Source of the DNA: Serratia nematodiphila DZ0503SBS1
Lineage (GTDB): Bacteria; Pseudomonadota; Gammaproteobacteria; Enterobacterales; Enterobacteriaceae
Length of the DNA: 64,000 nt
Direction: 5' to 3'
Assembly (NCBI RefSeq): GCF_000738675.1
Contig: NZ_JPUX01000001.1
Location: forward strand, 1,860,001-1,924,000
Shown: positions 1 to 64,000 of the stretch, in pieces
Layout: every line of letters begins with the position of its first letter
Numbering within the stretch: the first letter of the stretch is position 1
Notes under the pieces: generated by a model
What the model was told of the DNA's origin: nothing
The model's input: the letters and a program-made list of their open reading frames with translations, nothing else
The model's database searches: none
Translations under genes and position numbers: made by a program

Positions 1-1655
1 GCATCAACCTGCGTACCGACATCCACGGCGCCGTGGGCATCACGCTGGATGAAGCCACCTCGCGTGAAGACGTGCAAACGCTGTTCGCACTGCTGGCGGG
101 CGACAATCACGGTCTGGACATCGACGCGCTGGACGCGGCGGTGAGCAAAAACAGTCAATCGATCCCGGCCGCTATGCTGCGCCAGGATCCGATCCTGACC
201 CACCCGGTATTCAACCGCTATCACAGCGAAACCGAGATGATGCGTTACATGCATCGCTTGGAGCGTAAGGATCTGGCGCTGAACCAGGCGATGATCCCGC
301 TGGGTTCCTGCACCATGAAATTGAACGCCGCGGCGGAAATGATCCCGATCACTTGGCCTGAATTCTCCGAACTGCACCCGTTCTGCCCGCCGGAGCAGGC
401 TGCCGGTTACCAACAGATGATCGGCCAACTGTCTCAGTGGCTGGTGCAGCTGACCGGCTATGACGCGGTGTGCATGCAGCCGAACTCCGGCGCGCAGGGC
501 GAATACGCCGGCCTGCTGGCGATCCGCCGCTACCACGAAAGCCGCAACGAAGCGGGCCGTCACGTCTGCCTGATCCCGAGCTCGGCGCATGGCACCAACC
601 CGGCCTCCGCCCAGATGGCGGGCATGAGCGTGGTCGTGGTGGCCTGCGACAAGAACGGCAACATCGATCTGCACGATCTGCGCGTCAAGGCGGAGCAGGC
701 AGGCGAAGAACTCTCTTGCATCATGGTGACCTACCCGTCGACCCACGGCGTGTATGAAGAAACCATCCGTGAAGTGTGCCAGATCGTGCACCAGTTCGGC
801 GGTCAGGTGTATCTGGACGGCGCCAACATGAATGCCCAGGTGGGCATCACCACGCCGGGCTACATCGGCGCAGACGTTTCGCACCTCAACCTGCATAAAA
901 CCTTCTGCATCCCGCACGGCGGCGGCGGCCCGGGCATGGGCCCTATCGGCGTGAAAGCGCACCTGGCGCCGTTTGTACCGGGCCACAGCGTGGTGCAGAT
1001 CGACGGCGTAACCACCCAGCAGGGCGCGGTCTCCGCGGCGCCGTTCGGCAGCGCCTCCATCCTGCCTATCAGTTGGATGTACATCCGCATGATGGGCGCG
1101 GAAGGCCTGAAGCAGGCCAGCCAGATGGCGATCCTGAACGCCAACTACATCGCTACCCGTCTGAAAGACGCATACCCGATTCTGTATACCGGCCGCGATC
1201 ACCGCGTGGCGCACGAATGTATCCTCGACATTCGTCCGCTGAAGGAAGAGACCGGCATCAGCGAAATGGACATCGCCAAGCGCCTGATCGACTTCGGCTT
1301 CCACGCGCCGACCATGTCGTTCCCGGTAGCGGGCACGCTGATGGTCGAGCCGACCGAGTCGGAAAGCAAAGTGGAGCTGGATCGCTTTATCGATGCGATG
1401 CTGGCGATCCGCAGCGAGATCGACCGCGTCGCCAAAGGCGAATGGCCGCTGGAAGACAACCCGCTGGTGAATGCGCCGCACGTGCAGGCGGAGCTGGTCA
1501 ACGACTGGCAGCACCCGTACAGCCGCGAGCTGGCGGTGTTCCCGGTGGCCGGCGTACGCGAGAACAAGTACTGGCCGAGCGTTAAGCGTCTGGACGACGT
1601 GTATGGCGACCGTAACCTGTTCTGCTCTTGCGTGCCGATGAGCGATTACGAATAA
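1..1655 (+). CDS. gcvP: Glycine dehydrogenase (decarboxylating), P-protein; 3' part only
   Basis: PLP-dependent P-protein of the glycine cleavage system, which decarboxylates glycine and passes the aminomethyl group to the lipoyl arm of GcvH. The frame is open from base 3, so the 5' end lies outside the window; about 550 codons are visible of a family length near 957. The C-terminal catalytic half is intact: the motif [18 protein letters not shown] carries the PLP lysine at codon 897-899, followed by GMGPIGVK. The gene ends at TAA and is followed at once by a strong hairpin terminator, as expected for the last gene of a gcvTHP operon (inferred, since gcvT and gcvH are not in view). Sequence is very close to the E. 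coli protein. Confidence 0.97.
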
Positions 1656-1678
1656 CACGTTCGGCAAAGTTTGTGTTT

Positions 1679-1715
1679 GGGGGACACCGCATGATGCGGT
1701 GTCCCTTTTTATTTT
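1679..1715 (+). terminator. Rho-independent terminator of gcvP
   Basis: A perfect inverted repeat, GGGACACCGCAT and its complement, lies 25 nt after the gcvP stop and is followed by a T-rich tail. It should end the gcv transcript before the next gene, which has its own ribosome binding site. Confidence 0.9.
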
Positions 1716-1763
1716 ATCGCGGCCTATTCTTTCCGGTACGTTCCCACGATTTGAGGAGTCATC

Positions 1764-2729
1764 ATGCAAGCGGCAATCGTAACAGCGCTGGGGCAACCCC
1801 CGGTTTTCGGCACCTTTGAGGAGCCTCAGGCGCAGGCGAATGAAGTGCCGATCGACGTTCTGGCGGCCGGCATCAAGCAGCTGGATCGCGCCACCGTCGC
1901 CGGCACTCATTATTCCAGCCCGAAGCAATTGCCGATCGTGCCTGGCACCGACGGCGTGGGCCGCACGGCGGACGGGCAACGGGTGTACTTCGCCTCTTTC
2001 CGTCGCCCTTACGGCGCGATGGCAGAGCGCAGCGTCGCGTCCTGGACGGTGCCGGTGCCGGAGGCGGTGGACGACGCCACGGCGGCGGCGCTGATCAATC
2101 CGGCCTTCGCCGCCTGGCTGCCGCTGCGCTGGCGAGCGGATCTGCAGCCCGGAGAAACGGTGCTGGTCATCGGCGCTACCGGCACCTCGGGCAAACTGGC
2201 GGTTGCAGCGGCGCGTCAGGCGGGGGCCGGGCGCATCGTTGCCGCCGGTCGGCGCCTGAGCGTGCTGGAGGCGTTGGGTGTGGACGCCACGGTGGATCTG
2301 AGCCTGCAGGGCGAGGCGCTGGCGCAGGCCTTCGCGGCGGCGGCGGGGCCGGGTGGTTATCAGGTGATTGTCGATTACATCTGGGGCCCGGCGACCGAAG
2401 CGCTGCTGGCGACGCTCAATAATCACGATCTCTCGTCTTACGCCGGGGGGCGCGGCATTCGCTTGGTCAACGTCGGCTCGATGGCCGCGCCGGACATCCG
2501 GCTGCCGGCGGCGGTGCTGCGCAGCAATCAGCTGCAGATCCTCGGCAGCGGCACCGGCAACTTCCCGCCGATCCCGGAGATGCAGCGCTACGCGACCGAG
2601 ATTTTGGCGCTGGCGGCGACCGGAGCGCTCACTATCGAGACGCAGGAGCACGCGTTGGCGGAGATCGCCGAGGTGTGGGATCTGAACAAGAAAAGCGACG
2701 TGCGTTCGGTGATACGCATCGCCCGTTAA
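1764..2729 (+). CDS. Zinc-independent quinone oxidoreductase-like MDR protein
   Basis: Medium-chain dehydrogenase/reductase of the NADPH:quinone oxidoreductase type, 321 aa. The N-terminal GroES-like part holds VPGTDGVGRT near residue 55. The Rossmann fold starts with VIGATGTSGKLAVAA near residue 135. I see none of the cysteine clusters of the structural-zinc alcohol dehydrogenases. The ATG is preceded by GAGGAG at a good distance. The gene sits alone between the gcvP terminator and the convergent acetyltransferase gene. The physiological substrate cannot be read from sequence; quinone, enone or short-chain alcohol reduction are all possible. Confidence 0.8.
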   Translation: MQAAIVTALGQPPVFGTFEEPQAQANEVPIDVLAAGIKQLDRATVAGTHYSSPKQLPIVPGTDGVGRTADGQRVYFASFRRPYGAMAERSVASWTVPVPEAVDDATAAALINPAFAAWLPLRWRADLQPGETVLVIGATGTSGKLAVAAARQAGAGRIVAAGRRLSVLEALGVDATVDLSLQGEALAQAFAAAAGPGGYQVIVDYIWGPATEALLATLNNHDLSSYAGGRGIRLVNVGSMAAPDIRLPAAVLRSNQLQILGSGTGNFPPIPEMQRYATEILALAATGALTIETQEHALAEIAEVWDLNKKSDVRSVIRIAR

Positions 2730-2739
2730 TCCCCGGCCG

Positions 2740-3270
2740 CTAGCGGCAGAGGCAGACCAGGTGAATGTCCTCCGGCTCACGGGCGAACAATTCGGTATCC
2801 GGATGTTCGATGAGCCGGCAGCCCTGCGCCAGATAGAAGTCTACGGTACTTTTGTTGGGAATGGAGGAGACGTACAGCCCGGCGGCGCCTTCTTGCGCCG
2901 CCTGCCGCAGGCAGAGCTGGAACAGCTGCTTGCCTAACCCCTGGCCGCGTTGGTGCGCGCTGACGTAAAAGAACAGCAGCTGGCGCAGATCTTGCCGCGG
3001 GCCACGCGGTTCGGTGTCCAGCGCCGCCGCTGCCACGATCTCCTCGCCTTCGAACAGCGCGAAGAACGCGCCACCGCGATCGAAGCACGCTTCGTGGATC
3101 GGCGTATAGGTTTCCCGATCGTGCGGATCCCAGCCGCGCACATCGTAGTAGTCCGGGTAGGGGTGCAGCTTGCCATCCTGCAGGCGATACAGGGTGTCGA
3201 TAATTTCGCTGCGGTCGATATCCCACAGCCGGTCGAGTTGCTGCCGTTGCAGCAGTACAGGGGCGATCAT
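2740..3270 (-). CDS. GNAT family N-acetyltransferase
   Basis: A 176-residue GNAT protein. The acetyl-CoA binding motif A is visible as QRGQGLGKQL near residue 112, preceded by a beta strand (LLFFYVSA) and followed by the usual FYLAQGCRL segment near residue 152. The substrate is unknown. It starts 8 nt downstream of the sensor kinase stop on the same strand, so it is probably the third gene of the response regulator-kinase operon. That suggests its target belongs to the envelope or stress response controlled by that two-component pair (inference). The ATG has only a weak ribosome binding site, consistent with coupling to the kinase gene. Confidence 0.8.
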   Translation of the reverse strand: MIAPVLLQRQQLDRLWDIDRSEIIDTLYRLQDGKLHPYPDYYDVRGWDPHDRETYTPIHEACFDRGGAFFALFEGEEIVAAAALDTEPRGPRQDLRQLLFFYVSAHQRGQGLGKQLFQLCLRQAAQEGAAGLYVSSIPNKSTVDFYLAQGCRLIEHPDTELFAREPEDIHLVCLCR

Positions 3271-3278
3271 GCTCGTGG

Positions 3279-4685
3279 TTAACTCTCAATCTGTGGCCGG
3301 TAACTTTCCGGCAAATCGATGATAAAGCCGATGCCGCGATCGTCGAGGCCTTCGGTGACGCGCAGCTGCGCGCCGATTTTGTCGGCCAGGTTGCGGGCGA
3401 TGGCCAATCCCAGCCCGCTGCCGGTCTGTTGCGTGCCGGGCACGCGGTAAAAGCGCTCAAACAGGCGCGGAAGGTGCTCTTCGCTCACCCCGGGGCCGTT
3501 GTCGCGCAACGTAATATAGCAGCCGAGCGGCGCCAGCGAGCGGATATTGGCTTCTATGCGGCTGCCGGGCGGCGCATACTTGAGCGCATTGTCCAGCAGG
3601 TTGGTGAAGATGGCGATCAGCGCATGGCGGTCGGTACTCACCACCACCTCCTCGCTGCCGTCGAGCGACAGTTCGACATCTTTTTCCAGCGCATAGGGGA
3701 CGTGCTGCGCGATGCATTTGCCGATCTCCGCATAGATATCCACCGCCTCAATCTTCAGCGGAAAATCTTCCGCCTCCAGCTTGGCCAGGTTGATCAGCTG
3801 GCGCGACAGCGACGCCGCCCGATCCAGCCCTTGTTGCATGTCGCCGATGATTTCCCGGCGCTCCTGCTGCTCGTTGACCTGGGTCAGCAAATGCAGCTGC
3901 GCCAGCACGGCGGCGATCGGCGTGCGCAGCTCGTGCGCGGCGTCGGCCATAAATCGTTTCTCGCGCTGATTGGCGGCGTCGATGCGCGCCATCAGTTTGT
4001 TGACCTCCATCACCACCGGCCGGATTTCCTGATACTGTTCGCTGACGTTGATCGGCGACAGGTTGCCAGGCTGACGATCGGAAATGGTGCGGGCGATCTG
4101 GCGCAGCGGCCGCAGGCTGAAATAGGCGGTAAACAGCAAGGTGATGATGATGGCCGCCAGAATGCCCAGCAGCGGTACGGCGGTGCTCTCCGCCGGGTTG
4201 CCGAACAGCGTGGTGCGATCGTTGAACGATTCGCCGACGATCGCCCGGTACTGGCGATTCTCGCTCCAGCTGCCGGCGAGATGCCAGTTGGCGCCGGCGT
4301 AATTGACCGAGCCGGACAGCACCGAAGGCGGCAGGCGCAGCGGCTCTCCCTGCGTTTGCGAACTGTAAAGCACCCGGTTGTCTCGATCGTAAACCACAAA
4401 CAGCGGGTGATAGTCGATTTCATCCTGCATGCCGTTATTGATGGAATCAATGTACATGCCTTCAATGGTCTTGATGATGCCGCGGTAATCGATATTGTCA
4501 GTGCCGGTTTCGTCGAGAATATTGGCGATGCCTGCAGCGACGATGCGTTGCTGATTATCGAAATATTTCTCCATGTCGGGGTAATACCAATATTTCACCC
4601 AGGCGACGAGGAGCCCCCACAATAATAAAATGGCCAGCACCTGGAAAATAATGGTGCGCATAAAGAAGGATTTGAAACCGATCAT
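3279..4685 (-). CDS. Two-component sensor histidine kinase (PmrB/QseC-like)
   Basis: A 468-residue membrane kinase. TM1 is about residues 9-29, a periplasmic sensor of about 140 residues follows, TM2 is about 170-190, then a HAMP linker. The HisKA box ADAAHELRTP places the phospho-acceptor at His251. The C-terminal HATPase_c domain shows the N box (NLLDNALKYAPPG), DNGPGVSEEHLPRLFERFYR and GSGLGLAIA. It lies 4 nt after the cognate response regulator. The periplasmic part is acidic in places but I do not see the ExxE iron motif of PmrB, so the stimulus is open. The architecture fits the PmrB/QseC/TctE group; no specific name is given. Confidence 0.88.
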   Translation of the reverse strand: MIGFKSFFMRTIIFQVLAILLLWGLLVAWVKYWYYPDMEKYFDNQQRIVAAGIANILDETGTDNIDYRGIIKTIEGMYIDSINNGMQDEIDYHPLFVVYDRDNRVLYSSQTQGEPLRLPPSVLSGSVNYAGANWHLAGSWSENRQYRAIVGESFNDRTTLFGNPAESTAVPLLGILAAIIITLLFTAYFSLRPLRQIARTISDRQPGNLSPINVSEQYQEIRPVVMEVNKLMARIDAANQREKRFMADAAHELRTPIAAVLAQLHLLTQVNEQQERREIIGDMQQGLDRAASLSRQLINLAKLEAEDFPLKIEAVDIYAEIGKCIAQHVPYALEKDVELSLDGSEEVVVSTDRHALIAIFTNLLDNALKYAPPGSRIEANIRSLAPLGCYITLRDNGPGVSEEHLPRLFERFYRVPGTQQTGSGLGLAIARNLADKIGAQLRVTEGLDDRGIGFIIDLPESYRPQIES

Positions 4686-4689
4686 TCCG

Positions 4690-5349
4690 CTACTCTTTCT
4701 TCAGCAAATAACCAATGCCGCGTACGGTAATAATTCTTTCTTTACCGATCTTGCGCCGTAAATTATGCATGTGCACTTCCAGCGAGTTGCTTTCCACGCT
4801 GTCGCCGTGGCCGAACAGCCGCTGTTCCAACACCGCTTTGCGCACCACGGTGCCGGCGCAACGCATCAGTTCGTGCAGCAGGTGATACTCTTTTTTCGAC
4901 AGCATCAGCAGTTCGTTATCCAGCATGACCTGATGGTTGACCGGATCGAGATACAGCGCGCCGAGGCTCCAGGTTTGTGACGCGAAGCCCGCCATGCGCC
5001 GGTTGACCGCCTTGACGCGCGAGATGAGTTCGGGCAGCGCAAAGGGTTTGGCCAGAAAGTCGTCCGCGCCGGAATCCAGGCTGTTCACCAGGCTTTCAAT
5101 GCGGTCGCGGGCGGTCAGGATGATGATCGGGATATTTTGCCCGGCGGCGCGCCAGGCGATCAGCCTCTGCAAACCGTCACCGTCCGGCAGCGTGAGATCC
5201 AGCAGCATCAAATCGAACCCGCCGGATGAAAGTTTATTTTCCGCGTCGACGAGCAGGCGCACCCAGCACAAATTAAAGCCGGCCAGCTCCAATGCTCGGC
5301 ACAGCGCCTTGCCTAATTGCAGGTCGTCTTCCACCAACAGTATGTTCAC
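4690..5349 (-). CDS. OmpR-family response regulator (PmrA/QseB-like)
   Basis: A 219-residue regulator with a receiver domain (acidic pocket VEDD at residues 6-9, phosphorylation site Asp51 in LLDLTLPDGDG, KPFALPEL near 101) and a winged-helix DNA-binding domain (EVHMHNLRRKIG, TVRGIGYLL). The start is GTG. It is the promoter-proximal gene of the regulator-kinase-acetyltransferase operon. The intergenic region upstream carries four TTAA elements spaced exactly 11 bp apart, matching the arrangement of PmrA-type boxes, which suggests autoregulation and control of the divergent small ORF. Length and domains match PmrA and QseB equally well. Confidence 0.9.
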   Translation of the reverse strand: MNILLVEDDLQLGKALCRALELAGFNLCWVRLLVDAENKLSSGGFDLMLLDLTLPDGDGLQRLIAWRAAGQNIPIIILTARDRIESLVNSLDSGADDFLAKPFALPELISRVKAVNRRMAGFASQTWSLGALYLDPVNHQVMLDNELLMLSKKEYHLLHELMRCAGTVVRKAVLEQRLFGHGDSVESNSLEVHMHNLRRKIGKERIITVRGIGYLLKKE

Positions 5350-5437
5350 GTTATTTCCGCTGAGATCCTTGAGTCGCGCTTATCTAACTATAACGCTGAC
5401 GGGAAGACAACGGGGAAACCTGCGCTGCCTGCACGTT

Positions 5438-5476
5438 CTTAAGCAAACCTTAATCTGGCTTTAATCTCGCGTTAAG
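5438..5476 (+). promoter_or_regulatory. Tandem PmrA-like response regulator boxes
   Basis: Four hexamers CTTAAG, CTTAAT, TTTAAT and GTTAAG start at 5438, 5449, 5460 and 5471, each followed by a 5-nt spacer. This is the YTTAAK-N5-YTTAAK layout known for PmrA, present here as two adjoining boxes. They lie between the regulator operon and the divergent small ORF at 5539, about 60 bp from its start, so activation of that ORF or autoregulation of the operon is plausible (inference). Confidence 0.6.
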
Positions 5477-5538
5477 GGAACGAGGGGGGATTTCAGTTAT
5501 TTTGCTGCCATTCGAAATCATGGCTGAGGGAGCGAAAC

Positions 5539-5772
5539 ATGCAGACTGACGGTTCCCCGCTCGCGGGCGCCTCGCGGCGGCTGATGTATTCAGGCGTGGC
5601 GATGCTGCTCATTCTGTTGATGCTGTCGTTTCGCGGCGATGTGCACAGCCCTGCTCACAAAGGCCTGCATGCTTCCGGTTTGCAGCGGGGCCATCAGGTG
5701 GCGGTAACGGACGCCTCCGGCTGCGCGAAATATCGGATTAAAAAGCTGCTGCGTCGCCTGGCTCAGCTCTGA
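5539..5772 (+). CDS. Small single-pass membrane protein, unknown function
   Basis: A 77-residue ORF that I do not recognise. It starts with ATG after GAGGGAG. It has one hydrophobic stretch (LMYSGVAMLLILLMLSF, about residues 14-30) and a basic C-terminus (KKLLRRLAQL). It is transcribed away from the response regulator operon and is the first ORF after the PmrA-like boxes. A membrane peptide controlled by, or feeding back on, the kinase is an attractive reading but is only inference from position. Codon use resembles its neighbours. Confidence 0.5.
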   Translation: MQTDGSPLAGASRRLMYSGVAMLLILLMLSFRGDVHSPAHKGLHASGLQRGHQVAVTDASGCAKYRIKKLLRRLAQL

Positions 5773-5868
5773 AGCGTTTTCTAGAGCGCCGCTCTATACT
5801 CTGACTGGCAAACGGGGAGCCTGTGCGCAGGCCGTTATTTTTATATCGCCAACCAGAGAAAAAATACG

Positions 5869-6615
5869 ATGACGAAAGTGGCATTGGTAACCGGCGCAAG
5901 CCGGGGAATTGGCCGCGCGACCGCTTTGCTGCTGGCCCGGCAGGGCTATGCGGTGGGCGTGAATTACCTGCGTGACGAAAGTGCGGCGCGCCAGGTGGTG
6001 GCGGAGATTGAGACGCAGGGCGGTAAGGCGCTGGCATTGCAGGCTGACGTGGCCGACGAAGCGCAGGTGATGGCAATGTTCGGCGCACTGGATGCCGGGC
6101 TGGGCACGCTCAGCGCGCTGGTCAACAACGCCGGCATTCTGTTCCAGCAGGCGAACATTGAACAGTTGACCGCCGAGCGCATCAATCAGGTGCTCAGCAC
6201 CAACGTTACCGGTTACTTCCTGTGTTGCCGCGAGGCGGTGAAGCGCATGGCGCAGCGTCATGGCGGGCAGGGCGGCGCTATCGTCAATGTGTCTTCCGCC
6301 GCTTCTCGTTTAGGCGCGCCGGGAGAGTACGTCGACTATGCCGCCTCGAAAGGCGCCGTCGATACGCTGACCATCGGGTTATCGCGGGAAGTGGCGGCGC
6401 AGGGCATTCGCGTCAACGGCGTGCGGCCCGGATTCATCTATACCGAGATGCACGCCAGCGGCGGCGAGCCTGGGCGGGTGGATCGCGTGAAGGACAGTTT
6501 GCCGATGCAGCGCGGCGGCCAGCCGCAGGAAGTGGCGGAGGCGATCGCCTGGTTGCTGTCTGACGCCGCATCTTACGTGACCGGCACCTTTATCGAGGCC
6601 GCAGGCGGGCGTTGA
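5869..6615 (+). CDS. SDR family NAD(P)-dependent oxidoreductase
   Basis: A classical short-chain dehydrogenase of 248 residues. The cofactor motif TGASRGIG is at residues 8-15, the NNAG motif near 86, the active-site Ser in VSSAAS near 143 and the YAASK catalytic pair near 158. The C-terminal signature ASYVTGTFIEAAGG is also present. It resembles sugar or 3-oxoacyl dehydrogenases of the FabG type, but the substrate cannot be told. It stands alone; the hairpin after its stop overlaps the promoter of the following toxin-antitoxin operon. Confidence 0.85.
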   Translation: MTKVALVTGASRGIGRATALLLARQGYAVGVNYLRDESAARQVVAEIETQGGKALALQADVADEAQVMAMFGALDAGLGTLSALVNNAGILFQQANIEQLTAERINQVLSTNVTGYFLCCREAVKRMAQRHGGQGGAIVNVSSAASRLGAPGEYVDYAASKGAVDTLTIGLSREVAAQGIRVNGVRPGFIYTEMHASGGEPGRVDRVKDSLPMQRGGQPQEVAEAIAWLLSDAASYVTGTFIEAAGGR

Positions 6616-6617
6616 AC

Positions 6618-6650
6618 GCATCCGTAGGGTTTTGACATCCCTCCGGATGC
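6618..6650 (+). terminator. Hairpin after the SDR gene, overlapping the brnT -35
   Basis: GCATCCG at 6618-6624 pairs with CGGATGC at 6644-6650, and an inner GGG pairs with CCC. There is only a short T-rich stretch after it, so termination is uncertain. The loop contains TTGACA, the -35 element of the next operon. Confidence 0.45.
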
Positions 6651-6680
6651 GAGGTATTTTGATTAAATAACAATCAAAAT
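6632..6680 (+). promoter_or_regulatory. brnTA promoter with palindromic operator
   Basis: TTGACA at 6632-6637 and TATTTT at 6655-6660 are 17 bp apart, a near-consensus sigma-70 promoter. A perfect 9-bp inverted repeat (ATTTTGATT, 7-nt spacer, AATCAAAAT) at 6656-6680 covers the -10 and the expected start point. BrnA proteins are known to autorepress, so this is the likely operator (inference). Confidence 0.65.
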
Positions 6681-6692
6681 GTAGTTACAAAA

Positions 6693-7016
6693 ATGTATGT
6701 TTATTTTGAATGGAATCAGGATAAAAATCACAGTAACCAGCACAAACACCGTGTCAGTTTTGAGATTGCGCAACGGTTTTTTCTGGATCCCAACCATTTG
6801 GCTGTGTTGGAAAGGATCGAGGGTGGAGAAGAACGTTGGCAAACGATCGGCATGGCCGGATCCTGCTTGCTGTTGCTGGTGGCGCATACGACGATCGAAA
6901 CGGATGTCGAAGGCGATACAGTAGAGATCGTGCGTATCATTTCAGCACGCAAGGCCGATGCCAAAGAGAGGGGAAGATATGAAGCGCAAAAATTCCGCCA
7001 AAAATCTGGCCCATAG
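6693..7016 (+). CDS. brnT: BrnT family ribonuclease toxin
   Basis: A 107-residue protein matching BrnT, a RelE-fold mRNA-cleaving toxin. Family marks in order: YFEWNQDKNHSNQHKHRVSF at the N-terminus, a central EERWQTIG, a hydrophobic strand, and the C-terminal VRIISARKADAKERGRYE, which carries conserved basic residues. It is the first gene of a two-gene operon; the antitoxin start lies inside its 3' end. The stop is followed directly by antitoxin coding sequence. There is no strong ribosome binding site before the ATG, which fits low toxin translation. Confidence 0.88.
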   Translation: MYVYFEWNQDKNHSNQHKHRVSFEIAQRFFLDPNHLAVLERIEGGEERWQTIGMAGSCLLLLVAHTTIETDVEGDTVEIVRIISARKADAKERGRYEAQKFRQKSGP

Positions 7017-7296
7017 CGTACTCCCGCCGTTGACGGAGGAGCAGAAAGCGCAAATTGCTTCACTGAGTGCGTTGCCGGACGAGGACATCGATTATGCCGA
7101 TGCGCCGGCACTGGATGAGGAAAAGTGGCAGGCTGCGGTTCAGGGGCGTTTTTATAAACCGATGAAAGTATCGAAAACCATCCGCATCGATGCGGATGTG
7201 TTGGCCTGGCTTCAGCGGCCAGGCAAAGGCTATCAGAAACGCCTGAACGCCGTGTTGCGTGAGGCGATGTTGAAAGAGCATGAACACGGGGAATAA
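6979..7296 (+). CDS. brnA: BrnA family antitoxin
   Basis: Ribbon-helix-helix antitoxin of about 105 residues. The C-terminal part has the BrnA DNA-binding motif (KTIRIDADVLAWLQ followed by GYQKRLNAVLREAM). I chose the ATG at 6979, which follows GAGGGGAAG, over an in-frame ATG at 6958 without a good site; it overlaps brnT by 38 nt. The acidic N-terminal half would wrap the toxin. It should repress the operon through the palindrome over the promoter. A perfect terminator follows. Confidence 0.85.
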   Translation: MKRKNSAKNLAHSVLPPLTEEQKAQIASLSALPDEDIDYADAPALDEEKWQAAVQGRFYKPMKVSKTIRIDADVLAWLQRPGKGYQKRLNAVLREAMLKEHEHGE

Positions 7297-7316
7297 TGTG
7301 TGCCAGGCGGCTAACG

Positions 7317-7347
7317 ATCCGGTGAGGTTCTCACCGGATTTTTTTTG
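7317..7347 (+). terminator. Rho-independent terminator of brnTA
   Basis: ATCCGGTGAG, a GTT loop and CTCACCGGAT form a perfect 10-bp stem followed by a run of eight T. It ends 20-50 nt after brnA. Confidence 0.93.
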
Positions 7348-7677
7348 CTGTTTTTTCAGGTAATGCGTTATCAACGCCGGCGGTCTAATTGCGGCGCTCG
7401 GTCAAAACCACACAAACGGTCATTAACGGTCATGCTGCGGAGCGTGGAATTGTGACCGTTTACCGTTTCTCTCCTGTTTACCTTAGGCGTACGCGCATCA
7501 TAACTGCCTGTTACTCCACACTTTCGTAATTATTCATTTCATTTCCTTCCCGATTTTTTTGACAACTATCACATCGCGATCGTTGACCGATCGCAGGGCG
7601 ATGCGCTTTGCGTCCGCGCGCAAAACGCGGCGCGGCAAATCGATATCGTAATCAACGTTGTGGAGGAGAAAAGAAAC
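7348..7677 (+). promoter_or_regulatory. Intergenic control region of the sugar operon
   Basis: No gene is seen here. It holds a cluster of related half-sites: AACGGTCA at 7415-7422 and again at 7425-7432, then the inverted form TGACCGTT at 7453-7460 and a partial ACCGTT at 7462-7467. This is a plausible operator for the DeoR regulator downstream. A TTGACA at 7559-7564 could be a -35, but I see no good -10 at the right distance. Confidence 0.45.
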
Positions 7678-8496
7678 ATGCTGCCTGTAGAACGTCATCG
7701 CTTTATCACCGAAGTCTTGAGCCAGCGCGGCCGCGTGATGGTGCAGGAGGTGGCGCAGCTGTGCCACATCTCTATCGAGACGGCGCGGCGTGATCTGGCC
7801 TTGCTTGAACGGCGCGGCCTGCTGCTGCGCAGCCACGGTGGCGCGGTGTTCGTCGAGCCGCCGGCGGTGGAGAAAACCTATGTGCCCGCCGAGATAGACC
7901 AGGGGGAATCTTTCCGCCAGCGCAGCAACGAGGCGCCGGAACACAAGACGCGCATTGCCAAACGCGCGCTGGAATTTATCGCGCCGGGGGACTGCCTGCT
8001 GCTGGACAGCAGTTCCACCAGTTGGTTTTTGGCGCGCCAACTGCCGGATATCTCGCTGGTGGTGCTGACCAACTCGCTGCACATCATCCAGACGCTGGCC
8101 TGCAAGGCCAATGTGCGCACCATCGGCCTGGGGGGCGAGTATTCCGCCAAGTACGAGGATTTTATCGGCGTGCTGGCGGAGCAGATGCTGAAGGAGTTCG
8201 TGATCAACAAGCTGTTTTTCTCCTGCCACGGCATCTGCCAGGACGGCGGCATCCGCGAGAGCAATGAGCACCATGCGCGGCTGAAGCAGCAGATGCTGCT
8301 GGCGTCGGAACGCAAGTTCCTGCTGGTGGACAGCAACAAGTTCGGCCGCCGCTCGTTCGCCCGCATTTGTCATTACCGGGAAATAGACACGCTGATCACC
8401 GATAGGCTCAGCGACGACGAATTTCGTCAGGAACTGGCCTGGAACAACGTCGACGTGATTGAAGTTTCACCCGCCGCGAAAAGGGCGGCGCGATAA
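7678..8496 (+). CDS. DeoR family transcriptional regulator of sugar operon
   Basis: A 272-residue DeoR/GlpR-type repressor. The N-terminal HTH (VQEVAQLCHISIETARRDLA, then GLLLRSHGGAV) is typical, and the DeoRC sugar-phosphate sensor domain follows (LLLDSSSTSWFLA, LTNSL, VDSNKFG). I start at the ATG at 7678, which has GGAGGAG upstream, giving the family-typical MLPVERH; a GTG 18 nt earlier lacks a site. It is the first gene of the ABC sugar operon, 47 nt before the binding-protein gene, and most likely represses it until a phosphorylated sugar binds (family knowledge plus context). Confidence 0.88.
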   Translation: MLPVERHRFITEVLSQRGRVMVQEVAQLCHISIETARRDLALLERRGLLLRSHGGAVFVEPPAVEKTYVPAEIDQGESFRQRSNEAPEHKTRIAKRALEFIAPGDCLLLDSSSTSWFLARQLPDISLVVLTNSLHIIQTLACKANVRTIGLGGEYSAKYEDFIGVLAEQMLKEFVINKLFFSCHGICQDGGIRESNEHHARLKQQMLLASERKFLLVDSNKFGRRSFARICHYREIDTLITDRLSDDEFRQELAWNNVDVIEVSPAAKRAAR

Positions 8497-8543
8497 CAAC
8501 AACGAAAACCCTTATTACAGCCAACACTTGTGGAGAGAGAACA

Positions 8544-9527
8544 ATGAAAAAATCCGTACTGGTCGGTCTGTTTGCCTCGCTGCTGCTGTCGGTCTCCGCG
8601 CAGGCGGCGGACAAGCTGAAAATGGGCGTGGTGGTGAAGATCGGCGGCATTCCCTGGTTCAACGCCATGGAGGCCGGCATCAAAAGTGAGAGCGCCAAAC
8701 GCGGCATCGACGCCTGGATGGTCGGGCCGACGGCGGCGGATCCGGCGCTGCAGGTGCGCGCCATCGAGGATCTGATCGCGCAGAAGGTGGACATCATCGG
8801 CGTGGTGCCGAACGACGCCCGGGTGCTGGAGCCGGTGCTCAAGCGCGCGCAGGAAGCGGGCATCAAGGTGATTGTGCACGAATCCCCCGGCCAGAAGTAC
8901 GCCGACTGGGATTTTGAGCTGGTGGACGCCTCGCAGCACGGGGTCAACCACATGAAAGCACTGGCCGCCTGCATGAAAGAGCAGGGCAAGTACGCGGTAT
9001 ACGTCGGCAGCCTGACGGTGCCGCTGCACATCACCTGGTCGGACTCGGCCATCAACTACCAGAAGCAGCACTACCCGAACATGCAACTGGTGGGCGACAA
9101 GTTCGGCGTGGGGGAGTCGCTGGATGACAGCGTGCGCACCACCAACGATCTGATGGCCAAGTATCCCGATCTGAAAGGCGTGCTGGCGTTCGGTTCGCAG
9201 GGGCCGATCGGCGCCGGGCGCGCGGTGCTCAACCGCGGCAAAAGCAACGATATCTGCGTCATCGGGCCGTTCAGCCCGGGCCAGGGCGCTTCGCTGGTCA
9301 ATCGCGGCGCCATCAAGGGCGGTTACATCTGGAATCCGATGGTGGCCGGCGAAGTGTTCGTGCGCATCGCCGACATGATGCACAAGGGGGAGAAAATCAC
9401 CGACGGCATGGCCATCGAAGGCATGGGCAAGGTGCAGGTGGATGCGCAGCAGCACACCATTCTCGGCAACGCCACCGAAAGCCTGGATAAGCAAAACCTG
9501 CCGAAACTGGTGAAGATGGGGCTGTAA
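8544..9527 (+). CDS. Periplasmic sugar-binding protein of ABC importer
   Basis: A 327-residue class I periplasmic binding protein (Peripla_BP_4, RbsB/LsrB-like). The signal peptide ends at SAQA, about residue 21. The mature protein starts with KMGVVVKIGGIPWFNAMEAG, the usual first strand and ligand loop. The sugar-binding aromatic and acidic residues cannot be assigned without a structure. It is followed two bases later by the ATPase gene. It is the specificity component of the importer encoded by the next three genes. Confidence 0.9.
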   Translation: MKKSVLVGLFASLLLSVSAQAADKLKMGVVVKIGGIPWFNAMEAGIKSESAKRGIDAWMVGPTAADPALQVRAIEDLIAQKVDIIGVVPNDARVLEPVLKRAQEAGIKVIVHESPGQKYADWDFELVDASQHGVNHMKALAACMKEQGKYAVYVGSLTVPLHITWSDSAINYQKQHYPNMQLVGDKFGVGESLDDSVRTTNDLMAKYPDLKGVLAFGSQGPIGAGRAVLNRGKSNDICVIGPFSPGQGASLVNRGAIKGGYIWNPMVAGEVFVRIADMMHKGEKITDGMAIEGMGKVQVDAQQHTILGNATESLDKQNLPKLVKMGL

Positions 9528-9529
9528 TC

Positions 9530-11047
9530 ATGGCGATTTCCGGCAATACGGCAACGCAGGGCGCGCCGCTTATCGAACTGCAACAGCTGTCGATGACCTT
9601 TGGCGGGCAGCGTGCGCTGAACGATATTTCATTGGCGCTGATGCCGGGGGAGGTGCACTGTCTGGCCGGCACCAACGGCTGCGGCAAGAGCACGTTGATC
9701 AAGGCGATTGCCGGTGTCTATCAACCGGACGACGGCAGCCGCATTACCCTCGATGGACAAACCTTCGGCCGGCTGTCGCCGGATCAGGCGCGCGCCTTCG
9801 GCATTCAGGTGATCTATCAGGATCTGTCGCTGTTTCCCAACCTGACGGTGGCGGAAAACATCGCCTTCGAACACAACCTGCGCGGGTTGCTGGGTTGGCA
9901 TCGCCCGGCGCGGCTGCGGCGCGCCGCCGAACGCCAGCTGCAATCGCTGAGTTTCAATCTGGATCTCGACAAACGGGTGGCGGAGCTGCCGATCGCGCAG
10001 CGCCAACAGGTGGCGATCTGCCGCGCGCTGGTGGCGCAGGCGCGGCTGGTGATCATGGACGAACCGACCGCTTCGCTGACCCGCACCGAGGTCAACCAAC
10101 TGCTGCGCACGGTGGACTATCTGAAAGCGCAGGGCATCTGCGTGGTGTTCGTCAGCCACCGGCTGGACGAGGTGCTGGAGATCTCGGATCGCGTCACGGT
10201 GATCCGCGACGGCAACAAAGTCGGTACCTGGCCGGCGGCGGAGATCACCGGCGATCGTCTGACCGAGCTGATGACCGGTCTGAAGCTGGACTATCGCCTG
10301 AAAGCGCCCAGCCTGAATAAGGATCGGGTGATGCTGGAGGCGGATCGCCTGAGCCGCGCTGGGCAGTATCAGGATGTGAGCTTCCGCCTGCATCAGGGGG
10401 AGGTGCTCGGTCTGTGCGGGCTGCTCGGCTCCGGGCGTACCGAGCTGGCGCTGAGCCTGTTCGGCATGACCCGGCCGGACAGCGGCAAACTCTACCTCGA
10501 CAGCAAACCGGTGCGCTTTCGCGGCCATGAGGACGCGATCAAGGCCGGCATCGGCTACGTCTCGGAGGATCGCCTGACGCTGGGGCTGGTGCAGCAACAG
10601 TCGGTGGCGGATAACGCGGTGCTGACCATTCTCGATAAGCTGCGCGGGCGCTTTTGCCTGATCGACGATTACCGCAAGAATCGCATCGTGGCGGAGTGGA
10701 TCGCCAAGCTCGGCGTGCGGGTGGCGGATCCGGATCAGGCGGTTTCGACGCTGTCCGGCGGCAATCAGCAAAAGATCGTGCTGGCCAAGTGGGTGCTGAC
10801 CCAGCCGCGGATCTTGATCCTAGACTCGCCGACCGTCGGCGTCGACGTCGGCGCCAAGGCCAGCATCTACCAACTGATCCATCTGCTGGCGCAGGAGGGG
10901 ATCGCCATTTTGCTGATCTCCGACGAGGTGCCGGAGGTGTATTACAACTGCGATCGGGTGCTGCACTTCAGCGGCGGCAGCGTGATCGGCGAATACCTGC
11001 CGGGGCAGGTGAGCCAGCAGCAGCTGGCGGAGGCGGTCAATGCGTAG
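9530..11047 (+). CDS. Sugar ABC transporter, duplicated ATP-binding protein
   Basis: A 505-residue RbsA-type ATPase with two nucleotide-binding domains. NBD1 has Walker A GTNGCGKST near residue 45 and Walker B LVIMDEPTASL; its signature is degenerate (LPIAQRQQ). NBD2 has the reduced P-loop GLLGSGRTE, a good signature LSGGNQQK, and Walker B ILILDSPTVG, where the usual catalytic Glu is Ser (codon 10826-10828). The stop overlaps the start of the first permease by 8 nt. It energises uptake of the sugar bound by the preceding protein. Confidence 0.9.
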   Translation: MAISGNTATQGAPLIELQQLSMTFGGQRALNDISLALMPGEVHCLAGTNGCGKSTLIKAIAGVYQPDDGSRITLDGQTFGRLSPDQARAFGIQVIYQDLSLFPNLTVAENIAFEHNLRGLLGWHRPARLRRAAERQLQSLSFNLDLDKRVAELPIAQRQQVAICRALVAQARLVIMDEPTASLTRTEVNQLLRTVDYLKAQGICVVFVSHRLDEVLEISDRVTVIRDGNKVGTWPAAEITGDRLTELMTGLKLDYRLKAPSLNKDRVMLEADRLSRAGQYQDVSFRLHQGEVLGLCGLLGSGRTELALSLFGMTRPDSGKLYLDSKPVRFRGHEDAIKAGIGYVSEDRLTLGLVQQQSVADNAVLTILDKLRGRFCLIDDYRKNRIVAEWIAKLGVRVADPDQAVSTLSGGNQQKIVLAKWVLTQPRILILDSPTVGVDVGAKASIYQLIHLLAQEGIAILLISDEVPEVYYNCDRVLHFSGGSVIGEYLPGQVSQQQLAEAVNA

Positions 11048-12026
11048 GTTCAGTTTGAAACCGCGCGGCAACGAAGGCTATCTGGCCTGGGTGTTGCTGC
11101 TGACGGTCATGGTCTTTTCACTGCTTAGCGATCGGTTTTTAACGGTGCAAAACCTGCTCGATCTCAGCGAAAGCTACGCGGTGAGCGGCATATTCGCCCT
11201 CGGCCTGTTTGTGGTGCTGGTGACCGGTGGCATCGATATCTCCTTCGCCGCAGTCGCCTCGGTGGTGCAGTACCTGATCGCCACGCTGGCGACCCACTAC
11301 GGCCTGGCCAGCCCGGCGGGCAGCATTTTGCTGGCGTTGGCGATCGGCGCCGCGCTGGGCATGGTCAACGCGCTGTTGATCTACTGCCTGCGCATCGTCT
11401 CGATCATCGTCACCATCAGCATGCAGGCGTTGTTGTTCGGCATGCTGATGTGGCTGACCAACGGCCGCAGCCTGTACGCATTGCCGGACTGGTGGACGCT
11501 GCCGCGCAGCGTGCTGCCGTTCCAGCTGGGTGAACAGAGCTATCAGCTCGGTTTGCCGACGCTGGTGATGCTGGCGGTGGCGCTGTTGACCTGGCTGCTG
11601 CTGAACAAAACGCACCTCGGGCGCCAGCTGTTTGCCGTGGGCGGGGATGCGGAATCGGCGCGGCGCATCGGCATCCGCGTTGGCCTGCTGCATTTGTTCG
11701 CCTATGGCTATCTGGGCGCGATGGCGGCGATCGGCGGCCTGGTGCAGGTGTATCGCATGGGGGAAGTGGTGCCCAACGCGCTGGTGGGCGGGGAGCTCGA
11801 CGTGCTGGCGGCGGCGGTGCTGGGCGGCGCCAGCCTGAACGGCGGCAAGGGCAGCGTGGTCGGCACGCTGATGGGCGTCTTCCTGATCGGCGTGCTGAAA
11901 AACGGCCTCAACCTGATCGGCGTGTCCAGCTACTTCATGAACGTGGTGATCGGTCTGGTGATCGTCGCGGCGATCACCGTCACCCACTACAAGAAACGTA
12001 AAGAAACCGACGTCGGTTTCGCCTGA
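11040..12026 (+). CDS. Sugar ABC transporter permease 1
   Basis: A 328-residue RbsC-type inner membrane permease (BPD_transp_2) with about ten hydrophobic segments. The family signatures VVLVTGGIDISFAAV near residue 58 and LAAAVLGGASLNGGKGSVVG near residue 255 are clear. The ATG lies inside the end of the ATPase gene (8-nt overlap), so translation is coupled. It forms the channel with the second permease encoded next; two different permeases, as in LsrC/LsrD, make a heterodimer. Confidence 0.9.
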   Translation: MRRFSLKPRGNEGYLAWVLLLTVMVFSLLSDRFLTVQNLLDLSESYAVSGIFALGLFVVLVTGGIDISFAAVASVVQYLIATLATHYGLASPAGSILLALAIGAALGMVNALLIYCLRIVSIIVTISMQALLFGMLMWLTNGRSLYALPDWWTLPRSVLPFQLGEQSYQLGLPTLVMLAVALLTWLLLNKTHLGRQLFAVGGDAESARRIGIRVGLLHLFAYGYLGAMAAIGGLVQVYRMGEVVPNALVGGELDVLAAAVLGGASLNGGKGSVVGTLMGVFLIGVLKNGLNLIGVSSYFMNVVIGLVIVAAITVTHYKKRKETDVGFA

Positions 12027-12036
12027 GGAGCGCCTG

Positions 12037-13071
12037 ATGGGCAACAACCTGAAATTTCGTCCGGACGGGGTCGCCGTCGGTCTGCTGGCATTGCTGCTGG
12101 CGGTGGTGCTGGCCTTTAGCCTGCTGATGCCGGGGCGCTTCTTCAGCGGCGCCACCTTCACCAGCGTGGCCTTCCAGCTGCCGGAGCTGGGCCTGCTGAC
12201 GCTGGCGATGTTCATCCCGATCCTCAGCGGTGGCCTGAACCTGTGCATTATCGCCAGCGCCAACCTGACCAGCCTGCTGATGGCCTGGCTGTTCATCAGC
12301 TACCTGCCGGCGGATGCCGGGCTGGGTTTGCAGGCGCTGTGGCTGGCGTTGGCGCTGGCGGCGGCGATGCTGTTGGCCGGGCTTATCGGCGCGGCGACCG
12401 GCGCGCTGGTGGCTTACGTCGGCGCGCATCCGATTCTGGTGACGCTGGCCACCATGACCACGGTCAACGGCATCGGCATCTACCTGACGCGCGGCGCGGC
12501 CCTGAGCGGCATGCCGGAGATCGTGCGGTTTATCGGCGCTGAGCGCGTGCTGGGCGTGCCGGTACCGCTGTGGATTTTCCTGGTGGTCGCCGCCTTGCTG
12601 GCGCTGTTCTTGCAGAAAACCCGGCTCGGCAAATGCATCTACATGAGCGGCAGCAACATCAACGCCACCCACTTCAGCGGCGTGAATACCCATCGGGTGT
12701 TGATCGCCATTTACACCCTCTCCAGCCTGCTGTGCGTCATTGCCGGGCTGGTGATGATGGCGCGCTTCAACTCGGCGCGCATGGGTTACGGCGACTCCTA
12801 CCTGCTGCTCACGGTGCTGGCGATCATTCTGGGCGGCACCGATCCGTTCGGCGGTTTTGGCCGGGTCAGCGGCGTGGTGTTGGCGCTGATCGTGCTGCAG
12901 GTGATCGCGACCGGTTTGAACCTGATGAACGTCAGCCCGCATTTCAGTCTGGCGATGTGGGGCGCGGTGCTGATCGCGGTGCTGGCGCTGAAGTTTTTCC
13001 GCCATCGCTATCGGCAGCGGCGGGCGATGCGCCGCAGCGCGGCCCAGGCCAGAATCGCGGCGGGCCACTGA
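12037..13071 (+). CDS. Sugar ABC transporter permease 2
   Basis: A 344-residue second RbsC-type permease. Marks are MFIPILSGGLNLCIIASANL near residue 52 and LAIILGGTDPFGGFGRVSG near residue 263, with a basic C-terminus. It starts 10 nt after the first permease with GAGGAG upstream. The family loop SGGLNLC differs from the GGIDIS of the partner, so the two are paralogues rather than a recent duplication. Confidence 0.9.
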   Translation: MGNNLKFRPDGVAVGLLALLLAVVLAFSLLMPGRFFSGATFTSVAFQLPELGLLTLAMFIPILSGGLNLCIIASANLTSLLMAWLFISYLPADAGLGLQALWLALALAAAMLLAGLIGAATGALVAYVGAHPILVTLATMTTVNGIGIYLTRGAALSGMPEIVRFIGAERVLGVPVPLWIFLVVAALLALFLQKTRLGKCIYMSGSNINATHFSGVNTHRVLIAIYTLSSLLCVIAGLVMMARFNSARMGYGDSYLLLTVLAIILGGTDPFGGFGRVSGVVLALIVLQVIATGLNLMNVSPHFSLAMWGAVLIAVLALKFFRHRYRQRRAMRRSAAQARIAAGH

Positions 13072-13102
13072 TCCCTTTTCCCTTTTGCGCAGGATAACGC
13101 TA

Positions 13103-13774
13103 ATGAAATACCAGATTTCACCTTCACTGATGTGCATGAACCTGATGGATATCCGGCAGCAATTGGCGGTGCTGAATCGCCGCGCCGATATGCTGCATAT
13201 CGACATCATGGACGGGCACTACGTTAAAAACATCACGCTGTCGCCGTTCTTTATCGAACAGATCCGCCCGCATACCTCGTTGTTGCTGGACGTGCATTTG
13301 ATGGTGGAGAACCCGACCGATTTTATCGAGCCGATCGCCCGCGCCGGGGCGGACTTTATCTGCCCGCATGCCGAAACCATCAACCGCGACGCGTTCCGCG
13401 TGATCAATCAAATCCGCGCGCTGGGCAAAAAAGTGGGGGTGGTGCTGAACCCGGCCACGCCGGTGGAGTTTATTCGCCACTACCTTCACCTGCTGGACAA
13501 GGTCACCGTCATGACCGTCGATCCGGGCTATGCCGGGCAGCCGTTCATTCCCGAAATGCTGGACAAGATCCGCCAGTTGCGCGATCTGAAAAGCCAACAA
13601 AATCTGCGCTATCTGATCGAGATCGACGGATCCTGCAACCAGCGTACTTATCGCGATCTGATGGGCGCCGGCGCGGAAGTGTTGATCGTCGGCAGCTCCG
13701 GGTTGTTCAATCTCGATCCGGATCTGGAGGCGGCATGGGAAAAAATGCTGGATCAGATGCGGCAGGCGGCCTGA
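13103..13774 (+). CDS. alsE: D-allulose-6-phosphate 3-epimerase (AlsE-like)
   Basis: A 223-residue TIM-barrel protein of the ribulose-phosphate 3-epimerase family. It is much closer to E. coli AlsE than to Rpe as I recall them (for example SPSLMCMNL, HIDIMDGHYV, VMTVDPGYAGQPFIPEMLDK, IEIDGSCNQRTY). Metal and catalytic residues are in HIDIMD, HLMV and the DPG and IDGS loops. AlsE converts allulose-6-phosphate to fructose-6-phosphate. The ATG at 13103 after AGGA was preferred to an upstream in-frame TTG. It sits between the permeases and the kinases. The exact sugar phosphate remains an inference. Confidence 0.8.
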   Translation: MKYQISPSLMCMNLMDIRQQLAVLNRRADMLHIDIMDGHYVKNITLSPFFIEQIRPHTSLLLDVHLMVENPTDFIEPIARAGADFICPHAETINRDAFRVINQIRALGKKVGVVLNPATPVEFIRHYLHLLDKVTVMTVDPGYAGQPFIPEMLDKIRQLRDLKSQQNLRYLIEIDGSCNQRTYRDLMGAGAEVLIVGSSGLFNLDPDLEAAWEKMLDQMRQAA

Positions 13775-13784
13775 GGCGGGGGAC

Positions 13785-14693
13785 ATGATGCGGCATTTTC
13801 TTGGCGTTGACGTCGGCGGCACCAATACCCGCCTGCTGTTGATGGATGATGACGGCGAGTTTAGCGCTTACCGCAAGATAGCGACCGCCGACTGGGCACG
13901 GCAGGCCGATCCGCTGGCGGCGTTGGGCCGCCTGATCGCCGGGCATAGCCAGGATCGTCAGGTGGCGCAGGTGATGCTCGGGTTGCCGGGGATCCTCAGC
14001 CGCGATCGCTCGCGGGTGCTGTCGCTGCCGTTCATTCCGGCGCTGGATGCCCAGCCGGTGGCGGCGCTGTTGGCCGACTTGCTGGCGCTGCCGGTGCGAA
14101 TGGACAAGGACGTCAACCATCTGTTGTGGTGGGACTTGCAGCAGCTGCCGGCGCTGCCGCAGGTGGCGGTAGGGCTGTATCTGGGCACCGGCATGGGCAA
14201 CAGCCTGTGGCTGAACGGCGATTTTTACCACGGGGCGCATGGCGCCGCCGGCGAGTTGGGGCACATTCCCTGGCCGGGCCATCTGGGCGAGTGCCCGTGC
14301 GGCAAACGGGGCTGCGTCGAGAGTTTGACCTCCGGCCATTGGCTGACCGGCTGGGCGCGCGCCAACGCGGCGCAAACGCCGTTCGACCGGCTGTTCGAAC
14401 GCCATGGCGATCATCCGGATTTGCAGCGTTTCGTTGAACGATTGGCGCAGACCATCGCCATCGAAATGAATGTGATCGACCCCCAACGGCTGATCCTGGG
14501 CGGCGGCGTGATCGCCATGCGCGGTTTTCCGTTGGCGCGGCTGGAGCAAGAGATCCGCCGTCATCTGCGCGGGCCGCAGCCGGCACAGGGATTGGCGATC
14601 TCCATCAGCCGCCTGACCGATGAAACCGGCAGCAAAGGCGCCTGTCTGGCCGCCCGGCGCCACCTCCAATTGAGCAGGGAGTACCAGCAATGA
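13785..14693 (+). CDS. alsK: ROK family sugar kinase (AlsK-like)
   Basis: A 302-residue ROK kinase. The ATP motif VDVGGTNTRLLL is near residue 8, the substrate loop GAAGELGHIPW near 155, and the zinc motif CPCGKRGCVE near 172. Overall layout is like D-allose kinase AlsK of E. coli (YLGTGMGNSLWLNG, GAHGAAGELGHIP). Two adjacent ATGs are possible (13785, 13788); the second is better spaced from GGGGGA. It overlaps the next gene by 4 nt (ATGA). It would phosphorylate the imported hexose at C6; whether allose or a ketose is not decided by sequence. Confidence 0.8.
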   Translation: MMRHFLGVDVGGTNTRLLLMDDDGEFSAYRKIATADWARQADPLAALGRLIAGHSQDRQVAQVMLGLPGILSRDRSRVLSLPFIPALDAQPVAALLADLLALPVRMDKDVNHLLWWDLQQLPALPQVAVGLYLGTGMGNSLWLNGDFYHGAHGAAGELGHIPWPGHLGECPCGKRGCVESLTSGHWLTGWARANAAQTPFDRLFERHGDHPDLQRFVERLAQTIAIEMNVIDPQRLILGGGVIAMRGFPLARLEQEIRRHLRGPQPAQGLAISISRLTDETGSKGACLAARRHLQLSREYQQ

Positions 14694-15616
14694 AAGGCAA
14701 AGTCTGCGTGTTCGGTTCGTTCAACCTGGATATCGTCGCCGGCATGGCGCGGTTTCCGCAGCCCGGCGAGTCGCTGATCGCCCGTAACAGTATGATGGGG
14801 GCGGGCGGCAAGGGCGCCAACCAGGCCACCGCCGCGCTGCGCGCCGGGGCGCGGGTGCATTATATCGGCAAGGTGGGGCGCGACGACTTCGGCACCTTCG
14901 CCCGGCGTCATCTCGCTGCCGCCGGCTTCGATGCGGTGACGCTGTTCTCGACCGGCGATTGCCCGACCGGCAATGCGCTTATCTACGTTGCCGGCGAGGA
15001 TGCGGAGAACATGATCGCCGTCGATCCCGGCGCCAACCTGACGGTCAGCGAGGACGAGGTGCGCCAGTGCCGCCCGGCGATCGCCGCGGCGGATATTCTG
15101 TTGACCCAGCTGGAGAACAACCTGCCGGCGATCGAACAAGTGATCGCCATCGCCCGCGAGGCGCGGACGTTCATCATTCTCAACCCGGCGCCGTTTCAGC
15201 CGGTGCCGGACAGCCTGCTGGCGCAGGTCGATCTGCTGACGCCCAACGCCACCGAATGCACGTTGCTGACCGGCGTGCCGGTGCGGGATGTGGCTTCGGC
15301 GCGTCAGGCGGCGCAGGTGCTGCACGCCAAGGGCATTCGTTTGCTGATCGTGACCTTGGGCACGCAGGGGGCGTTGTTCTCGGACGGGGAAAACAGCGAG
15401 CTGATCCCGGCGTTTCCGGCGCAGCCGAAAGACACCACCGGCGCGGGGGATGCGTTTAACGGCGCTCTGGCGGCGCAGCTGGCGAATCAGGTGCCGTTAG
15501 CCGATGCGGCGCGCTTCGCCGCCGCCTACGCGGCGGTCTGCGTGGAACGCGCCGGGGCGGCGGGATCGATGCCGAGTTATGAGGAGGCGTTGGAACGCCA
15601 GCAGGCGTTCGCTTGA
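14690..15616 (+). CDS. PfkB family carbohydrate kinase (ribokinase-like)
   Basis: A 308-residue ribokinase-type kinase. PfkB signature 1 (GGKGANQATAALRAGA) is near residue 38 and signature 2 with the catalytic base (DTTGAGDAFNGALAAQLA) near 248; NPAPFQPV and LTPNATE are typical of ribokinase. It is the last gene of the sugar operon and its start overlaps the ROK kinase stop. Two kinases in one operon suggest either two substrates or successive phosphorylations (inference). Confidence 0.88.
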   Translation: MKGKVCVFGSFNLDIVAGMARFPQPGESLIARNSMMGAGGKGANQATAALRAGARVHYIGKVGRDDFGTFARRHLAAAGFDAVTLFSTGDCPTGNALIYVAGEDAENMIAVDPGANLTVSEDEVRQCRPAIAAADILLTQLENNLPAIEQVIAIAREARTFIILNPAPFQPVPDSLLAQVDLLTPNATECTLLTGVPVRDVASARQAAQVLHAKGIRLLIVTLGTQGALFSDGENSELIPAFPAQPKDTTGAGDAFNGALAAQLANQVPLADAARFAAAYAAVCVERAGAAGSMPSYEEALERQQAFA

Positions 15617-15623
15617 CGTTGAC

Positions 15624-15652
15624 GGGCTGCGGCGCAGAGGCGGCAGCCCGGC
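15624..15652. terminator. Hairpin between sugar operon and HD gene
   Basis: GGGCTGC pairs with GCAGCCC across a 14-nt loop in the short gap between convergent genes. There is no T run, so it may act as a 3' end stabiliser rather than an intrinsic terminator. Confidence 0.4.
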
Positions 15653-15656
15653 TCCC

Positions 15657-16265
15657 TTACTTCAACCAGCCTTTGCGCTGCGCGTCCCGCAGATGTTGCT
15701 CCATATGGTGCCACAGCTCGGGGTGTACGTCGGCGATCGACGCATTGCGCGCCAGTACCTGCTCCAGGCTGATGCCGTTTTCTACCCAGCTCTGGCCTTC
15801 ATTGTGCAGATTCATCAGCATCGGCATGGTGCGATCCAGCAGCAAGGCAAAGCGCGCATCGGCGCTTTCGCCGTCTTCATATTCCTGCCATAAAGCGGTG
15901 AAATACTCGCGCTGAGCCTCCGGCAACATGCCGAACAGACGGCGCGCCGCCGCCACTTCCTGATCGTGGATCGCCGCGCGGGCCGCCAGATCGTAGACCA
16001 GCACGTCGCCGGCGTCGATTTCCACGATGTCATGCAGCAGCGCCATCTGGATCACGCGCTGAATGTCTACGTCATCACCGGCGTAGGGCGCCAGGCTCAT
16101 GGCGGCGATGGCGAAATGCCAGCTGTGTTCGGCGGAGTTTTCCTGGCGCTGGGTGCCCAGTACCTTGGTGCGGCGTTGTACGCCTTTTAACTTATCGATT
16201 TCCATCAGGAACTGGATGGCCTGGGTCATTGAACCGAAATCTAACGCGGGTACAGCGGATGACAT
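15657..16265 (-). CDS. HD domain hydrolase (HDDC2-like 5'-deoxynucleotidase family)
   Basis: A 202-residue HD-superfamily metal-dependent phosphohydrolase. Metal-binding residues are seen in NSAEHSWHFA, LLHDIVEIDAGDV and the later LLLDRTMP. The pattern fits the HD_3/HDDC2 group, whose members act as 5'-deoxynucleotidases. It is a different subgroup from E. coli YfbR. The ATG follows GAGG. It is divergent from trhA; the shared spacer contains a 12-bp palindrome. Substrate is not proven by sequence. Confidence 0.75.
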   Translation of the reverse strand: MSSAVPALDFGSMTQAIQFLMEIDKLKGVQRRTKVLGTQRQENSAEHSWHFAIAAMSLAPYAGDDVDIQRVIQMALLHDIVEIDAGDVLVYDLAARAAIHDQEVAAARRLFGMLPEAQREYFTALWQEYEDGESADARFALLLDRTMPMLMNLHNEGQSWVENGISLEQVLARNASIADVHPELWHHMEQHLRDAQRKGWLK

Positions 16266-16362
16266 GGTGTAAACCTCAAGGTGGGTGGGTTGAAGCCTGA
16301 CGATTGTAGACCAGCGGGCGGGGGATTTCGATGGTTACACGCGTTCACATTTTTATTTTAGC

Positions 16363-16374
16363 GTACACGTGTAC
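16363..16374. promoter_or_regulatory. 12-bp palindrome between HD gene and trhA
   Basis: GTACACGTGTAC is a perfect palindrome in the divergent spacer, 75-85 bp before the trhA start. It has the size of a repressor operator. No regulator is known to me for this site. Confidence 0.35.
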
Positions 16375-16448
16375 ACTGGAATTATTCTCAGTTAAGCTGC
16401 TTTGCGTTAATTTCGAACAAAGCAGGGCATTTTGAGGGGTTGCGCGTT

Positions 16449-17123
16449 ATGGGGAAAACGGACGTAGTGAAAGCCGGGAGCAATAAGATTGTCGCCGCGG
16501 CTTATCCGTGGGCGGAAGAGATCGCCAACAGCATCAGCCACGGCATCGGGCTGGTGTTCGGCATCGTCGGCCTGGTGTTGCTGTTGGTGCAGGCGGTGAA
16601 TACCGGCGCCGATGCGACGGCCATCACCAGTTACAGCCTGTACGGCGGCAGCATGATCCTGCTGTTTCTCGCTTCCACGCTGTACCATGCGATCCCGCAT
16701 CAGAAGGCCAAGCATTGGCTGAAAAAGTTCGATCACTGCGCCATTTATCTCCTGATTGCCGGCACTTACACGCCGTTTTTGCTGGTGGGGCTGGATTCGC
16801 CGCTGGCGAAGGGCCTGATGGCGGTAATCTGGGGGTTGGCGCTGCTCGGCGTGCTGTTCAAGCTGGCCTTCGCCCACCGTTTTGAAGCCCTGTCGTTGGT
16901 GACCTACCTGACGATGGGCTGGCTGTCGCTGATCGTGATTTATCAGCTGGTCACGCGGCTGGAGGCCGGCGGCGTCACGCTGCTGGCGATCGGCGGGGTG
17001 GTCTATACCCTGGGCGTGATTTTCTATGCCTCCAAGCGTATTCGCTTTGGCCACGCCATCTGGCACGGCTTCGTGCTCGGCGGCAGCGCCTGCCACTTCA
17101 TGGCGATCTACCTGTACGTCTAA
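16449..17123 (+). CDS. trhA: Hemolysin III / TrhA family membrane protein
   Basis: A 224-residue seven-helix membrane protein of the HlyIII/YqfA (PAQR) family. Conserved metal-binding positions are visible in HGIGLVFG near residue 33, SASTLYH-like [11 protein letters not shown] near 74, [18 protein letters not shown] near 94, and the C-terminal [18 protein letters not shown] used the ATG at 16449, which has GAGGGG upstream, not the earlier TTG. The family has been linked to membrane lipid balance. The place next to ygfZ matches E. coli order. Confidence 0.9.
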
Positions 17124-17155
17124 GCGTTGCCGCTACATCTGAATGCGTATTGAAC

Positions 17156-17188
17156 AGGCGCCTCTTTTGTTTTAAAAAAGAGGCGCTT
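17156..17188. terminator. Terminator after trhA
   Basis: GCGCCTCTTTT pairs with AAAAGAGGCGC around TGTTTTAA. T and A tracts inside the stem and the following TTGCTTCTTTC make it a likely terminator of trhA; it is not followed by a clean T run. Confidence 0.7.
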
Positions 17189-17273
17189 GCTTCTTTCGGG
17201 TATCCAGCAAGCCCTGTCTTTCATTTCTGAGCCCGCATACCGTTTCTCTCACTTCTGTTCAGGACTCATCAAG

Positions 17274-17771
17274 ATGATCGTTCGCTTATCCAAAGCGCTG
17301 CTGGTCTGCGCTATCGCCTTGTTCGCTTCGCTGGTGGCCTTCGGTAACCTCACTGACTACGGCTCCAATTTCGCCTTCGTGCGCCACGTCTTTATGATGG
17401 ATACCCTTTTCCCCGACGCCACCATCGGCTACCGCTCGATACAGACGCCGTGGCTGCATCACGCCGGTTATATTTTCATCATTGCGTTGGAGAGTCTGAC
17501 CGCGCTGCTGTGCTGGATTGGTGGCCTGCGCCTGCTGGGCGGCCTGAAACTGCCCGCCAACGCTTTCAACGGCCGAAAAAAATGGGCGGTAGCGGGGCTG
17601 ACGCTGGGCTTCCTTACCTGGCAGGTCGGTTTTATGTCGATTGGGGGGGAGTGGTTCGGCATGTGGATGTCGCAGCAATGGAACGGCGTGCCGAGCGCGT
17701 TTCGCTTCTTCGTCACCATCATCTTGGTGCTGATCTATCTGGTGCAGCGCGACGGGGAGTTGGACGAGTAA
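17274..17771 (+). CDS. DUF2165 family small membrane protein
   Basis: A 165-residue integral membrane protein with about four hydrophobic segments. Family-like features are VAFGNLTDYGSNFAFVRHV near residue 22 with MDTLFPD after it, W-rich loops (LTWQVGFMSIGGEWF), and a terminal helix ending in LVQRDGELDE. I chose the ATG at 17274 (AGGA upstream, signal-like first helix) rather than the upstream TTG. The function of the family is unknown. It is inserted between trhA and ygfZ, which are close neighbours in E. coli. Confidence 0.75.
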   Translation: MIVRLSKALLVCAIALFASLVAFGNLTDYGSNFAFVRHVFMMDTLFPDATIGYRSIQTPWLHHAGYIFIIALESLTALLCWIGGLRLLGGLKLPANAFNGRKKWAVAGLTLGFLTWQVGFMSIGGEWFGMWMSQQWNGVPSAFRFFVTIILVLIYLVQRDGELDE

Positions 17772-17778
17772 CGAAGAT

Positions 17779-17803
17779 GGCCGCAGGCAGGGGGCCTGCG
17801 GCC
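17779..17803. terminator. Hairpin between DUF2165 gene and ygfZ
   Basis: GGCCGCAGGC and GCCTGCGGCC form a perfect 10-bp GC-rich stem between two convergent genes. It can fold on both strands; T runs are poor. Confidence 0.55.
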
Positions 17804-17809
17804 GACGGA

Positions 17810-18802
17810 TTATTTCTCTTCGGCCAGCGAGTAGGGCAAAGGTTTGATCGTCAGCTGGCTGGCGGCATCGTCGCGCACCCGCAGCTTGCTGTCGGCATCC
17901 AGATCGTTGTTCATCACCACCTGCACCCACAGCGTACCGTCGGCTAACTGACTCGACGCCAGTACGGTGCCGGTGCGACGCCAGTTTTCCCCCAGCTGCA
18001 GCTCCAGATCTTCCGCCGCCTGCGGGGCGCGGGCCGCTTTACCTTCCAGCCAGTAGAGCGCACGTTTGTTGGCGCCGCGGAACTTGGCGCGTGCCACCAT
18101 CTCCTGACCGGTATAGCAGCCCTTGCTGAAACTGATGCCTTCCAGCGCCTGGAGGTTGGTGGCCTGCGGGATCAGCTGCGCGCTGTTGGCGGCGTCGATA
18201 ACCGGATAACCGGCTTCGATCTCCAGCGCCAGCCACTGGTTGCTGTCATTCCGTTCCGCCTGGTCATGCAGTTTGCCGATCAGCTGTTCGGCCACGGCGG
18301 GGCGGGTCACCAGCAGAAAACGTTCTGCCGGCGCATTGAAGTGCAGAATCGTGGTCTCGCCGTCCTGCACCACCGGGTGCTCAGCGCTCGGCAGCGTGGC
18401 GAACAGGCCCGCCAGCGCGGCGCGCGCCTGGAAACCGGCGACGCCCAGCAATACCGCGTCATTATCGGCGGCGATGGTGACTTTGGAGAACACCGCATAT
18501 TTTTTGATTTCCGCCAGTTGGCTGTCCAGCACGCTGCGGCGTTCCAGATAGGCGAAGCCTTCGCCGCGGTGGAACAGACGCAGGTTGCTCCACATTTTGC
18601 CCTTGGCGTCGCAGTGGGCGCACAGCACGTGTTGATCGGCCGCCAGCGCGTCGATGTCCGCCGTCACCTGGCCCTGGAGATATTTCACCGTGTCCGGCCC
18701 GTTCAGCGTCACCAGCGCCCAATCTTCCAGCGAGATCAGCGTCAGGGGCAGATGGGTGGAAGCGGAGGGCTGACGGGGTGGGAATGGAATGTTATGCGCC
18801 AT
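17810..18802 (-). CDS. ygfZ: tRNA-modifying protein YgfZ (folate-dependent Fe-S repair)
   Basis: A 330-residue COG0354 protein related to the T-protein of glycine cleavage. The family motif KGCYTGQE is present with its essential Cys, followed by MVARAKFRG. YgfZ uses tetrahydrofolate and supports Fe-S enzymes such as the tRNA methylthiolase MiaB. I start at the ATG complementary to 18800-18802 with AGGA upstream; the frame is open further but the extension is not conserved. It is divergent from sdhE, as in E. coli. Confidence 0.95.
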
Positions 18803-19123
18803 AGTAAGTTCCTGCTCAACGTTTAGCTTACCTGAAGGGTATTGGACCCATGGTAAAAGAGGCGGCGGGCTTTGCAAACTGTTATTCGCGCCGCGGCGCC
18901 GGGGGGCGCTTTTTTTGGCATTTTGCGCTTTATTGCGTTTTCCGCCACAAAGCGCCTTCCCGGCGTGTATGTCAAATTGTTACTCTATAGACTTGTGGCC
19001 AGGGCACCCTTGCACACAGCCCCCCCGGCTGATGGAATTATATTGCGACGGCGTTGCCATACAGTGTGTCATTTGAACCCTGCGCTGGCGCTGCCGCGCT
19101 GAAAAGAGGTGAGTCATAACAAC
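18803..19123. promoter_or_regulatory. Divergent spacer ygfZ / sdhE
   Basis: No gene is seen. It must hold the promoters of both flanking genes, but I see no clear near-consensus -35/-10 pair. A TATATT near 19036 and CTATAG near 18984 are possible -10 elements. A run of eight C lies at about 19020. Confidence 0.3.
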
Positions 19124-19390
19124 ATGGATATTAACAACAAAGCACGTATTCACTGGGCTTGCCGCCGTGGCATGCGCGAGCTGGACATTTCCATCATGCC
19201 GTTCTTCGAATTCGAATACGACAGCCTGAATGACGCGGACAAGGCGCTGTTTATCCGCCTGCTGGAGTGCGACGATCCCGATTTGTTCAACTGGCTGATG
19301 AATCATGGCGCGCCGCAGGACGGCGAGCTGCAGAGAATGGTGACCCTGATCCAAACGCGAAATAAAGACCGTGGCCCAGTGGCGATGTGA
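19124..19390 (+). CDS. sdhE: FAD assembly factor SdhE
   Basis: An 88-residue protein nearly identical to E. coli YgfY/SdhE, with the RGxxE motif ([10 protein letters not shown]) required for flavinylation of succinate dehydrogenase SdhA and fumarate reductase FrdA. The ATG at 19124 after AAGAGGTGA was preferred to the GTG within that ribosome binding site. The 3' end overlaps cptA by 20 nt, so the two are translated as a pair. Confidence 0.97.
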
Positions 19391-19793
19391 TATCCGCATT
19401 TCCTGGCGCACCCAGCTGTTTTCACTGTTAACCCACGGCGTTCTGATCCTGCTGATCCTGATTTCGCCCTGGCCGGAAGGCTTTGGCCCGCTCTGGCTGG
19501 TGCTGCTGACGCTGGTGGTGTTTCAGTGCATTCGCAGCCAGAAGCGCATCGCCGCGGTGCAGGGCGAGCTGCGGCTGCTGGCGGATCGGCGTTTCAGCTG
19601 GCACGGCCGCGAGTGGCGACTGGCGAAAAAACCGTGGATGCCGGGTTACGGCATGCTGTTGACGCTGCAGCCGATGGAAGGCAAAAAGCGCCGCCGGCTG
19701 TGGCTGGCTTCCGACTGCATGAGCAAAGAGGAATGGCGCCACCTGCGGCAGCTGTTGCTGTATCCGCCGGCGGGTGACGGCGAGGAATCCTGA
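19371..19793 (+). CDS. cptA: Inner membrane protein CptA/YgfX
   Basis: A 140-residue YgfX-family protein: an N-terminal hairpin of two membrane helices (about residues 14-53) and a cytoplasmic domain with [14 protein letters not shown] and [20 protein letters not shown] segments. The start is GTG inside sdhE. The family has been described as a membrane partner of SdhE and as a toxin acting on cytoskeletal proteins in E. coli. Its stop TGA overlaps the creB ATG by one base, so creB follows in the same transcript. Confidence 0.9.
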
Positions 19794-20488
19794 TGAAACC
19801 CGTACTCTGGTTGGTGGAGGATGAACCCAGCATTGCCGATACGCTGGTTTACACGCTGGAGAGCGAAGGCTTCGAGGTACGTTGGTTCGAACGCGCGGAG
19901 CCGGCGTTGCAGGCACTGGCGCAGGGGGCGCCCGCGCTCGCTATCCTCGATGTTGGTTTGCCGGATATCAACGGCTTTGAATTGTGTCGCCGCCTGCTGG
20001 CTCAGGCGGCCGACCTGCCGATTCTGTTTCTTACCGCCCGCAGTGATGAAGTGGATCGCCTGATCGGGCTGGAGATCGGCGCCGACGACTATGTCGCCAA
20101 GCCGTTCTCCCCGCGCGAGGTCAGCGCACGGGTGCGCACCATTTTGCGCCGCCTGCATAAGCAGCAGCGCCTGCAACAGAGCGCGCGCTACCATTTCGGC
20201 GCTTTCGTCCTCGACGAAGATGCGGCCACCATCTCCTACCATCAGCGGCCGCTGCCGCTGACCCGTTATGAATACCTGTTGCTGAAGACACTGTTGTTGG
20301 CGCCTGGACGGGTGTTCTCGCGGCAGCAACTGATGGAAAGCGTTTGGGCGCAGGCGGAAGAAAGCCTGGAGCGCACCGTCGATACCCACATAAAAACCCT
20401 GCGCGCCAAGCTGCGTGCGGTTGAACCCGGTGAGCCGCCGATCCACACCCACCGCGGATTGGGCTACAGCGTGAGCCGCCAGCCATGA
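19793..20488 (+). CDS. creB: Response regulator CreB
   Basis: A 231-residue OmpR-family regulator. The receiver has VEDEPS at residues 8-13, Asp53 in LAILDVGLPDINGFELC and KPFSPREV; the winged-helix C-terminus ends THRGLGYSVSRQP. The sequence is CreB-like throughout. It starts by 1-nt overlap with cptA and overlaps creC by 4 nt. CreB binds the tag TTCAC-N6-TTCAC, and a perfect copy precedes creD here. No creA is present upstream. Confidence 0.93.
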   Translation: MKPVLWLVEDEPSIADTLVYTLESEGFEVRWFERAEPALQALAQGAPALAILDVGLPDINGFELCRRLLAQAADLPILFLTARSDEVDRLIGLEIGADDYVAKPFSPREVSARVRTILRRLHKQQRLQQSARYHFGAFVLDEDAATISYHQRPLPLTRYEYLLLKTLLLAPGRVFSRQQLMESVWAQAEESLERTVDTHIKTLRAKLRAVEPGEPPIHTHRGLGYSVSRQP

Positions 20489-21903
20489 AAATTGGCCTGC
20501 GCCTGCTGCTGGGATATTTCCTGATTGTGGCGGTGGCCGGGTACTTCGTGCTGAGCATTTTCGTCCAGGAAGTGAAGCCCGGCGTGCGGCGCGCCACCGA
20601 AGGCACGCTGGTGGATACCGCCAATCTGCTGGCGCAGATCGCCCGTCAGGACATGCAGCGCGGCGATGCGGCGCATGGCCAACTGGCGCAGGCGTTTACG
20701 CAGCTGAACCAGCGGCCGATCGGCGCCAATATCTCCGGCATCCGCAAGGATCGCAGCGAATACCACGTCTATCTTACCGATGCGCGAGGCAAGGTCATCT
20801 TCGATTCCGCCGGCCGCGCGCAGGGGCAGGATTATTCCCGCTGGAATGACGTTTATCGGACGCTGCGCGGCCAATACGGCGCCCGCAGCACCCGCAGCGA
20901 CCCGCAGGATGAAAACAGTTCGGTGATGTATGTGGCCGCGCCGGTGATAGAACAAGGGCATATTATCGGCGTGCTTACCGTGGGCAAGCCCAACAGCACC
21001 ATGGCGCCGGTGATCAAACGCAGCGAACGGCGCATTTTGTGGGCCGGCGCATTGCTGCTGGGGATCGCGCTGCTGATCGGGGCGGCGTTCGTCTGGTGGA
21101 TCAACCGTTCCATAGGCCGGCTGGTGCGTTATGCCGACGGGGTGGCGCAAGGGGAAACCGCGCCGTTGCCCAAAGTGGGCGGCCGGGAATTGACGCAGCT
21201 GGCGCAGGCGTTGGAGAGCATGCGTCTGAAGCTGGAAGGCAAAGCTTATATCGAACAGTATGCACATACCCTGACGCATGAGCTGAAAAGCCCGCTGGCG
21301 GCGATCCGGGGGGCGGCGGAGCTGTTGCAGGAGCTGCCACCGCCGGAGACCGCCCGGCGCTTTCTCACCAATATTGAGCAGCAAAGCGCACGTATCCAGC
21401 AACTGGTGGACAAACTGCTGGTGCAGGCGCGGCTGGAGAGCCGGCCAGAAATGGAGACCGCGCCCCTCGCGATCGCGGCGCTGATCGGCCAGACGGTGGC
21501 GGGCAAAGAGGCGCAGGCGACGCAGCGCGGCGTCAGATTGCAACTGGAGGCGTTGGCGGAGGTGACGCTGAACGGCGATGCGTTGCTGATCAGCCAGGCG
21601 CTGACCAACCTGCTGGACAACGCGATCGACTTTACCCCGCCGGGCGGTTGCGTCAGCGTGCGAGGCGAACGGCGGGAACAGCGTTATTGCATCAGCGTTT
21701 GCGATGACGGCAGCGGCATTCCGGACTATGCGCTCGATAAGGTGTTTGAGCGTTTTTATTCGCTGCCGCGCGCCGAACGGCCGAAAAGCAGCGGGCTGGG
21801 CCTGAACTTCGTGCAGGAGGTCGCGCGTCTGCATCATGGCGGCATTCACCTGCGCAACCGCCGGCCGCACGGGGTGGAAGCGACTTTCATTTTATCGCTG
21901 TGA
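20485..21903 (+). CDS. creC: Sensor histidine kinase CreC
   Basis: A 472-residue kinase with TM1 at about residues 7-28, a periplasmic domain of about 155 residues, TM2 at about 185-206, HAMP, and the H box HTLTHELKSPLAAIRGAAEL with His265. ATP-binding motifs are NLLDNAIDFTPPGG, DDGSGIPDYALDKVFERFYS and SSGLGLNFVQE. CreC responds to growth on fermented carbon sources in E. coli. Overlap ATGA with creB. Confidence 0.93.
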   Translation: MKIGLRLLLGYFLIVAVAGYFVLSIFVQEVKPGVRRATEGTLVDTANLLAQIARQDMQRGDAAHGQLAQAFTQLNQRPIGANISGIRKDRSEYHVYLTDARGKVIFDSAGRAQGQDYSRWNDVYRTLRGQYGARSTRSDPQDENSSVMYVAAPVIEQGHIIGVLTVGKPNSTMAPVIKRSERRILWAGALLLGIALLIGAAFVWWINRSIGRLVRYADGVAQGETAPLPKVGGRELTQLAQALESMRLKLEGKAYIEQYAHTLTHELKSPLAAIRGAAELLQELPPPETARRFLTNIEQQSARIQQLVDKLLVQARLESRPEMETAPLAIAALIGQTVAGKEAQATQRGVRLQLEALAEVTLNGDALLISQALTNLLDNAIDFTPPGGCVSVRGERREQRYCISVCDDGSGIPDYALDKVFERFYSLPRAERPKSSGLGLNFVQEVARLHHGGIHLRNRRPHGVEATFILSL

Positions 21904-21904
21904 C

Positions 21905-21920
21905 TTCACCTTCCCTTCAC
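21905..21920 (+). promoter_or_regulatory. CreB-binding cre tag
   Basis: TTCAC at 21905-21909, six bases, TTCAC at 21916-21920: an exact match to the known cre-tag consensus. It begins 2 nt after the creC stop and lies 64-79 bp before creD, where CreB is known to activate. Confidence 0.9.
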
Positions 21921-21983
21921 ATAACCACATTCTGATTTCACCAGCGGGTTTTATCGTGGCCTCATTACCTACGAGGAGTGAGC

Positions 21984-23348
21984 ATGATGAAATCGGTACT
22001 TTTCTGGAAAATAACCACGCTGCTGGGATTGATGGTGGTGATGTTGATCCCCATCACCCAACTGATGAGCGTGATCGACGAACGCAGCGGCTATCGGCAA
22101 AGCGTGGTCGGGCAGGTGAGCGAAAGCACCAGCGGGGCTCAGCGCATACTCGGTCCGTTGATTGTCATTCCCTACGTCGAACAAGAAGAGAAGAAAGACG
22201 AGAAAGGGCAAACGGTGGTGCAGCGAGTGCAGCATTACCGCTATGTGCTGCCGGAGTCGCTTCAGGTACAGGGCGCGCCGAATGTGGAGGTGCGCAAGCT
22301 GGGCATTTATCAGACACAGGTTTACCAGGGGCCGCTAAACTTCAAGGTGCGTTTCGGCCAGCCGGAGCTGTCGGATTTGCAACGCGCCAACGTGACCGTC
22401 GGCCAGCCGTTCCTGCTGGTGGCGCTGAGCGACTCTCGCGGCATCAAGCGCATTTCCCCGCTGGCAACACCGCAGCCGGTGGCGTTTGAACCGGGCACCG
22501 GCGTGGGTTTGTTGCGTCAGGGGATCCACGCACCGCTGACGCTGGCGGCTCTGCAACAAAAAGAGGGGCTGAACGCCGACTTTACCCTGACGCTGGCGGG
22601 CACCAGCAGCCTGTCGCTGGTGCCGCTGGGGCGCAGCAGCGAGCTGCAACTGCAAAGCAACTGGCCACACCCGAATTTCCTCGGCAACTTCCTGCCGGAT
22701 GAACGTAAGGTGACGGAGCAAGGGTTTAGCGCTCGCTGGCGCAGCACCTGGTTCGCCAACAACATCAACAGTGCGTTCCATTACGACGATGGCATTATCG
22801 ACGAGGACAAACTGCCGGCCTTCAGCGCCAGCCTGGTCGAACCGGTCGATCACTATCAGCTGACCGAGCGCGCGGTCAAATACGCGCTGTTGTTTATCGG
22901 GCTAACGTTTATGGCGTTTTTCCTGTTCGAAACCCTGACCGGGCTGCGGGTGCATCCGATTCAGTACCTGCTGGTCGGCGCGGCGCTGGTGTTGTTCTAC
23001 CTGATTCTGCTGGCTTTCTCCGAACACCTGGGATTCGCTCTCGCTTACCTGGCGGCCAGCATCGCCTGCAGCGGCCTGATCGGCTTCTATCTGTGCGCCG
23101 TACTGCGCGGCAAGCTGCGCAGTACGCTGTTCGCCGCGAGCCTATTGCTGTTGTACGGCGTGCTCTATTTGCTGTTGCAGTCGGAGGACAATGCGTTGGT
23201 GCTGGGGGCTGGGCTGCTGTTCGCCATTCTGGCGGGCATTATGCTGTTGACGCGCAAGCTGGACTGGTATCAGGTGGCCGAACCGGCGCGTTTGACCAAG
23301 GAAACGCCGGCCGGGGAAGACGAGCCACGCTTCCGGCTGTGGAAATAG
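21984..23348 (+). CDS. creD: Inner membrane protein CreD
   Basis: A CreD/Cet family protein of about 454 residues. An N-terminal helix (WKITTLLGLMVVMLIPITQL) is followed by a long periplasmic domain with the family motif SEREGYRQSVV-like ERSGYRQSVVGQVSES, then about five membrane helices from about residue 305. GAGGAG precedes two close ATGs (21984, 21987); an in-frame GTG overlaps the site itself. It is activated by CreB; loss or gain changes envelope properties such as colicin tolerance in E. coli. Confidence 0.92.
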   Translation: MMKSVLFWKITTLLGLMVVMLIPITQLMSVIDERSGYRQSVVGQVSESTSGAQRILGPLIVIPYVEQEEKKDEKGQTVVQRVQHYRYVLPESLQVQGAPNVEVRKLGIYQTQVYQGPLNFKVRFGQPELSDLQRANVTVGQPFLLVALSDSRGIKRISPLATPQPVAFEPGTGVGLLRQGIHAPLTLAALQQKEGLNADFTLTLAGTSSLSLVPLGRSSELQLQSNWPHPNFLGNFLPDERKVTEQGFSARWRSTWFANNINSAFHYDDGIIDEDKLPAFSASLVEPVDHYQLTERAVKYALLFIGLTFMAFFLFETLTGLRVHPIQYLLVGAALVLFYLILLAFSEHLGFALAYLAASIACSGLIGFYLCAVLRGKLRSTLFAASLLLLYGVLYLLLQSEDNALVLGAGLLFAILAGIMLLTRKLDWYQVAEPARLTKETPAGEDEPRFRLWK

Positions 23349-23356
23349 TGAGGGAA

Positions 23357-23377
23357 ATCGGGCGCTACGCGCCCGAT
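23357..23377. terminator. Hairpin between creD and fldB
   Basis: ATCGGGCGC, TAC loop, GCGCCCGAT form a perfect 9-bp stem between convergent genes; TTTCCC follows on the minus strand. Likely a shared 3' hairpin. Confidence 0.6.
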
Positions 23378-23382
23378 AGCGG

Positions 23383-23901
23383 CTACAGCAGCGGCTCCAT
23401 CTCCAACAGGATCTGTTCGCACCATTGCTGCAGGCGCTCTTCGCTCAGATCGTATTGGTTGACCTCATCGAGCGCCAGGCCGACGAAGTGTTTGCCGTCG
23501 GCGCTCAGCGGTTTGGGGCTGGTGAACTCGAAACCCTCAGTGGGCCAGAAGCCGATGAACTGTACGCCCAGCGGCGCGATGTGATCGTGTAGCATGCCCA
23601 GCGCGTCGAGGAACCACTCACCGTAACCGAGTTGATCGCCCATGCCGTACATGGCGACGATCTTGCCTTTCAGATCCAGCGCCGCCAGCTGCGGCCAGAT
23701 CGCTTCCCAGTCTTCCTGCAGTTCGCCGAAATCCCAGGTCGGGATGCCGAGGATCAGAATGGAATAGTCCTCCATCAGCTTGGGCGAGACGTCTTTCAGG
23801 TTGTGCAGGTCGACCAGGTCTTCACCCAGAATCTCACGGATTTTTTCTGCCGCCATTTCGGTGTAGCAGGTGCTGGAGCCGTAAAACAGACCAATCTTCA
23901 T
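23383..23901 (-). CDS. fldB: Flavodoxin 2
   Basis: A 172-residue long-chain flavodoxin. The FMN phosphate loop is GSSTCYTEM near residue 9, the isoalloxazine-binding loops are [13 protein letters not shown] near 53 and [12 protein letters not shown] near 86. It matches E. coli FldB rather than FldA in loop sequences. It carries electrons in the cytoplasm and is SoxRS-induced in E. coli. It is divergent from xerD, as in E. coli. Confidence 0.95.
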
Positions 23902-24007
23902 GTGTAAACCGTTACGTTGCTGTTTAGAGAATTGCAGCGAGTATACCTGATTTGCCCCGGCTTAAGGCATAATGGCGCGGGTGGAAATGCAACAAAGAGA
24001 GGACCGC

Positions 24008-24907
24008 GTGCAACAGCAAGACAATGCGCTGATTGAACAATTCCTGGATGCGCTGTGGCTTGAGCGCAATCTGGCGGAAAATACGCTGGCCTCCTATCGG
24101 CTGGATTTGCAGGCCCTGGGCGCCTGGCTTGGCCAGCAGAAGACCGATTTGCTGCAGGCGCAGGCGTTGGATCTGCAGGCGTTTCTCGCCGAGCGGGTGG
24201 ATGGCGGTTACAAGGCCACCAGCTCCGCGCGTTTGTTGAGCGCCATGAGGCGCCTGTTTCAATATCTGTACCGCGAAAAGCTGCGCGCCGACGATCCCAC
24301 CGCGCAGCTGGCGTCTCCCAAATTGCCGCAGCGCTTGCCGAAGGATCTGAGCGAGGCGCAGGTCGATGCATTGCTGCAGGCGCCCTGCGTCGATCAGCCG
24401 CTGGAGCTGCGTGACAAGGCGATGCTCGAAGTGTTGTACGCCACCGGGCTGCGGGTTTCCGAGCTGGTGGGGCTGAACATCAGCGACGTCAGCCTGCGTC
24501 AGGGCGTGGTGCGGGTGATCGGCAAGGGCAACAAGGAGCGGCTGGTGCCGCTGGGCGAAGAGGCGGTCTACTGGATCGAAAACTATCTGGAGCACGGCCG
24601 CCCATGGCTGGTCAACGGCCAGACGCTGGATGTGCTGTTCCCCAGCACCCGCTGCCAGCAAATGACCCGACAGACGTTCTGGCATCGCATCAAACACTAT
24701 GCCATCCTTGCGGGCATCGACAGCGAGCGTCTGTCGCCGCACGTGTTGCGGCACGCGTTCGCTACCCATTTGCTGAACCATGGGGCCGATCTCCGTGTCG
24801 TACAGATGTTGTTAGGGCACAGCGATCTCTCGACCACGCAAATTTATACACATGTAGCGACCGAACGACTGAAACAGCTACATCAACAGCATCACCCGCG
24901 CGCCTGA
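24008..24907 (+). CDS. xerD: Site-specific tyrosine recombinase XerD
   Basis: A 299-residue recombinase that resolves chromosome dimers at dif together with XerC. The catalytic set is visible: Arg in ATGLRVSELVGL, Lys in GKGNKERLVPLG, HxxR in HVLRHAFATHLL, and GHSDLSTTQIYTH with the nucleophilic Tyr. I chose the GTG at 24008 (AGAGAGGA upstream; aligns with the E. coli N-terminus) instead of the ATG at 23972, which would add 12 residues without counterpart. Confidence 0.95.
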   Translation: MQQQDNALIEQFLDALWLERNLAENTLASYRLDLQALGAWLGQQKTDLLQAQALDLQAFLAERVDGGYKATSSARLLSAMRRLFQYLYREKLRADDPTAQLASPKLPQRLPKDLSEAQVDALLQAPCVDQPLELRDKAMLEVLYATGLRVSELVGLNISDVSLRQGVVRVIGKGNKERLVPLGEEAVYWIENYLEHGRPWLVNGQTLDVLFPSTRCQQMTRQTFWHRIKHYAILAGIDSERLSPHVLRHAFATHLLNHGADLRVVQMLLGHSDLSTTQIYTHVATERLKQLHQQHHPRA

Positions 24908-24933
24908 GCGGCGGGTTCGAAAGGATTGGAATA

Positions 24934-25650
24934 ATGAAAAAAGGTTTAATGCTGCTTTCACTGCTGGTGGCCTCGGTGGCCGGCGCCGCTCATGCCGACG
25001 ACGTGGCGATCAAAAAAGCGCTCGCCAGCCTGGGCATCCAGCAGGCGGACGTGCAGCCTTCGCCGGTCAACGGCCTGAAAACCGTGCTGACCGACAGCGG
25101 CGTACTGTACGCCTCCGAAGACGGCAAGCACATCCTGCAGGGCCCGCTGTTCGACGTCAGCGGCAAAGAGCCGGTCAACGTGACCAACCAACTGCTGAGC
25201 AGCAAGATGGACGCGCTGAAAGATCAGATGATCGTCTATAAGGCGCCGAAAGAGAAACACGTGATCACCGTGTTCACCGACATCACCTGCGGTTACTGTC
25301 ACAAGCTGCATCAGCAGATGAAAGAGTACAACGATCTGGGCATTACCGTGCGTTACCTGGCATTCCCGCGCCAGGGGCTGGCATCCCAGGCTGAAAAAGA
25401 CATGCAGTCGATCTGGTGCACCGCCGACAAGGCCAAGGCGTTCGACGCCGCCATGAAGGGCGACGCCGTTTCTCCGGCGACCTGTAAAACCGACATCAGC
25501 AAGCATTACGAGCTGGGCGTGCAGTTCGGCATTCAGGGCACGCCGGCCATCATCCTGGAAAACGGCATGATGATCCCGGGCTATCAGGGGCCGAAAGAGA
25601 TGGCCGCCATGCTGGATGCGCACCAGGCCGCCACCAAAGCCGGTGGTTAA
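24934..25650 (+). CDS. dsbC: Thiol:disulfide isomerase DsbC
   Basis: A 238-residue periplasmic protein with a signal peptide ending AHA at about residue 21, an N-terminal dimerisation domain and a thioredoxin domain with the CGYC active site at residues 119-122 and the cis-Pro loop GTPAIILENG. It corrects wrong disulfides and is kept reduced by DsbD. The ATG at 24934 follows AGGA; the frame is open upstream inside xerD but that is a shadow. It is 26 nt after xerD and 6 nt before recJ. Confidence 0.96.
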   Translation: MKKGLMLLSLLVASVAGAAHADDVAIKKALASLGIQQADVQPSPVNGLKTVLTDSGVLYASEDGKHILQGPLFDVSGKEPVNVTNQLLSSKMDALKDQMIVYKAPKEKHVITVFTDITCGYCHKLHQQMKEYNDLGITVRYLAFPRQGLASQAEKDMQSIWCTADKAKAFDAAMKGDAVSPATCKTDISKHYELGVQFGIQGTPAIILENGMMIPGYQGPKEMAAMLDAHQAATKAGG

Positions 25651-25656
25651 TCGCCG

Positions 25657-27390
25657 GTGAGTATCAAAACGCAACTACGCCGCCGCCCGGCGGCGGACGA
25701 CACGCATCTGCCCGCCAGTTTGCCGCCGCTGCTGCGTCGGCTTTACGCCCTGCGCGGCGTGCAGGCTGAGCAAGAGCTGGAACGCAGCGTCAAGGGCATG
25801 CTGCCTTGGCAACAGCTGGACGGTATCGACGACGCCGTCAGCCTGCTGCAACAGGCGCTGGCCGACGGCCGCCGCATCATGGTGGTGGGCGATTTCGACG
25901 CCGATGGCGCCACCAGCACCGCGCTGACGGTGTTGGCGCTGCGCAGCATGGGCGGCGCAGCCGTCGATTATCTGGTGCCAAACCGCTTCGAAGACGGCTA
26001 CGGCCTGAGCCCCGAAGTGGTGGAGCAGGCGGCGGCGCGCGGCGCAGAACTCATTGTTACCGTCGATAACGGCATCTCCTCCCACGCCGGCGTCGATGTG
26101 GCGCACGCCAAGGGCATGCAGGTGCTGGTGACCGATCACCACCTGCCGGGTGAGACCCTGCCGGCGGCCGAAGCGATCGTCAATCCCAACCTGCGCGGCT
26201 GCGCCTTCCCGTCCAAATCGCTGGCGGGGGTAGGCGTGGCGTTCTACCTGATGCTGGCGCTGCGCGCCCGCCTGCGGGACAGTGGCTGGTTCGAGCAGCG
26301 CGCGCTGGCGATGCCGAATCTGGCGGAACTGCTGGATCTGGTGGCGCTCGGCACCGTGGCTGACGTGGTGCCGCTGGACGCCAACAACCGCATTCTGGTG
26401 TATCAGGGGTTAAACCGTATTCGCGCCGGCAAATGCCGCCCGGGCATCCGCGCGCTGCTTGAAGTGGCCAACCGCGATGCCCGCCAGCTGGCGGCCAACG
26501 ATCTCGGTTTCGCCCTCGGCCCGCGGCTCAACGCCGCCGGCCGGCTGGACGACATGTCGATTGGCGTGGCGCTGCTGCTGAGCGACGACATCGCGCAGGC
26601 GCGCATGCTGGCCAACGATCTCGATGCGCTGAACCAGACGCGACGCGAGATCGAGCAGGGCATGCAGGTTGAAGCCCTGCAGCTGTGCGATCAGCTGGAG
26701 CGCACCAGCACCGAGCTGCCTTACGGGTTGGCGATGTATCACCCGGAATGGCACCAGGGCGTGGTGGGCATCCTCGCTTCGCGCATCAAAGAGCGTTTCC
26801 ACCGCCCGGTGATCGCGTTCGCGCCGGCGGGCGAAGGCATTCTGAAGGGCTCCGGCCGTTCGGTGCCCGGCCTGCACATGCGCGACGCGCTGGAGCGGCT
26901 GGATATGCTGAACCCCGGGCTGATGATGAAGTTCGGCGGCCACGCGATGGCGGCCGGGCTGTCGCTGGAAGAGGCCAAATTCGACGAGTTCCGCCAGCGT
27001 TTCGGCGAGCTGGTGGGCGAATGGCTCGATCCGGCGATGTTGGAAGGGGTGATCTGGTCCGATGGCGAACTGGCGATGCAGGAGCTGTCGTTGACCACGG
27101 CGGAGCTGCTGCGCGAGGGCGGCCCGTGGGGCCAGGCGTTCCCGGAACCGACCTTCGACGGCAAGTTCCGCATCCTGCAGCAGCGGCTGGTGGGTGAGAA
27201 ACACCTGAAGCTGATGGTGGAACCGCTTGGCGGCGGCCCGTTGCTCGACGGCATCGCGTTCAACGTGGACACCACGCTGTGGCCGGACAGCAGCGTGCGT
27301 GAAGTGGAACTGGCCTACAAACTCGACGTCAACGAGTTTCGCGGCAACCGCAACGTGCAACTGCTGATCCAGCACCTTTGGCCGCGCTGA
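25657..27390 (+). CDS. recJ: Single-strand 5'-3' exonuclease RecJ
   Basis: A 577-residue DHH-family exonuclease. Motifs in order: VVGDFDADGATSTAL, VTVDNGISSH, VTDHHLPGE (DHH), LVALGTVADVVPL, and the DHHA1 motif FGGHAMAAGLSL. It acts in recombination and mismatch repair. The start is GTG, 6 nt after dsbC, as expected for a coupled gene, and gives a length equal to E. coli RecJ. Confidence 0.96.
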   Translation: MSIKTQLRRRPAADDTHLPASLPPLLRRLYALRGVQAEQELERSVKGMLPWQQLDGIDDAVSLLQQALADGRRIMVVGDFDADGATSTALTVLALRSMGGAAVDYLVPNRFEDGYGLSPEVVEQAAARGAELIVTVDNGISSHAGVDVAHAKGMQVLVTDHHLPGETLPAAEAIVNPNLRGCAFPSKSLAGVGVAFYLMLALRARLRDSGWFEQRALAMPNLAELLDLVALGTVADVVPLDANNRILVYQGLNRIRAGKCRPGIRALLEVANRDARQLAANDLGFALGPRLNAAGRLDDMSIGVALLLSDDIAQARMLANDLDALNQTRREIEQGMQVEALQLCDQLERTSTELPYGLAMYHPEWHQGVVGILASRIKERFHRPVIAFAPAGEGILKGSGRSVPGLHMRDALERLDMLNPGLMMKFGGHAMAAGLSLEEAKFDEFRQRFGELVGEWLDPAMLEGVIWSDGELAMQELSLTTAELLREGGPWGQAFPEPTFDGKFRILQQRLVGEKHLKLMVEPLGGGPLLDGIAFNVDTTLWPDSSVREVELAYKLDVNEFRGNRNVQLLIQHLWPR

Positions 27391-27410
27391 GGCGAAATTG
27401 AACACAACTC

Positions 27411-27433
27411 GGGGATTGGACTCTCCAATCCCC
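27411..27433 (+). terminator. Hairpin after recJ
   Basis: GGGGATTGGA, CTC, TCCAATCCCC form a perfect 10-bp stem 20 nt after recJ. No T run follows, so it may only partly separate recJ from prfB. Confidence 0.55.
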
Positions 27434-27556
27434 TGCATCCTTCCCGATCGCCACAAAAACTGACCAACTCGCTATAAACTGCCGCCCGGATCCGTTAGAA
27501 TTAGCGGTTCCAATGGCATTCCGCCATCGACGACATCAACGTAAAAGAACGAAACC

Positions 27557-28655
27557 ATGTTTGAAATTAACCCGGTAAAAAACCGAATTCAGGACCTGTC
27601 CGAGCGGACTGCGGTTCTTAGGGGGTATCTTTGACTATGATGCCAAGAAGGAACGCCTAGAAGAAGTCAACGCCGAGCTGGAACAGCCGGACGTCTGGAA
27701 CGAGCCGGAGCGCGCGCAGGCGCTCGGCAAAGAGCGCGCCGCGCTGGAAGCCATCGTTGAAACCATCGATCAGCTGGAGCAGGGCGGCGAAGACGTCGGC
27801 GGGCTGCTGGAACTGGCGGTGGAAGCCGACGATGAAGAGACCTTCAACGAAGCGGTCGCCGAGCTGGATCAACTGATGAGCAAGCTGGATCAGTTGGAAT
27901 TCCGCCGCATGTTCTCCGGCGAATACGACAGCGCCGACTGCTACCTGGATATCCAGGCAGGCTCCGGCGGCACCGAAGCGCAGGACTGGGCCAGCATGCT
28001 GCTGCGCATGTACCTGCGCTGGGCCGAAGCCAAGGGCTTCAAGACCGAAGTGATCGAAGAATCCGACGGCGACGTCGCGGGCCTGAAATCGGCCACCATC
28101 AAGATCATCGGCGACTACGCGTTCGGCTGGTTGCGCACTGAAACCGGCGTTCATCGCCTGGTGCGCAAGAGCCCGTTCGACTCCGGCGGCCGTCGCCACA
28201 CCTCGTTCAGCTCGGTGTTCATCTACCCGGAAGTCGACGACGATATCGATATCGAAATCAACCCGGCGGATCTGCGTATCGACGTGTACCGCGCCTCCGG
28301 TGCGGGCGGTCAGCACGTCAACAAAACCGAATCCGCCGTACGTATTACTCACCTGCCAACCAACATCGTGGTGCAGTGCCAGAACGATCGTTCTCAGCAT
28401 AAGAACAAGGATCAAGCGTTTAAACAGCTGCGAGCCAAGCTGTACGAGTTTGAGATGCAAAAGAAAAATGCTGATAAGCAGACGATGGAAGACAACAAGT
28501 CCGACATCGGCTGGGGCAGCCAAATCCGTTCTTACGTGCTGGATGACTCCCGCATCAAGGATTTGCGCACCAACGTCGAAACGCGTAACACGCAGGCCGT
28601 ACTGGATGGCGACCTGGATAAATTCATTGAGGCAAGTTTGAAAGCCGGGTTATGA
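27557..28655 (+). CDS. prfB: Peptide chain release factor RF2 (programmed +1 frameshift)
   Basis: RF2 recognises UGA and UAA stops. Reading starts at the ATG at 27557 for 25 codons, shifts +1 at CTT TGA, and continues from 27633 to 28655, giving 365 residues as in E. coli. The stop-codon tripeptide SPF is in [10 protein letters not shown], and the peptidyl-hydrolysis GGQ is in [12 protein letters not shown]. Low RF2 slows reading of the in-frame TGA and favours the shift, so the protein controls its own synthesis. lysS follows after 9 nt, as in E. coli. Confidence 0.97.
27620..27635 (+). promoter_or_regulatory. prfB programmed +1 frameshift signal
   Basis: AGGGGG (27620-27625) acts as an internal Shine-Dalgarno three bases before CTT (27629-27631), in-frame stop TGA (27632-27634) and C. 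The arrangement AGGGGGTATCTTTGAC is the classical RF2 site. Confidence 0.97.
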
Positions 28656-28664
28656 GGAATAGAA

Positions 28665-30182
28665 ATGTCTGAACAACAAGTACAGGGCGCCGATCAGGCG
28701 CTGGATCTCAATAACGAACTGCAGTCCCGCCGCGAGAAACTGGCCGGCCTGCGTGAGAACGGCATTGCGTTCCCGAACGACTTCCGTCGCGACTCCACCT
28801 CCGACAAACTGCACGCCGCGTACGGCGATAAAGACAACGAAGAGCTGGAAGCGCTGGGCGTAGAAGTGACCGTCGCCGGCCGCATGATGACCCGCCGCAT
28901 TATGGGCAAGGCATCCTTCGTTACGCTGCAGGACGTGGGCGGCCGCATTCAGCTGTACGTCGCGCGCGACGATCTGGCTGAAGGCGTGTACAACGAGCAG
29001 TTCAAGAAGTGGGACCTGGGCGATATCCTCGGCGCGCGCGGCAAGCTGTTCAAAACCAAGACCGGCGAACTGTCGATCCACTGCACCGAACTGCGTCTGC
29101 TGACCAAAGCGCTGCGTCCGCTGCCGGACAAATTCCACGGCCTGGCGGATCAGGAAACCCGTTACCGCCAGCGTTACCTGGATCTGATCGCCAACGAAGA
29201 ATCGCGCAACACCTTCAAGGTGCGTTCGCAGGTGATGTCCGCTATCCGTAACTTCATGGTGGAACGCGGCTTCATGGAAGTCGAAACCCCGATGATGCAG
29301 GTGATCCCGGGCGGCGCGTCCGCGCGTCCGTTCATCACGCACCACAATGCGCTGGATATCGACATGTACCTGCGCATCGCGCCGGAACTGTATCTGAAGC
29401 GTCTGGTGGTCGGCGGCTTCGAGCGCGTGTTCGAAATCAACCGCAACTTCCGCAACGAAGGCGTTTCTCCGCGTCATAACCCAGAGTTCACCATGATGGA
29501 ACTCTACATGGCTTACGCGGATTACAAAGACCTGATCGAGCTGACCGAGACCCTGTTCCGCACCCTGACCGAGAAAGTGCTGGGCACCTCTCAGGTGCAG
29601 TACGGCGACGAAGTGTTCGACTTCGGCAAGCCGTTCGAGAAGCTGACCATGACCGAGGCGATCAAGAAATACCGTCCGGAAACCGATCTGGCTGACCTGG
29701 CCGACATGGGCAAAGCGGTGGCCATCGCCGAATCCATCGGCATCAAGGTTGAGAAGAGCTGGGGCCTGGGCCGCGTCGTGACCGAGATCTTCGAAGAAGT
29801 GGCGGAAAGCCATCTTATTCAGCCGACCTTCATCACCGAGTACCCGGCTGAAGTGTCGCCGCTGGCGCGCCGCAACGACGTGAACCCGGAAATCACCGAC
29901 CGCTTTGAGTTCTTCATCGGCGGCCGTGAAATCGGCAACGGTTTCTCCGAGCTGAACGACGCCGAAGACCAGGCGCAACGCTTCGCCGATCAGGTGAATG
30001 CTAAAGACGCCGGCGACGACGAAGCGATGTTCTACGACGAAGACTACGTCACCGCACTGGAGCACGGCCTGCCGCCGACTGCCGGTCTGGGCATCGGTAT
30101 CGACCGCATGGTGATGCTGTTCACCAACAGCCACACCATCCGCGACGTGATTCTGTTCCCGGCGATGCGCCCACAGAAATAA
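28665..30182 (+). CDS. lysS: Lysyl-tRNA synthetase, class II
   Basis: A 505-residue class II synthetase. The N-terminal OB-fold binds the anticodon ([25 protein letters not shown]). Catalytic motif 1 is [13 protein letters not shown], motif 2 is [21 protein letters not shown] and motif 3 is [13 protein letters not shown] near the end. It is cotranscribed with prfB. GAGG precedes the ATG. Confidence 0.97.
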
Positions 30183-30199
30183 TCCCGTTTAGCGTGCAA

Positions 30200-30233
30200 C
30201 AACCGGTGCAGGCGACTGCGCCGGTTTTTTTTC
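30200..30233 (+). terminator. Terminator of prfB-lysS
   Basis: AACCGG and CCGGTT, with an inner GCA/TGC, flank a short loop and run into eight T. It ends about 50 nt after lysS. Confidence 0.85.
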
Positions 30234-30284
30234 GTCTACGGGACTTAACCGCTTAAAACATCGACAGTTACGCGCCATCTCCGC

Positions 30285-30312
30285 TTGCCCGCCGCCGATA
30301 ACCGGTTATAAT
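30285..30312 (+). promoter_or_regulatory. Promoter of tRNA-Gly
   Basis: TTGCCC at 30285-30290 and a perfect TATAAT at 30307-30312, 16 bp apart, followed by a G/C-rich discriminator (GCCTGTCGC). This is the layout of stringently controlled stable-RNA promoters. Confidence 0.75.
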
Positions 30313-30329
30313 GCCTGTCGCACACCGAT

Positions 30330-30403
30330 GCGGGTGTAGTTCAATGGTAGAACGGCAGCTTCCCAAGCTGCATACGAGGGTTCGATTCCCTTCACCCGCT
30401 CCA
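30330..30403 (+). tRNA. glyU: tRNA-Gly (anticodon CCC)
   Basis: A complete 74-nt cloverleaf with encoded CCA. The acceptor stem is GCGGGTG/CACCCGC, the D arm is GTTCAATGGTAGAAC, the anticodon stem-loop GCAGC TTCCCAA GCTGC gives CCC, and the T arm is GAGGG TTCGATT CCCTT. It reads GGG codons. It marks the left edge of the variable gluconate region. Confidence 0.97.
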
Positions 30404-30556
30404 ATCTCCCTATGCATCACCCCATTGAGTTATAACCGTTTTTAGAAAAGCTGATTCTCAACGATCGCATCACCGTTTGGTGCGGGTTGGCGTGTGAGTC
30501 GCTCAAGCCATTGGCCTGGCATTTAACCGCGATAATACAACGCGCCGCCCAATCCT

Positions 30557-30567
30557 GATGCGGGTGT
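30557..30567 (+). repeat. Repeat of the tRNA-Gly 5' end
   Basis: GATGCGGGTGT repeats exactly the bases 30327-30337 that span the start of tRNA-Gly. It is preceded by GATAAT at about 30531. The tRNA body does not follow. It may be the remnant of a second tRNA-Gly copy, or chance. Confidence 0.3.
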
Positions 30568-30603
30568 GAGCCGCCGTTGCTGCCCACAGCGCGCCATTAC
30601 CGT

Positions 30604-31914
30604 TTAACTCCACTTCTGTTTAGCCCCGGATGGCAGGCGGTTGTCCGTTTCTTCGTAGGAGCGGTCGCATTCTTTCGGCAGCAGGAAGGTGATACTTCCT
30701 GCCAGCAACAGCGATGCCGCCAGCGCGCAAACCGCGACGTTCTGTCCGTACAGATAAATCATGACGCCTACCAGATAGGGGCCGCAAAACCCACCGAGGT
30801 TGCCCAGCCCGTTGATCACCCCGCGTGCGCTGCCCGCCACTTCCGCCGCCGCAATGCGTCCGGGAATTGACCAGAAGGGGCTGGTCGCCGCTTTAAGGAA
30901 GAAGCCGCACACCACCAACGCGATATAGGCGGCCACCACGTGCTCATGCAGGATCACCGAGGCTATCAGCGCCGCCGCAAAACAGTACAGGGAGATCCTG
31001 ACCCACAAACGGCGTTTACCGCTGCGATCGCTGAACATCGAAATCACATAAATCCCCGCCAGAGTGGCAACAAACGGCAGGATCGCCAATATCCCAACAT
31101 TGGCCATGCTGCCACCGGTCAGGTTTTTCAAGATGGTGGGCAGCCACAACGTATACCCATAGTCTCCGGTCTGGTAAAAGAAATTCAGCACGACCAGGCG
31201 CATCAATCCCTTGTTGCGAAACACCGCTTTTAACGGCGCCTTCGCTGCCGGCACCCTCCCTTCCCGCGCTTTGCGCTCCCGGGCCAGTTCGGTCAATAAA
31301 TAGTCGCGTTCCTTCGCCGGTAGCCAACGCGCCTCTTCCGGACGGTCACTGATCACCAGCCACCAAATGGTCAACACCACGACCGACAACAAGCCTTCGA
31401 TAATGAACAGCCAGCGCCAGTCGAGAGTGGCAATAATTGCGCCGGAAACCGGGGCGGTCAGCATCCCTCCTAGTGGGGCAAACATCATGACAAAGGCATT
31501 GGCGCGCCCCAGTTCTTTTTCCGGGAACCAATTGCTTACCATGGTCAGCACGACGGGCAACATTCCCCCTTCGGAGATCCCGAGAATAAAACGCAGCACG
31601 AGCAGTTGATATTCATGGGTGACGAACCCGGTGGCGATAGAGACAACCGCCCAGGCCACGAGCGACCAGGCTATAAAACGTTTTCCGCTACCGTAAACCG
31701 CAAGTCGTCCGCCAGGGATTTGCAGAAATAAATAACCAATAAAAAAGATACCGCTGGCCACGCCAGCCATCTGGCTGGTAATGCCTAAATCCTGTTCCAT
31801 GCCACCCGGCAGAGCAAAGCTGATATTAACGCGATCCATAAATGAAATAATACAGGTGATAAGGATCGGCGCGATAACCCGCAGCCAGCGAGTTCCTGGT
31901 ATTTTATCGGTCAT
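30604..31914 (-). CDS. MFS transporter, ACS family (2-ketogluconate/gluconate-type)
   Basis: A 436-residue 12-helix transporter of the anion:cation symporter family, which carries sugar acids such as hexuronates, glucarate and 2-ketogluconate. Marks are SFMDRVNISFALPG in TM1, GIFFIGYLFLQIPGG, LRFILGISEGGMLPVVLTMVSNWFP (split by several residues) and DRSGKRR in the central loops. I use the ATG at 31914; a GTG 30 nt upstream is possible. It follows a 2-ketoacid reductase gene on the same strand, 85 nt apart, in a block that also encodes gluconate 2-dehydrogenase, so 2-ketogluconate import is the best guess. Confidence 0.82.
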   Translation of the reverse strand: MTDKIPGTRWLRVIAPILITCIISFMDRVNISFALPGGMEQDLGITSQMAGVASGIFFIGYLFLQIPGGRLAVYGSGKRFIAWSLVAWAVVSIATGFVTHEYQLLVLRFILGISEGGMLPVVLTMVSNWFPEKELGRANAFVMMFAPLGGMLTAPVSGAIIATLDWRWLFIIEGLLSVVVLTIWWLVISDRPEEARWLPAKERDYLLTELARERKAREGRVPAAKAPLKAVFRNKGLMRLVVLNFFYQTGDYGYTLWLPTILKNLTGGSMANVGILAILPFVATLAGIYVISMFSDRSGKRRLWVRISLYCFAAALIASVILHEHVVAAYIALVVCGFFLKAATSPFWSIPGRIAAAEVAGSARGVINGLGNLGGFCGPYLVGVMIYLYGQNVAVCALAASLLLAGSITFLLPKECDRSYEETDNRLPSGAKQKWS

Positions 31915-31966
31915 AATAGCGTCTCGATGATATCCGCCATTCACAGAGAATATTGTGTTGGCGGAT

Positions 31967-32001
31967 AAAAATGATTATTCGTAACTCAAACGATCATTTT
32001 T
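31967..32001 (-). terminator. AT-rich inverted repeat between reductase and transporter genes
   Basis: AAAAATGAT (31967-31975) pairs with ATCATTTTT (31993-32001), overlapping the reductase stop codon. It is GC-poor and may only weaken read-through into the transporter gene. Confidence 0.35.
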
Positions 32002-32950
32002 ATTGAATTAACCCAGGAATATCCTGATGTGAAAAATAACCTGCCAGATTATCCAAAACGGATTGGCTCATTCCCTGACGGGTTTCTACGGTAGCGCTGG
32101 CCACATGGGGTTGAAGCAGAACATTCTCGAGAGCAAAGAACGCTGTCGGGACATGGGGTTCGTTTTCAAAGACATCCAGAGCGGCCCCGGCGATAACATG
32201 ATTTTGTAACGCCTTTATCAGCGCCGCCTCATCGACCAGGCTGCCGCGGGCGATATTGATAAGCCAGGCGCGTTCGGGCATGGCGTTAAATACGCTGGCA
32301 TCAATAATCCCGCGGTTTTCCGCACTGCCGGATGCCGCGATCACCAGGAAATCACTCTGTGCTGCGAGCGTGTGCAGATCGGCGCACCACTGGTAATCCA
32401 GGCCGTCTTTGCGCTGGCGGTCAGTATACAGGATGGTCATATCGAAGCCTTTCGCCCGGCGGGCGATGGCTTGGCCGATATTCCCCATGCCGAAAATACC
32501 GATGCGTTTACCGCTCACTTTGGTCGCCAGCGGTGGCGGCGTCGTTTCCCAGCGGCCTTCGCGTACAAATCGGTCCCCTTGGCAGAGGCGGCGGCTGGCG
32601 GACAGCATTAGCCCCAGAGCCAGATCTGCCACATCATCGGTCAGCACGCCGGCGGTGATCCCGACGCTGATATGGCGTTCCCGGGTGTAGTTGAGATCGA
32701 TAGCGTCGGTTCCCACGCCAAAGACAGCAATCATGCCCACCTGCGGCAACTGCTCCAGCGTCTCTCGGGTTACCCCCACATCACCACGGGTGACCACCGC
32801 CTGAACGTCTGCGCCATGGCGAACCAGGAAGGCTGGAATATCTGATTGTTCATAGAGACGGAATACCCGGTAGCGGGCGTCCAACGCGGCTTGCAAAGCA
32901 TCCATCACCGGCGCGATAAGTAAAATGGTAGGTTGAGTGTCAGTGTGCAT
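32000..32950 (-). CDS. D-2-hydroxyacid dehydrogenase (2-ketogluconate/glyoxylate reductase-like)
   Basis: A 316-residue NAD(P)-dependent reductase. The cofactor loop is GKRIGIFGMGNIGQAIARRA near residue 146 followed by a basic residue in YTDR, which suggests NADPH. Catalytic Arg lies in INIARGSLVDE, Glu and His follow in the C-terminal part (ENVLLQPHVAS). With the transporter and the periplasmic gluconate oxidase in the same block, reduction of imported 2-ketogluconate to gluconate is the likely role; glyoxylate/hydroxypyruvate reduction is the alternative. AGGA lies 8 nt before the ATG. Confidence 0.8.
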   Translation of the reverse strand: MHTDTQPTILLIAPVMDALQAALDARYRVFRLYEQSDIPAFLVRHGADVQAVVTRGDVGVTRETLEQLPQVGMIAVFGVGTDAIDLNYTRERHISVGITAGVLTDDVADLALGLMLSASRRLCQGDRFVREGRWETTPPPLATKVSGKRIGIFGMGNIGQAIARRAKGFDMTILYTDRQRKDGLDYQWCADLHTLAAQSDFLVIAASGSAENRGIIDASVFNAMPERAWLINIARGSLVDEAALIKALQNHVIAGAALDVFENEPHVPTAFFALENVLLQPHVASATVETRQGMSQSVLDNLAGYFSHQDIPGLIQ

Positions 32951-33521
32951 CGTTGCGATCCTGTCTGAAAAATAGGGGATACCCTGTATCAGACGTTTTT
33001 TTACCGCTTATTTTTGCGATCTGCATCACGCCAAAGAGTGTTAAAAAAGCATGTTACTGCTGGCGTGATCTCGTGTGCAATTTCGTGGTTTCTGCCAGTG
33101 ACTATCAGGGAGAATAACCCATTATGCCCGTAGGGGGAGAAGGCGGAATCGCTCGATTTTGGTGAGGGCGGTGAATATCCAGTGATTTTCTGCCGTGGAT
33201 CACAGGATAAGTAACGTCGTTTCGTAACACTTAATTAAGTGACTTTTGTCACAGTTTTAAGCGGCTAAAAACCGTGAGATAGGTCATGACTTATTTCACC
33301 ATGCCGAATAGCCTTTCAGGTGGAGTTTACTCACAGTGGTGATAGGTTGTAAATATTAGCAACAAAGCGGTTTGCTTTGTTGCTTATTCATAGTGGCGCC
33401 CGTAGAACGATCTAATAGCGATTCTACCGTAATTACACCGAGATTGCCTGTTGCCATAAAACTACCCAGCCATTGTTCTTGTCGGTGAAATACCGAGCCG
33501 ATATTGACCAGAGAAAACATT
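32951..33521. promoter_or_regulatory. Divergent control region of the ketogluconate genes
   Basis: No gene is seen in 571 bp. It holds a GntR-type inverted repeat GATACCCTGTATC at 32978-32990, a perfect 14-bp palindrome CACTTAATTAAGTG at 33228-33241, and an overlapping CRP-like site (AGTGA, six bases, TCACA) at 33238-33253. It should drive the reductase-transporter genes leftward and the YhcH-type gene rightward. Confidence 0.5.
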
Positions 33522-33992
33522 ATGATTATTGATGCTTTAACCACTGCCGTAAATAATAAATTCTATCCGGCAGCCATTCGAAAAATGCTGGCCAACATTA
33601 TTGACAGTGAGCCGTACAATTTACCTGTCGGCCACTATCAGGTGCAGGGTAAACAGATGTTCTTTAACGTCGTTGAAGGGGAAACCAAACTATTGGCCGA
33701 CCAGAAGCCGGAGTTTCATCGCCAGTATCTGGATATCCATCTTGTCCTGGAAGGGAGAGAAGTGATTGGCGCCGGAGTTCTGGGGCTGCCTTTGCCCCTG
33801 AGTGAGCCATTTAACGAGGCGCACGACCTTGGGTTTAGCCCGGCGATCCCCGGTGAGACTCTCATCCACCTGCAACCCGGTGAACTGACCGTTATCTTTC
33901 CGGGGGAGCTGCATCGCCCGATGAGTACCTGCACAACGCCGGCAGTTCTGCGTAAAATTGTGGCGAAAATCGACGGCACCCTGCTGACGTAG
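33522..33992 (+). CDS. YhcH/YjgK/YiaL family protein (DUF386)
   Basis: A 156-residue beta-barrel (cupin-like) protein. Family marks are MFFNVVEGETK near residue 46, AEYHRQYLDIHLVLEG-like FHRQYLDIHLVLEGRE near 65 and FPGELHRPMS near 125, with the His residues expected to bind metal. Members occur in operons for sialic acid, L-lyxose/ketogulonate and other sugar acids and are thought to act on anomers or epimers. The ATG at 33522 is preferred to a TTG at 33504. Position supports a sugar-acid role here. Confidence 0.8.
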   Translation: MIIDALTTAVNNKFYPAAIRKMLANIIDSEPYNLPVGHYQVQGKQMFFNVVEGETKLLADQKPEFHRQYLDIHLVLEGREVIGAGVLGLPLPLSEPFNEAHDLGFSPAIPGETLIHLQPGELTVIFPGELHRPMSTCTTPAVLRKIVAKIDGTLLT

Positions 33993-34367
33993 CAAGACGT
34001 TCAACGGCGGCTGGTATCGCTACTTCAGGCTGCCCGGCGGAAAGCCTCGTTCATCCGCCGTCTGCAGCGATTCCGAAGAATACGCCTTTCCCGTCAAAGC
34101 CATAACCCCTAACTTTTAAAGATTGAGTTGGGTTGAATAAATTTACGGCAGAGATTACGCCGTATTATTTACAGGGATATTTGCTTCAGGTTCACATCAC
34201 ATCATTAAGGCCGTGAGTTTACCTCTGTAGGCGATGTAGCCAATCCCATAACGCCTTGATCTTTTAATGCGGTTCCTCCCCATCAGCACAATTTTTTATT
34301 TTGGTTTGCCTGCGTTCTGATAGATATTAAAAAAACTATATAAAAATAAATTATTTCGGAGCTAATA
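33993..34367 (+). promoter_or_regulatory. Spacer before the gluconate dehydrogenase operon
   Basis: No gene is seen in 375 bp. It is AT-rich toward its right end and must contain the operon promoter. TACGGC (34144-34149) and GCCGTA (34159-34164) form an inverted repeat with a 9-nt spacer. GGAG lies before the next ATG. Confidence 0.35.
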
Positions 34368-34958
34368 ATGTCGTTGAAAATCGTGCTTACCCGCAGGGAG
34401 GCGCTGGGGAAAATGGTGGGCGTCATCGTCGCCGCCAGCCTGTTGCCTTATTCAAATATAACCTATGCCGAACGGACGCAAATTGCCGCCTCGCCCGTTG
34501 AATACGCGCAATTTTTGCAAATTTCGAGAAAAATTACCGAGTTTGACGATTTGGACGTCACACTCTCCGCCCGCTATTTTTCCGCACTGCGCGAACATTT
34601 TCCGCAGTTGAACTCGCAACTCAACGCCCTGTTCATCCTGAGCCAGCAAGCCACCGATGCGGAAACCTTGAACCGACATGCGATTGAACAGGGGCAGAGG
34701 GAGCTTATCCAGGCAATTGTGACCGCGTGGTATACCGGAACCGTAGATCCTTCAAACGCTGAGCAGGGTCAGCTGATTAGTTATAAAGAGGCGCTGATGT
34801 ATCGCACGGTTCAGGATGCCCTGATTGTGCCGACCTGGTGCAATTTTGGCCCGCTGTGGTGGACCGGCTTGCCGCCGGGCGTTACCCGCCAACCTTCCAT
34901 TCCCGCAACAGATTTGCCTGCCGTAGCCGATAAAAAAAAATATGAGGACCGCGTGTGA
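34368..34958 (+). CDS. Gluconate 2-dehydrogenase, small (gamma) subunit
   Basis: A 196-residue subunit-3 family protein. It has a twin-arginine type signal (TRREALGKMVGV, then a hydrophobic stretch ending near SNITYA), so it probably carries the folded flavoprotein subunit across the membrane by the Tat route. C-terminal marks are YKEALMYRTV and NFGPLWWTGLPPG. A run of nine A lies near its 3' end (34932-34940). The stop overlaps the next start by 4 nt. The partner subunits follow. Confidence 0.88.
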   Translation: MSLKIVLTRREALGKMVGVIVAASLLPYSNITYAERTQIAASPVEYAQFLQISRKITEFDDLDVTLSARYFSALREHFPQLNSQLNALFILSQQATDAETLNRHAIEQGQRELIQAIVTAWYTGTVDPSNAEQGQLISYKEALMYRTVQDALIVPTWCNFGPLWWTGLPPGVTRQPSIPATDLPAVADKKKYEDRV

Positions 34959-36607
34959 AAAGCCCAATAATTAATGCTTCCGGCGATGCAGAGGCCGATG
35001 TCGTCATTGTCGGTTCCGGTATTGTGGGCGGTCTGATGGCGGATGCTTTGGTGAGCCAGGGCTACTCGGTGCTGGTGCTTGAGGCAGGCCCGCGCATTGA
35101 GCGCGCACAGGCTGTGGAAAACTGGCGCAATATGCCACTGCACAATCGTGCGGGGTCGGATTTTCAGGGGCTTTACCCGCAATCGGAGTACGCCACCGCG
35201 CCGCTCTATTTCCCGGAGAACGACTATATCAAACTGACCGGCCCCAATGGCTCAGGCTTTAAACAGGGCTATTTGCGTGTGGTGGGGGGAACCACCTGGC
35301 ACTGGGCCGCTTCTTGCTGGCGCAACCATCCCAATGATTTTCGCATGAAATCCCTCTATGGCGTGGGGAGAGACTGGCCTATTTCCTACGAAGATATCGA
35401 ACCGTGGTACGCGAAAGCCGAAGAGGAAATCGGCGTTGCCGGCCCGAATAATCCGGAGTGGCAGTCCCCTGCGGAACGCAGCGGGCCTTACCCGATGGAC
35501 ATGGTGCCCTGGGCCTACGGCGACAGACGCATTGCTGAGATTGTTAATCCTCACGGTTTTAAATCGGTGCCCATTCCGCAAGGCCGCAGCACCCGGCCCT
35601 GGAACGGACGGCCCACCTGCTGCGGCAATAACAATTGCCAGCCGATTTGCCCGATCGGGGCGATGTACAACGGCATTCACCACGTTGAACGGGCCGAACA
35701 CAAGGGGGCGAAGGTGATCCCCGAGGCGGTGGTGTACAAAATTGACACCGACGATAATAACCGCGTCACCGCCGTTCACTGGTACGACACGGCGCACAAC
35801 TCCCATCGGGCGATCGGTAAAACGTTCGTTCTGGCCTGCAATGGGATTGAGAACCCGCGCTTACTGCTGCTGGCGGCCAACGAAAAGAACCCGAACGGCA
35901 TCGCGAACAGCTCGGATCAGGTGGGGCGCAACATGATGGATCACTCTGGCCTGCACTGCTCCTTCCTGGCGCGAGAGGCTCTGTGGGTTGGACGCGGCCC
36001 GGCGCAGAGCAGCTGCATGGTGGGGTATCGTGACGGCGCGTTCCGCAGCGACCACTCCGCCAACAAGATCATCATCAACAATATCAACCGGGTGATCCCC
36101 TCCGCCCTTGAAGTTCTGAAAACGGGCAAGGTCGGCAAGGCGCTGCAGGATGAAGTGCGCGATCGCGCCAGCCGCTCGGTGGATCTCTCCATCAGCCTGG
36201 AACCGCTGCCGGACCCGAACAACCGTCTGACCCTGAGCCCCACTCGCAAAGACAAGCATGGCCTGGCCTGCCCGGACATCCACTACGACGTCGGCGATTA
36301 TGTGCGCAAAGGGCTGGAAGTGGTAAAAACCCAGCTACGGCAGATTGGCGACTTGTTTGATGCGCAAGAGTTTGTGATTAACGACAAGCTGAATGCCAAC
36401 AACCACATTATGGGCGGCACGATCATGGGCAGCGATCCCACGAACTCGGTGGTGAACGGCAATTGCCGCGCCCACGATCATGACAACCTTTGGATCCCGG
36501 GTGGAGGCGCCATGGTTTCAGCCAGCGTTGTCAACACCACGTTGACAATGGCGGCGCTTGGACTCAAGGCGGCCAATGACGTACTGCGCGCCCTGGAGAG
36601 CAAATGA
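34955..36607 (+). CDS. Gluconate 2-dehydrogenase, FAD (alpha) subunit
   Basis: A 550-residue GMC-type flavoprotein. The FAD loop is VIVGSGIVGGLMADAL near residue 13, the second FAD contact is GGTTWHWAASCWR near 112, and the C-terminal catalytic part has NANNHIMGGTIMG and ASVVNTTLTMAALGL. It lacks its own signal, which fits export with the Tat-bearing small subunit. It oxidises D-gluconate to 2-ketogluconate in the periplasm and passes electrons to the cytochrome c subunit. A cluster of Cys (PTCCGNNNCQPICPIGAMYN, around residue 220) is notable and could hold a cofactor or disulfides. Start GTG, coupled. Confidence 0.9.
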   Translation: MKSPIINASGDAEADVVIVGSGIVGGLMADALVSQGYSVLVLEAGPRIERAQAVENWRNMPLHNRAGSDFQGLYPQSEYATAPLYFPENDYIKLTGPNGSGFKQGYLRVVGGTTWHWAASCWRNHPNDFRMKSLYGVGRDWPISYEDIEPWYAKAEEEIGVAGPNNPEWQSPAERSGPYPMDMVPWAYGDRRIAEIVNPHGFKSVPIPQGRSTRPWNGRPTCCGNNNCQPICPIGAMYNGIHHVERAEHKGAKVIPEAVVYKIDTDDNNRVTAVHWYDTAHNSHRAIGKTFVLACNGIENPRLLLLAANEKNPNGIANSSDQVGRNMMDHSGLHCSFLAREALWVGRGPAQSSCMVGYRDGAFRSDHSANKIIINNINRVIPSALEVLKTGKVGKALQDEVRDRASRSVDLSISLEPLPDPNNRLTLSPTRKDKHGLACPDIHYDVGDYVRKGLEVVKTQLRQIGDLFDAQEFVINDKLNANNHIMGGTIMGSDPTNSVVNGNCRAHDHDNLWIPGGGAMVSASVVNTTLTMAALGLKAANDVLRALESK

Positions 36608-38001
36608 ATAAAATCACCCACTCACTGGCAGCGACGCTGCTGCTGGGAAGCGGCTTCGCGGCGCATGCCCAGGACGGCGATCTGATCGCTAAAGGGCAAG
36701 CGCTGGCTATCGCCTCGGACTGCATGGCCTGCCATACGAATACGCAGCAGCAGGGCAAGCCTTTTGCCGGAGGGTACGGCATTGCTTCTCCCATGGGCAC
36801 TATCTACGCCACCAATATAACCCCATCGGTAAAATACGGCATCGGTGGCTATTCTGAAGCGGCGTTTGCCGAGGTTCTGCGCTCTGGGATCCGGCAAGAT
36901 GGGACGTATCTCTATCCGGCAATGCCTTACACCGCCTATACCCGTCTGAGTGATGACGAGATCCACGCGTTGTATACCTATTTCATGCATGGCGTTGCCC
37001 CGGTCGATGAGCCGGCCAAGCGCCAAACCGATCTGCCGTTTCCGTTCAACATCCGCCTCTCCATGGCGGTGTGGAACATGCTTTATTTGGACAATCGGCG
37101 TTTCACCCCGGATGAGACGAAAGGTGAGGCGTGGAACGAGGGGGCCGCGCTGGTGCAGGGGCCGGCTCACTGCGGAACCTGTCATACGCCGCGTAATGTG
37201 CTGATGGCGGAAGACAATTCGCGCTTCCTGATGGGGGCATCGTTGGGGGCTTGGTACGCGCCGAATATCACCGCCGATCGCCAGGAAGGGATCGGCGACT
37301 GGAGCGAGCAGGAGTTAGTGGACTACCTGAAAACCGGTCGGGCGGAAGGGCGCGCACAAGCTGCGGGGCCAATGGCAGAAGCCGTTGAGCACAGCTTCCA
37401 ATACCTGACCGACCGGCAGCTGCGGGCGATTGCAACTTACCTGAAGACCGTGCCGTCACAGGGCGAGGGGCGCCAGGGCAATGGCCTTGGTCAGGCGCAC
37501 TACAACGTTGAGCACCATCTCCGCGGCATGGATTCGCCCAACGCCAACCACACGCTCAATAGCGGCGAGGCGCTCTACAGCGGCTACTGCGCCAGTTGCC
37601 ATCAGCCTGACGGCAGCGGCAGTTTGAACCAGGCCTATCCTTCGCTATTCAACAACTCCACCACGGCCGCGAGCAATCCGTCAAACCTGATTGCCGCCAT
37701 TTTACAGGGAGTTGATCGCCGGGTTGACGGCAAGCACGTCCTGATGCCGAGCTTTGGCGCCGGTTCCTATGTCGGAGAACTGACGGATAAGCAGGTTGCC
37801 GATATCGCTAACTTCGTGCTGCAGAAATACGGCAACAGCGCGCTGAGCGTGAGCGAGGCCGACGTGAGTGAGGTGCGCGCCGGGGGCCCGAAACCGCTGT
37901 TGGCGCGCGCACAGCCGATGATTCTGCCTGGCGTGGCCGTCGCGGCGGTCGTCATTATTCTGCTGGTCCTATTCTGGCTCCGGCGCCGCAAGACACGTTA
38001 A
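36604..38001 (+). CDS. Gluconate 2-dehydrogenase, triheme cytochrome c subunit
   Basis: A 465-residue periplasmic cytochrome. It has a Sec signal ending AHA (about residue 22), three heme sites CMACH (40-44), CGTCH (190-194) and CASCH (329-333), and a C-terminal membrane anchor (about 440-460) followed by RRRKTR. It moves electrons from the FAD subunit to ubiquinone. The ATG overlaps the alpha-subunit stop. The three-gene order matches known membrane gluconate dehydrogenases. Confidence 0.92.
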   Translation: MNKITHSLAATLLLGSGFAAHAQDGDLIAKGQALAIASDCMACHTNTQQQGKPFAGGYGIASPMGTIYATNITPSVKYGIGGYSEAAFAEVLRSGIRQDGTYLYPAMPYTAYTRLSDDEIHALYTYFMHGVAPVDEPAKRQTDLPFPFNIRLSMAVWNMLYLDNRRFTPDETKGEAWNEGAALVQGPAHCGTCHTPRNVLMAEDNSRFLMGASLGAWYAPNITADRQEGIGDWSEQELVDYLKTGRAEGRAQAAGPMAEAVEHSFQYLTDRQLRAIATYLKTVPSQGEGRQGNGLGQAHYNVEHHLRGMDSPNANHTLNSGEALYSGYCASCHQPDGSGSLNQAYPSLFNNSTTAASNPSNLIAAILQGVDRRVDGKHVLMPSFGAGSYVGELTDKQVADIANFVLQKYGNSALSVSEADVSEVRAGGPKPLLARAQPMILPGVAVAAVVIILLVLFWLRRRKTR

Positions 38002-38092
38002 GGGGGCGTTCGGTCAGGTGGGTGACGCCATCTGGCCGAATTTCTGGTCGGGATAGCGAGTGACGTTCTTCTGACGGCGCGGGTAGCTATGG

Positions 38093-38111
38093 CCAGTGCT
38101 GAAGTCACTGG
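38093..38111. terminator. Inverted repeat after the gluconate dehydrogenase operon
   Basis: CCAGTG and CACTGG flank a 7-nt loop between two convergent genes. No T run follows on the plus strand. Confidence 0.3.
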
Positions 38112-38120
38112 CGGGGAAAG

Positions 38121-39116
38121 CTATATTGTCTCCCCCATTGACAGGCGGAAGTGGAGATCGACACGTTCAATGGTCGGCAGCCCTTTAATTTTTTTTATTA
38201 TGATTTCTGTCGCCACTTTCCCCATCTCATAGCGTGGCGTCAGTACGCTGGCTAACCGAGGGGTGATGATCTGCCCGATCTCAAGACCGTGAAATCCGGC
38301 AATGGCAATTTGCGCTGGAACGCTGATACCGTTTGCCAGACATTCCTGTAACACGCCCACGGCCAGATCGTCGTTGGTACAGAGAATTCCATCCATATCC
38401 GGGTACATCTGGCTCGCAAGCGTCATCATGCCTGTCCCAATTGAAATGGAAGAGATCTTATTGGGGGAAATACGACCGGTAGGTAAATCATGGTTAGCCA
38501 TTGCCTGACAATATCCCGTGTAACGCTGTTCATCGCGGATATCAGACATTGAACCAAAATAGATAATGCGTTTTTTACCGCTGGCCAGCAACATGGTGGT
38601 CATATCGTAGCCGGCTTTCACATTATCAAAACCCACGTTAATTCGATCTGCATTGCCTGACAGCCCCATGATTTCAGCAACGGGTATTTTTGCCGTCTTC
38701 AGGAATTTTTCCGCCCGCAGACTATGGACCGACTCGGTCAGCAGCAGCCCTTTGATCTTACAAGCCAGGATCGCGGCAATTTGCTCCTCTTCGCGTTTGC
38801 TGTTGTAGTCATAATTGACGACCAGCGTCTGATAGCCATGTATAGACGTCACGGATTCAATGCCGGCGAGGACATCAGCAAATATCAGATTGTTAAAAGA
38901 AGGAACCAGAACGCCGATGAGGGGAGGGCTATTGGAATAGAGGGCGGGATTGTCAGGATCGGCCTGATAGCCGACTTCCTCGATCACGGCGGCGATGCGC
39001 GCAGCGGTTTCCGGTTTAACCCTGTCCGGCGTGCGCAGATAGCGACTGACCGTCATTTTGGTGACACCAGCCAGTACAGCAATGTCATTTAACGTAATGC
39101 GCTGCGACTTCACCAT
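38121..39116 (-). CDS. LacI family repressor, GntR-like (gluconate)
   Basis: A 331-residue LacI-type regulator. The HTH is TLNDIAVLAGVTKMTVSRYL, the hinge ends in DNPALYSNSPPLIGVLVPS, and the effector domain shares blocks with E. coli GntR (VLAGIESVTSIHGYQTLV, ILCTNDDLAVG, AIAGFHGLEIGQ, ASVLTPRYEMG). It closes the gluconate/ketogluconate block, so gluconate or 2-ketogluconate (phosphate) is the likely effector. The body is richer in A/T than the core genes around it. Confidence 0.85.
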   Translation of the reverse strand: MVKSQRITLNDIAVLAGVTKMTVSRYLRTPDRVKPETAARIAAVIEEVGYQADPDNPALYSNSPPLIGVLVPSFNNLIFADVLAGIESVTSIHGYQTLVVNYDYNSKREEEQIAAILACKIKGLLLTESVHSLRAEKFLKTAKIPVAEIMGLSGNADRINVGFDNVKAGYDMTTMLLASGKKRIIYFGSMSDIRDEQRYTGYCQAMANHDLPTGRISPNKISSISIGTGMMTLASQMYPDMDGILCTNDDLAVGVLQECLANGISVPAQIAIAGFHGLEIGQIITPRLASVLTPRYEMGKVATEIIIKKIKGLPTIERVDLHFRLSMGETI

Positions 39117-39360
39117 TCATACTCATCTGACCCAGACCGTGTTTGTCATTATGCCCACTGCCGAGTCAAAAGAGAATGCGCGCAATGCGCTGCCTCCGCC
39201 GTATCCGGTGACAACCGCACGATGCGCCGATCCCGGCCTCTTTTCCCGTTCCGGCATTATATGTCCGTTATCTCCGCATTTCGTAACGCGGGAAAAGAAA
39301 GGCACGCATCTGTGCGCCGTGGGCGCGGTGGAAGAAAAGACCGGCAGTTTGATACCTTAT

Positions 39361-39390
39361 TCGGCCCGCCCAATAAGATGAACGGGCCGA
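39361..39390 (-). terminator. Hairpin after the class-V PLP gene
   Basis: TCGGCCCG and CGGGCCGA form an 8-bp stem with a 14-nt loop just past the stop of the leftward gene. The tail has no long T run. The rest of 39117-39400 shows nothing else. Confidence 0.45.
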
Positions 39391-39400
39391 TATGGCCGGG

Positions 39401-40633
39401 TTAACTGAGAATATCTTCGGCGATCACGTTGAACAGCGTATCGATCTCGCCCTGAGTGTTGTAGTGCATCATGCCGATGCGCAGCACGCCGCTGTCCTGC
39501 AGCCCCAGCTGTTGCACCAAGCCCAACGCATAGAAATGCCCGCTGCCGGCGCAGATGTTGTGCTGCCCCAGGCGGCGGGCGATCGCGTCAGGCGTATGGC
39601 CGCTGAAGGTCAGGGCGAAGGTTGGCGTGCGGCGTGCGCTGTCCGCCCGGGGGTTGCCATAAAGCCGCACGCCGTCGAGTTGCTGCAGCCGTTGCAAAAA
39701 GTGACTGCACAGCGCCTCTTCATGCCGGTGGTAGGCGGCGAAGCTCTCCTGCAAACGCTGCCTTAACGGCGCACCGGGCGTGCCCCACTGCGCCAAATAC
39801 TCGATAGCGGCCGCGACGCCGGCCAGCGCTTCGAAGCTTTGCGTGCCGGTCTCGAAACGGCCGGGGCCGACGTCGGTGGCCGGCTCGACCTTATAAGGTC
39901 GCAGGCGCTGCAACCACTGCGGCGCGATGTAGGCCATGCCGACGTGCGGGCCAAAGAACTTGTAGGCGGAACACACCAGGAAGTCACAGCCCAGCGCCTG
40001 CACGTCAATCAGGTTGTGCGGCGCATAGTGCACGGCGTCGATATACACCTGCGCGCCGACCCGATGCGCGGCTTCGACGATGGTTTTGATATCGACGATG
40101 CTGCCGGTGACGTTGGAGGCGTAGCTGACCGCCACCAGACGGGTGTTGGCGTTGATGCGCTCGCACACTTTCGCGGCATCCAATGCGCAGTCGGCGCTCT
40201 CCAGCGGTATCTGATGCACCGCGGCCCCTTTGTCGGCGGCAGCCTGCTGCCAACTGGAGACGTTGGCGTAGTGATCCAGTGCGGTGACGATGACTTCATC
40301 GCCGGCCTGCCAGTCGCGGCTGATGATGCGGCTGAGATGGAAAGTCAGCGTGGTCATGTTCATGCCGAAGACGATGTTGTCGGGCGACGGCGCATTTAAC
40401 AAGGCGCGCACCGATTCCCGCGCCTGGCCCATCACCTCGCCGGTGACCCGGCTCGAGAAATAGTGGCCGCCCAGGTTGGCGTTGTACCTTCCCAGGTAGT
40501 CGGTCATTTTTTCCAGCACGCCCCGTGAAACCTGCGCACCGCCGGGGCCGTCGAAAAAGATGGCCGGTTTGCCGTCGATCTGCTGTGACAGCGCGCTGAA
40601 CTGGGCGCGGGCGAGCTCGGGGGTAAAGGTCAT
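39401..40633 (-). CDS. Class-V aminotransferase-fold PLP enzyme (desulfurase-like)
   Basis: A 410-residue fold-type I PLP protein of the group often annotated cysteine desulfurase-like. PLP contacts are DHYANVSSW (about 120), YIDAVHYAPHNLID (about 197) and the Schiff-base Lys225 in VCSAYKFFGPHVG. The C-terminal loop is AGSGHFYALGL, without the persulfide Cys found there in SufS/IscS, so real desulfurase activity is doubtful. Its ATG overlaps the stop of the dioxygenase gene by 4 nt, implying a joint pathway on an amino acid (inference). Confidence 0.75.
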   Translation of the reverse strand: MTFTPELARAQFSALSQQIDGKPAIFFDGPGGAQVSRGVLEKMTDYLGRYNANLGGHYFSSRVTGEVMGQARESVRALLNAPSPDNIVFGMNMTTLTFHLSRIISRDWQAGDEVIVTALDHYANVSSWQQAAADKGAAVHQIPLESADCALDAAKVCERINANTRLVAVSYASNVTGSIVDIKTIVEAAHRVGAQVYIDAVHYAPHNLIDVQALGCDFLVCSAYKFFGPHVGMAYIAPQWLQRLRPYKVEPATDVGPGRFETGTQSFEALAGVAAAIEYLAQWGTPGAPLRQRLQESFAAYHRHEEALCSHFLQRLQQLDGVRLYGNPRADSARRTPTFALTFSGHTPDAIARRLGQHNICAGSGHFYALGLVQQLGLQDSGVLRIGMMHYNTQGEIDTLFNVIAEDILS

Positions 40634-41274
40634 GCTTTCTCCCCCCGCGCGGTGAGGACAAAGAGATCCAAATGACCTTCTTCTTCCGGGCTCACGGCGT
40701 TGATCGGCGTGGCGTTGTGCCACAGTTTGCTGTCCGCCAGCAGCACGGCTTCACCGTCCGCCAGCGCTTTTTTAAAGAAAGGGGCGTGGTGGCTGTCGTC
40801 ATACAGCATGATTTCACCGCCGACGATGTTGTGCCGGTGAATGGCTATCATCGCGATATGGTCGAAACCGTCCTGGTGAATGCCTTCCGGCGCCACCTGG
40901 GTGTCTTTCTCGATGGCGACCACGCGCATCTGGTGGATCTCTATCTCGGCGCCTTCCGGCAGTTCGTTGCTTTCTGCAAACAGGTTGCACATCTCTGCCA
41001 TACCGGCGCTCTGCAACACGGCGCTGTCGATAGGTTCGAAGCGGCGTACCACATTGCCCTGGAAGTGGTTGATCTGATCCGACTGCATGAAGGTGCGCGG
41101 CCCCACTTCGACGACGTTGGGGTTGAGGTATTTAACGACCGAATAACGGCGCAGGCGATATTTGCCGTCGGCGTGTTGCGTGTGGGGCAAGGAGGAGAAC
41201 GATGGCATCAGCTGTTGGGTGGCTTGCGGGCTTAGTACAGTCATACTTATTACGTTTTCGTGTTTCTGTAACAT
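40630..41274 (-). CDS. Fe(II)/2-oxoglutarate dioxygenase, free amino acid hydroxylase type
   Basis: A 214-residue protein of the 2OG-Fe dioxygenase family that includes the L-isoleucine hydroxylase IDO. The iron triad is His133-x-Asp135 in EGIHQDGFDHIA and His186 in SKLWHNATP; a C-terminal Arg (VLTARG) can hold 2-oxoglutarate. RRYSVVKYL, FMQSDQINHFQG and GGEIMLYDD are family-like blocks. I chose the ATG complementary to 41272-41274, which has AGAGGTG upstream, over a GTG 75 nt earlier. It is coupled to the PLP gene, so it probably hydroxylates a free amino acid that the partner then processes. Confidence 0.8.
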   Translation of the reverse strand: MLQKHENVISMTVLSPQATQQLMPSFSSLPHTQHADGKYRLRRYSVVKYLNPNVVEVGPRTFMQSDQINHFQGNVVRRFEPIDSAVLQSAGMAEMCNLFAESNELPEGAEIEIHQMRVVAIEKDTQVAPEGIHQDGFDHIAMIAIHRHNIVGGEIMLYDDSHHAPFFKKALADGEAVLLADSKLWHNATPINAVSPEEEGHLDLFVLTARGEKA

Positions 41275-41632
41275 AATCACCTCTAATAATAATAATTTCT
41301 GATGTTGTAGGGGGTAATTCGATTGAATTGTAGACGACTCTATAACCAACGCAATTTAGCGGTGGCGAGGTGTGACGGCGGTCGTAAAGTGGGGTGAACA
41401 GCGGAGAGGATGAGCGGAAGGGAATGCTGGTATGAAGCCGGTCATTCAGCAAAATAAGCGCTAACGGGGGAGAATTCATGCGTAAGCATAACGTGACCAA
41501 GGTTACGCTTTCAGGGATAACTCTCATGAATATGAGGTGCTTTACTATAATTCCGGGACAGAGTGACCGCAGTGGCATTGCCTGGTTGTTGAAAGAACAA
41601 TCTTCAATTCCCCCTGAATAAGGACTCCGATC
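41275..41632. promoter_or_regulatory. Divergent spacer dioxygenase / secreted protein
   Basis: It contains the leftward promoter region of the dioxygenase operon and, on the plus strand, a perfect TATAAT at 41546-41551 about 80 bp before the secreted-protein gene. A 47-codon ORF with a strong ribosome site (41478-41621) spans that -10 and is probably not a gene if this promoter is used. Confidence 0.4.
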
Positions 41633-42109
41633 ATGCAGCATGTCAGAAAATTCGTCATTTCCTGCCTGTTTGCTTCGATAATGCTTCCCGGCATGGCGTT
41701 CGCGGAGGATCCCCCCGTGACCCCGTTGGCTACCGGGATCGTCAGCAGCGGCGTAGCCGAAGCGCAAGTGACCGAGGCCGTGCGCCACGGTGAAATCCTG
41801 ACCATCAAAGTGCGTTTCAAAGGGTTGAAAGACAACCTTAATGGACAAGGTTTGTATAGCAGTCTGGATAAAAGCAGTCTTGAGAAATCCTTCTACATTC
41901 TGGTGGGTAATAAAAAATACCTGCTGCTTACCGATAGCAATAATGTCCCACTGGCCTCTCCCAACGTGTCATTCAGCTCAAGCTCAGGCATTCCCTATGT
42001 CGCCACCTGGTTTGGCAGCTTCCCCGCGCCTCCACCTGATGTGAAAGAGGTGTACCTGACGATCGCCAACGTCGAGCCGCTCGGGCCGATAGCCATTACG
42101 GATCGTTGA
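41633..42109 (+). CDS. Secreted protein of unknown function
   Basis: A 158-residue protein that I do not recognise. It has a clear Sec signal (VISCLFASIMLPGMAFA, cleavage after about residue 24). The mature part is about 134 residues without Cys, rich in short beta-type segments (ILTIKVRFKG, YILVGNKKYLLL). It starts after AAGGA. The next gene, 3 nt later, encodes an OmpA-domain protein, so the pair may work together at the peptidoglycan or outer membrane (inference). Confidence 0.6.
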   Translation: MQHVRKFVISCLFASIMLPGMAFAEDPPVTPLATGIVSSGVAEAQVTEAVRHGEILTIKVRFKGLKDNLNGQGLYSSLDKSSLEKSFYILVGNKKYLLLTDSNNVPLASPNVSFSSSSGIPYVATWFGSFPAPPPDVKEVYLTIANVEPLGPIAITDR

Positions 42110-42112
42110 GCG

Positions 42113-42721
42113 ATGAACGGCCTCAGGAAAGCCGCCTGTGTGGGTGGGATGTTAGCCTTTGGGATGGTGTCATTGGGTTCATGGGCTGACAGCGGAGAGC
42201 CGGCATCCGTGGGGAAACCGGTGATACTCGATCTCAAGGCTACCCGGCTGGATTTGGTTGGTTTGCCTTCGGGGCTGAATGCCGGCGTCCTTGACTTGCA
42301 GAGTAAGGCAGCGGATTTGGCTAAACAATCCGCCGACATTTCTGTCAGAGACAGCAAAAATGCCGTCACGTTATCGATGCGCAGCGATGTGCTGTTCGCC
42401 TTCGACAGCGATGCGATTGCTGCTAAAGCGGAGCCTGCGCTGCAACAGGTGGCGCAATTTATCGCGGCCGAACCGGTAGGGAACGTGGTGATCGAGGGGC
42501 ATACCGATGCGGTGGGCAGCGATAAATATAATCAGGATCTGTCGCTGCGACGCGCACGTGCGGTGGCTGTTTGGCTGATCGCACACGGGGTAGAAAAATC
42601 TCGTCTGAGTGAACGGGGAAAAGGGGAGGCTGAACCGGTGGCTTCCAACGACACGCCGACGGGCCGGGCCAAGAATCGGCGGGTTGACTTCGTGTTGCCG
42701 AAAACCGCTGCCGCCGGTTAA
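42113..42721 (+). CDS. OmpA-domain periplasmic protein
   Basis: A 202-residue protein with a signal peptide (cleavage near WA-DS, about residue 25), a linker of about 70 residues, and a C-terminal OmpA domain. The peptidoglycan-binding marks are VLFAFDSDAI, VVIEGHTDAVGSDKYNQDLS, RARAVAVWL and GKGEAEPVASNDTPTGRAKN with NRRVDFVL. There is no lipobox, so it is likely soluble in the periplasm. It follows the secreted-protein gene by 3 nt. Confidence 0.8.
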   Translation: MNGLRKAACVGGMLAFGMVSLGSWADSGEPASVGKPVILDLKATRLDLVGLPSGLNAGVLDLQSKAADLAKQSADISVRDSKNAVTLSMRSDVLFAFDSDAIAAKAEPALQQVAQFIAAEPVGNVVIEGHTDAVGSDKYNQDLSLRRARAVAVWLIAHGVEKSRLSERGKGEAEPVASNDTPTGRAKNRRVDFVLPKTAAAG

Positions 42722-42908
42722 CCCCGCGCCGGTGGACGTTTCTTTTCCAGAGCCGCTTGTAAACGGGCTCCTCCCGCTGACTGCTCGCGGAGTTCAGGCT
42801 GTATGGCGTGGAGCCGGTGACGCTAATGATTGATGAACATGATCGCGTCGCCAAAAGCCCGTATCTCGCTTTCGGCTTTCGCTTTAGCGGCGCCGACAAA
42901 ACGCGGGA

Positions 42909-43247
42909 TCAGAACGTCTCGAAATACAGCTCACGCAACAGCCAGGATATTTCGTTATTGGTGCGGTTTAGGACGTCTATTCTGTGAACCCCTATCGCTT
43001 CTGCGCGCAGATCGAGCAGCAAGTTGCGAATCTGCCGGAATAACGGGGTTTGCGGGTTGGGTTTGGCCAACTGCTGGCCGCACAGTTTGATACCGGCGTC
43101 GCAACCGGTGGCGATGTCCGTCAGGCAGCACGGGCAGGTGGTATTTTGGCGCGCCATATTGCGGCATTGTTGCCCGATTACCTGATTGAAATGGCGTAAT
43201 TGCAGGCAGACTTCCCGCGAGTTCAACGGGTTGGAATGGGTTGTCAT
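42909..43247 (-). CDS. Cysteine-rich small protein of unknown function
   Basis: A 112-residue ORF that I do not recognise. It has seven Cys in the first half, including CPCC, and no signal peptide or membrane segment; a zinc or Fe-S site is possible. The second half looks helical (RQIRNLLLDLRAEAIGVHRI). GGGAG precedes the ATG by 9 nt, which supports expression. It stands alone between the OmpA-domain gene and hdeD. Confidence 0.45.
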   Translation of the reverse strand: MTTHSNPLNSREVCLQLRHFNQVIGQQCRNMARQNTTCPCCLTDIATGCDAGIKLCGQQLAKPNPQTPLFRQIRNLLLDLRAEAIGVHRIDVLNRTNNEISWLLRELYFETF

Positions 43248-43357
43248 CGGTTTCAGCTCCCTTGTCTGCGCCTATATTGGCACTTACCGATGAAGATAAC
43301 CACGGACAAGCCGAGGGGGTATCGCCTTGTTTTGTCTGGAAGCAACAAAAGCGATGA

Positions 43358-43375
43358 GGCCCGCGATGGCGGGCC
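43358..43375 (-). terminator. Hairpin after hdeD
   Basis: GGCCCGC and GCGGGCC form a stem just past the leftward hdeD stop; on that strand TTTTG follows about 8 nt later. Confidence 0.5.
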
Positions 43376-43382
43376 GGTAGCG

Positions 43383-43952
43383 TCAGGCGCGTTTAAACAG
43401 ATTCGCCGCCTGGAACAGCGCAAAGGAGCTGACCAGCATCTCGATGCCGACGATCGCCGTCACCAGCGTGACCGACGCCGCCGGGCCTGAGCCGATCAGC
43501 ATCCAGGCGATGATCAAATCGAGTACGCCAATGACGAACTGCAGCCAGTTGCCCGGCAATCCGCGGCGCATATAGCCGGCCGCCAGGCGCGCGATGCCGC
43601 CGAGCGCGAACAGCACGGCAAGGTACACCGCCAGCGCCAGAATGCCCGCCAGCGGGCTGGTGATGAACACATAACCGATAATCAGGTAGGCCACGCCCAG
43701 CAGAATGCCGCCGATCATCGGCCAGGTATTCTGCGCCCGGTTGGCGATCATGGCGATAATCAGCCCGGCGCCGCTCAACAGCAGCAGGACGCCGACCACG
43801 ATGCTCAGCGCCGCGCCGGAGGCGAAAGGGTTGACCAGGCACAGTATGCCGCCCGCCAGCAGCAGGAAGGCGATGATCAGCAGGGTGGTGCGTTGCTTTT
43901 TGAGCAGTTCTTCGCTCAGGAGGGGCAGATTATTGCGATCAAGGTTTAGCAT
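43383..43952 (-). CDS. HdeD family acid-resistance membrane protein
   Basis: A 189-residue DUF308 protein with six predicted helices in three hairpins, full of Gly and small residues (LLAGGILCLVNPFASG, LLLLSGAGLIIAMIANR, MIGGILLGVAYLIIGYVFI). HdeD acts in acid resistance at high cell density in E. coli. The ATG complementary to 43950-43952 has GGAG 7 nt before it; the frame is open 53 codons further without support. No hdeAB neighbours are present. Confidence 0.8.
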   Translation of the reverse strand: MLNLDRNNLPLLSEELLKKQRTTLLIIAFLLLAGGILCLVNPFASGAALSIVVGVLLLLSGAGLIIAMIANRAQNTWPMIGGILLGVAYLIIGYVFITSPLAGILALAVYLAVLFALGGIARLAAGYMRRGLPGNWLQFVIGVLDLIIAWMLIGSGPAASVTLVTAIVGIEMLVSSFALFQAANLFKRA

Positions 43953-44079
43953 GTTACAGCTCCATTCTCTTTGTTGCGATCCTCGGGGGCACTCTATTTT
44001 TCCGAGCGCTCTATTATAGTAGTCACTTTTTAATCGCTGCGGTAAATCCGGCGTGGCGTTTATGCTTGGAAGCGGCGTG

Positions 44080-44970
44080 TTATTCGGCCAGTTCATCAAC
44101 GATGAAATCAATCAGCGCCCTTACCGAAGGAGGGAGTCCTTGTCTGGAAGGGTAAAACGCGACAATCTTGTGTTGTTCCAATGTCCAGTCGTCGAGCAGC
44201 GTTTTCAGGCTGCCGTCGAGCAGTTCCTGGCGGGCTAATTTCAGCGGCAGGCAGCCAACACCGACGCCTTTTACGATCGATTCCTTGATCAGGCGAATGT
44301 CATCGCACACCATGCGCGACTCGTTGTTTATTTTGACTTCGCGATCGGCTTGTTGAAACGTCCAGGCGGCCTGAAGATGGGTCGATAACCACCCGACCGT
44401 TGGCAAACTGGAGAGATCTTCGGGCGTATTTATACTTTGGTACTGAATAGCTGCAGAGGGGGCGACCATAAATGCGGTGGGCACAGCGCAAATTCGACGC
44501 ATCACCAAATTGCTGTTTTTGGGCTCATCGGCGATGAGTTTTAATGAGAGGTCATACCCTTCAGAAATAATATCCACGTTGCGATTAAATATTTTCACAT
44601 GCAAATTGACCTTGGGATATTGCAGCATGAATCTCGCCAGCACTTCCGTTAGGCCAAGATCCAGGAGAATGTTTGAGCAGGTCAGTTTTATTTTCCCAGT
44701 GGGTTTTTCGCTTTTGTTAATAATAAGGCATTCGGCTTTCTCTGCGGTGCTAATCATCTGCAGGCAGTACTGAAAATATTCTTTTCCTATATCGGTGACC
44801 ATGAGGTTTCGCGTTGAGCGCTGAATAAGCCTGACATTAAGCCTTTTTTCCAAATTGGATATTCGCCTTGATAGCGTCGATTTGGGTATACCAAACTTCT
44901 TACTGGCGGAAAGAAATCCACCGCATTCAACTACTCTGGCAAACATAACCATCTCATTGAAATCTATCAT
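44080..44970 (-). CDS. LysR family transcriptional regulator
   Basis: A 296-residue LysR protein: the HTH is FARVVECGGFLSASKKFGIP then KSTLSRRISNLEKRL, and the effector domain starts near residue 90 (KIKLTCSNILLDLGL). It is transcribed divergently from ycaC with 165 bp between them, the usual arrangement of a LysR gene and its target. AT-rich codon use in the 5' half differs from core genes, which may indicate transfer. Confidence 0.88.
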   Translation of the reverse strand: MIDFNEMVMFARVVECGGFLSASKKFGIPKSTLSRRISNLEKRLNVRLIQRSTRNLMVTDIGKEYFQYCLQMISTAEKAECLIINKSEKPTGKIKLTCSNILLDLGLTEVLARFMLQYPKVNLHVKIFNRNVDIISEGYDLSLKLIADEPKNSNLVMRRICAVPTAFMVAPSAAIQYQSINTPEDLSSLPTVGWLSTHLQAAWTFQQADREVKINNESRMVCDDIRLIKESIVKGVGVGCLPLKLARQELLDGSLKTLLDDWTLEQHKIVAFYPSRQGLPPSVRALIDFIVDELAE

Positions 44971-45135
44971 ATAAAATTAACCTTCCCAGTGGTGAAACAC
45001 TCATTCCCAATAATCGTGCTATTTACCCGGCTGGTTCATTGCTAGCCTGATGTCGGAGCGTTTGAAAGTATGCTACATGCTTGGAATGCATGGGGCGATC
45101 GGAATTTGATGATTTTGATGATAAAGGAGAAGGGA

Positions 45136-45765
45136 ATGACTTTTAAATATAATCGATTAGATAAGACACAGGCCGCCGTTTTATTAGTCGATCATCAGAC
45201 CGGGCTACTGTCCCTGGTTAGAGATCAGGATCCGGATAAATTCAAAAATAATGTTTTGGCGCTGGCCGATCTGGCTAAATACTTCAATTTACCGACAATA
45301 CTGACCACGAGTTTTGAAAACGGACCGAACGGCCCTTTGGTGCCAGAGCTAAAGCAAACTTTCCCTGACGCCCCCTATATTGCTCGTCCCGGCAATATCA
45401 ATGCCTGGGATAATGAAGATTTCGTCAAGGCGGTAAAGGCCACGGGCAAGAAACAACTGATCATCGCCGGCGTGGTGACCGAGGTTTGCGTGGCGTTTCC
45501 TGCGCTCTCTGCGCTGGAAGAGGGGTATGAGGTTTTCGTCATCACAGACGCATCCGGCACGTTCAATTCGATTACGCGCGATGCGGCCTGGGATCGCATG
45601 TCCCAGGCCGGCGCGCAACTGATGAGTTGGTTTGGCGCGGCGTGCGAATTGCACCGCGATTGGCGAAATGATATCGAAGGGTTGGGGAACCTGTTCTCTC
45701 AACATATTCCTGACTATCGCAATCTGATGACCAGCTTCAGTTTGCTGACCTCAGGTAAACAGTAA
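45136..45765 (+). CDS. ycaC: Isochorismatase-family hydrolase YcaC
   Basis: A 209-residue cysteine hydrolase nearly identical to E. coli YcaC. The catalytic triad is Asp in LLVDHQTGLLSLV, Lys in VKATGKKQLIIAG and Cys in VVTEVCVAFPALSALE. The substrate is unknown. The ATG at 45136 follows AAGGAGAAGGG; the upstream in-frame ATG would add 22 residues not found in YcaC. Likely controlled by the divergent LysR protein. Confidence 0.92.
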   Translation: MTFKYNRLDKTQAAVLLVDHQTGLLSLVRDQDPDKFKNNVLALADLAKYFNLPTILTTSFENGPNGPLVPELKQTFPDAPYIARPGNINAWDNEDFVKAVKATGKKQLIIAGVVTEVCVAFPALSALEEGYEVFVITDASGTFNSITRDAAWDRMSQAGAQLMSWFGAACELHRDWRNDIEGLGNLFSQHIPDYRNLMTSFSLLTSGKQ

Positions 45766-45953
45766 TCCCGGCATCGCTGCATGATTTGGCGCCTTATGGC
45801 GCCATTTTTCCTCCCGCCGATCGTGCCGCAGCGGCCTCCGCGCCAGCTGTTTTCCGATATTTGCCTCTTCCCCGCTTTTTGACTGACCCGGCGCAAATGT
45901 TACACTGTGCGGCTGAGGCGTATCAGAACCGAAAAGACGATTGGGGACAGGAT

Positions 45954-46703
45954 TTGAGCACAGGAAGCAAGCTGGCGAGGTGGCGCCGCATCGCGGTGTG
46001 TCTGACATTGGGGCTGCTGTTGGCCGGATGTTCGGGTAAAAACACCTACAACCGCGACTACGACAAACTGCCGAAGGGCAGCTACACCGGCAAGTCCTAC
46101 ACCGTCAAACGGGGCGATACGCTGTATTACATCGCCTGGATCACCGACAGCGAAGTCAGCGATCTGGCCAGAATCAACAAGATACGCCCTCCTTATAGCC
46201 TGGAAGTGGGGCAAAAGCTGCGGCTGAGCGGCAGCGCGCCGACCAAAACCGCCGCCACGCGCCGTAAAACTTCTTCCTCCGCGATCGCCAAGCAAACGCC
46301 GCCGCCGGGCGCCGCACGTTGCTGGCGCTGGCCGACCAGCGGCCGGATCGTGCAGGCGTACTCCAATGCCGATGGCGGCAACAAGGGCATCGACATCGCC
46401 GGTAAACGCGGCCAGCCGATCTATGCTTCCGCCAAGGGCAAAGTGGTGTACGTCGGCAACCAACTGCGCGGCTACGGCAACCTGATCATGATTAAGCATG
46501 GCGAAGACTTTATTACCGCCTACGCGCACAACGACACTACGTTGGTGCGCAACGGCCAGGATGTGAAAGCGGGGCAGAAGATTGGCACCATGGGCAGCAC
46601 CGGCACCGATTCGGTGTTCCTGCATTTCCAGATCCGCTATCGCGCCACCGCGCTCGATCCGCAGCGCTATCTGCCGCCGCAGGGATCGTCGCCGTCCTGT
46701 TAA
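45954..46703 (+). CDS. actS: LytM-domain amidase activator ActS (YgeR)
   Basis: A 249-residue outer-membrane lipoprotein. With the TTG start at 45954 (GGGGA upstream) it has a lipoprotein signal with lipobox LLAGC; then a LysM domain (YTVKRGDTLYYIA) and a LytM domain (GNKGIDIAG, GKVVYVGNQLRGYGNLIMIKH, AYAHND, LHFQIRYRATALDP). The HxxxD zinc residues are replaced (NKGID), so it is not an active peptidase; homologues activate amidases that split the septal wall. It marks the return of E. coli-like order after the variable region. Confidence 0.88.
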   Translation: MSTGSKLARWRRIAVCLTLGLLLAGCSGKNTYNRDYDKLPKGSYTGKSYTVKRGDTLYYIAWITDSEVSDLARINKIRPPYSLEVGQKLRLSGSAPTKTAATRRKTSSSAIAKQTPPPGAARCWRWPTSGRIVQAYSNADGGNKGIDIAGKRGQPIYASAKGKVVYVGNQLRGYGNLIMIKHGEDFITAYAHNDTTLVRNGQDVKAGQKIGTMGSTGTDSVFLHFQIRYRATALDPQRYLPPQGSSPSC

Positions 46704-46710
46704 CGTCAAT

Positions 46711-46730
46711 CCGGCTCCTTGCGGAGCCGG
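46711..46730. terminator. Hairpin between actS and AraC gene
   Basis: CCGGCTCC, TTGC, GGAGCCGG: a perfect 8-bp stem between convergent genes that can serve both. Confidence 0.6.
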
Positions 46731-46737
46731 ATGTCAG

Positions 46738-47595
46738 CTATTTCAGCGGCAGATAAAGATCGGTCACCAGTTCATATTCCGCCACCTCGTGCACGAAGTT
46801 TTGGTAGTGGAAATAGAGCGGAAAATCGCGCAGCTCCTCGCCGCTGGCCGGCAACCACTCGCTGTAAAGATAGCGGGCGCTTTCCGAGAGCCCATCCAGC
46901 GATCCGAGATGGCGCAGCACCGCGCAGCGCCCGGCCGGCAGCGTGCCGTTCACCACGCCGAAGGCGTTGTCCTCCGGGATCGGCGTAGTGACCTCGCCGC
47001 AAATGAAGAAGCGGAAGTCCTGCGCTTCGGTGGTGGCCGGATCGTGCGGCGCGATGCCGTAAGTGCGGCTGCTTCTGACCGGCGACAGGCCGCTGATTTT
47101 GCGCCACTCGATAAAGCGTGCGGCGGTTTCGTTGACCAGCGCGGACGGGCCGCGATGTTCGATCATCGCCACCGGCGTGGCCGGGAAGTCGACAATGTCT
47201 ACCTTCATGGGTTGTTTCCTTTTGTGTTTCGGCTCGGGAAAGCGTTGTTGCCAATCGATCCAGGCCGGCCGTTTGCGAAACTGGCTTGGCGTTTGGCTGA
47301 ACGCCTGTTTGAAGGCGCGGCTGAAGGACTCCGGGTTTTGAAAACCGGCGTCCAGCGCGATGTCAATCACCGGCTCCAGCGGGTTATACGCTAGGCGGTA
47401 CGAGGCGCGTTTGAGCCTCATCCACTGGATATAACGCCACACCGAGATGCCACAATACGCGCTAAACTGGCGTTGAAAGTGAAAGCGCGAAAAGTGGGCC
47501 ACTTCGCTCAGTTTTTCGACGGTGAGCGCCTCGTCCAGGTGGCGGTCGATATAGTCAAAGACCAGCGCAAAGCGCTTTGCATACGTCTGGGTCAT
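46738..47595 (-). CDS. AraC family regulator with GyrI-like effector domain
   Basis: A 285-residue regulator. The two HTH motifs are at the N-terminus (LTVEKLSEVAHFSRFHFQRQ and VIDIALDAGFQNPESFSRAF), followed by a C-terminal GyrI/Rob-type small-molecule domain (VDIVDFPATPVAMIEHRG, then AGRCAVLRHLGSL). The layout is that of Rob and related multidrug or toxin-responsive activators. The ATG complementary to 47593-47595 has GGAGGAG upstream. It is divergent from the Atm1-type exporter gene, a plausible target (inference). Confidence 0.88.
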   Translation of the reverse strand: MTQTYAKRFALVFDYIDRHLDEALTVEKLSEVAHFSRFHFQRQFSAYCGISVWRYIQWMRLKRASYRLAYNPLEPVIDIALDAGFQNPESFSRAFKQAFSQTPSQFRKRPAWIDWQQRFPEPKHKRKQPMKVDIVDFPATPVAMIEHRGPSALVNETAARFIEWRKISGLSPVRSSRTYGIAPHDPATTEAQDFRFFICGEVTTPIPEDNAFGVVNGTLPAGRCAVLRHLGSLDGLSESARYLYSEWLPASGEELRDFPLYFHYQNFVHEVAEYELVTDLYLPLK

Positions 47596-47772
47596 GTGAT
47601 TGTCTCCTCCATGCCTGAACTTTGCCCGAGCCGCCGCCGCTTCTCCTGACGGATGATGCTGAGTTATCGCTGCAGGAAAAGGGAATGGTGCGGCGTTCGC
47701 CGCCGGCCAGGCCAAACTCATAACCCCCGCGCGGCTGTGCGCCGCGATCCCGACCGAGAAGATGAATATTAC

Positions 47773-49545
47773 ATGATGGATCGTTCCCGTTTGCTGAAAT
47801 TCCTGCTGCCCTATCTGTGGCCGAAAGATAACCCGCGGCTGCGTTGGTATCTGGTGGTGGCCTTCGTATTCATGGTGGCGGCCAAGGTCAGCACCACGCT
47901 GGTGCCGCTGGCCTACAAAGCGATGGTTGATGCACTGAGCGGCGAGACGGCGAAAATGCTGGCGGTGCCGCTGGGGCTGATCGTCGCCTACGGCGTGGCG
48001 CGGGTGGGCGGCGCGCTGTTTGAGGAACTGCGCAACGTGATGTTTATTCACGTCAGCCAGAACGCCACGCGCCTGTTGGGCGTGCGGGTGTTCCGCCAGC
48101 TGCATGCGCTGAGCCTGCGTTTCCATCTGGAGCGCCAGACCGGCGGATTGTCGTTGTCCATCGAGCGCGGTACTCAGGCGGTGTCCACGGTGCTGTCGCG
48201 GCTGCTGTTCTCCATCGTGCCGATCCTGTTCGAGCTCTCGCTGGTCACGGCGATCATGTGGCATATGCTGAACGGCTGGTTCGCGCTGGCGATCCTGACG
48301 ACGGTCGGTTGCTACATCCTGTTCACCGTGCTGGCGGTCAGCTGGCGCACCCGCTTTCGCCGCGAGCTCAACAAGGCCAACGCCGACGCCAACAGCAAAT
48401 CCATCGACAGCCTGCTGAACTATGAGACCGTGAAGTACTTCGGCAATGAAGAGTTCGAGGCCGAGCGTTTCGACCTGTCGCGCCGGCTGTACGAATACGC
48501 CGCCATCAAGAACCAATTCAGTTTTACGGCGATCAACCTGGGGCAAACCGCCATTATTTCGATCGGACTGATCGTGATGATGACCATGGCGGCGCGGGGC
48601 ATTACGCAGGGGACGATGACGGTCGGCGACTTCGTGCTGGTCAACGCCTATCTGCTGCAGCTGTATCAGCCGCTGAACTTCTTCGGCTTTATTTATTCCG
48701 AGGTGCGCCAGGCGCTGATCGACATGGAGAACATGTTCGATCTGCTGCAGGAACCGCGTGAGATCGTCGATAGCCCGGATGCGCAGCCGCTGCGCCTCGA
48801 TCGCGGCGAAGTGAGGTTCGACGCGGTCAGCTTCGGTTACGACACGCGCCGGCCGATCCTCAAGCAGGTGAGCTTTACCATTCCGGCGGGCCACACGGTG
48901 GCGGTGGTCGGCGCCTCCGGCGCGGGCAAGTCCACGCTGTCGCGCCTGCTGTTTCGCTTTTACGACGTGCAGGGGGGCGCCATTACCCTCGACGGCCAGG
49001 ACATTCGCCAACTGACCCAGGCCAGCCTGCGGCAGGCGATCGGCATCGTGCCGCAGGATACGGTGCTGTTCAACGATACGTTGCGTTATAACATCGGTTA
49101 CGGCAAAACCGGCTCCAGCGATGAAGAAATCGAGCGGGCGGCGCGGCTGGCGCATATCCATGATTTTATCGTCGGTCTGCCCGACGGTTACGACACCCGG
49201 GTGGGCGAGCGCGGGCTGAAGCTGTCGGGCGGGGAAAAGCAGCGGGTGGCGATTGCGCGCACCATTCTGAAAAATCCGGCCATCCTGGTGTTTGACGAGG
49301 CGACCAGCGCGCTGGATACCCAGACCGAGCGCGAAATCCAGGGGCACCTGCGCGAGGTGAGCCGCAATCACACCACGCTGGTGATCGCTCATCGGCTCTC
49401 CACCGTGGTGGATGCCGATGAAATTATCGTGCTGGAGGCGGGGGAGATCGTCGAGCGCGGGGGGCACGAGGCGTTGCTGGCCGCGAACGGCCGCTACGCC
49501 GCCATGTGGCAAACCCAGTACAGCGAAGAGCAGGAACCGCACTGA
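47773..49545 (+). CDS. Atm1-type ABC exporter (membrane and ATPase fused)
   Basis: A 590-residue half transporter of the heavy-metal/Atm1 (HMT) group. Six helices run from about residue 25 to 320; then Walker A GASGAGKST, Q loop, signature KLSGGEKQRVAIART and Walker B ILVFDEATSALDT. NYETVKYFGNEEFEAERFD between TM4 and TM5 is the Atm1 signature for glutathione-type ligands. It probably exports glutathione-bound metals or electrophiles. The first of two adjacent ATGs (47773, 47776) is used. Its left neighbour is a divergent AraC regulator. Confidence 0.88.
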   Translation: MMDRSRLLKFLLPYLWPKDNPRLRWYLVVAFVFMVAAKVSTTLVPLAYKAMVDALSGETAKMLAVPLGLIVAYGVARVGGALFEELRNVMFIHVSQNATRLLGVRVFRQLHALSLRFHLERQTGGLSLSIERGTQAVSTVLSRLLFSIVPILFELSLVTAIMWHMLNGWFALAILTTVGCYILFTVLAVSWRTRFRRELNKANADANSKSIDSLLNYETVKYFGNEEFEAERFDLSRRLYEYAAIKNQFSFTAINLGQTAIISIGLIVMMTMAARGITQGTMTVGDFVLVNAYLLQLYQPLNFFGFIYSEVRQALIDMENMFDLLQEPREIVDSPDAQPLRLDRGEVRFDAVSFGYDTRRPILKQVSFTIPAGHTVAVVGASGAGKSTLSRLLFRFYDVQGGAITLDGQDIRQLTQASLRQAIGIVPQDTVLFNDTLRYNIGYGKTGSSDEEIERAARLAHIHDFIVGLPDGYDTRVGERGLKLSGGEKQRVAIARTILKNPAILVFDEATSALDTQTEREIQGHLREVSRNHTTLVIAHRLSTVVDADEIIVLEAGEIVERGGHEALLAANGRYAAMWQTQYSEEQEPH

Positions 49546-49560
49546 CGGAGCCGTTCACGT

Positions 49561-50157
49561 TCACCTCAGAGGCTGAGCGGCGTTGAGCCGCTGCGCCACG
49601 TAGTCGCAGGCGATGCGGCAGTCCCGCTTTAGGTCGGTCTCGTCGCCGGCCAGGCTGCCGCGCAGCCAAAGCCCATCGATCATCGCCGCCAGCCCGCGCG
49701 CCGCGTCGCGCGCCTGCTGCAGCGGCAGCTCGCGGCGGAATTGGCAGCAAATATTGGAATAGAGCCGCCGATCGTTGGCGCGCTGCAGGCGGCGCAGCAC
49801 CGGTTGGTGCATGCTGGCGGCCCAGAAGTCGAGCCAGGCGCGCATGGACACGGCGTTGGTTTGGCTGGGGTGGAAGTTGCCCTGGATAATGGCGAACAGC
49901 TGTGACTGGCTGTCGCTCGCCGCTTGCGCGCGGCACTCGGCCACCGCGTCGCGCAGATCGCGCAGGATCTTGCGCATGGTGGCGCTCAGCAACCCCTCTT
50001 TATCGCCAAAATAGTGGCTGACGATGCCGGTCGACAGCCCGGCTTCTTTCGCGACCTGAGACAGGGTGACGCCGGCCAGCCCGACGACGTTTATGGTCTC
50101 GAAGGCGGCGTTAATCAACTGCTCCTTACGCTGCTCCGGAATGTCTCTTCGGTACAT
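49561..50157 (-). CDS. TetR family repressor BetI-like
   Basis: A 198-residue TetR protein. The HTH is TLSQVAKEAGLSTGIVSHYF and the effector domain carries BetI blocks (GNFHPSQTNAVSMRAWLDFW, ASMHQPVLRRLQ, FRRELPLQQARDAARGLAAM with IDGLWLR). BetI senses choline. GAGGA precedes the ATG complementary to 50155-50157. It is divergent from a BCCT carrier and a perfect palindrome lies between; no betA or betB genes are beside it, so it may serve only choline/betaine uptake. Confidence 0.85.
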   Translation of the reverse strand: MYRRDIPEQRKEQLINAAFETINVVGLAGVTLSQVAKEAGLSTGIVSHYFGDKEGLLSATMRKILRDLRDAVAECRAQAASDSQSQLFAIIQGNFHPSQTNAVSMRAWLDFWAASMHQPVLRRLQRANDRRLYSNICCQFRRELPLQQARDAARGLAAMIDGLWLRGSLAGDETDLKRDCRIACDYVAQRLNAAQPLR

Positions 50158-50196
50158 ATTTTCCTCAACTGATAGGCCAATCACACTTTGGATTTG

Positions 50197-50218
50197 ATTG
50201 ATTGAACGGTCAATCAAT
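50197..50218. promoter_or_regulatory. BetI-type operator palindrome
   Basis: ATTGATTGA, ACGG, TCAATCAAT: a perfect 9-bp inverted repeat in the spacer between the BetI-like gene and the BCCT gene. It resembles known BetI sites and should control both directions. Confidence 0.75.
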
Positions 50219-50315
50219 ACTCTATATGCTGCGAAAATGTCAAATAAATGGCGATAAAATGTTAATTAAAAGTTGCATTTAAATCGTCTGTCTTTCGCAT
50301 CATGGAAGCCTGCCA

Positions 50316-51860
50316 ATGACAACAAAAACTCCTCCATCGCTTGACGAAGAACCTGTCAGATTGAATGTCCCGGTATTTTTCGGCTCGGCGGCGGTGATCC
50401 TGCTGCTGGGATCGCTGGTCGTGCTGTTTCCCGCAGGCAGCAAACAGTGGTTGAACGTCGCGCAAAGTTGGGTCGCCGACGTGTTCGGCTGGTACTACAT
50501 GCTGTTGATGGTCGCCTGCATGGTGTTCGTCTTCTGGCTGGCGCTGTCGCGCTTCGGCCATATTCGCCTCAGCCAGGATGACGAACCGCCGCAGTTCAGC
50601 TATCCCTCGTGGGTGGCGATGCTGTTCTCGTCGGGCATCGGCATTGCGCTGGTGTACTACGGCGCCTATGAACCGCTGGATCATTTTTTGTCGCCACCGG
50701 AAGGCAGCGGCGGCACCGTGCAGGCGGCGCGGCAGGCGATGGCGCTGACCTTTTTGCATTGGGGGCTGCACGGCTGGGCGCTGTATGCGCTGATCGCCAC
50801 CGCGCTGGCCTATTTCGCCTATTGCCGCGGCCTGCCGTTGGCGCTGCGCTCTGCGTTATACCCGATCTTCGGCGAGCGCACCCACGGCGGCGCCGGCCAT
50901 CTGGTGGACAGCTTCGGCATTCTGGTGACGGTGATTTCGATGGTAACCAACCTGGGGATCGGCGCGCTGCTGGTTAACTCGGGGCTGTTTTATCTGTTCG
51001 ATATTCCGCAAAGCACCGGCGTGCTGCTGGCGCTGATCGTGGTGATGATGGTGGTGGCCACGCTGGCGGCGGTCACTGGCGTCGAGAAGGGCATTGCGAT
51101 GCTGTCGAACATCAACGTCGGCTTCCTGTGCCTGTTGCTGCTGTTCGTGTTTCTGGCCGGCCCGACGCTGAATCTGCTCAACGGCATGTTGCAGAACCTC
51201 GGCGATTATCTCACTTCGCTGGTCAGCCGCAGCTTCGATATGTATCTGTACGGCAAGGCGCGCCAGTGGCAGGGCGCCTGGACGTTGTTCTATTGGGCCT
51301 GGTGGGTGGCGTGGGCGCCGTTTGTCGGGCTGTTCATCGCGCGCATTTCCAAAGGGCGCACCATTCGTGAATTGATCTTCGGCGTGTTGCTGATCCCGCT
51401 GGGCTTCACGCTGGCGTGGCTGTCGATCTTCGGCAATACCGCCATCAGCCTGGTGTTGGAAGGCGGGCAGGCGATCCTCGGGCAGGTGGCGCAAAGCGAT
51501 CCGCCGATGGCGGTGTTCAAGCTGTTCGAATACCTGCCCTATACCCAGCTGACCGCCGGTTTTGTGGTAGCGATCAGTTTCGTGCTGTTCCTGACGCCGG
51601 TTGATTCCGGCACGCTGATGATAGCGAACCTCTCCTGCCAGGGCGGTTCCGCCCACGATGACGCGCCGGCCTGGCTGCGGGTATTTTGGGCGGCGGTCAC
51701 CACGTTGATCTGCGCCGGGTTGCTGTACGCCGGCAGTTTCAGCGCGATGCAGACCGCGGTGGTGCTGTGCGGCCTGCCGTTCTCGGCGGTGATCGTGTTG
51801 TACATGGTCAGCCTGCGCAAGGATCTGCGCGGTTACGCCATGACGCCGGCGCTCCCTTGA
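50316..51860 (+). CDS. BCCT family choline/betaine transporter
   Basis: A 514-residue carrier with 12 helices. Marks are SSGIGIALVYYGAYEPLDHF (the BCCT G-rich unwound helix, where the common WGVAEP is YGAYEP), ARQAMALTFLHWGLHGWALY and the Trp-rich TLFYWAWWVAWAPFVGLFIA followed by RISKGRTIRE. It lacks the long C-terminal osmosensing tail of BetP and BetT. Na+- or H+-driven uptake of choline or betaine is likely from family and the BetI neighbour. Confidence 0.88.
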   Translation: MTTKTPPSLDEEPVRLNVPVFFGSAAVILLLGSLVVLFPAGSKQWLNVAQSWVADVFGWYYMLLMVACMVFVFWLALSRFGHIRLSQDDEPPQFSYPSWVAMLFSSGIGIALVYYGAYEPLDHFLSPPEGSGGTVQAARQAMALTFLHWGLHGWALYALIATALAYFAYCRGLPLALRSALYPIFGERTHGGAGHLVDSFGILVTVISMVTNLGIGALLVNSGLFYLFDIPQSTGVLLALIVVMMVVATLAAVTGVEKGIAMLSNINVGFLCLLLLFVFLAGPTLNLLNGMLQNLGDYLTSLVSRSFDMYLYGKARQWQGAWTLFYWAWWVAWAPFVGLFIARISKGRTIRELIFGVLLIPLGFTLAWLSIFGNTAISLVLEGGQAILGQVAQSDPPMAVFKLFEYLPYTQLTAGFVVAISFVLFLTPVDSGTLMIANLSCQGGSAHDDAPAWLRVFWAAVTTLICAGLLYAGSFSAMQTAVVLCGLPFSAVIVLYMVSLRKDLRGYAMTPALP

Positions 51861-51866
51861 GGCGGC

Positions 51867-52298
51867 TTATTCGTCCGCGCGCGGCCGGTGATGCACGTAT
51901 TCGATAATCGTGCCGTCCGGCAGGCGCGCATTGAAACAGGCGCCGGTGGGCACTTCCACCGGGCCAAAGAAGATATCGGCCCCGGCGGCCAGCAGCCGCT
52001 GGTGGTAAGGATAAATGTCATCGACCAGCAACGTGCCGACGGTGCTGCGGAAAGGACGCAGGCTTTCTTCCGAGCCCTCCAGGATCAGAAACGGCCCTAC
52101 TGCCGCCAGCACCAACCGATGTTCGGGAAAGTCGAAACGCATATCCGCTTCCACGCCGTGCAGCCGCTCGTAAAATGCGATGGCGCGGTCAATCTCGCCT
52201 TCGTCGACGTAGACCCGGATCAGCACGCGCGGCTCGCGCAGCGATGAAGAGTCGGCGGTTTTGCGCCAAAAGCCCGCTTCTGTCAGTTTTGCCGTCAT
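51867..52298 (-). CDS. VOC superfamily protein
   Basis: A 143-residue vicinal-oxygen-chelate fold protein (glyoxalase/bleomycin resistance type). Repeats of the beta-alpha-beta module are seen: RVYVDEGEIDRAIAFYERLH and LVDDIYPYHQRLLAAGADIF, ending GTIIEYVHHRP. The usual metal ligands are partly present (E in IIEYVHH). Function not assignable. GAGGA precedes the ATG. Convergent with the BCCT gene. Confidence 0.75.
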   Translation of the reverse strand: MTAKLTEAGFWRKTADSSSLREPRVLIRVYVDEGEIDRAIAFYERLHGVEADMRFDFPEHRLVLAAVGPFLILEGSEESLRPFRSTVGTLLVDDIYPYHQRLLAAGADIFFGPVEVPTGACFNARLPDGTIIEYVHHRPRADE

Positions 52299-52394
52299 TG
52301 CTCATTCCTCATGGTGGTTCGTTGCCCCGTCATCATGCCGCCGTTTGGCCGCAGGGATTAGACTGAGTTGTTATGAACTAGCAGCGGCGGAAAT

Positions 52395-52417
52395 AAAAAA
52401 GCCCCGGTAACGGGGCA
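52395..52417 (-). terminator. Terminator of the LLM oxidoreductase gene
   Basis: On the minus strand GCCCCG, TTAC, CGGGGC is followed by six T, about 40 nt after the gene stop. Confidence 0.9.
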
Positions 52418-52456
52418 AAGACCCGCTCAGGTCGGAATAGCGGGCTAAAGCGGGCG

Positions 52457-53374
52457 TCAGGCGCGATGGAATTCCGGCAACACCAGTTGACCGATCTCCC
52501 GCATCGTCTCTTCCAGCGGCCGCTGGTTGCGGCGGAAATGCAGGCCGATGTGGTTGACCCCGGCGTCACGCATGGCGCTCAGTTCCTGAATCAATCCATT
52601 GCGGCCGCTCTTGATGCCGAAGCGATGGCGCTGAATCGGGGCGTCGGCGTTATCGGTGAGGTCGAGATGAATAAAGCTGACGTAGGGCTTGTCACCGGCT
52701 ACGTTACGCCAGAGTTTGACTCGCGAAACGTGGTCCGCAGGCGTGCCGGGATACGACAGCCAGCCATCCATATTTTTGCCCACCCACTCGGGCGTTTGTT
52801 GCGCCAGCCCGGCGACCAGCAGCGGCGGCGGCGGCGTGGCCGGCAGCAGGCGCAATCCGGGCTGGAGCGCGCTGTCGGCTTCACCTTTGAGAATGCCGAC
52901 GCTGGTGCGGAAGTTTTCACCGCGCGCGGCGTAATCGGCGCCGAACAGCGGGTACTCCACGGGGCGATCGCCGCTGGCGACGCCGAGCAGCAGACGATCG
53001 CCGCTCAGCGTTTGCAGCGTGGAAGCCGCTTTGCGCACCAGCCAAGGCTGGCGCAGCGGCAGCACCACGGCCGCGGTGCCCAGTAGAATATTGCGCGTCA
53101 GGCTGGACAGGTAGCCGAGGTAGGTAAAGGTCTCAAACACCTGCGCGGCGTCGCCGAAGTCAGGATCGTACAGCGGCACGTCACGAACCCAGGCGGCGCG
53201 AAAGCCGAGCTCATCGGCCAGTTTGATGCGCGCAGCGTGTTCACTCATGTCCGGCACGCCGAACGGCCGCCCGTCCTGCTGGCGTTTCAGCTGCCCACTG
53301 GTGGACCAATCATTGTCCAACGGCAGCTCAATACCGATGGAAAGCGGCTCCCGGGTTAGTCTTTCGATGCTCAT
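52457..53374 (-). CDS. LLM class flavin-dependent oxidoreductase
   Basis: A 305-residue luciferase-like monooxygenase fold protein. Blocks seen: LADELGFRAAWVRDVPL near residue 52, LTRNILLGTAAVVLPLRQPWLVRKAASTL split around residue 100, and LLLGVASGDRPVEYPLFG near 128, which are typical of the F420/FMN-dependent family. FMN with a separate reductase is most likely in enterobacteria. Substrate unknown. GGAG lies 6 nt before the ATG. The gene has its own terminator. Confidence 0.82.
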   Translation of the reverse strand: MSIERLTREPLSIGIELPLDNDWSTSGQLKRQQDGRPFGVPDMSEHAARIKLADELGFRAAWVRDVPLYDPDFGDAAQVFETFTYLGYLSSLTRNILLGTAAVVLPLRQPWLVRKAASTLQTLSGDRLLLGVASGDRPVEYPLFGADYAARGENFRTSVGILKGEADSALQPGLRLLPATPPPPLLVAGLAQQTPEWVGKNMDGWLSYPGTPADHVSRVKLWRNVAGDKPYVSFIHLDLTDNADAPIQRHRFGIKSGRNGLIQELSAMRDAGVNHIGLHFRRNQRPLEETMREIGQLVLPEFHRA

Positions 53375-54043
53375 GTGTCACTCCGTCTCAGGCCTTGCGG
53401 CGCGGTGTCGAACGATGGCACGAAGTGTTGCATGACGATTAATTGAGATAAACAGCCCTAATCGCAATAGATAATTGCTGTTGCGAGCATAATTACCTTG
53501 CAGGATACGGCATGATTGCCGTGATTTACGTCACGCTCTGCGCTTTTGCTATTGTCCAGATGAAATTATGTAACTTTGCCAATGGCCTTTCCCTCATAAG
53601 AGTTAGTTTGTTGTGCGGCAATAAAATAAAACGAAATGATTCAATAGATAAAAGTCAAACTGAATATTCCCCAGCGTTCATTCAATACGGGTAAAAAATT
53701 AATAAGCCTGAAGAGTGATCGTTGAGATTATTCGCAAATGGCGTGGAAATAGGCGTTTTTAACCGAAGAAAAATACCCGTTATTATTTTATTTTCTGTAA
53801 AAACAGAGAGGTAAAATATCTTTTTGTGATAATGCGATTTTAAAATAGTACCGAACAAAAACTTCATTCGTCTCTAAGAAAGCGCCGGTTGACAGACCGC
53901 CGGCTTACGATAATTTTATGTCATTAACATGTTAATGAGTTGTTGTCGTGACGGAGGGCCAATTTCTCTCTTGGCCGTGCGCTTAACACACTTATGCCAT
54001 GGCGGCTTGCCATTCATAAGTTAACTTATGGACACATGACGCT
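53375..54043. promoter_or_regulatory. Long AT-rich spacer with a 16-bp palindrome
   Basis: In 669 bp between divergent genes I see no convincing gene; two ORFs near 60 codons lack ribosome sites. CATAAGTTAACTTATG at 54015-54030 is a perfect palindrome ending 13 bp before the MFS start, and an extra half-site ACTTATG lies at about 53990. Promoters for both neighbours must be here. Confidence 0.45.
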
Positions 54044-55309
54044 ATGAATACATCGCCAGAGCCTCGCAGCGCATTAAGTGAAGAGAACCGGTTGCTGATT
54101 ATTTTATTTTTCGTTTTCGGCTGCGTGTTCGTCGATCGTCTGACCATCTCGTTTCTGTTTCCGATGATTGCCGCCGACCTCAAGCTCAGCAACGTGCATC
54201 TCGGCACCCTGTCGGCGGTGCTGGCGTTAACCTGGGCGCTGTCTGGCGCCGGGCTGGGGGCGATAGCCGATCGTTTTAATATCCGTAAACCGATGCTGAT
54301 CCTGTCGATCCTGGTGTTTTCGCTGTTCTCCGCGCTGTCGGGGTTGGTCAGCGGCTTTGCCATGCTATTGATCTTCCGGGCGTTGATGGGGATCGCCGAA
54401 GGGCCGGTATTGCCGATCGCACAGTCGTTGATGGTGGAAAAATCGCAGCCGCAGCGCCGCGGTTTCAACATGGGGTTGATCCAGGGGGCGGCGCCGGGAT
54501 TGCTGGGCGGTATTATCGCGCCGCCGCTGATCATCTATCTGGCGCAGAAGTGGGGCTGGAGCATGGCGTTTCACCTGACCGCCGTGCCGGGCATCATTCT
54601 GGCGTGGCTGATCTATCGCTATGTGAACGGCAAAAAGGATCCCGCTTTCAGCGCCGCGCCGGCGGCCGACAAGGCGGCGAACAAAGGTGCTTACGGCGAG
54701 TTATTCAAAATCAAGAACGTGGCGCTGTGCATTCTGATCTCCTGTGTGTTCGTCACCTGGTTCATGATCATCATTACCTTCACCCCCAACTTTTTGGTGA
54801 CCGACCGCGGCTTCGGCGAAGGCACGATGGGCGGCATCATGAGCGCCATCGGCGCCGCCTGGGTGTTCTGGGGCGTGGCGGTGCCGGCGATTTCCGATCG
54901 CTTCGGCCGCAAGCCGACGCTGATCTTCTTTTCGCTGCTGGCGGTGTGCTGCCCGCTGTTTTTGAGCTACGTCGATAACCCGTGGCTACTGTGCGTGCTG
55001 GTGTTCCTGTCTTATACCGGCCTTGGCTGTTTCACGTTGTTTATGGCCACCATCCCGTCTGAAACGGTGTCGCCGGCGCGCATCGCGACCGCGTTGGGGC
55101 TGGTGATGGGAATTGGCGAGGTGATTGGCGGCTGCCTGGCGCCGTTTATCGCCGGGCTGATCGCCGATCGCTACGGGCTGGTCAGCGTGATGTGGCTGGC
55201 GGCCGCCGGCGCCGTGTGCGCCGGCGTACTGAGTTGTTTTCTCGATGAAACCGCCCCTGCCGTGGTGAACCGCCGAGCGGTGAAACCGGCGGGCGTCGCC
55301 GACGTCTGA
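54044..55309 (+). CDS. MFS transporter
   Basis: A 421-residue 12-helix major facilitator. The loop 2-3 motif is GAIADRFNIRKPML near residue 72 and the matching second-half motif is ISDRFGRKPTLIFF near 283; RALMGIAEGPVLPIAQSLM resembles the sugar-acid/aromatic-acid transporters. The substrate is unknown. It forms an operon with the moaF gene 36 nt downstream. A palindrome sits right before its start, and the ribosome binding site is weak. Confidence 0.82.
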   Translation: MNTSPEPRSALSEENRLLIILFFVFGCVFVDRLTISFLFPMIAADLKLSNVHLGTLSAVLALTWALSGAGLGAIADRFNIRKPMLILSILVFSLFSALSGLVSGFAMLLIFRALMGIAEGPVLPIAQSLMVEKSQPQRRGFNMGLIQGAAPGLLGGIIAPPLIIYLAQKWGWSMAFHLTAVPGIILAWLIYRYVNGKKDPAFSAAPAADKAANKGAYGELFKIKNVALCILISCVFVTWFMIIITFTPNFLVTDRGFGEGTMGGIMSAIGAAWVFWGVAVPAISDRFGRKPTLIFFSLLAVCCPLFLSYVDNPWLLCVLVFLSYTGLGCFTLFMATIPSETVSPARIATALGLVMGIGEVIGGCLAPFIAGLIADRYGLVSVMWLAAAGAVCAGVLSCFLDETAPAVVNRRAVKPAGVADV

Positions 55310-55345
55310 GGCGGTTTTCATCCCATTCAATCAAGGAGAGCGAAG

Positions 55346-56155
55346 ATGTCAGCAGAACCATCCGTACTGAATCAAAATGCCGAACCGGACTGGAAGAATT
55401 ACGACGATTTCGCGCGCGGCATCGACACCAACCGGCTGCCGGGTACTCAGGACTGGCGCGGCAAAACGTTGCAGATCGCCTTTGAAGACGGCGGGGAAAT
55501 CACGCTGCGTTTCAGCGCCGATCGGCAGCGGGTGCTGTGGGCCTGGGGCGGGGAGAGCGGCGAGGACGCTTACGAAGAGGTGCAAACCTCCGCCGCCCGC
55601 TATTTCTTCAATATTCCGCTGCAGTCGCCGGGCAACGAATGCCTGACGCTGGTGCTCAACCGCGACAGCGGCCGGGCGCTGCTGGTGCGCAGCACGTTGC
55701 TGCCCGAGCAAACGGTGGAAAAGGGATCTCGCCTTAAGCAAAGCTTCCACGTTGGGCAGATTGACGGCGTCACGCCGGGCGGCGTCGCGCCGCATCTTAC
55801 CCGCGAGCTGATCGGTTATCGCACGCTGAATGTCTACAGCCCCAACCACTATTACGAACACTTCTACGTCAACACCGAGCGCTACGCCTGGCAAAACCTG
55901 CGCGGCGAACAATTCGGCCACGGCGACATGGACTACGCCACTTACTACAAGTTTGAGGACGAGATGTTCCTGTTCACCTTCCGGGAAAAGATTATCCCGG
56001 TGTGCTCGGTGTTCTTCTTCGACTTTATCTCCGGGCGCTGCACCGGCACCTTCCTCGGGTTGGACGCCGCCGGCCGGGTGTTGGTGTCACCGGCCGGGGC
56101 GTTTATCAGCAAGATGAGCTACAACGCCTACCCGGAAGGGGTACAGCCGCTTTGA
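55346..56155 (+). CDS. MoaF family protein
   Basis: A 269-residue protein resembling MoaF, a two-domain lipocalin-like beta-barrel protein first noted beside molybdopterin genes. Blocks are AFEDGGEITLRFSADRQRV near residue 48, LNVYSPNHYYEHFYVN near 165 and DYATYYKFEDEMFLFTFREK (about 195). No molybdenum genes are nearby; the neighbour is an MFS transporter, so it may instead bind a small ligand or act in degradation of it. AAGGAG precedes the ATG. Confidence 0.72.
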   Translation: MSAEPSVLNQNAEPDWKNYDDFARGIDTNRLPGTQDWRGKTLQIAFEDGGEITLRFSADRQRVLWAWGGESGEDAYEEVQTSAARYFFNIPLQSPGNECLTLVLNRDSGRALLVRSTLLPEQTVEKGSRLKQSFHVGQIDGVTPGGVAPHLTRELIGYRTLNVYSPNHYYEHFYVNTERYAWQNLRGEQFGHGDMDYATYYKFEDEMFLFTFREKIIPVCSVFFFDFISGRCTGTFLGLDAAGRVLVSPAGAFISKMSYNAYPEGVQPL

Positions 56156-56156
56156 T

Positions 56157-57296
56157 TCAGGCGTTTCTGACCAGCGATCCGGCGTTGATCTCCGCAATGG
56201 TTTTCGCGCCGGTGAGCGTCATGGCGACGCGCATCTCTTTGTCGATCAGATCCAGCAAGTTAGCCACCCCGGCTTCGCCGGCCGCCGCCAGCGCATAGAC
56301 GAAGGCGCGCCCCAGCAGCACGCTGTCGGCGCCCAGCGCGATCATGCGCACCACGTCCAGGCCGCTGCGGATGCCGGAGTCGGCCAGCAGAGTGATGTCG
56401 CCTTTCACCGCGTCGGCGATCGCCGGCATGGCGCGCGCGGTCGACAGCACGCCGTCCAGTTGGCGGCCGCCGTGGTTGGAGACGATGATGCCGTCGGCGC
56501 CGAAGCGCACCGCATCTTTGGCGTCTTCCGGATCCAGAATGCCTTTGATGATCATCGGGCCGTCCCAGAATTCGCGGATCCACTCCAGATCTTTCCAGGA
56601 AATCGACGGATCGAAGTTGGCGCCCAGCCAGCCGATGTAGTCTTCCAGGCTGGTTGGTTTGCCGCGGTAGGCCGAGACGTTGCCCAGATCGTGCGGCTTG
56701 CCGAACAGGCCGACATCCCAGGCCCACTGCGGATGGGTAAACGCCTGCAGCACGCGGCGCAGGGCGGCGTTAGGGCCACTCATCCCCGAATGGGCGTCGC
56801 GATAACGGGCGCCCGGCACCGGCATGTCGACGGTGAACACCAGCGTTTTCACGCCGGCGGCCTTGGCGCGCTCCAGCGCGTTGCGCATAAAACCGCGATC
56901 TTTGAGCACGTAGAGCTGGAACCACATCGGCCGATCGATCGCCGGCGCCACCTCTTCGATCGGGCAGACCGACACGGTGGACAGCGTGAACGGAATGCCT
57001 TTTTTGGCCGCGGCGCGCGCGGCCTGCACTTCGCCGCGGCGGGCGTACATGCCGGTCAGCCCCACCGGCCCCAGCGCCACCGGCATCGCCAGCTGCTCGC
57101 CGAACAGCGTGGTCTCCAGGCTGAGTTCGGACATATTGCGCAGCACGCGCTGGCGCAAGGCGATATCGGCCAGATCCGCGGTATTGCGCTTCAGCGTATG
57201 CTCCGCGTAGGCCCCGCCGTCGATGTAGTGAAACAGAAACGGCGGCAGTTTGGCCTGGGCGGCGGCCCGGTAGTCGGTTGACGCGGAGATGATCAT
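56157..57296 (-). CDS. lldD: L-lactate dehydrogenase (quinone, FMN)
   Basis: A 379-residue FMN-dependent alpha-hydroxyacid dehydrogenase, membrane-associated, feeding electrons to quinone. Marks: [43 protein letters not shown], and the active site [10 protein letters not shown] with the catalytic His and Arg, then [13 protein letters not shown]. It matches LldD in length and sequence. It lies 43 nt after the lactate permease gene on the same strand. Confidence 0.95.
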
Positions 57297-57338
57297 AGTG
57301 TTTACCTTCTTGTCTTGCTTGCGATAACGAGTGTTCGG

Positions 57339-58922
57339 TCAGAGCGTGAGGATCGCTGCCATGGCGGCGGCGATCCCGCCGTACGCCAGCATCGGCAGCA
57401 CGGTCTTTCTGATGATTTTGCCTTCGGCGTTGCCGATCCCGAGGATCGAACAGACCGCGATAATGTTGTTCAGGCACACCATGTTGCCCATGGCGCCGCC
57501 GACGGACTGCAAGGCCAGCGTCAGGTTGACGTCGAGGCCGCTGCTCTGGGCGATCGACTGCTGAATACCGCCGAACGTCAGGTTCGAAACGGTATTGGAG
57601 CCGGAGAAGAACGAGCCCAGCGCGCCGAGGAACGACGAGAACAGCAGCCAGCTGTCGCCGGTCAGCGCCGCCAGCGCTTTACCGATCAGGATCACCGGCG
57701 CGTTGTCGCCGCCCTGCATCATCAGGTTGACCATCACCAACGCGCCGAACAGGGCGATAAAGGGCCGCGCGATGCGCCCGCCGGTTTCGCTAAACATTTG
57801 CCGCATCTGGCCGCCATTCAGACGGAACAACGGAATGCACAGCAGCACCACCAACAGGAACGGGATCAGCGCCGGGACATACAGCGTTTTGTAGCCGGCG
57901 GCGGCGGTGGTGCCCAGCACCTGCTGCAGTTCGACGATCAGCGCCCGGCTGATGCGCAGCTCCCCGAGCCAGCCGAGGTTTTCCCGCCACAGCAGCGCGG
58001 TGTTGTTGAGCAGCGCTTTAAGGCCCAGCTGGTGGACGCGCGTCACTATCAGAATAGCAATCAGCAGCAGGGTCGGGGTCATGGCCTTGACCACCTGCAT
58101 GAACGGCACCGCCTGCCCGGCGCTCTGCGGTTTGTCGCCGCGGGCGAGGCCGATACCGCCGCGCGCCAGCAGCACCGACAGCGCCAGGCCGATTGCACCG
58201 CCGACCAGCGCCGGGAATTCATAGTTCACCTGGGCCAGCAACAGATAGGGCAGGGTGCAGCTCAGCACGCTGAGCAGGATAAACGGCAGGTTGCGGCGGA
58301 TATCCTGCCAGGAAACGATAAAGCGCAGCGCCAGCAGAGGAATGACGAAGCCGGCGACGAAGTGGATCAGCGCGGTTTGCCGGCCGATCTCCAGCAGGCT
58401 GGCGTCCGACAGGCCGAGATTGGCAAAGCCGAACCAGGTAGGGGTGCCCACGGCGCCGAAGGAGACCGGTACCGAGTTCATCACCAGCGTCAGCAGGGCG
58501 ACGCGCAGCGGGTTGAAGCCCAGCCCGACCAGAATCGGCGCGGCGATGGCGGCCGGGGTGCCGAAGCCGCTGGCGCCCTCGATCATAAAGGCGAACGCCC
58601 AGCCGATAATCATCAACTGGGCCACGGGATTGGGGCTGATGGTTTCCAGCCAGCGGCGCACCACGTTCTCCGCGCCGCTTACCTGCATCAGTTTGTTGAG
58701 CAGGATGGCGCCGGCAATGATGGTGATCGGCGTCAGCGTCGACACCAGCGCGGTGATGATATTGGCATGCAGCAGCCGCAGCGAGGCATCGAACCACAGG
58801 AGCTGTACGACATACACCACGGCGGCCGTCAGCGGCAGGGCGAGATAAGAGGGCACGCCATTCCTTTTGGTCATCATCCAAATCAGCAGGACGATGGGCG
58901 CAATACTGAAAAGCAGGGGCAT
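57339..58922 (-). CDS. lldP: L-lactate permease (LctP family)
   Basis: A 527-residue inner membrane H+/lactate symporter with about 14 helices. Family marks are FMIEGASGFGTPAAIAAPIL near residue 102, GFNPLRVALLTLVMNSVPVSFG split nearby, and SFLGALGSFFSGSNTVSNLTF in the C-terminal half. The ATG complementary to 58920-58922 has GAGG upstream; the longer frame adds 27 unlikely residues. It is the first gene of lldP-lldD. The repressor gene lldR found between them in E. coli is absent. Confidence 0.9.
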   Translation of the reverse strand: MPLLFSIAPIVLLIWMMTKRNGVPSYLALPLTAAVVYVVQLLWFDASLRLLHANIITALVSTLTPITIIAGAILLNKLMQVSGAENVVRRWLETISPNPVAQLMIIGWAFAFMIEGASGFGTPAAIAAPILVGLGFNPLRVALLTLVMNSVPVSFGAVGTPTWFGFANLGLSDASLLEIGRQTALIHFVAGFVIPLLALRFIVSWQDIRRNLPFILLSVLSCTLPYLLLAQVNYEFPALVGGAIGLALSVLLARGGIGLARGDKPQSAGQAVPFMQVVKAMTPTLLLIAILIVTRVHQLGLKALLNNTALLWRENLGWLGELRISRALIVELQQVLGTTAAAGYKTLYVPALIPFLLVVLLCIPLFRLNGGQMRQMFSETGGRIARPFIALFGALVMVNLMMQGGDNAPVILIGKALAALTGDSWLLFSSFLGALGSFFSGSNTVSNLTFGGIQQSIAQSSGLDVNLTLALQSVGGAMGNMVCLNNIIAVCSILGIGNAEGKIIRKTVLPMLAYGGIAAAMAAILTL

Positions 58923-59245
58923 AAGATCCTCAGGGTTATTATTTTTATGGGCAGAGATATGTAGCTGAAAGGTTAATTGCCGCAACATTTTCATTCTAAT
59001 CACAACGTTGGCGACGATGCCATGCGGTAATTTTTTAACATCGGCGAACGGCGCCGGCGGAGGGAAACTGGCCGGCAGGAGGCGTTAAGCTAACTGCTTT
59101 AAAATCAGTTTGATAGGAAGAGTTTTTGTGTGATGAATGCGTGAGTTCACATTAATTAAGCGGTAATGTTCAATAGTTCATGTCCAAAAATGCGGTAATC
59201 CCCGCGTCTTTTTACGGCCGCAGGGAAATAATCAGAGCAGGGAAC
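58923..59245. promoter_or_regulatory. Spacer upstream of lldP
   Basis: No gene is seen. The octamer GCGGTAAT occurs three times on the plus strand, at 59024-59031, 59160-59167 and 59192-59199, and may be a regulator site for lldPD. The right end is the 3' flank of the LysR gene. Confidence 0.35.
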
Positions 59246-60166
59246 TCAAAAATAATGGCTGATATTTTGGTAGGAACCGATGATATGTTCGATCAGCAGA
59301 CGGGTTTTTAACGGCAGATTGCGGGTGTAAGGATAAACGGCGTAAATGCCCAGCACTTTGCCGCAGTGGCCGGCCAGGATCTCCGTCAGTTTACCGTCCT
59401 GCAAATCTTCATACACCATGCAGCGCGGCACCATGGCGATGCCGTGGCCACCGATCACCGCTTTGCGGATCGCCCGCGCATTGTTGGCCGACAGGTTGCC
59501 GTTAACCTGCAGCTCGTAGATGTCGTTGCGCCCCGGCCGCTTCATCAGCCAGTTGGCGGTGCCGCTCTCCTGGTAGGTGTAGGTCAGGCAGTTGTGGCTC
59601 AGCAGATCGTCGGCGTTGCGCGGTTCCGGGTGGCTTTCCAGGTAGCCCGGCGAGCAGACGATCACCCAGCGGGAATCGAAGATCGGCCGGGCAATCAGGC
59701 TGGAATCCGGCATGGTGCCGGTCCGGATCGCCAGATCGATGCCTTCTTCCACCAGATCGACGAAGCGGTTTTCCAGCCGCATTTCGACCTTCAGGCTGGG
59801 ATGCAGGGCGCAAAATTCCGCCACGCTTTCGCTCAGCAACAGCTCGCCCGAAATGGTCGGCACCGACATACGGATGGTGCCGGTCAACTCTTCGCTCTTT
59901 TCGCTGACGGCATACAGCGCCTCCTGCACTTTGGCGCCGATCTCTTTGGCCTGCTGGTAGAGCGCCTGGCCGCTTTCGGTCAGCGTCAGGCTGCGGGTGG
60001 TGCGGTACAGCAGGCGGGCACCCAGCGATTTTTCCAGCCGTCCGATGCGTTTGCTGACCACCGAGCTGGTGATGCCGGCGCTCTCCGCGGCCTTGCTGAA
60101 CGAGCCGCAGTCGACAATCAGGGCAAACAGAATCAGGTCGTTGGCGTATTCGTGAGTGGCGAGCAT
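59246..60166 (-). CDS. LysR family transcriptional regulator
   Basis: A 306-residue LysR protein of the CrgA/DmlR-like branch. The HTH is FALIVDCGSFSKAAESAGIT then SSVVSKRIGRLEKSLG, and the effector domain begins near TGTIRMSVP. Of two close ATGs, the one complementary to 60164-60166 is best spaced from AAGG. It lies upstream of lldP on the same strand, so it might regulate lactate genes, but it is not divergent from them. Its upstream spacer faces the peptide cassette. Confidence 0.87.
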   Translation of the reverse strand: MLATHEYANDLILFALIVDCGSFSKAAESAGITSSVVSKRIGRLEKSLGARLLYRTTRSLTLTESGQALYQQAKEIGAKVQEALYAVSEKSEELTGTIRMSVPTISGELLLSESVAEFCALHPSLKVEMRLENRFVDLVEEGIDLAIRTGTMPDSSLIARPIFDSRWVIVCSPGYLESHPEPRNADDLLSHNCLTYTYQESGTANWLMKRPGRNDIYELQVNGNLSANNARAIRKAVIGGHGIAMVPRCMVYEDLQDGKLTEILAGHCGKVLGIYAVYPYTRNLPLKTRLLIEHIIGSYQNISHYF

Positions 60167-60591
60167 GGGCATCCTTAGAGTGAGAGTCCTGTTGCCCAGT
60201 GTAAGTCCGGCGCGGCAGGAAGCAATCTTTTCAGCCTGTTTCCAGCGCCGGCTAACTGGTCGGATCTGAAATTTTCTTGGTTAATTACCTCTTAAGCTGA
60301 GAATTATCCTTCAAATAAATCATGGCTATTCCTGGGGTGGAATTAACTTTCATGTTTTTATAAGCAATTAAATTAGAATAGTCCTTATATCAAGCGTTAC
60401 TTCTTCCACTAAGCCTGCGGCGTAGTGTAAATAATTGTATTGATCTGCTTGTGCGAGAGGGCTATTCTTTTTCCCGCAGCGCTCTCATTGTTATCAATTA
60501 AATGTTTTTCAATGTATTGAAGAATTACTCTGTCTTACCGGCAGAGTGATGGGTAGTGTGTTTATATTTTAATATATATAAGGATATTGTA
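60167..60591 (+). promoter_or_regulatory. AT-rich leader region of the peptide cassette
   Basis: In 425 bp I see no gene of convincing size, and no candidate immunity ORF. The right 300 bp are much richer in A/T than the surrounding genome and must hold the precursor promoter; the 5' leader is AT-rich up to AAGGA before the ATG. Confidence 0.4.
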
Positions 60592-60795
60592 ATGAAGAAA
60601 ATCAATCTGTCTGAAGCGGAAAACATCGTCGGCGGTACTTTCGTTTGTTCCAAGGAATTTGCTTGGGTGGGAACCGGCAGCAACAGAACCTGTAACCTGG
60701 TGAAAACCTGCGCGGATAAGTTCGGCGGTGTGCAAAAGTATTATACGCCGGCACCTGCTGCGAGCTGCCCGACTAATCCAACCACGCCAAGCTGA
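60592..60795 (+). CDS. Double-glycine leader peptide, bacteriocin/microcin-like precursor
   Basis: A 67-residue peptide. The leader MKKINLSEAENIVGG ends with the Gly-Gly motif cut by C39 peptidases. The 52-residue core has four Cys (19, 34, 40, 59), an aromatic segment, a second GG at 45-46 and a Pro/Thr-rich tail (PAPAASCPTNPTTPS). AAGGA precedes the ATG; an in-frame GTG 36 nt upstream is less likely. It resembles the small DUF4762-type peptides of Serratia as I recall them (unverified). The downstream DsbA-like and C39-ABC genes support secretion and two disulfides. Toxin or signal role is not shown. Confidence 0.78.
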   Translation: MKKINLSEAENIVGGTFVCSKEFAWVGTGSNRTCNLVKTCADKFGGVQKYYTPAPAASCPTNPTTPS

Positions 60796-60811
60796 GGCGG
60801 GTAGACCGCCT
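60795..60811 (+). other. Hairpin over the precursor stop codon
   Basis: AGGCGG, GTAGA, CCGCCT begins at the last base of the stop codon. Together with the larger hairpin 20 nt on, it may protect the precursor mRNA 3' end or limit read-through. Confidence 0.4.
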
Positions 60812-60831
60812 GCATTTGGATGAACGGTGGG

Positions 60832-60862
60832 CAGGCGGGCAGCGTTCGCGCTGTCCCGCCTG
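60832..60862 (+). other. Strong hairpin between precursor and accessory genes
   Basis: CAGGCGGGCAGCG, loop TTCG, CGCTGTCCCGCCTG: a 13-bp stem with one bulged T and an exceptionally stable UUCG-type loop. No T run follows, so it looks like a transcript stabiliser or partial attenuator rather than a full terminator. Confidence 0.6.
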
Positions 60863-60972
60863 ATATCGGGTGAAGCAGTCGTCTTTAGCTTTTTATTATT
60901 TACGGTGTTAATTTTTTTACACACGTTCACTCTGTCAAGTGAATATTAATTAATGCGCAGGATGCGTCCGTT

Positions 60973-61638
60973 ATGTATAAACGTCCCTTGCTTTTTATCA
61001 GCTACACGCTCGTTATTATTTTCGCCTCTTCTTTTTTGACCGCGCTTTATTTCCAGCATTATGTTATGGCCTCGCCGGCGGCGGAAAGCCTGAGTTTTCT
61101 CTCTTCGGAAAAAGTCGAGCAAAGCCCGTTGCAAGACGACAATACGATTGTCGAAGTGTTCTCTTACGCCTGTCATTATTGTGAAGTCAATGAGAGCGGC
61201 GTGGCCGAGCTGGAAAAACGTTTACCAGCGGGTGCCAAATTGGTGCGTTTGCATCTCAGCGACGACGATCACGCCGGCATGGCGGCCTTTGCGCCCCTCT
61301 TCGCCACCCTGACGGTCATGGGGATCGAGGCGCAGCATCGTCCCGCCGCTTACCGCGCCATTATCAAAGAAAACCTCAATCTGGCGGATGAAAAGCAGCT
61401 CAGCGCCTGGTTGGAGGCCAACGGCATCGACGAGGCCGCTTATCAGCGGGCCAGAGATTCAGAGCGGGTCAAGGAACTGTTGGCGTATATGACGGCGGTA
61501 AGTCGCTATTACCAGGTCAATGCGACCCCCAGCTTTATCGTTAATCGCAAATGGCTGGCGTTGCAAGACCGCGAGTTTTCCGCTTTCAGCCAGCAACTGC
61601 TGTCGCTGTTGCAGCACGATAAGCCGCTGGCCCCCTGA
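60973..61638 (+). CDS. Membrane-anchored DsbA-like thiol oxidoreductase
   Basis: A 221-residue thioredoxin-fold protein. An N-terminal helix (about 7-29) anchors it with the domain in the periplasm. The active site is CHYC at residues 67-70 in VEVFSYACHYCEVN, and the cis-Pro loop is NATPSFIVN. A helical insertion (about 100-170) fits DsbA. It stands between the Cys-containing precursor and the exporter, so a dedicated role in forming the peptide disulfides is likely (inference). Its TGA overlaps the next ATG by one base. Confidence 0.82.
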   Translation: MYKRPLLFISYTLVIIFASSFLTALYFQHYVMASPAAESLSFLSSEKVEQSPLQDDNTIVEVFSYACHYCEVNESGVAELEKRLPAGAKLVRLHLSDDDHAGMAAFAPLFATLTVMGIEAQHRPAAYRAIIKENLNLADEKQLSAWLEANGIDEAAYQRARDSERVKELLAYMTAVSRYYQVNATPSFIVNRKWLALQDREFSAFSQQLLSLLQHDKPLAP

Positions 61639-62582
61639 TGCGCCTGCTCGCGGTTCGAGGCTATCTGGCCTGGCGTAACGGCCTGGACGCCGTGGCGCGT
61701 CTCTCGGCTGTCCGCACCGGGGTGAGCCGGAGTCTGACGTGCGCTCTGCTGCGCCGCATGGATTATCGCCTGTGGCTAAAGATGCAGAGGCGGTTGAGGT
61801 GGGGTCTGCAGCAACGCCGTTTTCGCCACCGGCAAGCGGTCGCTGAAGCGAATCGCCAAAGCCTGCTGGGGGAGGGCAAGCGGGACTTCGCCTGGCTGAT
61901 GCAGCGGCGGCAGTGGCTGGATTTGGCGGCGCTTCAGGCCCGCAACGCCGCGTTGATGGAACATTTGGCGCAGTGCACTTCACAGCTCAATCAGGTGGTG
62001 GAGCCGCTGCATCGCGCCGGGGTGCCGGTGTTGTTGGCGCCGATGCACACGGTTTCCGACGTGTTGGCGACGCTGGTCGGCGCGGGCGTTTATCCCGGGC
62101 GGGCAACGGTGATCGTTTCCGGCGACGCGCAGACGTTGGCGCGGCGAGCGCCTGAGGGGGAATGGCGGCAGCGGCTAGACTATTGCTCGATTCACGACGA
62201 TCCCCGGCATATTGCCGGCACCTTGTCGCAGGTGCTGCTGGAGGCGACGGAGCATCGGCGCAATATCATCCTCTTCCCGGACATCACGCCGGATTACACC
62301 TTGAACAGCACCCGGGACGCCTCGGCCAAACTGGCTTGCCGTTTGTTCAACCGGCCGGCGCATTTGCACAGCGGCATCGTTCGATTATCCCGGGCGATGC
62401 GGGCTCGGGTGGTGTGCTATTCGCTTTATTACGATCGCGGCGTTCGTATTCACATAGAGGAACCGATTGCCACGGAGCAGGTCGGCTGCGCCGTGCCGGA
62501 AATCGTCGAGCGCACCCTGCGGCGACATGCGGATGATTGGCTGCTGTGGCATTCGCACTCTTTATTTTTTATCAACGAATAA
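61638..62582 (+). CDS. LpxL-like acyltransferase homologue in the peptide cassette
   Basis: A 314-residue protein that resembles the lipid A/lysophospholipid acyltransferase fold. Seen: VPVLLAPMHTVSDVLATLVG with His137 and Asp141 (the family H-x3/4-D/E site), NIILFPDITPDYTL near 209, a hydrophobic strand pair SGIVRLSRAMRARVVCYSLY near 245, and a C-terminal ADDWLLWHSHSLFF recalling the WxxHxR-type end of LpxL. The N-terminus is very Arg-rich. No clear membrane helix. The assignment is moderate; an unrelated accessory protein is possible. It may acylate the exported peptide or alter the producer membrane. Confidence 0.5.
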   Translation: MRLLAVRGYLAWRNGLDAVARLSAVRTGVSRSLTCALLRRMDYRLWLKMQRRLRWGLQQRRFRHRQAVAEANRQSLLGEGKRDFAWLMQRRQWLDLAALQARNAALMEHLAQCTSQLNQVVEPLHRAGVPVLLAPMHTVSDVLATLVGAGVYPGRATVIVSGDAQTLARRAPEGEWRQRLDYCSIHDDPRHIAGTLSQVLLEATEHRRNIILFPDITPDYTLNSTRDASAKLACRLFNRPAHLHSGIVRLSRAMRARVVCYSLYYDRGVRIHIEEPIATEQVGCAVPEIVERTLRRHADDWLLWHSHSLFFINE

Positions 62583-62601
62583 GTCAGGGATATCACTACG
62601 C

Positions 62602-64000
62602 ATGGAAAACACCCTCCCTACGCCGGTCTTGCAGAACGAAATCAATGAGTGCGGGCTGGCCTGCATCGCCATGCTGGCGGAAACGCAGGGCGTTCGCGTG
62701 CCATTGACGGAACTGCGTGAGCGTTACCCCGCTTCGCAACACGGCACTTCGCTGGCGACGCTGTGCGCCATTTTAGGGGAGCTGGCGTTGCCGGCTTATC
62801 CGGTGGCGTTCGAGCACCGGGATCTGGCGGCGCTGCCTTTACCGGCGATTCTGCATTACGGCGCGGGCCACTATGTACTGCTGGCATATCGTCAGGGCGG
62901 TTACGTCTGCGTAATGAATCCGGCGTTGGGGCAACAGCTGCTGCCCTACGCCGCCCTGAAAGCGGAAATCAGCGGCTACGCATTGGTGCTCGATCGCGAC
63001 GATTTACCGTCCACCGCCCCCGCCCCCGCCGTGCGGAGCCGCCGACGGGGCGCTTTCGCCAGTTTAAGCCTGAAGGATACCGCCGGCATCGCCGGCATTT
63101 ATCGCCTGGCGGCGATGACGTTTCTTATCTCGCTGACGCTGTTCATCATGCCGATGATGGTCGCCAGCGCGATCAATCAGGTGTTCGCCATGGCTGGTGA
63201 GATCGCATTCCCTTACGCCTACTATCTGCTGGCGTTTGTGGCATCCACGGCGCTGGCTCTGATGGCGCGCATCATCACCGAGCGTTTTATCAAAAACTTC
63301 GTGTTGCTGCACGGCGCCGCCGGCTTTTCCCGCCTGTTGGAAAATTCGCTGAATTTCTTCAGCAAGCGCGCGCCCGGCGAGATTTTCAGCCGTTTCACCA
63401 GCTGGCAGATGGCCGCCGGCCAGAAAATCGAACTGGATAACGGCCTGCGCACCGACTGGATCATCGGAGCTATCGCACTGGCGGTGATGGGCTATTTGAG
63501 CCCGATGCTGGCGCTGGTGCCGGTTGTCGGCATGCTGCTGATGGGGGCGGTCAGCGTTTGGGCCATTTATCGCGATCGCCACTTCACCCAGCAGTTGCAG
63601 GTGAGAGGGGCGGCGCAGAATGATTTTATTCTGGAAACCATTCAAGGGTTTTCGACCATCAAGTCCGCCGGTTTGGCTGGCCAGCGGCAGGAAGGGTTCG
63701 CCGAATATGCCCGTTCGCTGTTCAACTGCCTGCAGCGGCAAAAAATCTATGAGCAGGTCAAGGGCAGCATTTATCAACTGATTGGCAGCCTGGAAATGGT
63801 GGTGTTCATGCTGCTGGCGTTGCCGTTGCTCAAAGGGGGCGAGCTCAGCCTGGGGGCCTTCTTCGCCTACAGTTTTCTGCGCGAAATCTTTACCTCTTAC
63901 ACCAGCAAGATCTTTTTTGCCGTCCTGCAGAAAAACCAACTGCACGTTATCGATGAACGTGCGCGGGATCTGTTTCCTGCCGTATCTCTGCGTACCGGGT
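62602..64000 (+). CDS. C39-peptidase ABC exporter, 5' part (bacteriocin transporter)
   Basis: 466 codons are visible; the gene runs off the window before the ATPase domain. Residues 1-130 are a C39 peptidase: Gln11 and Cys17 in LQNEINECGLACIA and His90 in GAGHYVLLAY. The expected Asp of DPxxG is Asn106 (MNPALG). From about residue 155 the membrane domain follows with about six helices (LAAMTFLISLTLFIMPMMVA and others) and the ABC exporter block PGEIFSRFTSWQ. It should cut the leader after GG and export the core. An adaptor and TolC-type partner would be needed in this Gram-negative cell. Confidence 0.9.
   Translation, partial: MENTLPTPVLQNEINECGLACIAMLAETQGVRVPLTELRERYPASQHGTSLATLCAILGELALPAYPVAFEHRDLAALPLPAILHYGAGHYVLLAYRQGGYVCVMNPALGQQLLPYAALKAEISGYALVLDRDDLPSTAPAPAVRSRRRGAFASLSLKDTAGIAGIYRLAAMTFLISLTLFIMPMMVASAINQVFAMAGEIAFPYAYYLLAFVASTALALMARIITERFIKNFVLLHGAAGFSRLLENSLNFFSKRAPGEIFSRFTSWQMAAGQKIELDNGLRTDWIIGAIALAVMGYLSPMLALVPVVGMLLMGAVSVWAIYRDRHFTQQLQVRGAAQNDFILETIQGFSTIKSAGLAGQRQEGFAEYARSLFNCLQRQKIYEQVKGSIYQLIGSLEMVVFMLLALPLLKGGELSLGAFFAYSFLREIFTSYTSKIFFAVLQKNQLHVIDERARDLFPAVSLRTG

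Follow-up and report, generated by a model that had tools for sequence, protein, structure and literature searches.

Starting near the right-hand end of the window, by which we mean the whole 64,000-nucleotide stretch of Serratia nematodiphila DZ0503SBS1 DNA analysed here, nine genes lie in one direction and encode, in order, a precursor peptide, a DsbA-like protein, an LpxL-type acyltransferase, a C39-ABC exporter, MacA, MacB, an outer-membrane factor (OEP), a ketosynthase and an ACP (Table 1). A sequence-only reading of the window had described the first four, and their positions and + strand are confirmed, as is the view that one operon joins a GG-leader peptide and a C39 exporter to an LpxL-type homologue and a disulfide catalyst of its own. 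That gene set was right yet incomplete: the window end cuts the locus, the operon extends past 64000, and MacA-MacB-OEP and ketosynthase-ACP genes follow. Reading on past 64000, as the earlier reading had advised, revealed the expected ATPase domain, in frame with the C39 exporter, which rules out an unrelated ABC system there, and an HlyD-family adaptor of the MacA-like kind.

Table 1. Features of the locus. Plain positions are those of the window; positions prefixed L005 are in the numbering of that locus.
Feature	Position	Strand	Basis or remark
Island left end and precursor gene upstream region	60167..60591	+	homology break vs cluster-free Serratia
Precursor peptide gene, 67 aa, DUF4762 (PF15959)	60592..60795	+	ORF translation, profile match
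Predicted RNA hairpin directly 3' of precursor gene	60832..60862	+	folding of 186-nt stretch
DsbA-like thiol oxidoreductase, 221 aa	60973..61638	+	PF01323 match, CHYC active site
LpxL/LpxM/PatA-type acyltransferase, 314 aa	61638..62582	+	model fold, HX3D motif
C39 peptidase / ABC exporter, 5' part	62602..64000 (window end)	+	Pfam domains
Whole C39 exporter gene, 709 aa	L005:4603-6732		end = window-equivalent 64731
MacA-like gene, beyond window	L005:6698-7900		
MacB-like gene, beyond window	L005:7875-9848		
OEP (outer-membrane factor) gene, beyond window	L005:9845-11224		
Ketosynthase (FabF-type) gene, beyond window	L005:11227-12480		
ACP gene, beyond window	L005:12492-12734		

The grouping is not a chance one, since the precursor passes the PF15959 cut-off and the gene order is conserved across loci; most relatives have eleven genes, the two extra ones encoding a MaoC-like protein and a FabG-like reductase. 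The ATG of the acyltransferase gene overlaps the stop of the DsbA-like gene. The hairpin that follows the precursor gene, predicted in a 186-nt stretch that folds as a whole at -63.8 kcal/mol (z -2.68), is possibly an attenuator or a processing site. The locus lies on an island of about 20.3 kb: homology to two cluster-free Serratia genomes (G009 and G024) ends at about window position 60166 and restarts at position 9954 of L106, with the far end near G000:C1:1940453, and in each of the two genomes the island ends lie about 106 bp apart.

Searched against protein families, the precursor proves to be a member of DUF4762 (PF15959; 32.6 bits, cut-off 27), as are 34 of 36 aligned precursors at E <= 0.01, and its homologues do adjoin C39 exporters, the opposite having been named as a refutation of the sequence-only reading. 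Residues 1-15 form the leader, with GG at 14-15, and residues 16-67 a core of 52 aa that contains Cys19, Cys34, Cys40 and Cys59 and has a calculated monoisotopic mass of 5496.57 when oxidised. All 64 distinct precursors possess a double-Gly leader (our scoring script accepted A or S as well as G after the first G) together with Lys43 and Gly45, counts to be read with the bias of the precursor HMM and the start-picking rule in mind, each of which preferentially picks up peptides having GG and the motif. Three pE41-type precursors that the HMM missed, detected by eye or by the leader rule, retain K-x-G. Lys43 is the sole core lysine that never varies, and a modest structure model (pLDDT 67.7; no fold match at E <= 0.001) predicts a beta-hairpin with this residue in its turn, where conservation of the D-x-x-G turn could reflect structure alone. 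With dN/dS of 0.06-0.16 in three comparisons, the precursor is under purifying selection. Extra precursors occur, both in tandem and dispersed. A recognised precursor is absent from seven of 67 loci, or from six if one whose contig end cuts the locus (L050) is set aside, namely L053, L073, L088 and the DsbA-bearing plasmid clusters L069, L070 and L071; nor was one found in L103, examined separately, or in the E. coli plasmid clusters searched.

The cysteines of the core tend to go with the oxidoreductase. The DsbA-like protein (47.8 bits against PF01323, cut-off 25.6) has an N-terminal hydrophobic stretch, a C-H-Y-C active site and a T-P loop; CxxC is present in all 57 relatives of at least 180 aa, and the cis-Pro pattern of DsbA in 37 of the 57. 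Four to six core cysteines occur in 56 precursors from 54 of the 57 DsbA-bearing loci, and none or two in six precursors from six of the ten loci without a DsbA hit, the latter precursors falling at two separate places in the tree. In the two-Cys precursors of Rahnella, Cys19 and Cys40 are lost together while 34 and 59 are kept, which agrees with the strand pairing predicted in the precursor model. A simple two-disulfide rule does not fit the five- and six-Cys cores.

Export appears to be provided for at both membranes. Pfam recognises a C39 peptidase and an ABC transmembrane region from 62602 on. The catalytic Cys and His are present, and an Asn stands 16 residues after the His where Asp is expected, a spacing equal to that of His105 and Asp121 in CvaB (PMC9746304, in excerpt). 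The placement rests on spacing because a PDB search of the transporter showed P-glycoprotein chimaera alignments only. The Cys pattern is matched in 54 of 61 copies and Asn (NPAxG) as the third residue in 51 of the 52 matched among the 61 examined, so the Cys/His/Asp triad of class II microcin C39 exporters is not what is found here. The adaptor scores 301.5 bits against PRK11578 (MacA-like; cut-off 342) and 51.4 bits against TIGR01843 (HlyD type I; cut-off 208.65); the MacB-like protein has MacB_PCD and FtsX domains above cut-off, lies under the equivalog cut-off of PRK10535 (727.8 bits vs 966) and belongs to a set in which the Walker A pattern is matched in 62 of 65 copies; and the OEP exceeds the NodT cut-off (234.8 bits vs 210.05). 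Judged by these profile matches, a MacB-type ABC protein, a MacA-type adaptor and an outer-membrane factor together constitute a predicted MacAB-OEP tripartite pump.

LpxL-type enzymes acylate lipids and PatA acylates a glycolipid; to our knowledge, a peptide substrate for an LpxL-type enzyme would be unprecedented. The 61638 protein had been taken for an LpxL-like acyltransferase homologue, which is borne out by its predicted fold and by its relatives, while the window copy itself has no Pfam hit. PF03279 (Lip_A_acyltrans) matches 23 of 42 aligned relatives at E <= 0.01, the copy P0061 scores 24.2 bits against its cut-off of 22.3, and PatA and LpxM account for all 14 PDB matches that the model gives at E <= 0.001 (E <= 9.2e-8, TM 0.48-0.52 on the query, 12-14% identity). 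The protein resembles LpxL/LpxM and PatA (PDB 5kn7, 5knk, 5oce, 5f2z) in predicted fold and in conserving a His-Asp motif; it differs from them in sitting in a peptide operon and in its HX3D spacing (His137 and Asp141), the catalytic motif of LpxL/LpxM being HX4D/E, one residue longer. HX3D occurs in 68 of 68 copies and HX4[DE] in none, two loci having been entered twice.

With ketosynthase and ACP genes downstream, the acyltransferase belongs to a set of acyl-chain genes. The DS[LIV] motif of the ACP and the Cys motif of the ketosynthase are present in 68 of 68 copies each (two loci counted twice), and the first-His pattern of the ketosynthase in 57 of the 68. The MaoC-like gene and the reductase are missing from all six loci of the window's group, where decay of the fatty-acid genes was rejected in view of the intact active-site motifs and low dN/dS (0.09-0.23 for ketosynthase and ACP where estimable, the ketosynthase ORFs possibly including an overlapping upstream stretch and the ACP comparison with L021 giving no estimate). 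Elsewhere the MaoC call is weak, with 28.6 bits in L026, 24.6 in L063 and no match in L069 (cut-off 27), and the active-site pattern is matched in 47 of 62.

Taken together, these features lead us to lean towards an operon for a fatty-acylated, disulfide-bonded, secreted ribosomal peptide, whose acylation we infer. The ketosynthase, joined in most relatives by the reductase (KR) and the MaoC-like protein, would build or edit an acyl chain carried by the dedicated ACP, and the LpxL/PatA-type enzyme would transfer it at the cytoplasmic face to the precursor, most likely at Lys43. The C39 transporter would then cleave after GG and move the core to the periplasm, where the anchored DsbA-like enzyme may form Cys19-Cys40 and Cys34-Cys59, as the comparative data suggest. 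By analogy with STII export, MacA-MacB-OEP would expel the folded peptide across the outer membrane, and the released lipopeptide may act at the cell surface or on neighbours. Its role might be antibacterial or, with the same plausibility, fimbria-linked in colonisation or biofilm; some other role seems rather improbable.

Parts of this pathway have precedents. The STII enterotoxin of E. coli is given two disulfides by periplasmic Dsb and then exits by MacAB-TolC (PMC5985334, in excerpt), so that a two-disulfide peptide, periplasmic oxidation and MacAB with an outer-membrane duct are common to it and the proposal. STII, however, crosses the inner membrane by Sec and relies on host Dsb and TolC, whereas here C39-ABC, DsbA, MacAB and OEP are all operon-encoded; the likeness drawn here is one of pathway. 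Fatty acyl groups on ribosomal peptides are also known from GNAT-lipidated RiPPs, namely the selidamides (kamptornamide, phaeornamide and nostolysamides), goadvionins, lipoavitides and microvionin (excerpts of the preprint PMC13060382); nostolysamides carry theirs on a lysine side chain, as predicted here, and in goadvionin a polyketide moiety is joined to the peptide, according to a title in that preprint's reference list. The lipidated lanthipeptides named in those excerpts are acylated by GNATs, whereas our locus has an LpxM/PatA-fold acyltransferase and predicted disulfides; a scan of the operon proteins gave neither a GNAT acyltransferase nor a lanthionine synthetase.

Many enteric and environmental bacteria carry the gene set, often next to fimbrial genes, and at least 52 loci with it in conserved order were confirmed among 80 candidate stretches. 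Across 343 family genomes, PF15959 occurs in 36, the acyltransferase in 41 and both in 35 (Fisher p 1.8e-40, the genomes being related and not independent), and 41 of 47 PF15959 hits lie 0.72-1.24 kb from the acyltransferase gene. The distribution is patchy within Serratia (11 of 30 genomes), and acyltransferase relatives appear in 14 of 72,556 plasmid records, six of which were inspected along with one further E. coli plasmid. A minimal cluster (L083) retains precursor, LpxL-type gene, C39, MacA and MacB, and the HMMs for DsbA, KS, MaoC-like protein, ACP, KR and OEP find no match there; its precursor is a weak match (9.1 bits), and its contig starts 3.4 kb upstream of the precursor. In this minimal set the acyltransferase goes with the peptide and not with the FAS genes. 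A class-level search of 369 genomes for more distant relatives hit only the genome of the window (E <= 1e-8); a family search around the genome with the minimal cluster (G033) returned that genome only, and a protein database search with its protein gave four proteins, itself among them. In the titles and abstracts searched, with bioRxiv outside PMC and most subscription papers lying beyond that coverage, no description of the gene set was found, and "DUF4762" did not occur in the literature searched.

Among the alternatives, the one that survives best, which we consider unlikely without discounting it, is that the peptide, whatever its chemistry, belongs to or assists a fimbrial colonisation system for adhesion, biofilm or a host-facing signal. 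In three lineages a chaperone-usher fimbrial operon adjoins the cluster. Of 69 loci, 30 have such an operon upstream on the same strand (usher and chaperone Pfam-confirmed in L063 and L026), the usher-linked loci occupying two clades of the LpxL tree with at least three changes needed, and in Serratia one island of about 20 kb holds both the cluster and a fimbrial operon (usher PF00577). Yet no usher is present in the DNA examined at the other 39 loci, with flanks of mostly about 10 kb, for which reason the window's own downstream usher was missed in this count; and chance alone should link some clusters to a chaperone-usher operon, such operons being common in Enterobacterales. The protein of about 220 aa between fimbrial operon and precursor (L063:8146-8802), tried as a LuxR-type regulator, has no Pfam hit.

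A second and less probable alternative is that the acyl genes act on a lipid, be it an envelope lipid or lipid A for self-protection, and that the peptide is merely trimmed, oxidised and exported. The predicted LpxL-type fold of the 61638 protein would suit a lipid substrate, and a lipid change could itself be the protection where an immunity candidate is lacking. The aryl polyene cluster of E. coli, moreover, combines a type II KS/DH/KR/ACP set with acyltransferases, and its product has been proposed to be lipid-anchored (PMC8253772, in excerpt). Against this, the minimal cluster keeps precursor and LpxL-type gene with no KS, ACP or KR hits, and the linkage between PF15959 and acyltransferase is tight. 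An aryl polyene cluster as such was rejected, several defining genes being missing: the operon proteins scanned include no second ketosynthase, thioesterase, acyl-ACP synthetase (ligase) or RND exporter, the second ketosynthase (chain-length factor), synthetase and RND exporter being absent from the operons of the window genome and of E. coli plasmid AP026448.1, and a peptide precursor is there instead.

The bacteriocin label of the sequence-only reading is not supported so far. The immunity gene that it supposed past the window end has no recognised candidate there or in the clusters of relatives: flanking ORFs of 32 representative loci gave none among the 14 largest groups, many of them on the other strand, and a second search, which took in ORFs of 35-220 aa on the same strand, inside 67 clusters or up to 1.5 kb from them, yielded ten groups common to at least three clusters in which no immunity-like gene was recognised (genes of fimbriae or recombinases, the protein of ~220 aa that precedes the precursor, one that looks by eye like a chemotaxis protein, and short ORFs of doubtful status, including one of 83 aa before the precursor in L036, L038 and L040). 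This, together with purifying selection and the chaperone-usher operons adjoining in three lineages, leaves the label unproven. Like class II microcins (PMC9746304, in excerpt), the locus combines a short GG-leader precursor with a C39-peptidase ABC exporter in Enterobacterales; it differs from them in its MacA-type adaptor with MacB and its own outer-membrane factor, its private DsbA, its acyl-chain genes, the Asn at the C39 Asp position and the lack of an immunity candidate. An ordinary class II microcin, antibacterial and exported by C39, with the other genes auxiliary and its immunity gene unrecognised, would suit the leader and exporter, the patchy spread and plasmid copies, the tandem and dispersed extra precursors and the short hydrophobic ORFs with a shared start that follow the orphan precursors of L090 and L092 and might encode immunity proteins, but we consider it improbable given the absence of a recognisable immunity-like protein from the ORF groups common to at least three of 67 clusters, the low precursor dN/dS and a C39 Asn that the survey filter for class II exporters would drop (PMC9746304, in excerpt).

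Returning to the acylated-peptide pathway, we suggest, tentatively, that it may represent a new class of lipidated ribosomal peptide, in which a mini fatty-acid synthase would supply DUF4762 precursors with a custom chain, an LpxL-type enzyme would attach it to an invariant lysine, export would proceed in two steps with a dedicated oxidase and MacAB, and the product would be deployed with chaperone-usher fimbriae. If so, a lipid A acyltransferase family would have been recruited to tag a peptide, RiPP chemistry would gain an enzyme family and DUF4762 a function, and PF15959 beside an LpxL-type gene would be a readable sign for lipopeptides in Enterobacterales. The locus would also offer a self-contained two-step peptide export line of C39, DsbA and MacAB-OEP, each step of which could be deleted. 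Finally, the islands common to cluster and fimbriae raise a further question: is lipopeptide release part of attachment?

The precursor, DsbA-like, LpxL-type and C39 exporter genes that the sequence-only reading had placed in one direction near the window end were all found there, and the DNA running past that end (L005) confirmed the ATPase domain expected beyond position 64000, the C39-ABC gene being whole at 709 aa (ABC_tran, 100.7 bits). Of the HlyD-type adaptor likewise expected beyond 64000, the presence of a fusion-type protein held, its type being MacA-like. The window itself corresponds to G000:C1:1860001-1924000 in a genome of two contigs. The remaining genes of the operon, which join by short overlaps or gaps, are tabulated below; about 540 bp past the acyl carrier protein (ACP) gene, a tyrosine recombinase gene (PF00589; FimB-like by position) and fimbrial genes start.

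Features of the peptide operon, of the island that carries it and of a related locus
Feature	Location	Direction	Remarks
GG-leader precursor	window 60592-60795	+	67 aa
Strong predicted RNA fold	window 60790-60975		in the precursor-DsbA gap; z -2.68
DsbA-like gene	window 60973-61638	+	
LpxL-type gene (61638 protein)	window 61638-62582	+	314 aa; putative acyltransferase
C39-ABC gene	from window 62602	+	
MacA-like adaptor	3' of C39-ABC gene	same	short overlaps or gaps
MacB-like ABC protein	after MacA-like	same	MacB_PCD 127.5 bits, FtsX 66.9
Outer-membrane factor (OEP), NodT type	after MacB-like	same	profile match
FabF-like ketosynthase	after OEP	same	
ACP	after ketosynthase	same	80 aa
Island	window ~60167 to G000:C1:1940453		~20.3 kb; L005, L106; ends by comparison with G009, G024
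Inverted repeats	L106:1347-1371 and 1644-1668		25 nt, 84%; between FimB-like and fimbrial subunit genes
83-aa ORF	L036:8589-8840		immediately 5' of precursor; common to L036, L038, L040

The gene set recurs widely. The closest relative of the 61638 protein, at 96% identity, is in Serratia marcescens, with an equal value in S. ureilytica. A scan of 84,980 species, each represented by a single genome, with 18 diverse relatives as queries confirmed at least 52 loci out of 80 candidate stretches, records close to the window genome possibly being left out; the genera include Serratia, Yersinia, Rahnella, Ewingella, Hafnia, Providencia, Enterobacter, Citrobacter, Trabulsiella, Pantoea and Erwinia, among others. 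Relatives also occur in 14 of 72,556 plasmid records and in 9 of 5426 complete E. coli genomes, where every copy is plasmid-borne. Annotation with HMMs built from the operon, applied to 58 loci and then to 16 further stretches, found a ketosynthase in 66 of the 67 tabulated loci, a MaoC-like gene in 60 and a FabG-like reductase in 59; the Serratia group to which the window belongs lacks the latter two genes in all six of its loci. The usual order, rarely departed from, is DsbA, LpxL-type, C39, MacA, MacB, OEP, ketosynthase, MaoC-like, ACP and reductase, and clusters of the pE41 type place the MacA-to-reductase block first, with the LpxL-type and C39 genes after it.

The window copy of the 61638 protein, the putative ACYLTRANSFERASE, had no Pfam match, and the lipid A acyltransferase family was matched by 23 of 42 relatives; among the nine E. 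coli records, five label the homologue as LpxL/LpxP family. Its structural model (pLDDT 84.6) gave 14 PDB matches at E <= 0.001, every one PatA or LpxM; the TM-scores, taken on the query, are 0.48-0.52 and the rmsd values 5.3-7.1. Even in relatives of only about 20% identity, His137 and Asp141 do not vary. All 68 copies have HX3D and none has HX4D/E, and the DS[LIV] motif of the ACP and the Cys motif of the ketosynthase are each kept in 68/68, counts that include repeats (L084 equals L055, and L085 equals L034). The catalytic motif of LpxL/LpxM acyltransferases is HX4D/E, from which HX3D departs. The best sequence argument that the putative acyltransferase works on the peptide comes from L083, a cluster in another family of the same order in which only the precursor, LpxL-type gene, C39, MacA and MacB were found, because the LpxL-type gene stays where the fatty-acid genes are absent; there the enzyme would presumably draw on host acyl-ACP.

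The window precursor matches the DUF4762 family, and 51 of 58 loci hold a strong match to an HMM made from 13 precursors; the gene nearly always lies directly 5' of the DsbA gene (in L089 it lies between the LpxL-type and C39 genes). Among 64 distinct precursors, GG, Cys34, Lys43 and Gly45 are invariant, and Cys19 (59/64), Cys40 (62/64), Cys59 (63/64) and Asp42 (57/64) are largely kept, counts that are biased because the HMM was trained on motif-bearing peptides and starts were picked by GG. Three pE41-type precursors, recognised not by the HMM but by eye (L072) or by a leader rule (L099 and L100), also keep a K-D-G motif. Of the four core lysines in the window peptide (21, 38, 43 and 49), Lys43 alone is invariant among relatives; an AlphaFold model of modest confidence (pLDDT 67.7) places it between the second and third of three strands (18-26, 33-41 and 47-53), and a fold search of this model against the PDB gave no match at E <= 0.001. 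Seven orphan DUF4762 precursors lie distant from any acyltransferase cluster in five genomes (L090-L094, two each in L093 and L094), and a further distant match is in G614, a genome 73% complete. Short hydrophobic ORFs with a common start lie 3' of the L090 and L092 orphans. In E. coli and Salmonella plasmid clusters (L069, L070, L071, L103 and L104) the export and acyl set is present, and a precursor was looked for and not found; insertion sequences are annotated upstream in L069 and L104, and the Salmonella plasmid copy is fragmented.

The precursor cysteines go together with the DsbA-like protein, whose window copy can be aligned to solved DsbA chains and whose copies of at least 180 aa all contain CxxC (57/57; CHYC in 47). 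A precursor was recognised in 54 of the 57 DsbA-bearing loci; together they hold 56 precursors, each with 4-6 core Cys. Loci without a DsbA match yielded a precursor in 6 of 10 cases, L050 among the ten being cut by a contig end, with core Cys counts of 0, 2, 2, 2, 2 and 2, the zero belonging to an L083 peptide with a weak HMM match (9.1 bits) that was accepted on its GG leader and position. The LpxL tree puts these low-Cys, DsbA-less loci at two separate places, with L083 on a long branch of unsure placement, and therefore the link counts as two contrasts, not six. Cys19 and Cys40 are lost together in a Rahnella pair, which suggests disulfide pairs 19-40 and 34-59; the predicted strand register of the precursor model, by inspection, agrees with these putative pairs.

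Microcins are normally exported by a C39-ABC protein, a fusion protein and TolC, as a survey of class II microcins describes (PMC9746304), whereas this operon adds MacB to C39-ABC. MacB substrates are described as periplasmic, and the two-disulfide E. coli heat-stable enterotoxin STII as oxidised in the periplasm and then expelled by MacAB-TolC (PMC5985334), a parallel to the route predicted here: the periplasmic DsbA and MacB in one operon point to a periplasmic stop during peptide export. Of 61 C39 copies examined, 52 were matched, and in 51 of these the third catalytic residue, its position judged by spacing from His, is Asn. The same survey states that only Cys/His/Asp transporters were retained, and 'Serratia' does not occur in its text (PMC9746304); the clusters may have gone unreported there because their Asn fails that filter.

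Unexpectedly, 30 of 69 loci (a raw count) have a chaperone-usher operon upstream in the same orientation; usher and chaperone were confirmed by Pfam in both loci tested (L063 and L026), and the fimbria-linked loci fall in two clades of the LpxL tree. In 16 of these 30, a protein of about 220 aa lies between fimbrial operon and precursor; for one (L063:8146-8802) a LuxR-type label was dropped, as it has no Pfam match. Among 30 Serratia genomes, 11 carry the LpxL-type gene, and in exactly those 11 a FimB-like gene (at least 93% identity) lies 8.6-8.7 kb from it. Fifteen others have the flanking LysR gene and lack both, some carrying recombinases of 58-64% identity elsewhere. Two of these cluster-free genomes, G009 and G024, have only about 106 bp between the LysR gene and DNA that in the window genome starts near 1940453, and this empty site shows that peptide cluster and fimbrial operon share one island. 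Its cargo further comprises the FimB-like recombinase, two LuxR-family regulators and a second tyrosine recombinase, and its usher matches PF00577 at 657.8 bits. The inverted repeats within it resemble a phase-variation switch. On the L070 and L104 plasmids, CS22/SEF14-type fimbrial genes lie about 12 kb upstream.

The four features first observed are in place, and the interpretation attached to them is partly supported, its bacteriocin element not so far. An immunity gene, which according to the sequence-only reading may lie past the window end, was looked for, and no candidate was recognised among groups of same-strand ORFs of 35-220 aa common to at least three of 67 loci or among the 14 largest flank-ORF groups (32 representatives). 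Precursor dN/dS of 0.06-0.16 in three Serratia comparisons indicates purifying selection, which is unlike what would be expected of an arms-race peptide. The term DUF4762 occurs in none of the 5.39 million papers searched, and the literature searches turned up no paper describing a ribosomal peptide as the substrate of an LpxL-type enzyme. For the lipidated lanthipeptides that a 2026 preprint names, the acyltransferases are GNATs (PMC13060382), whereas the candidate acyltransferase here is LpxL-type. With acylation, site and activity all putative, the locus is probably a novel form of lipidated ribosomal peptide system.
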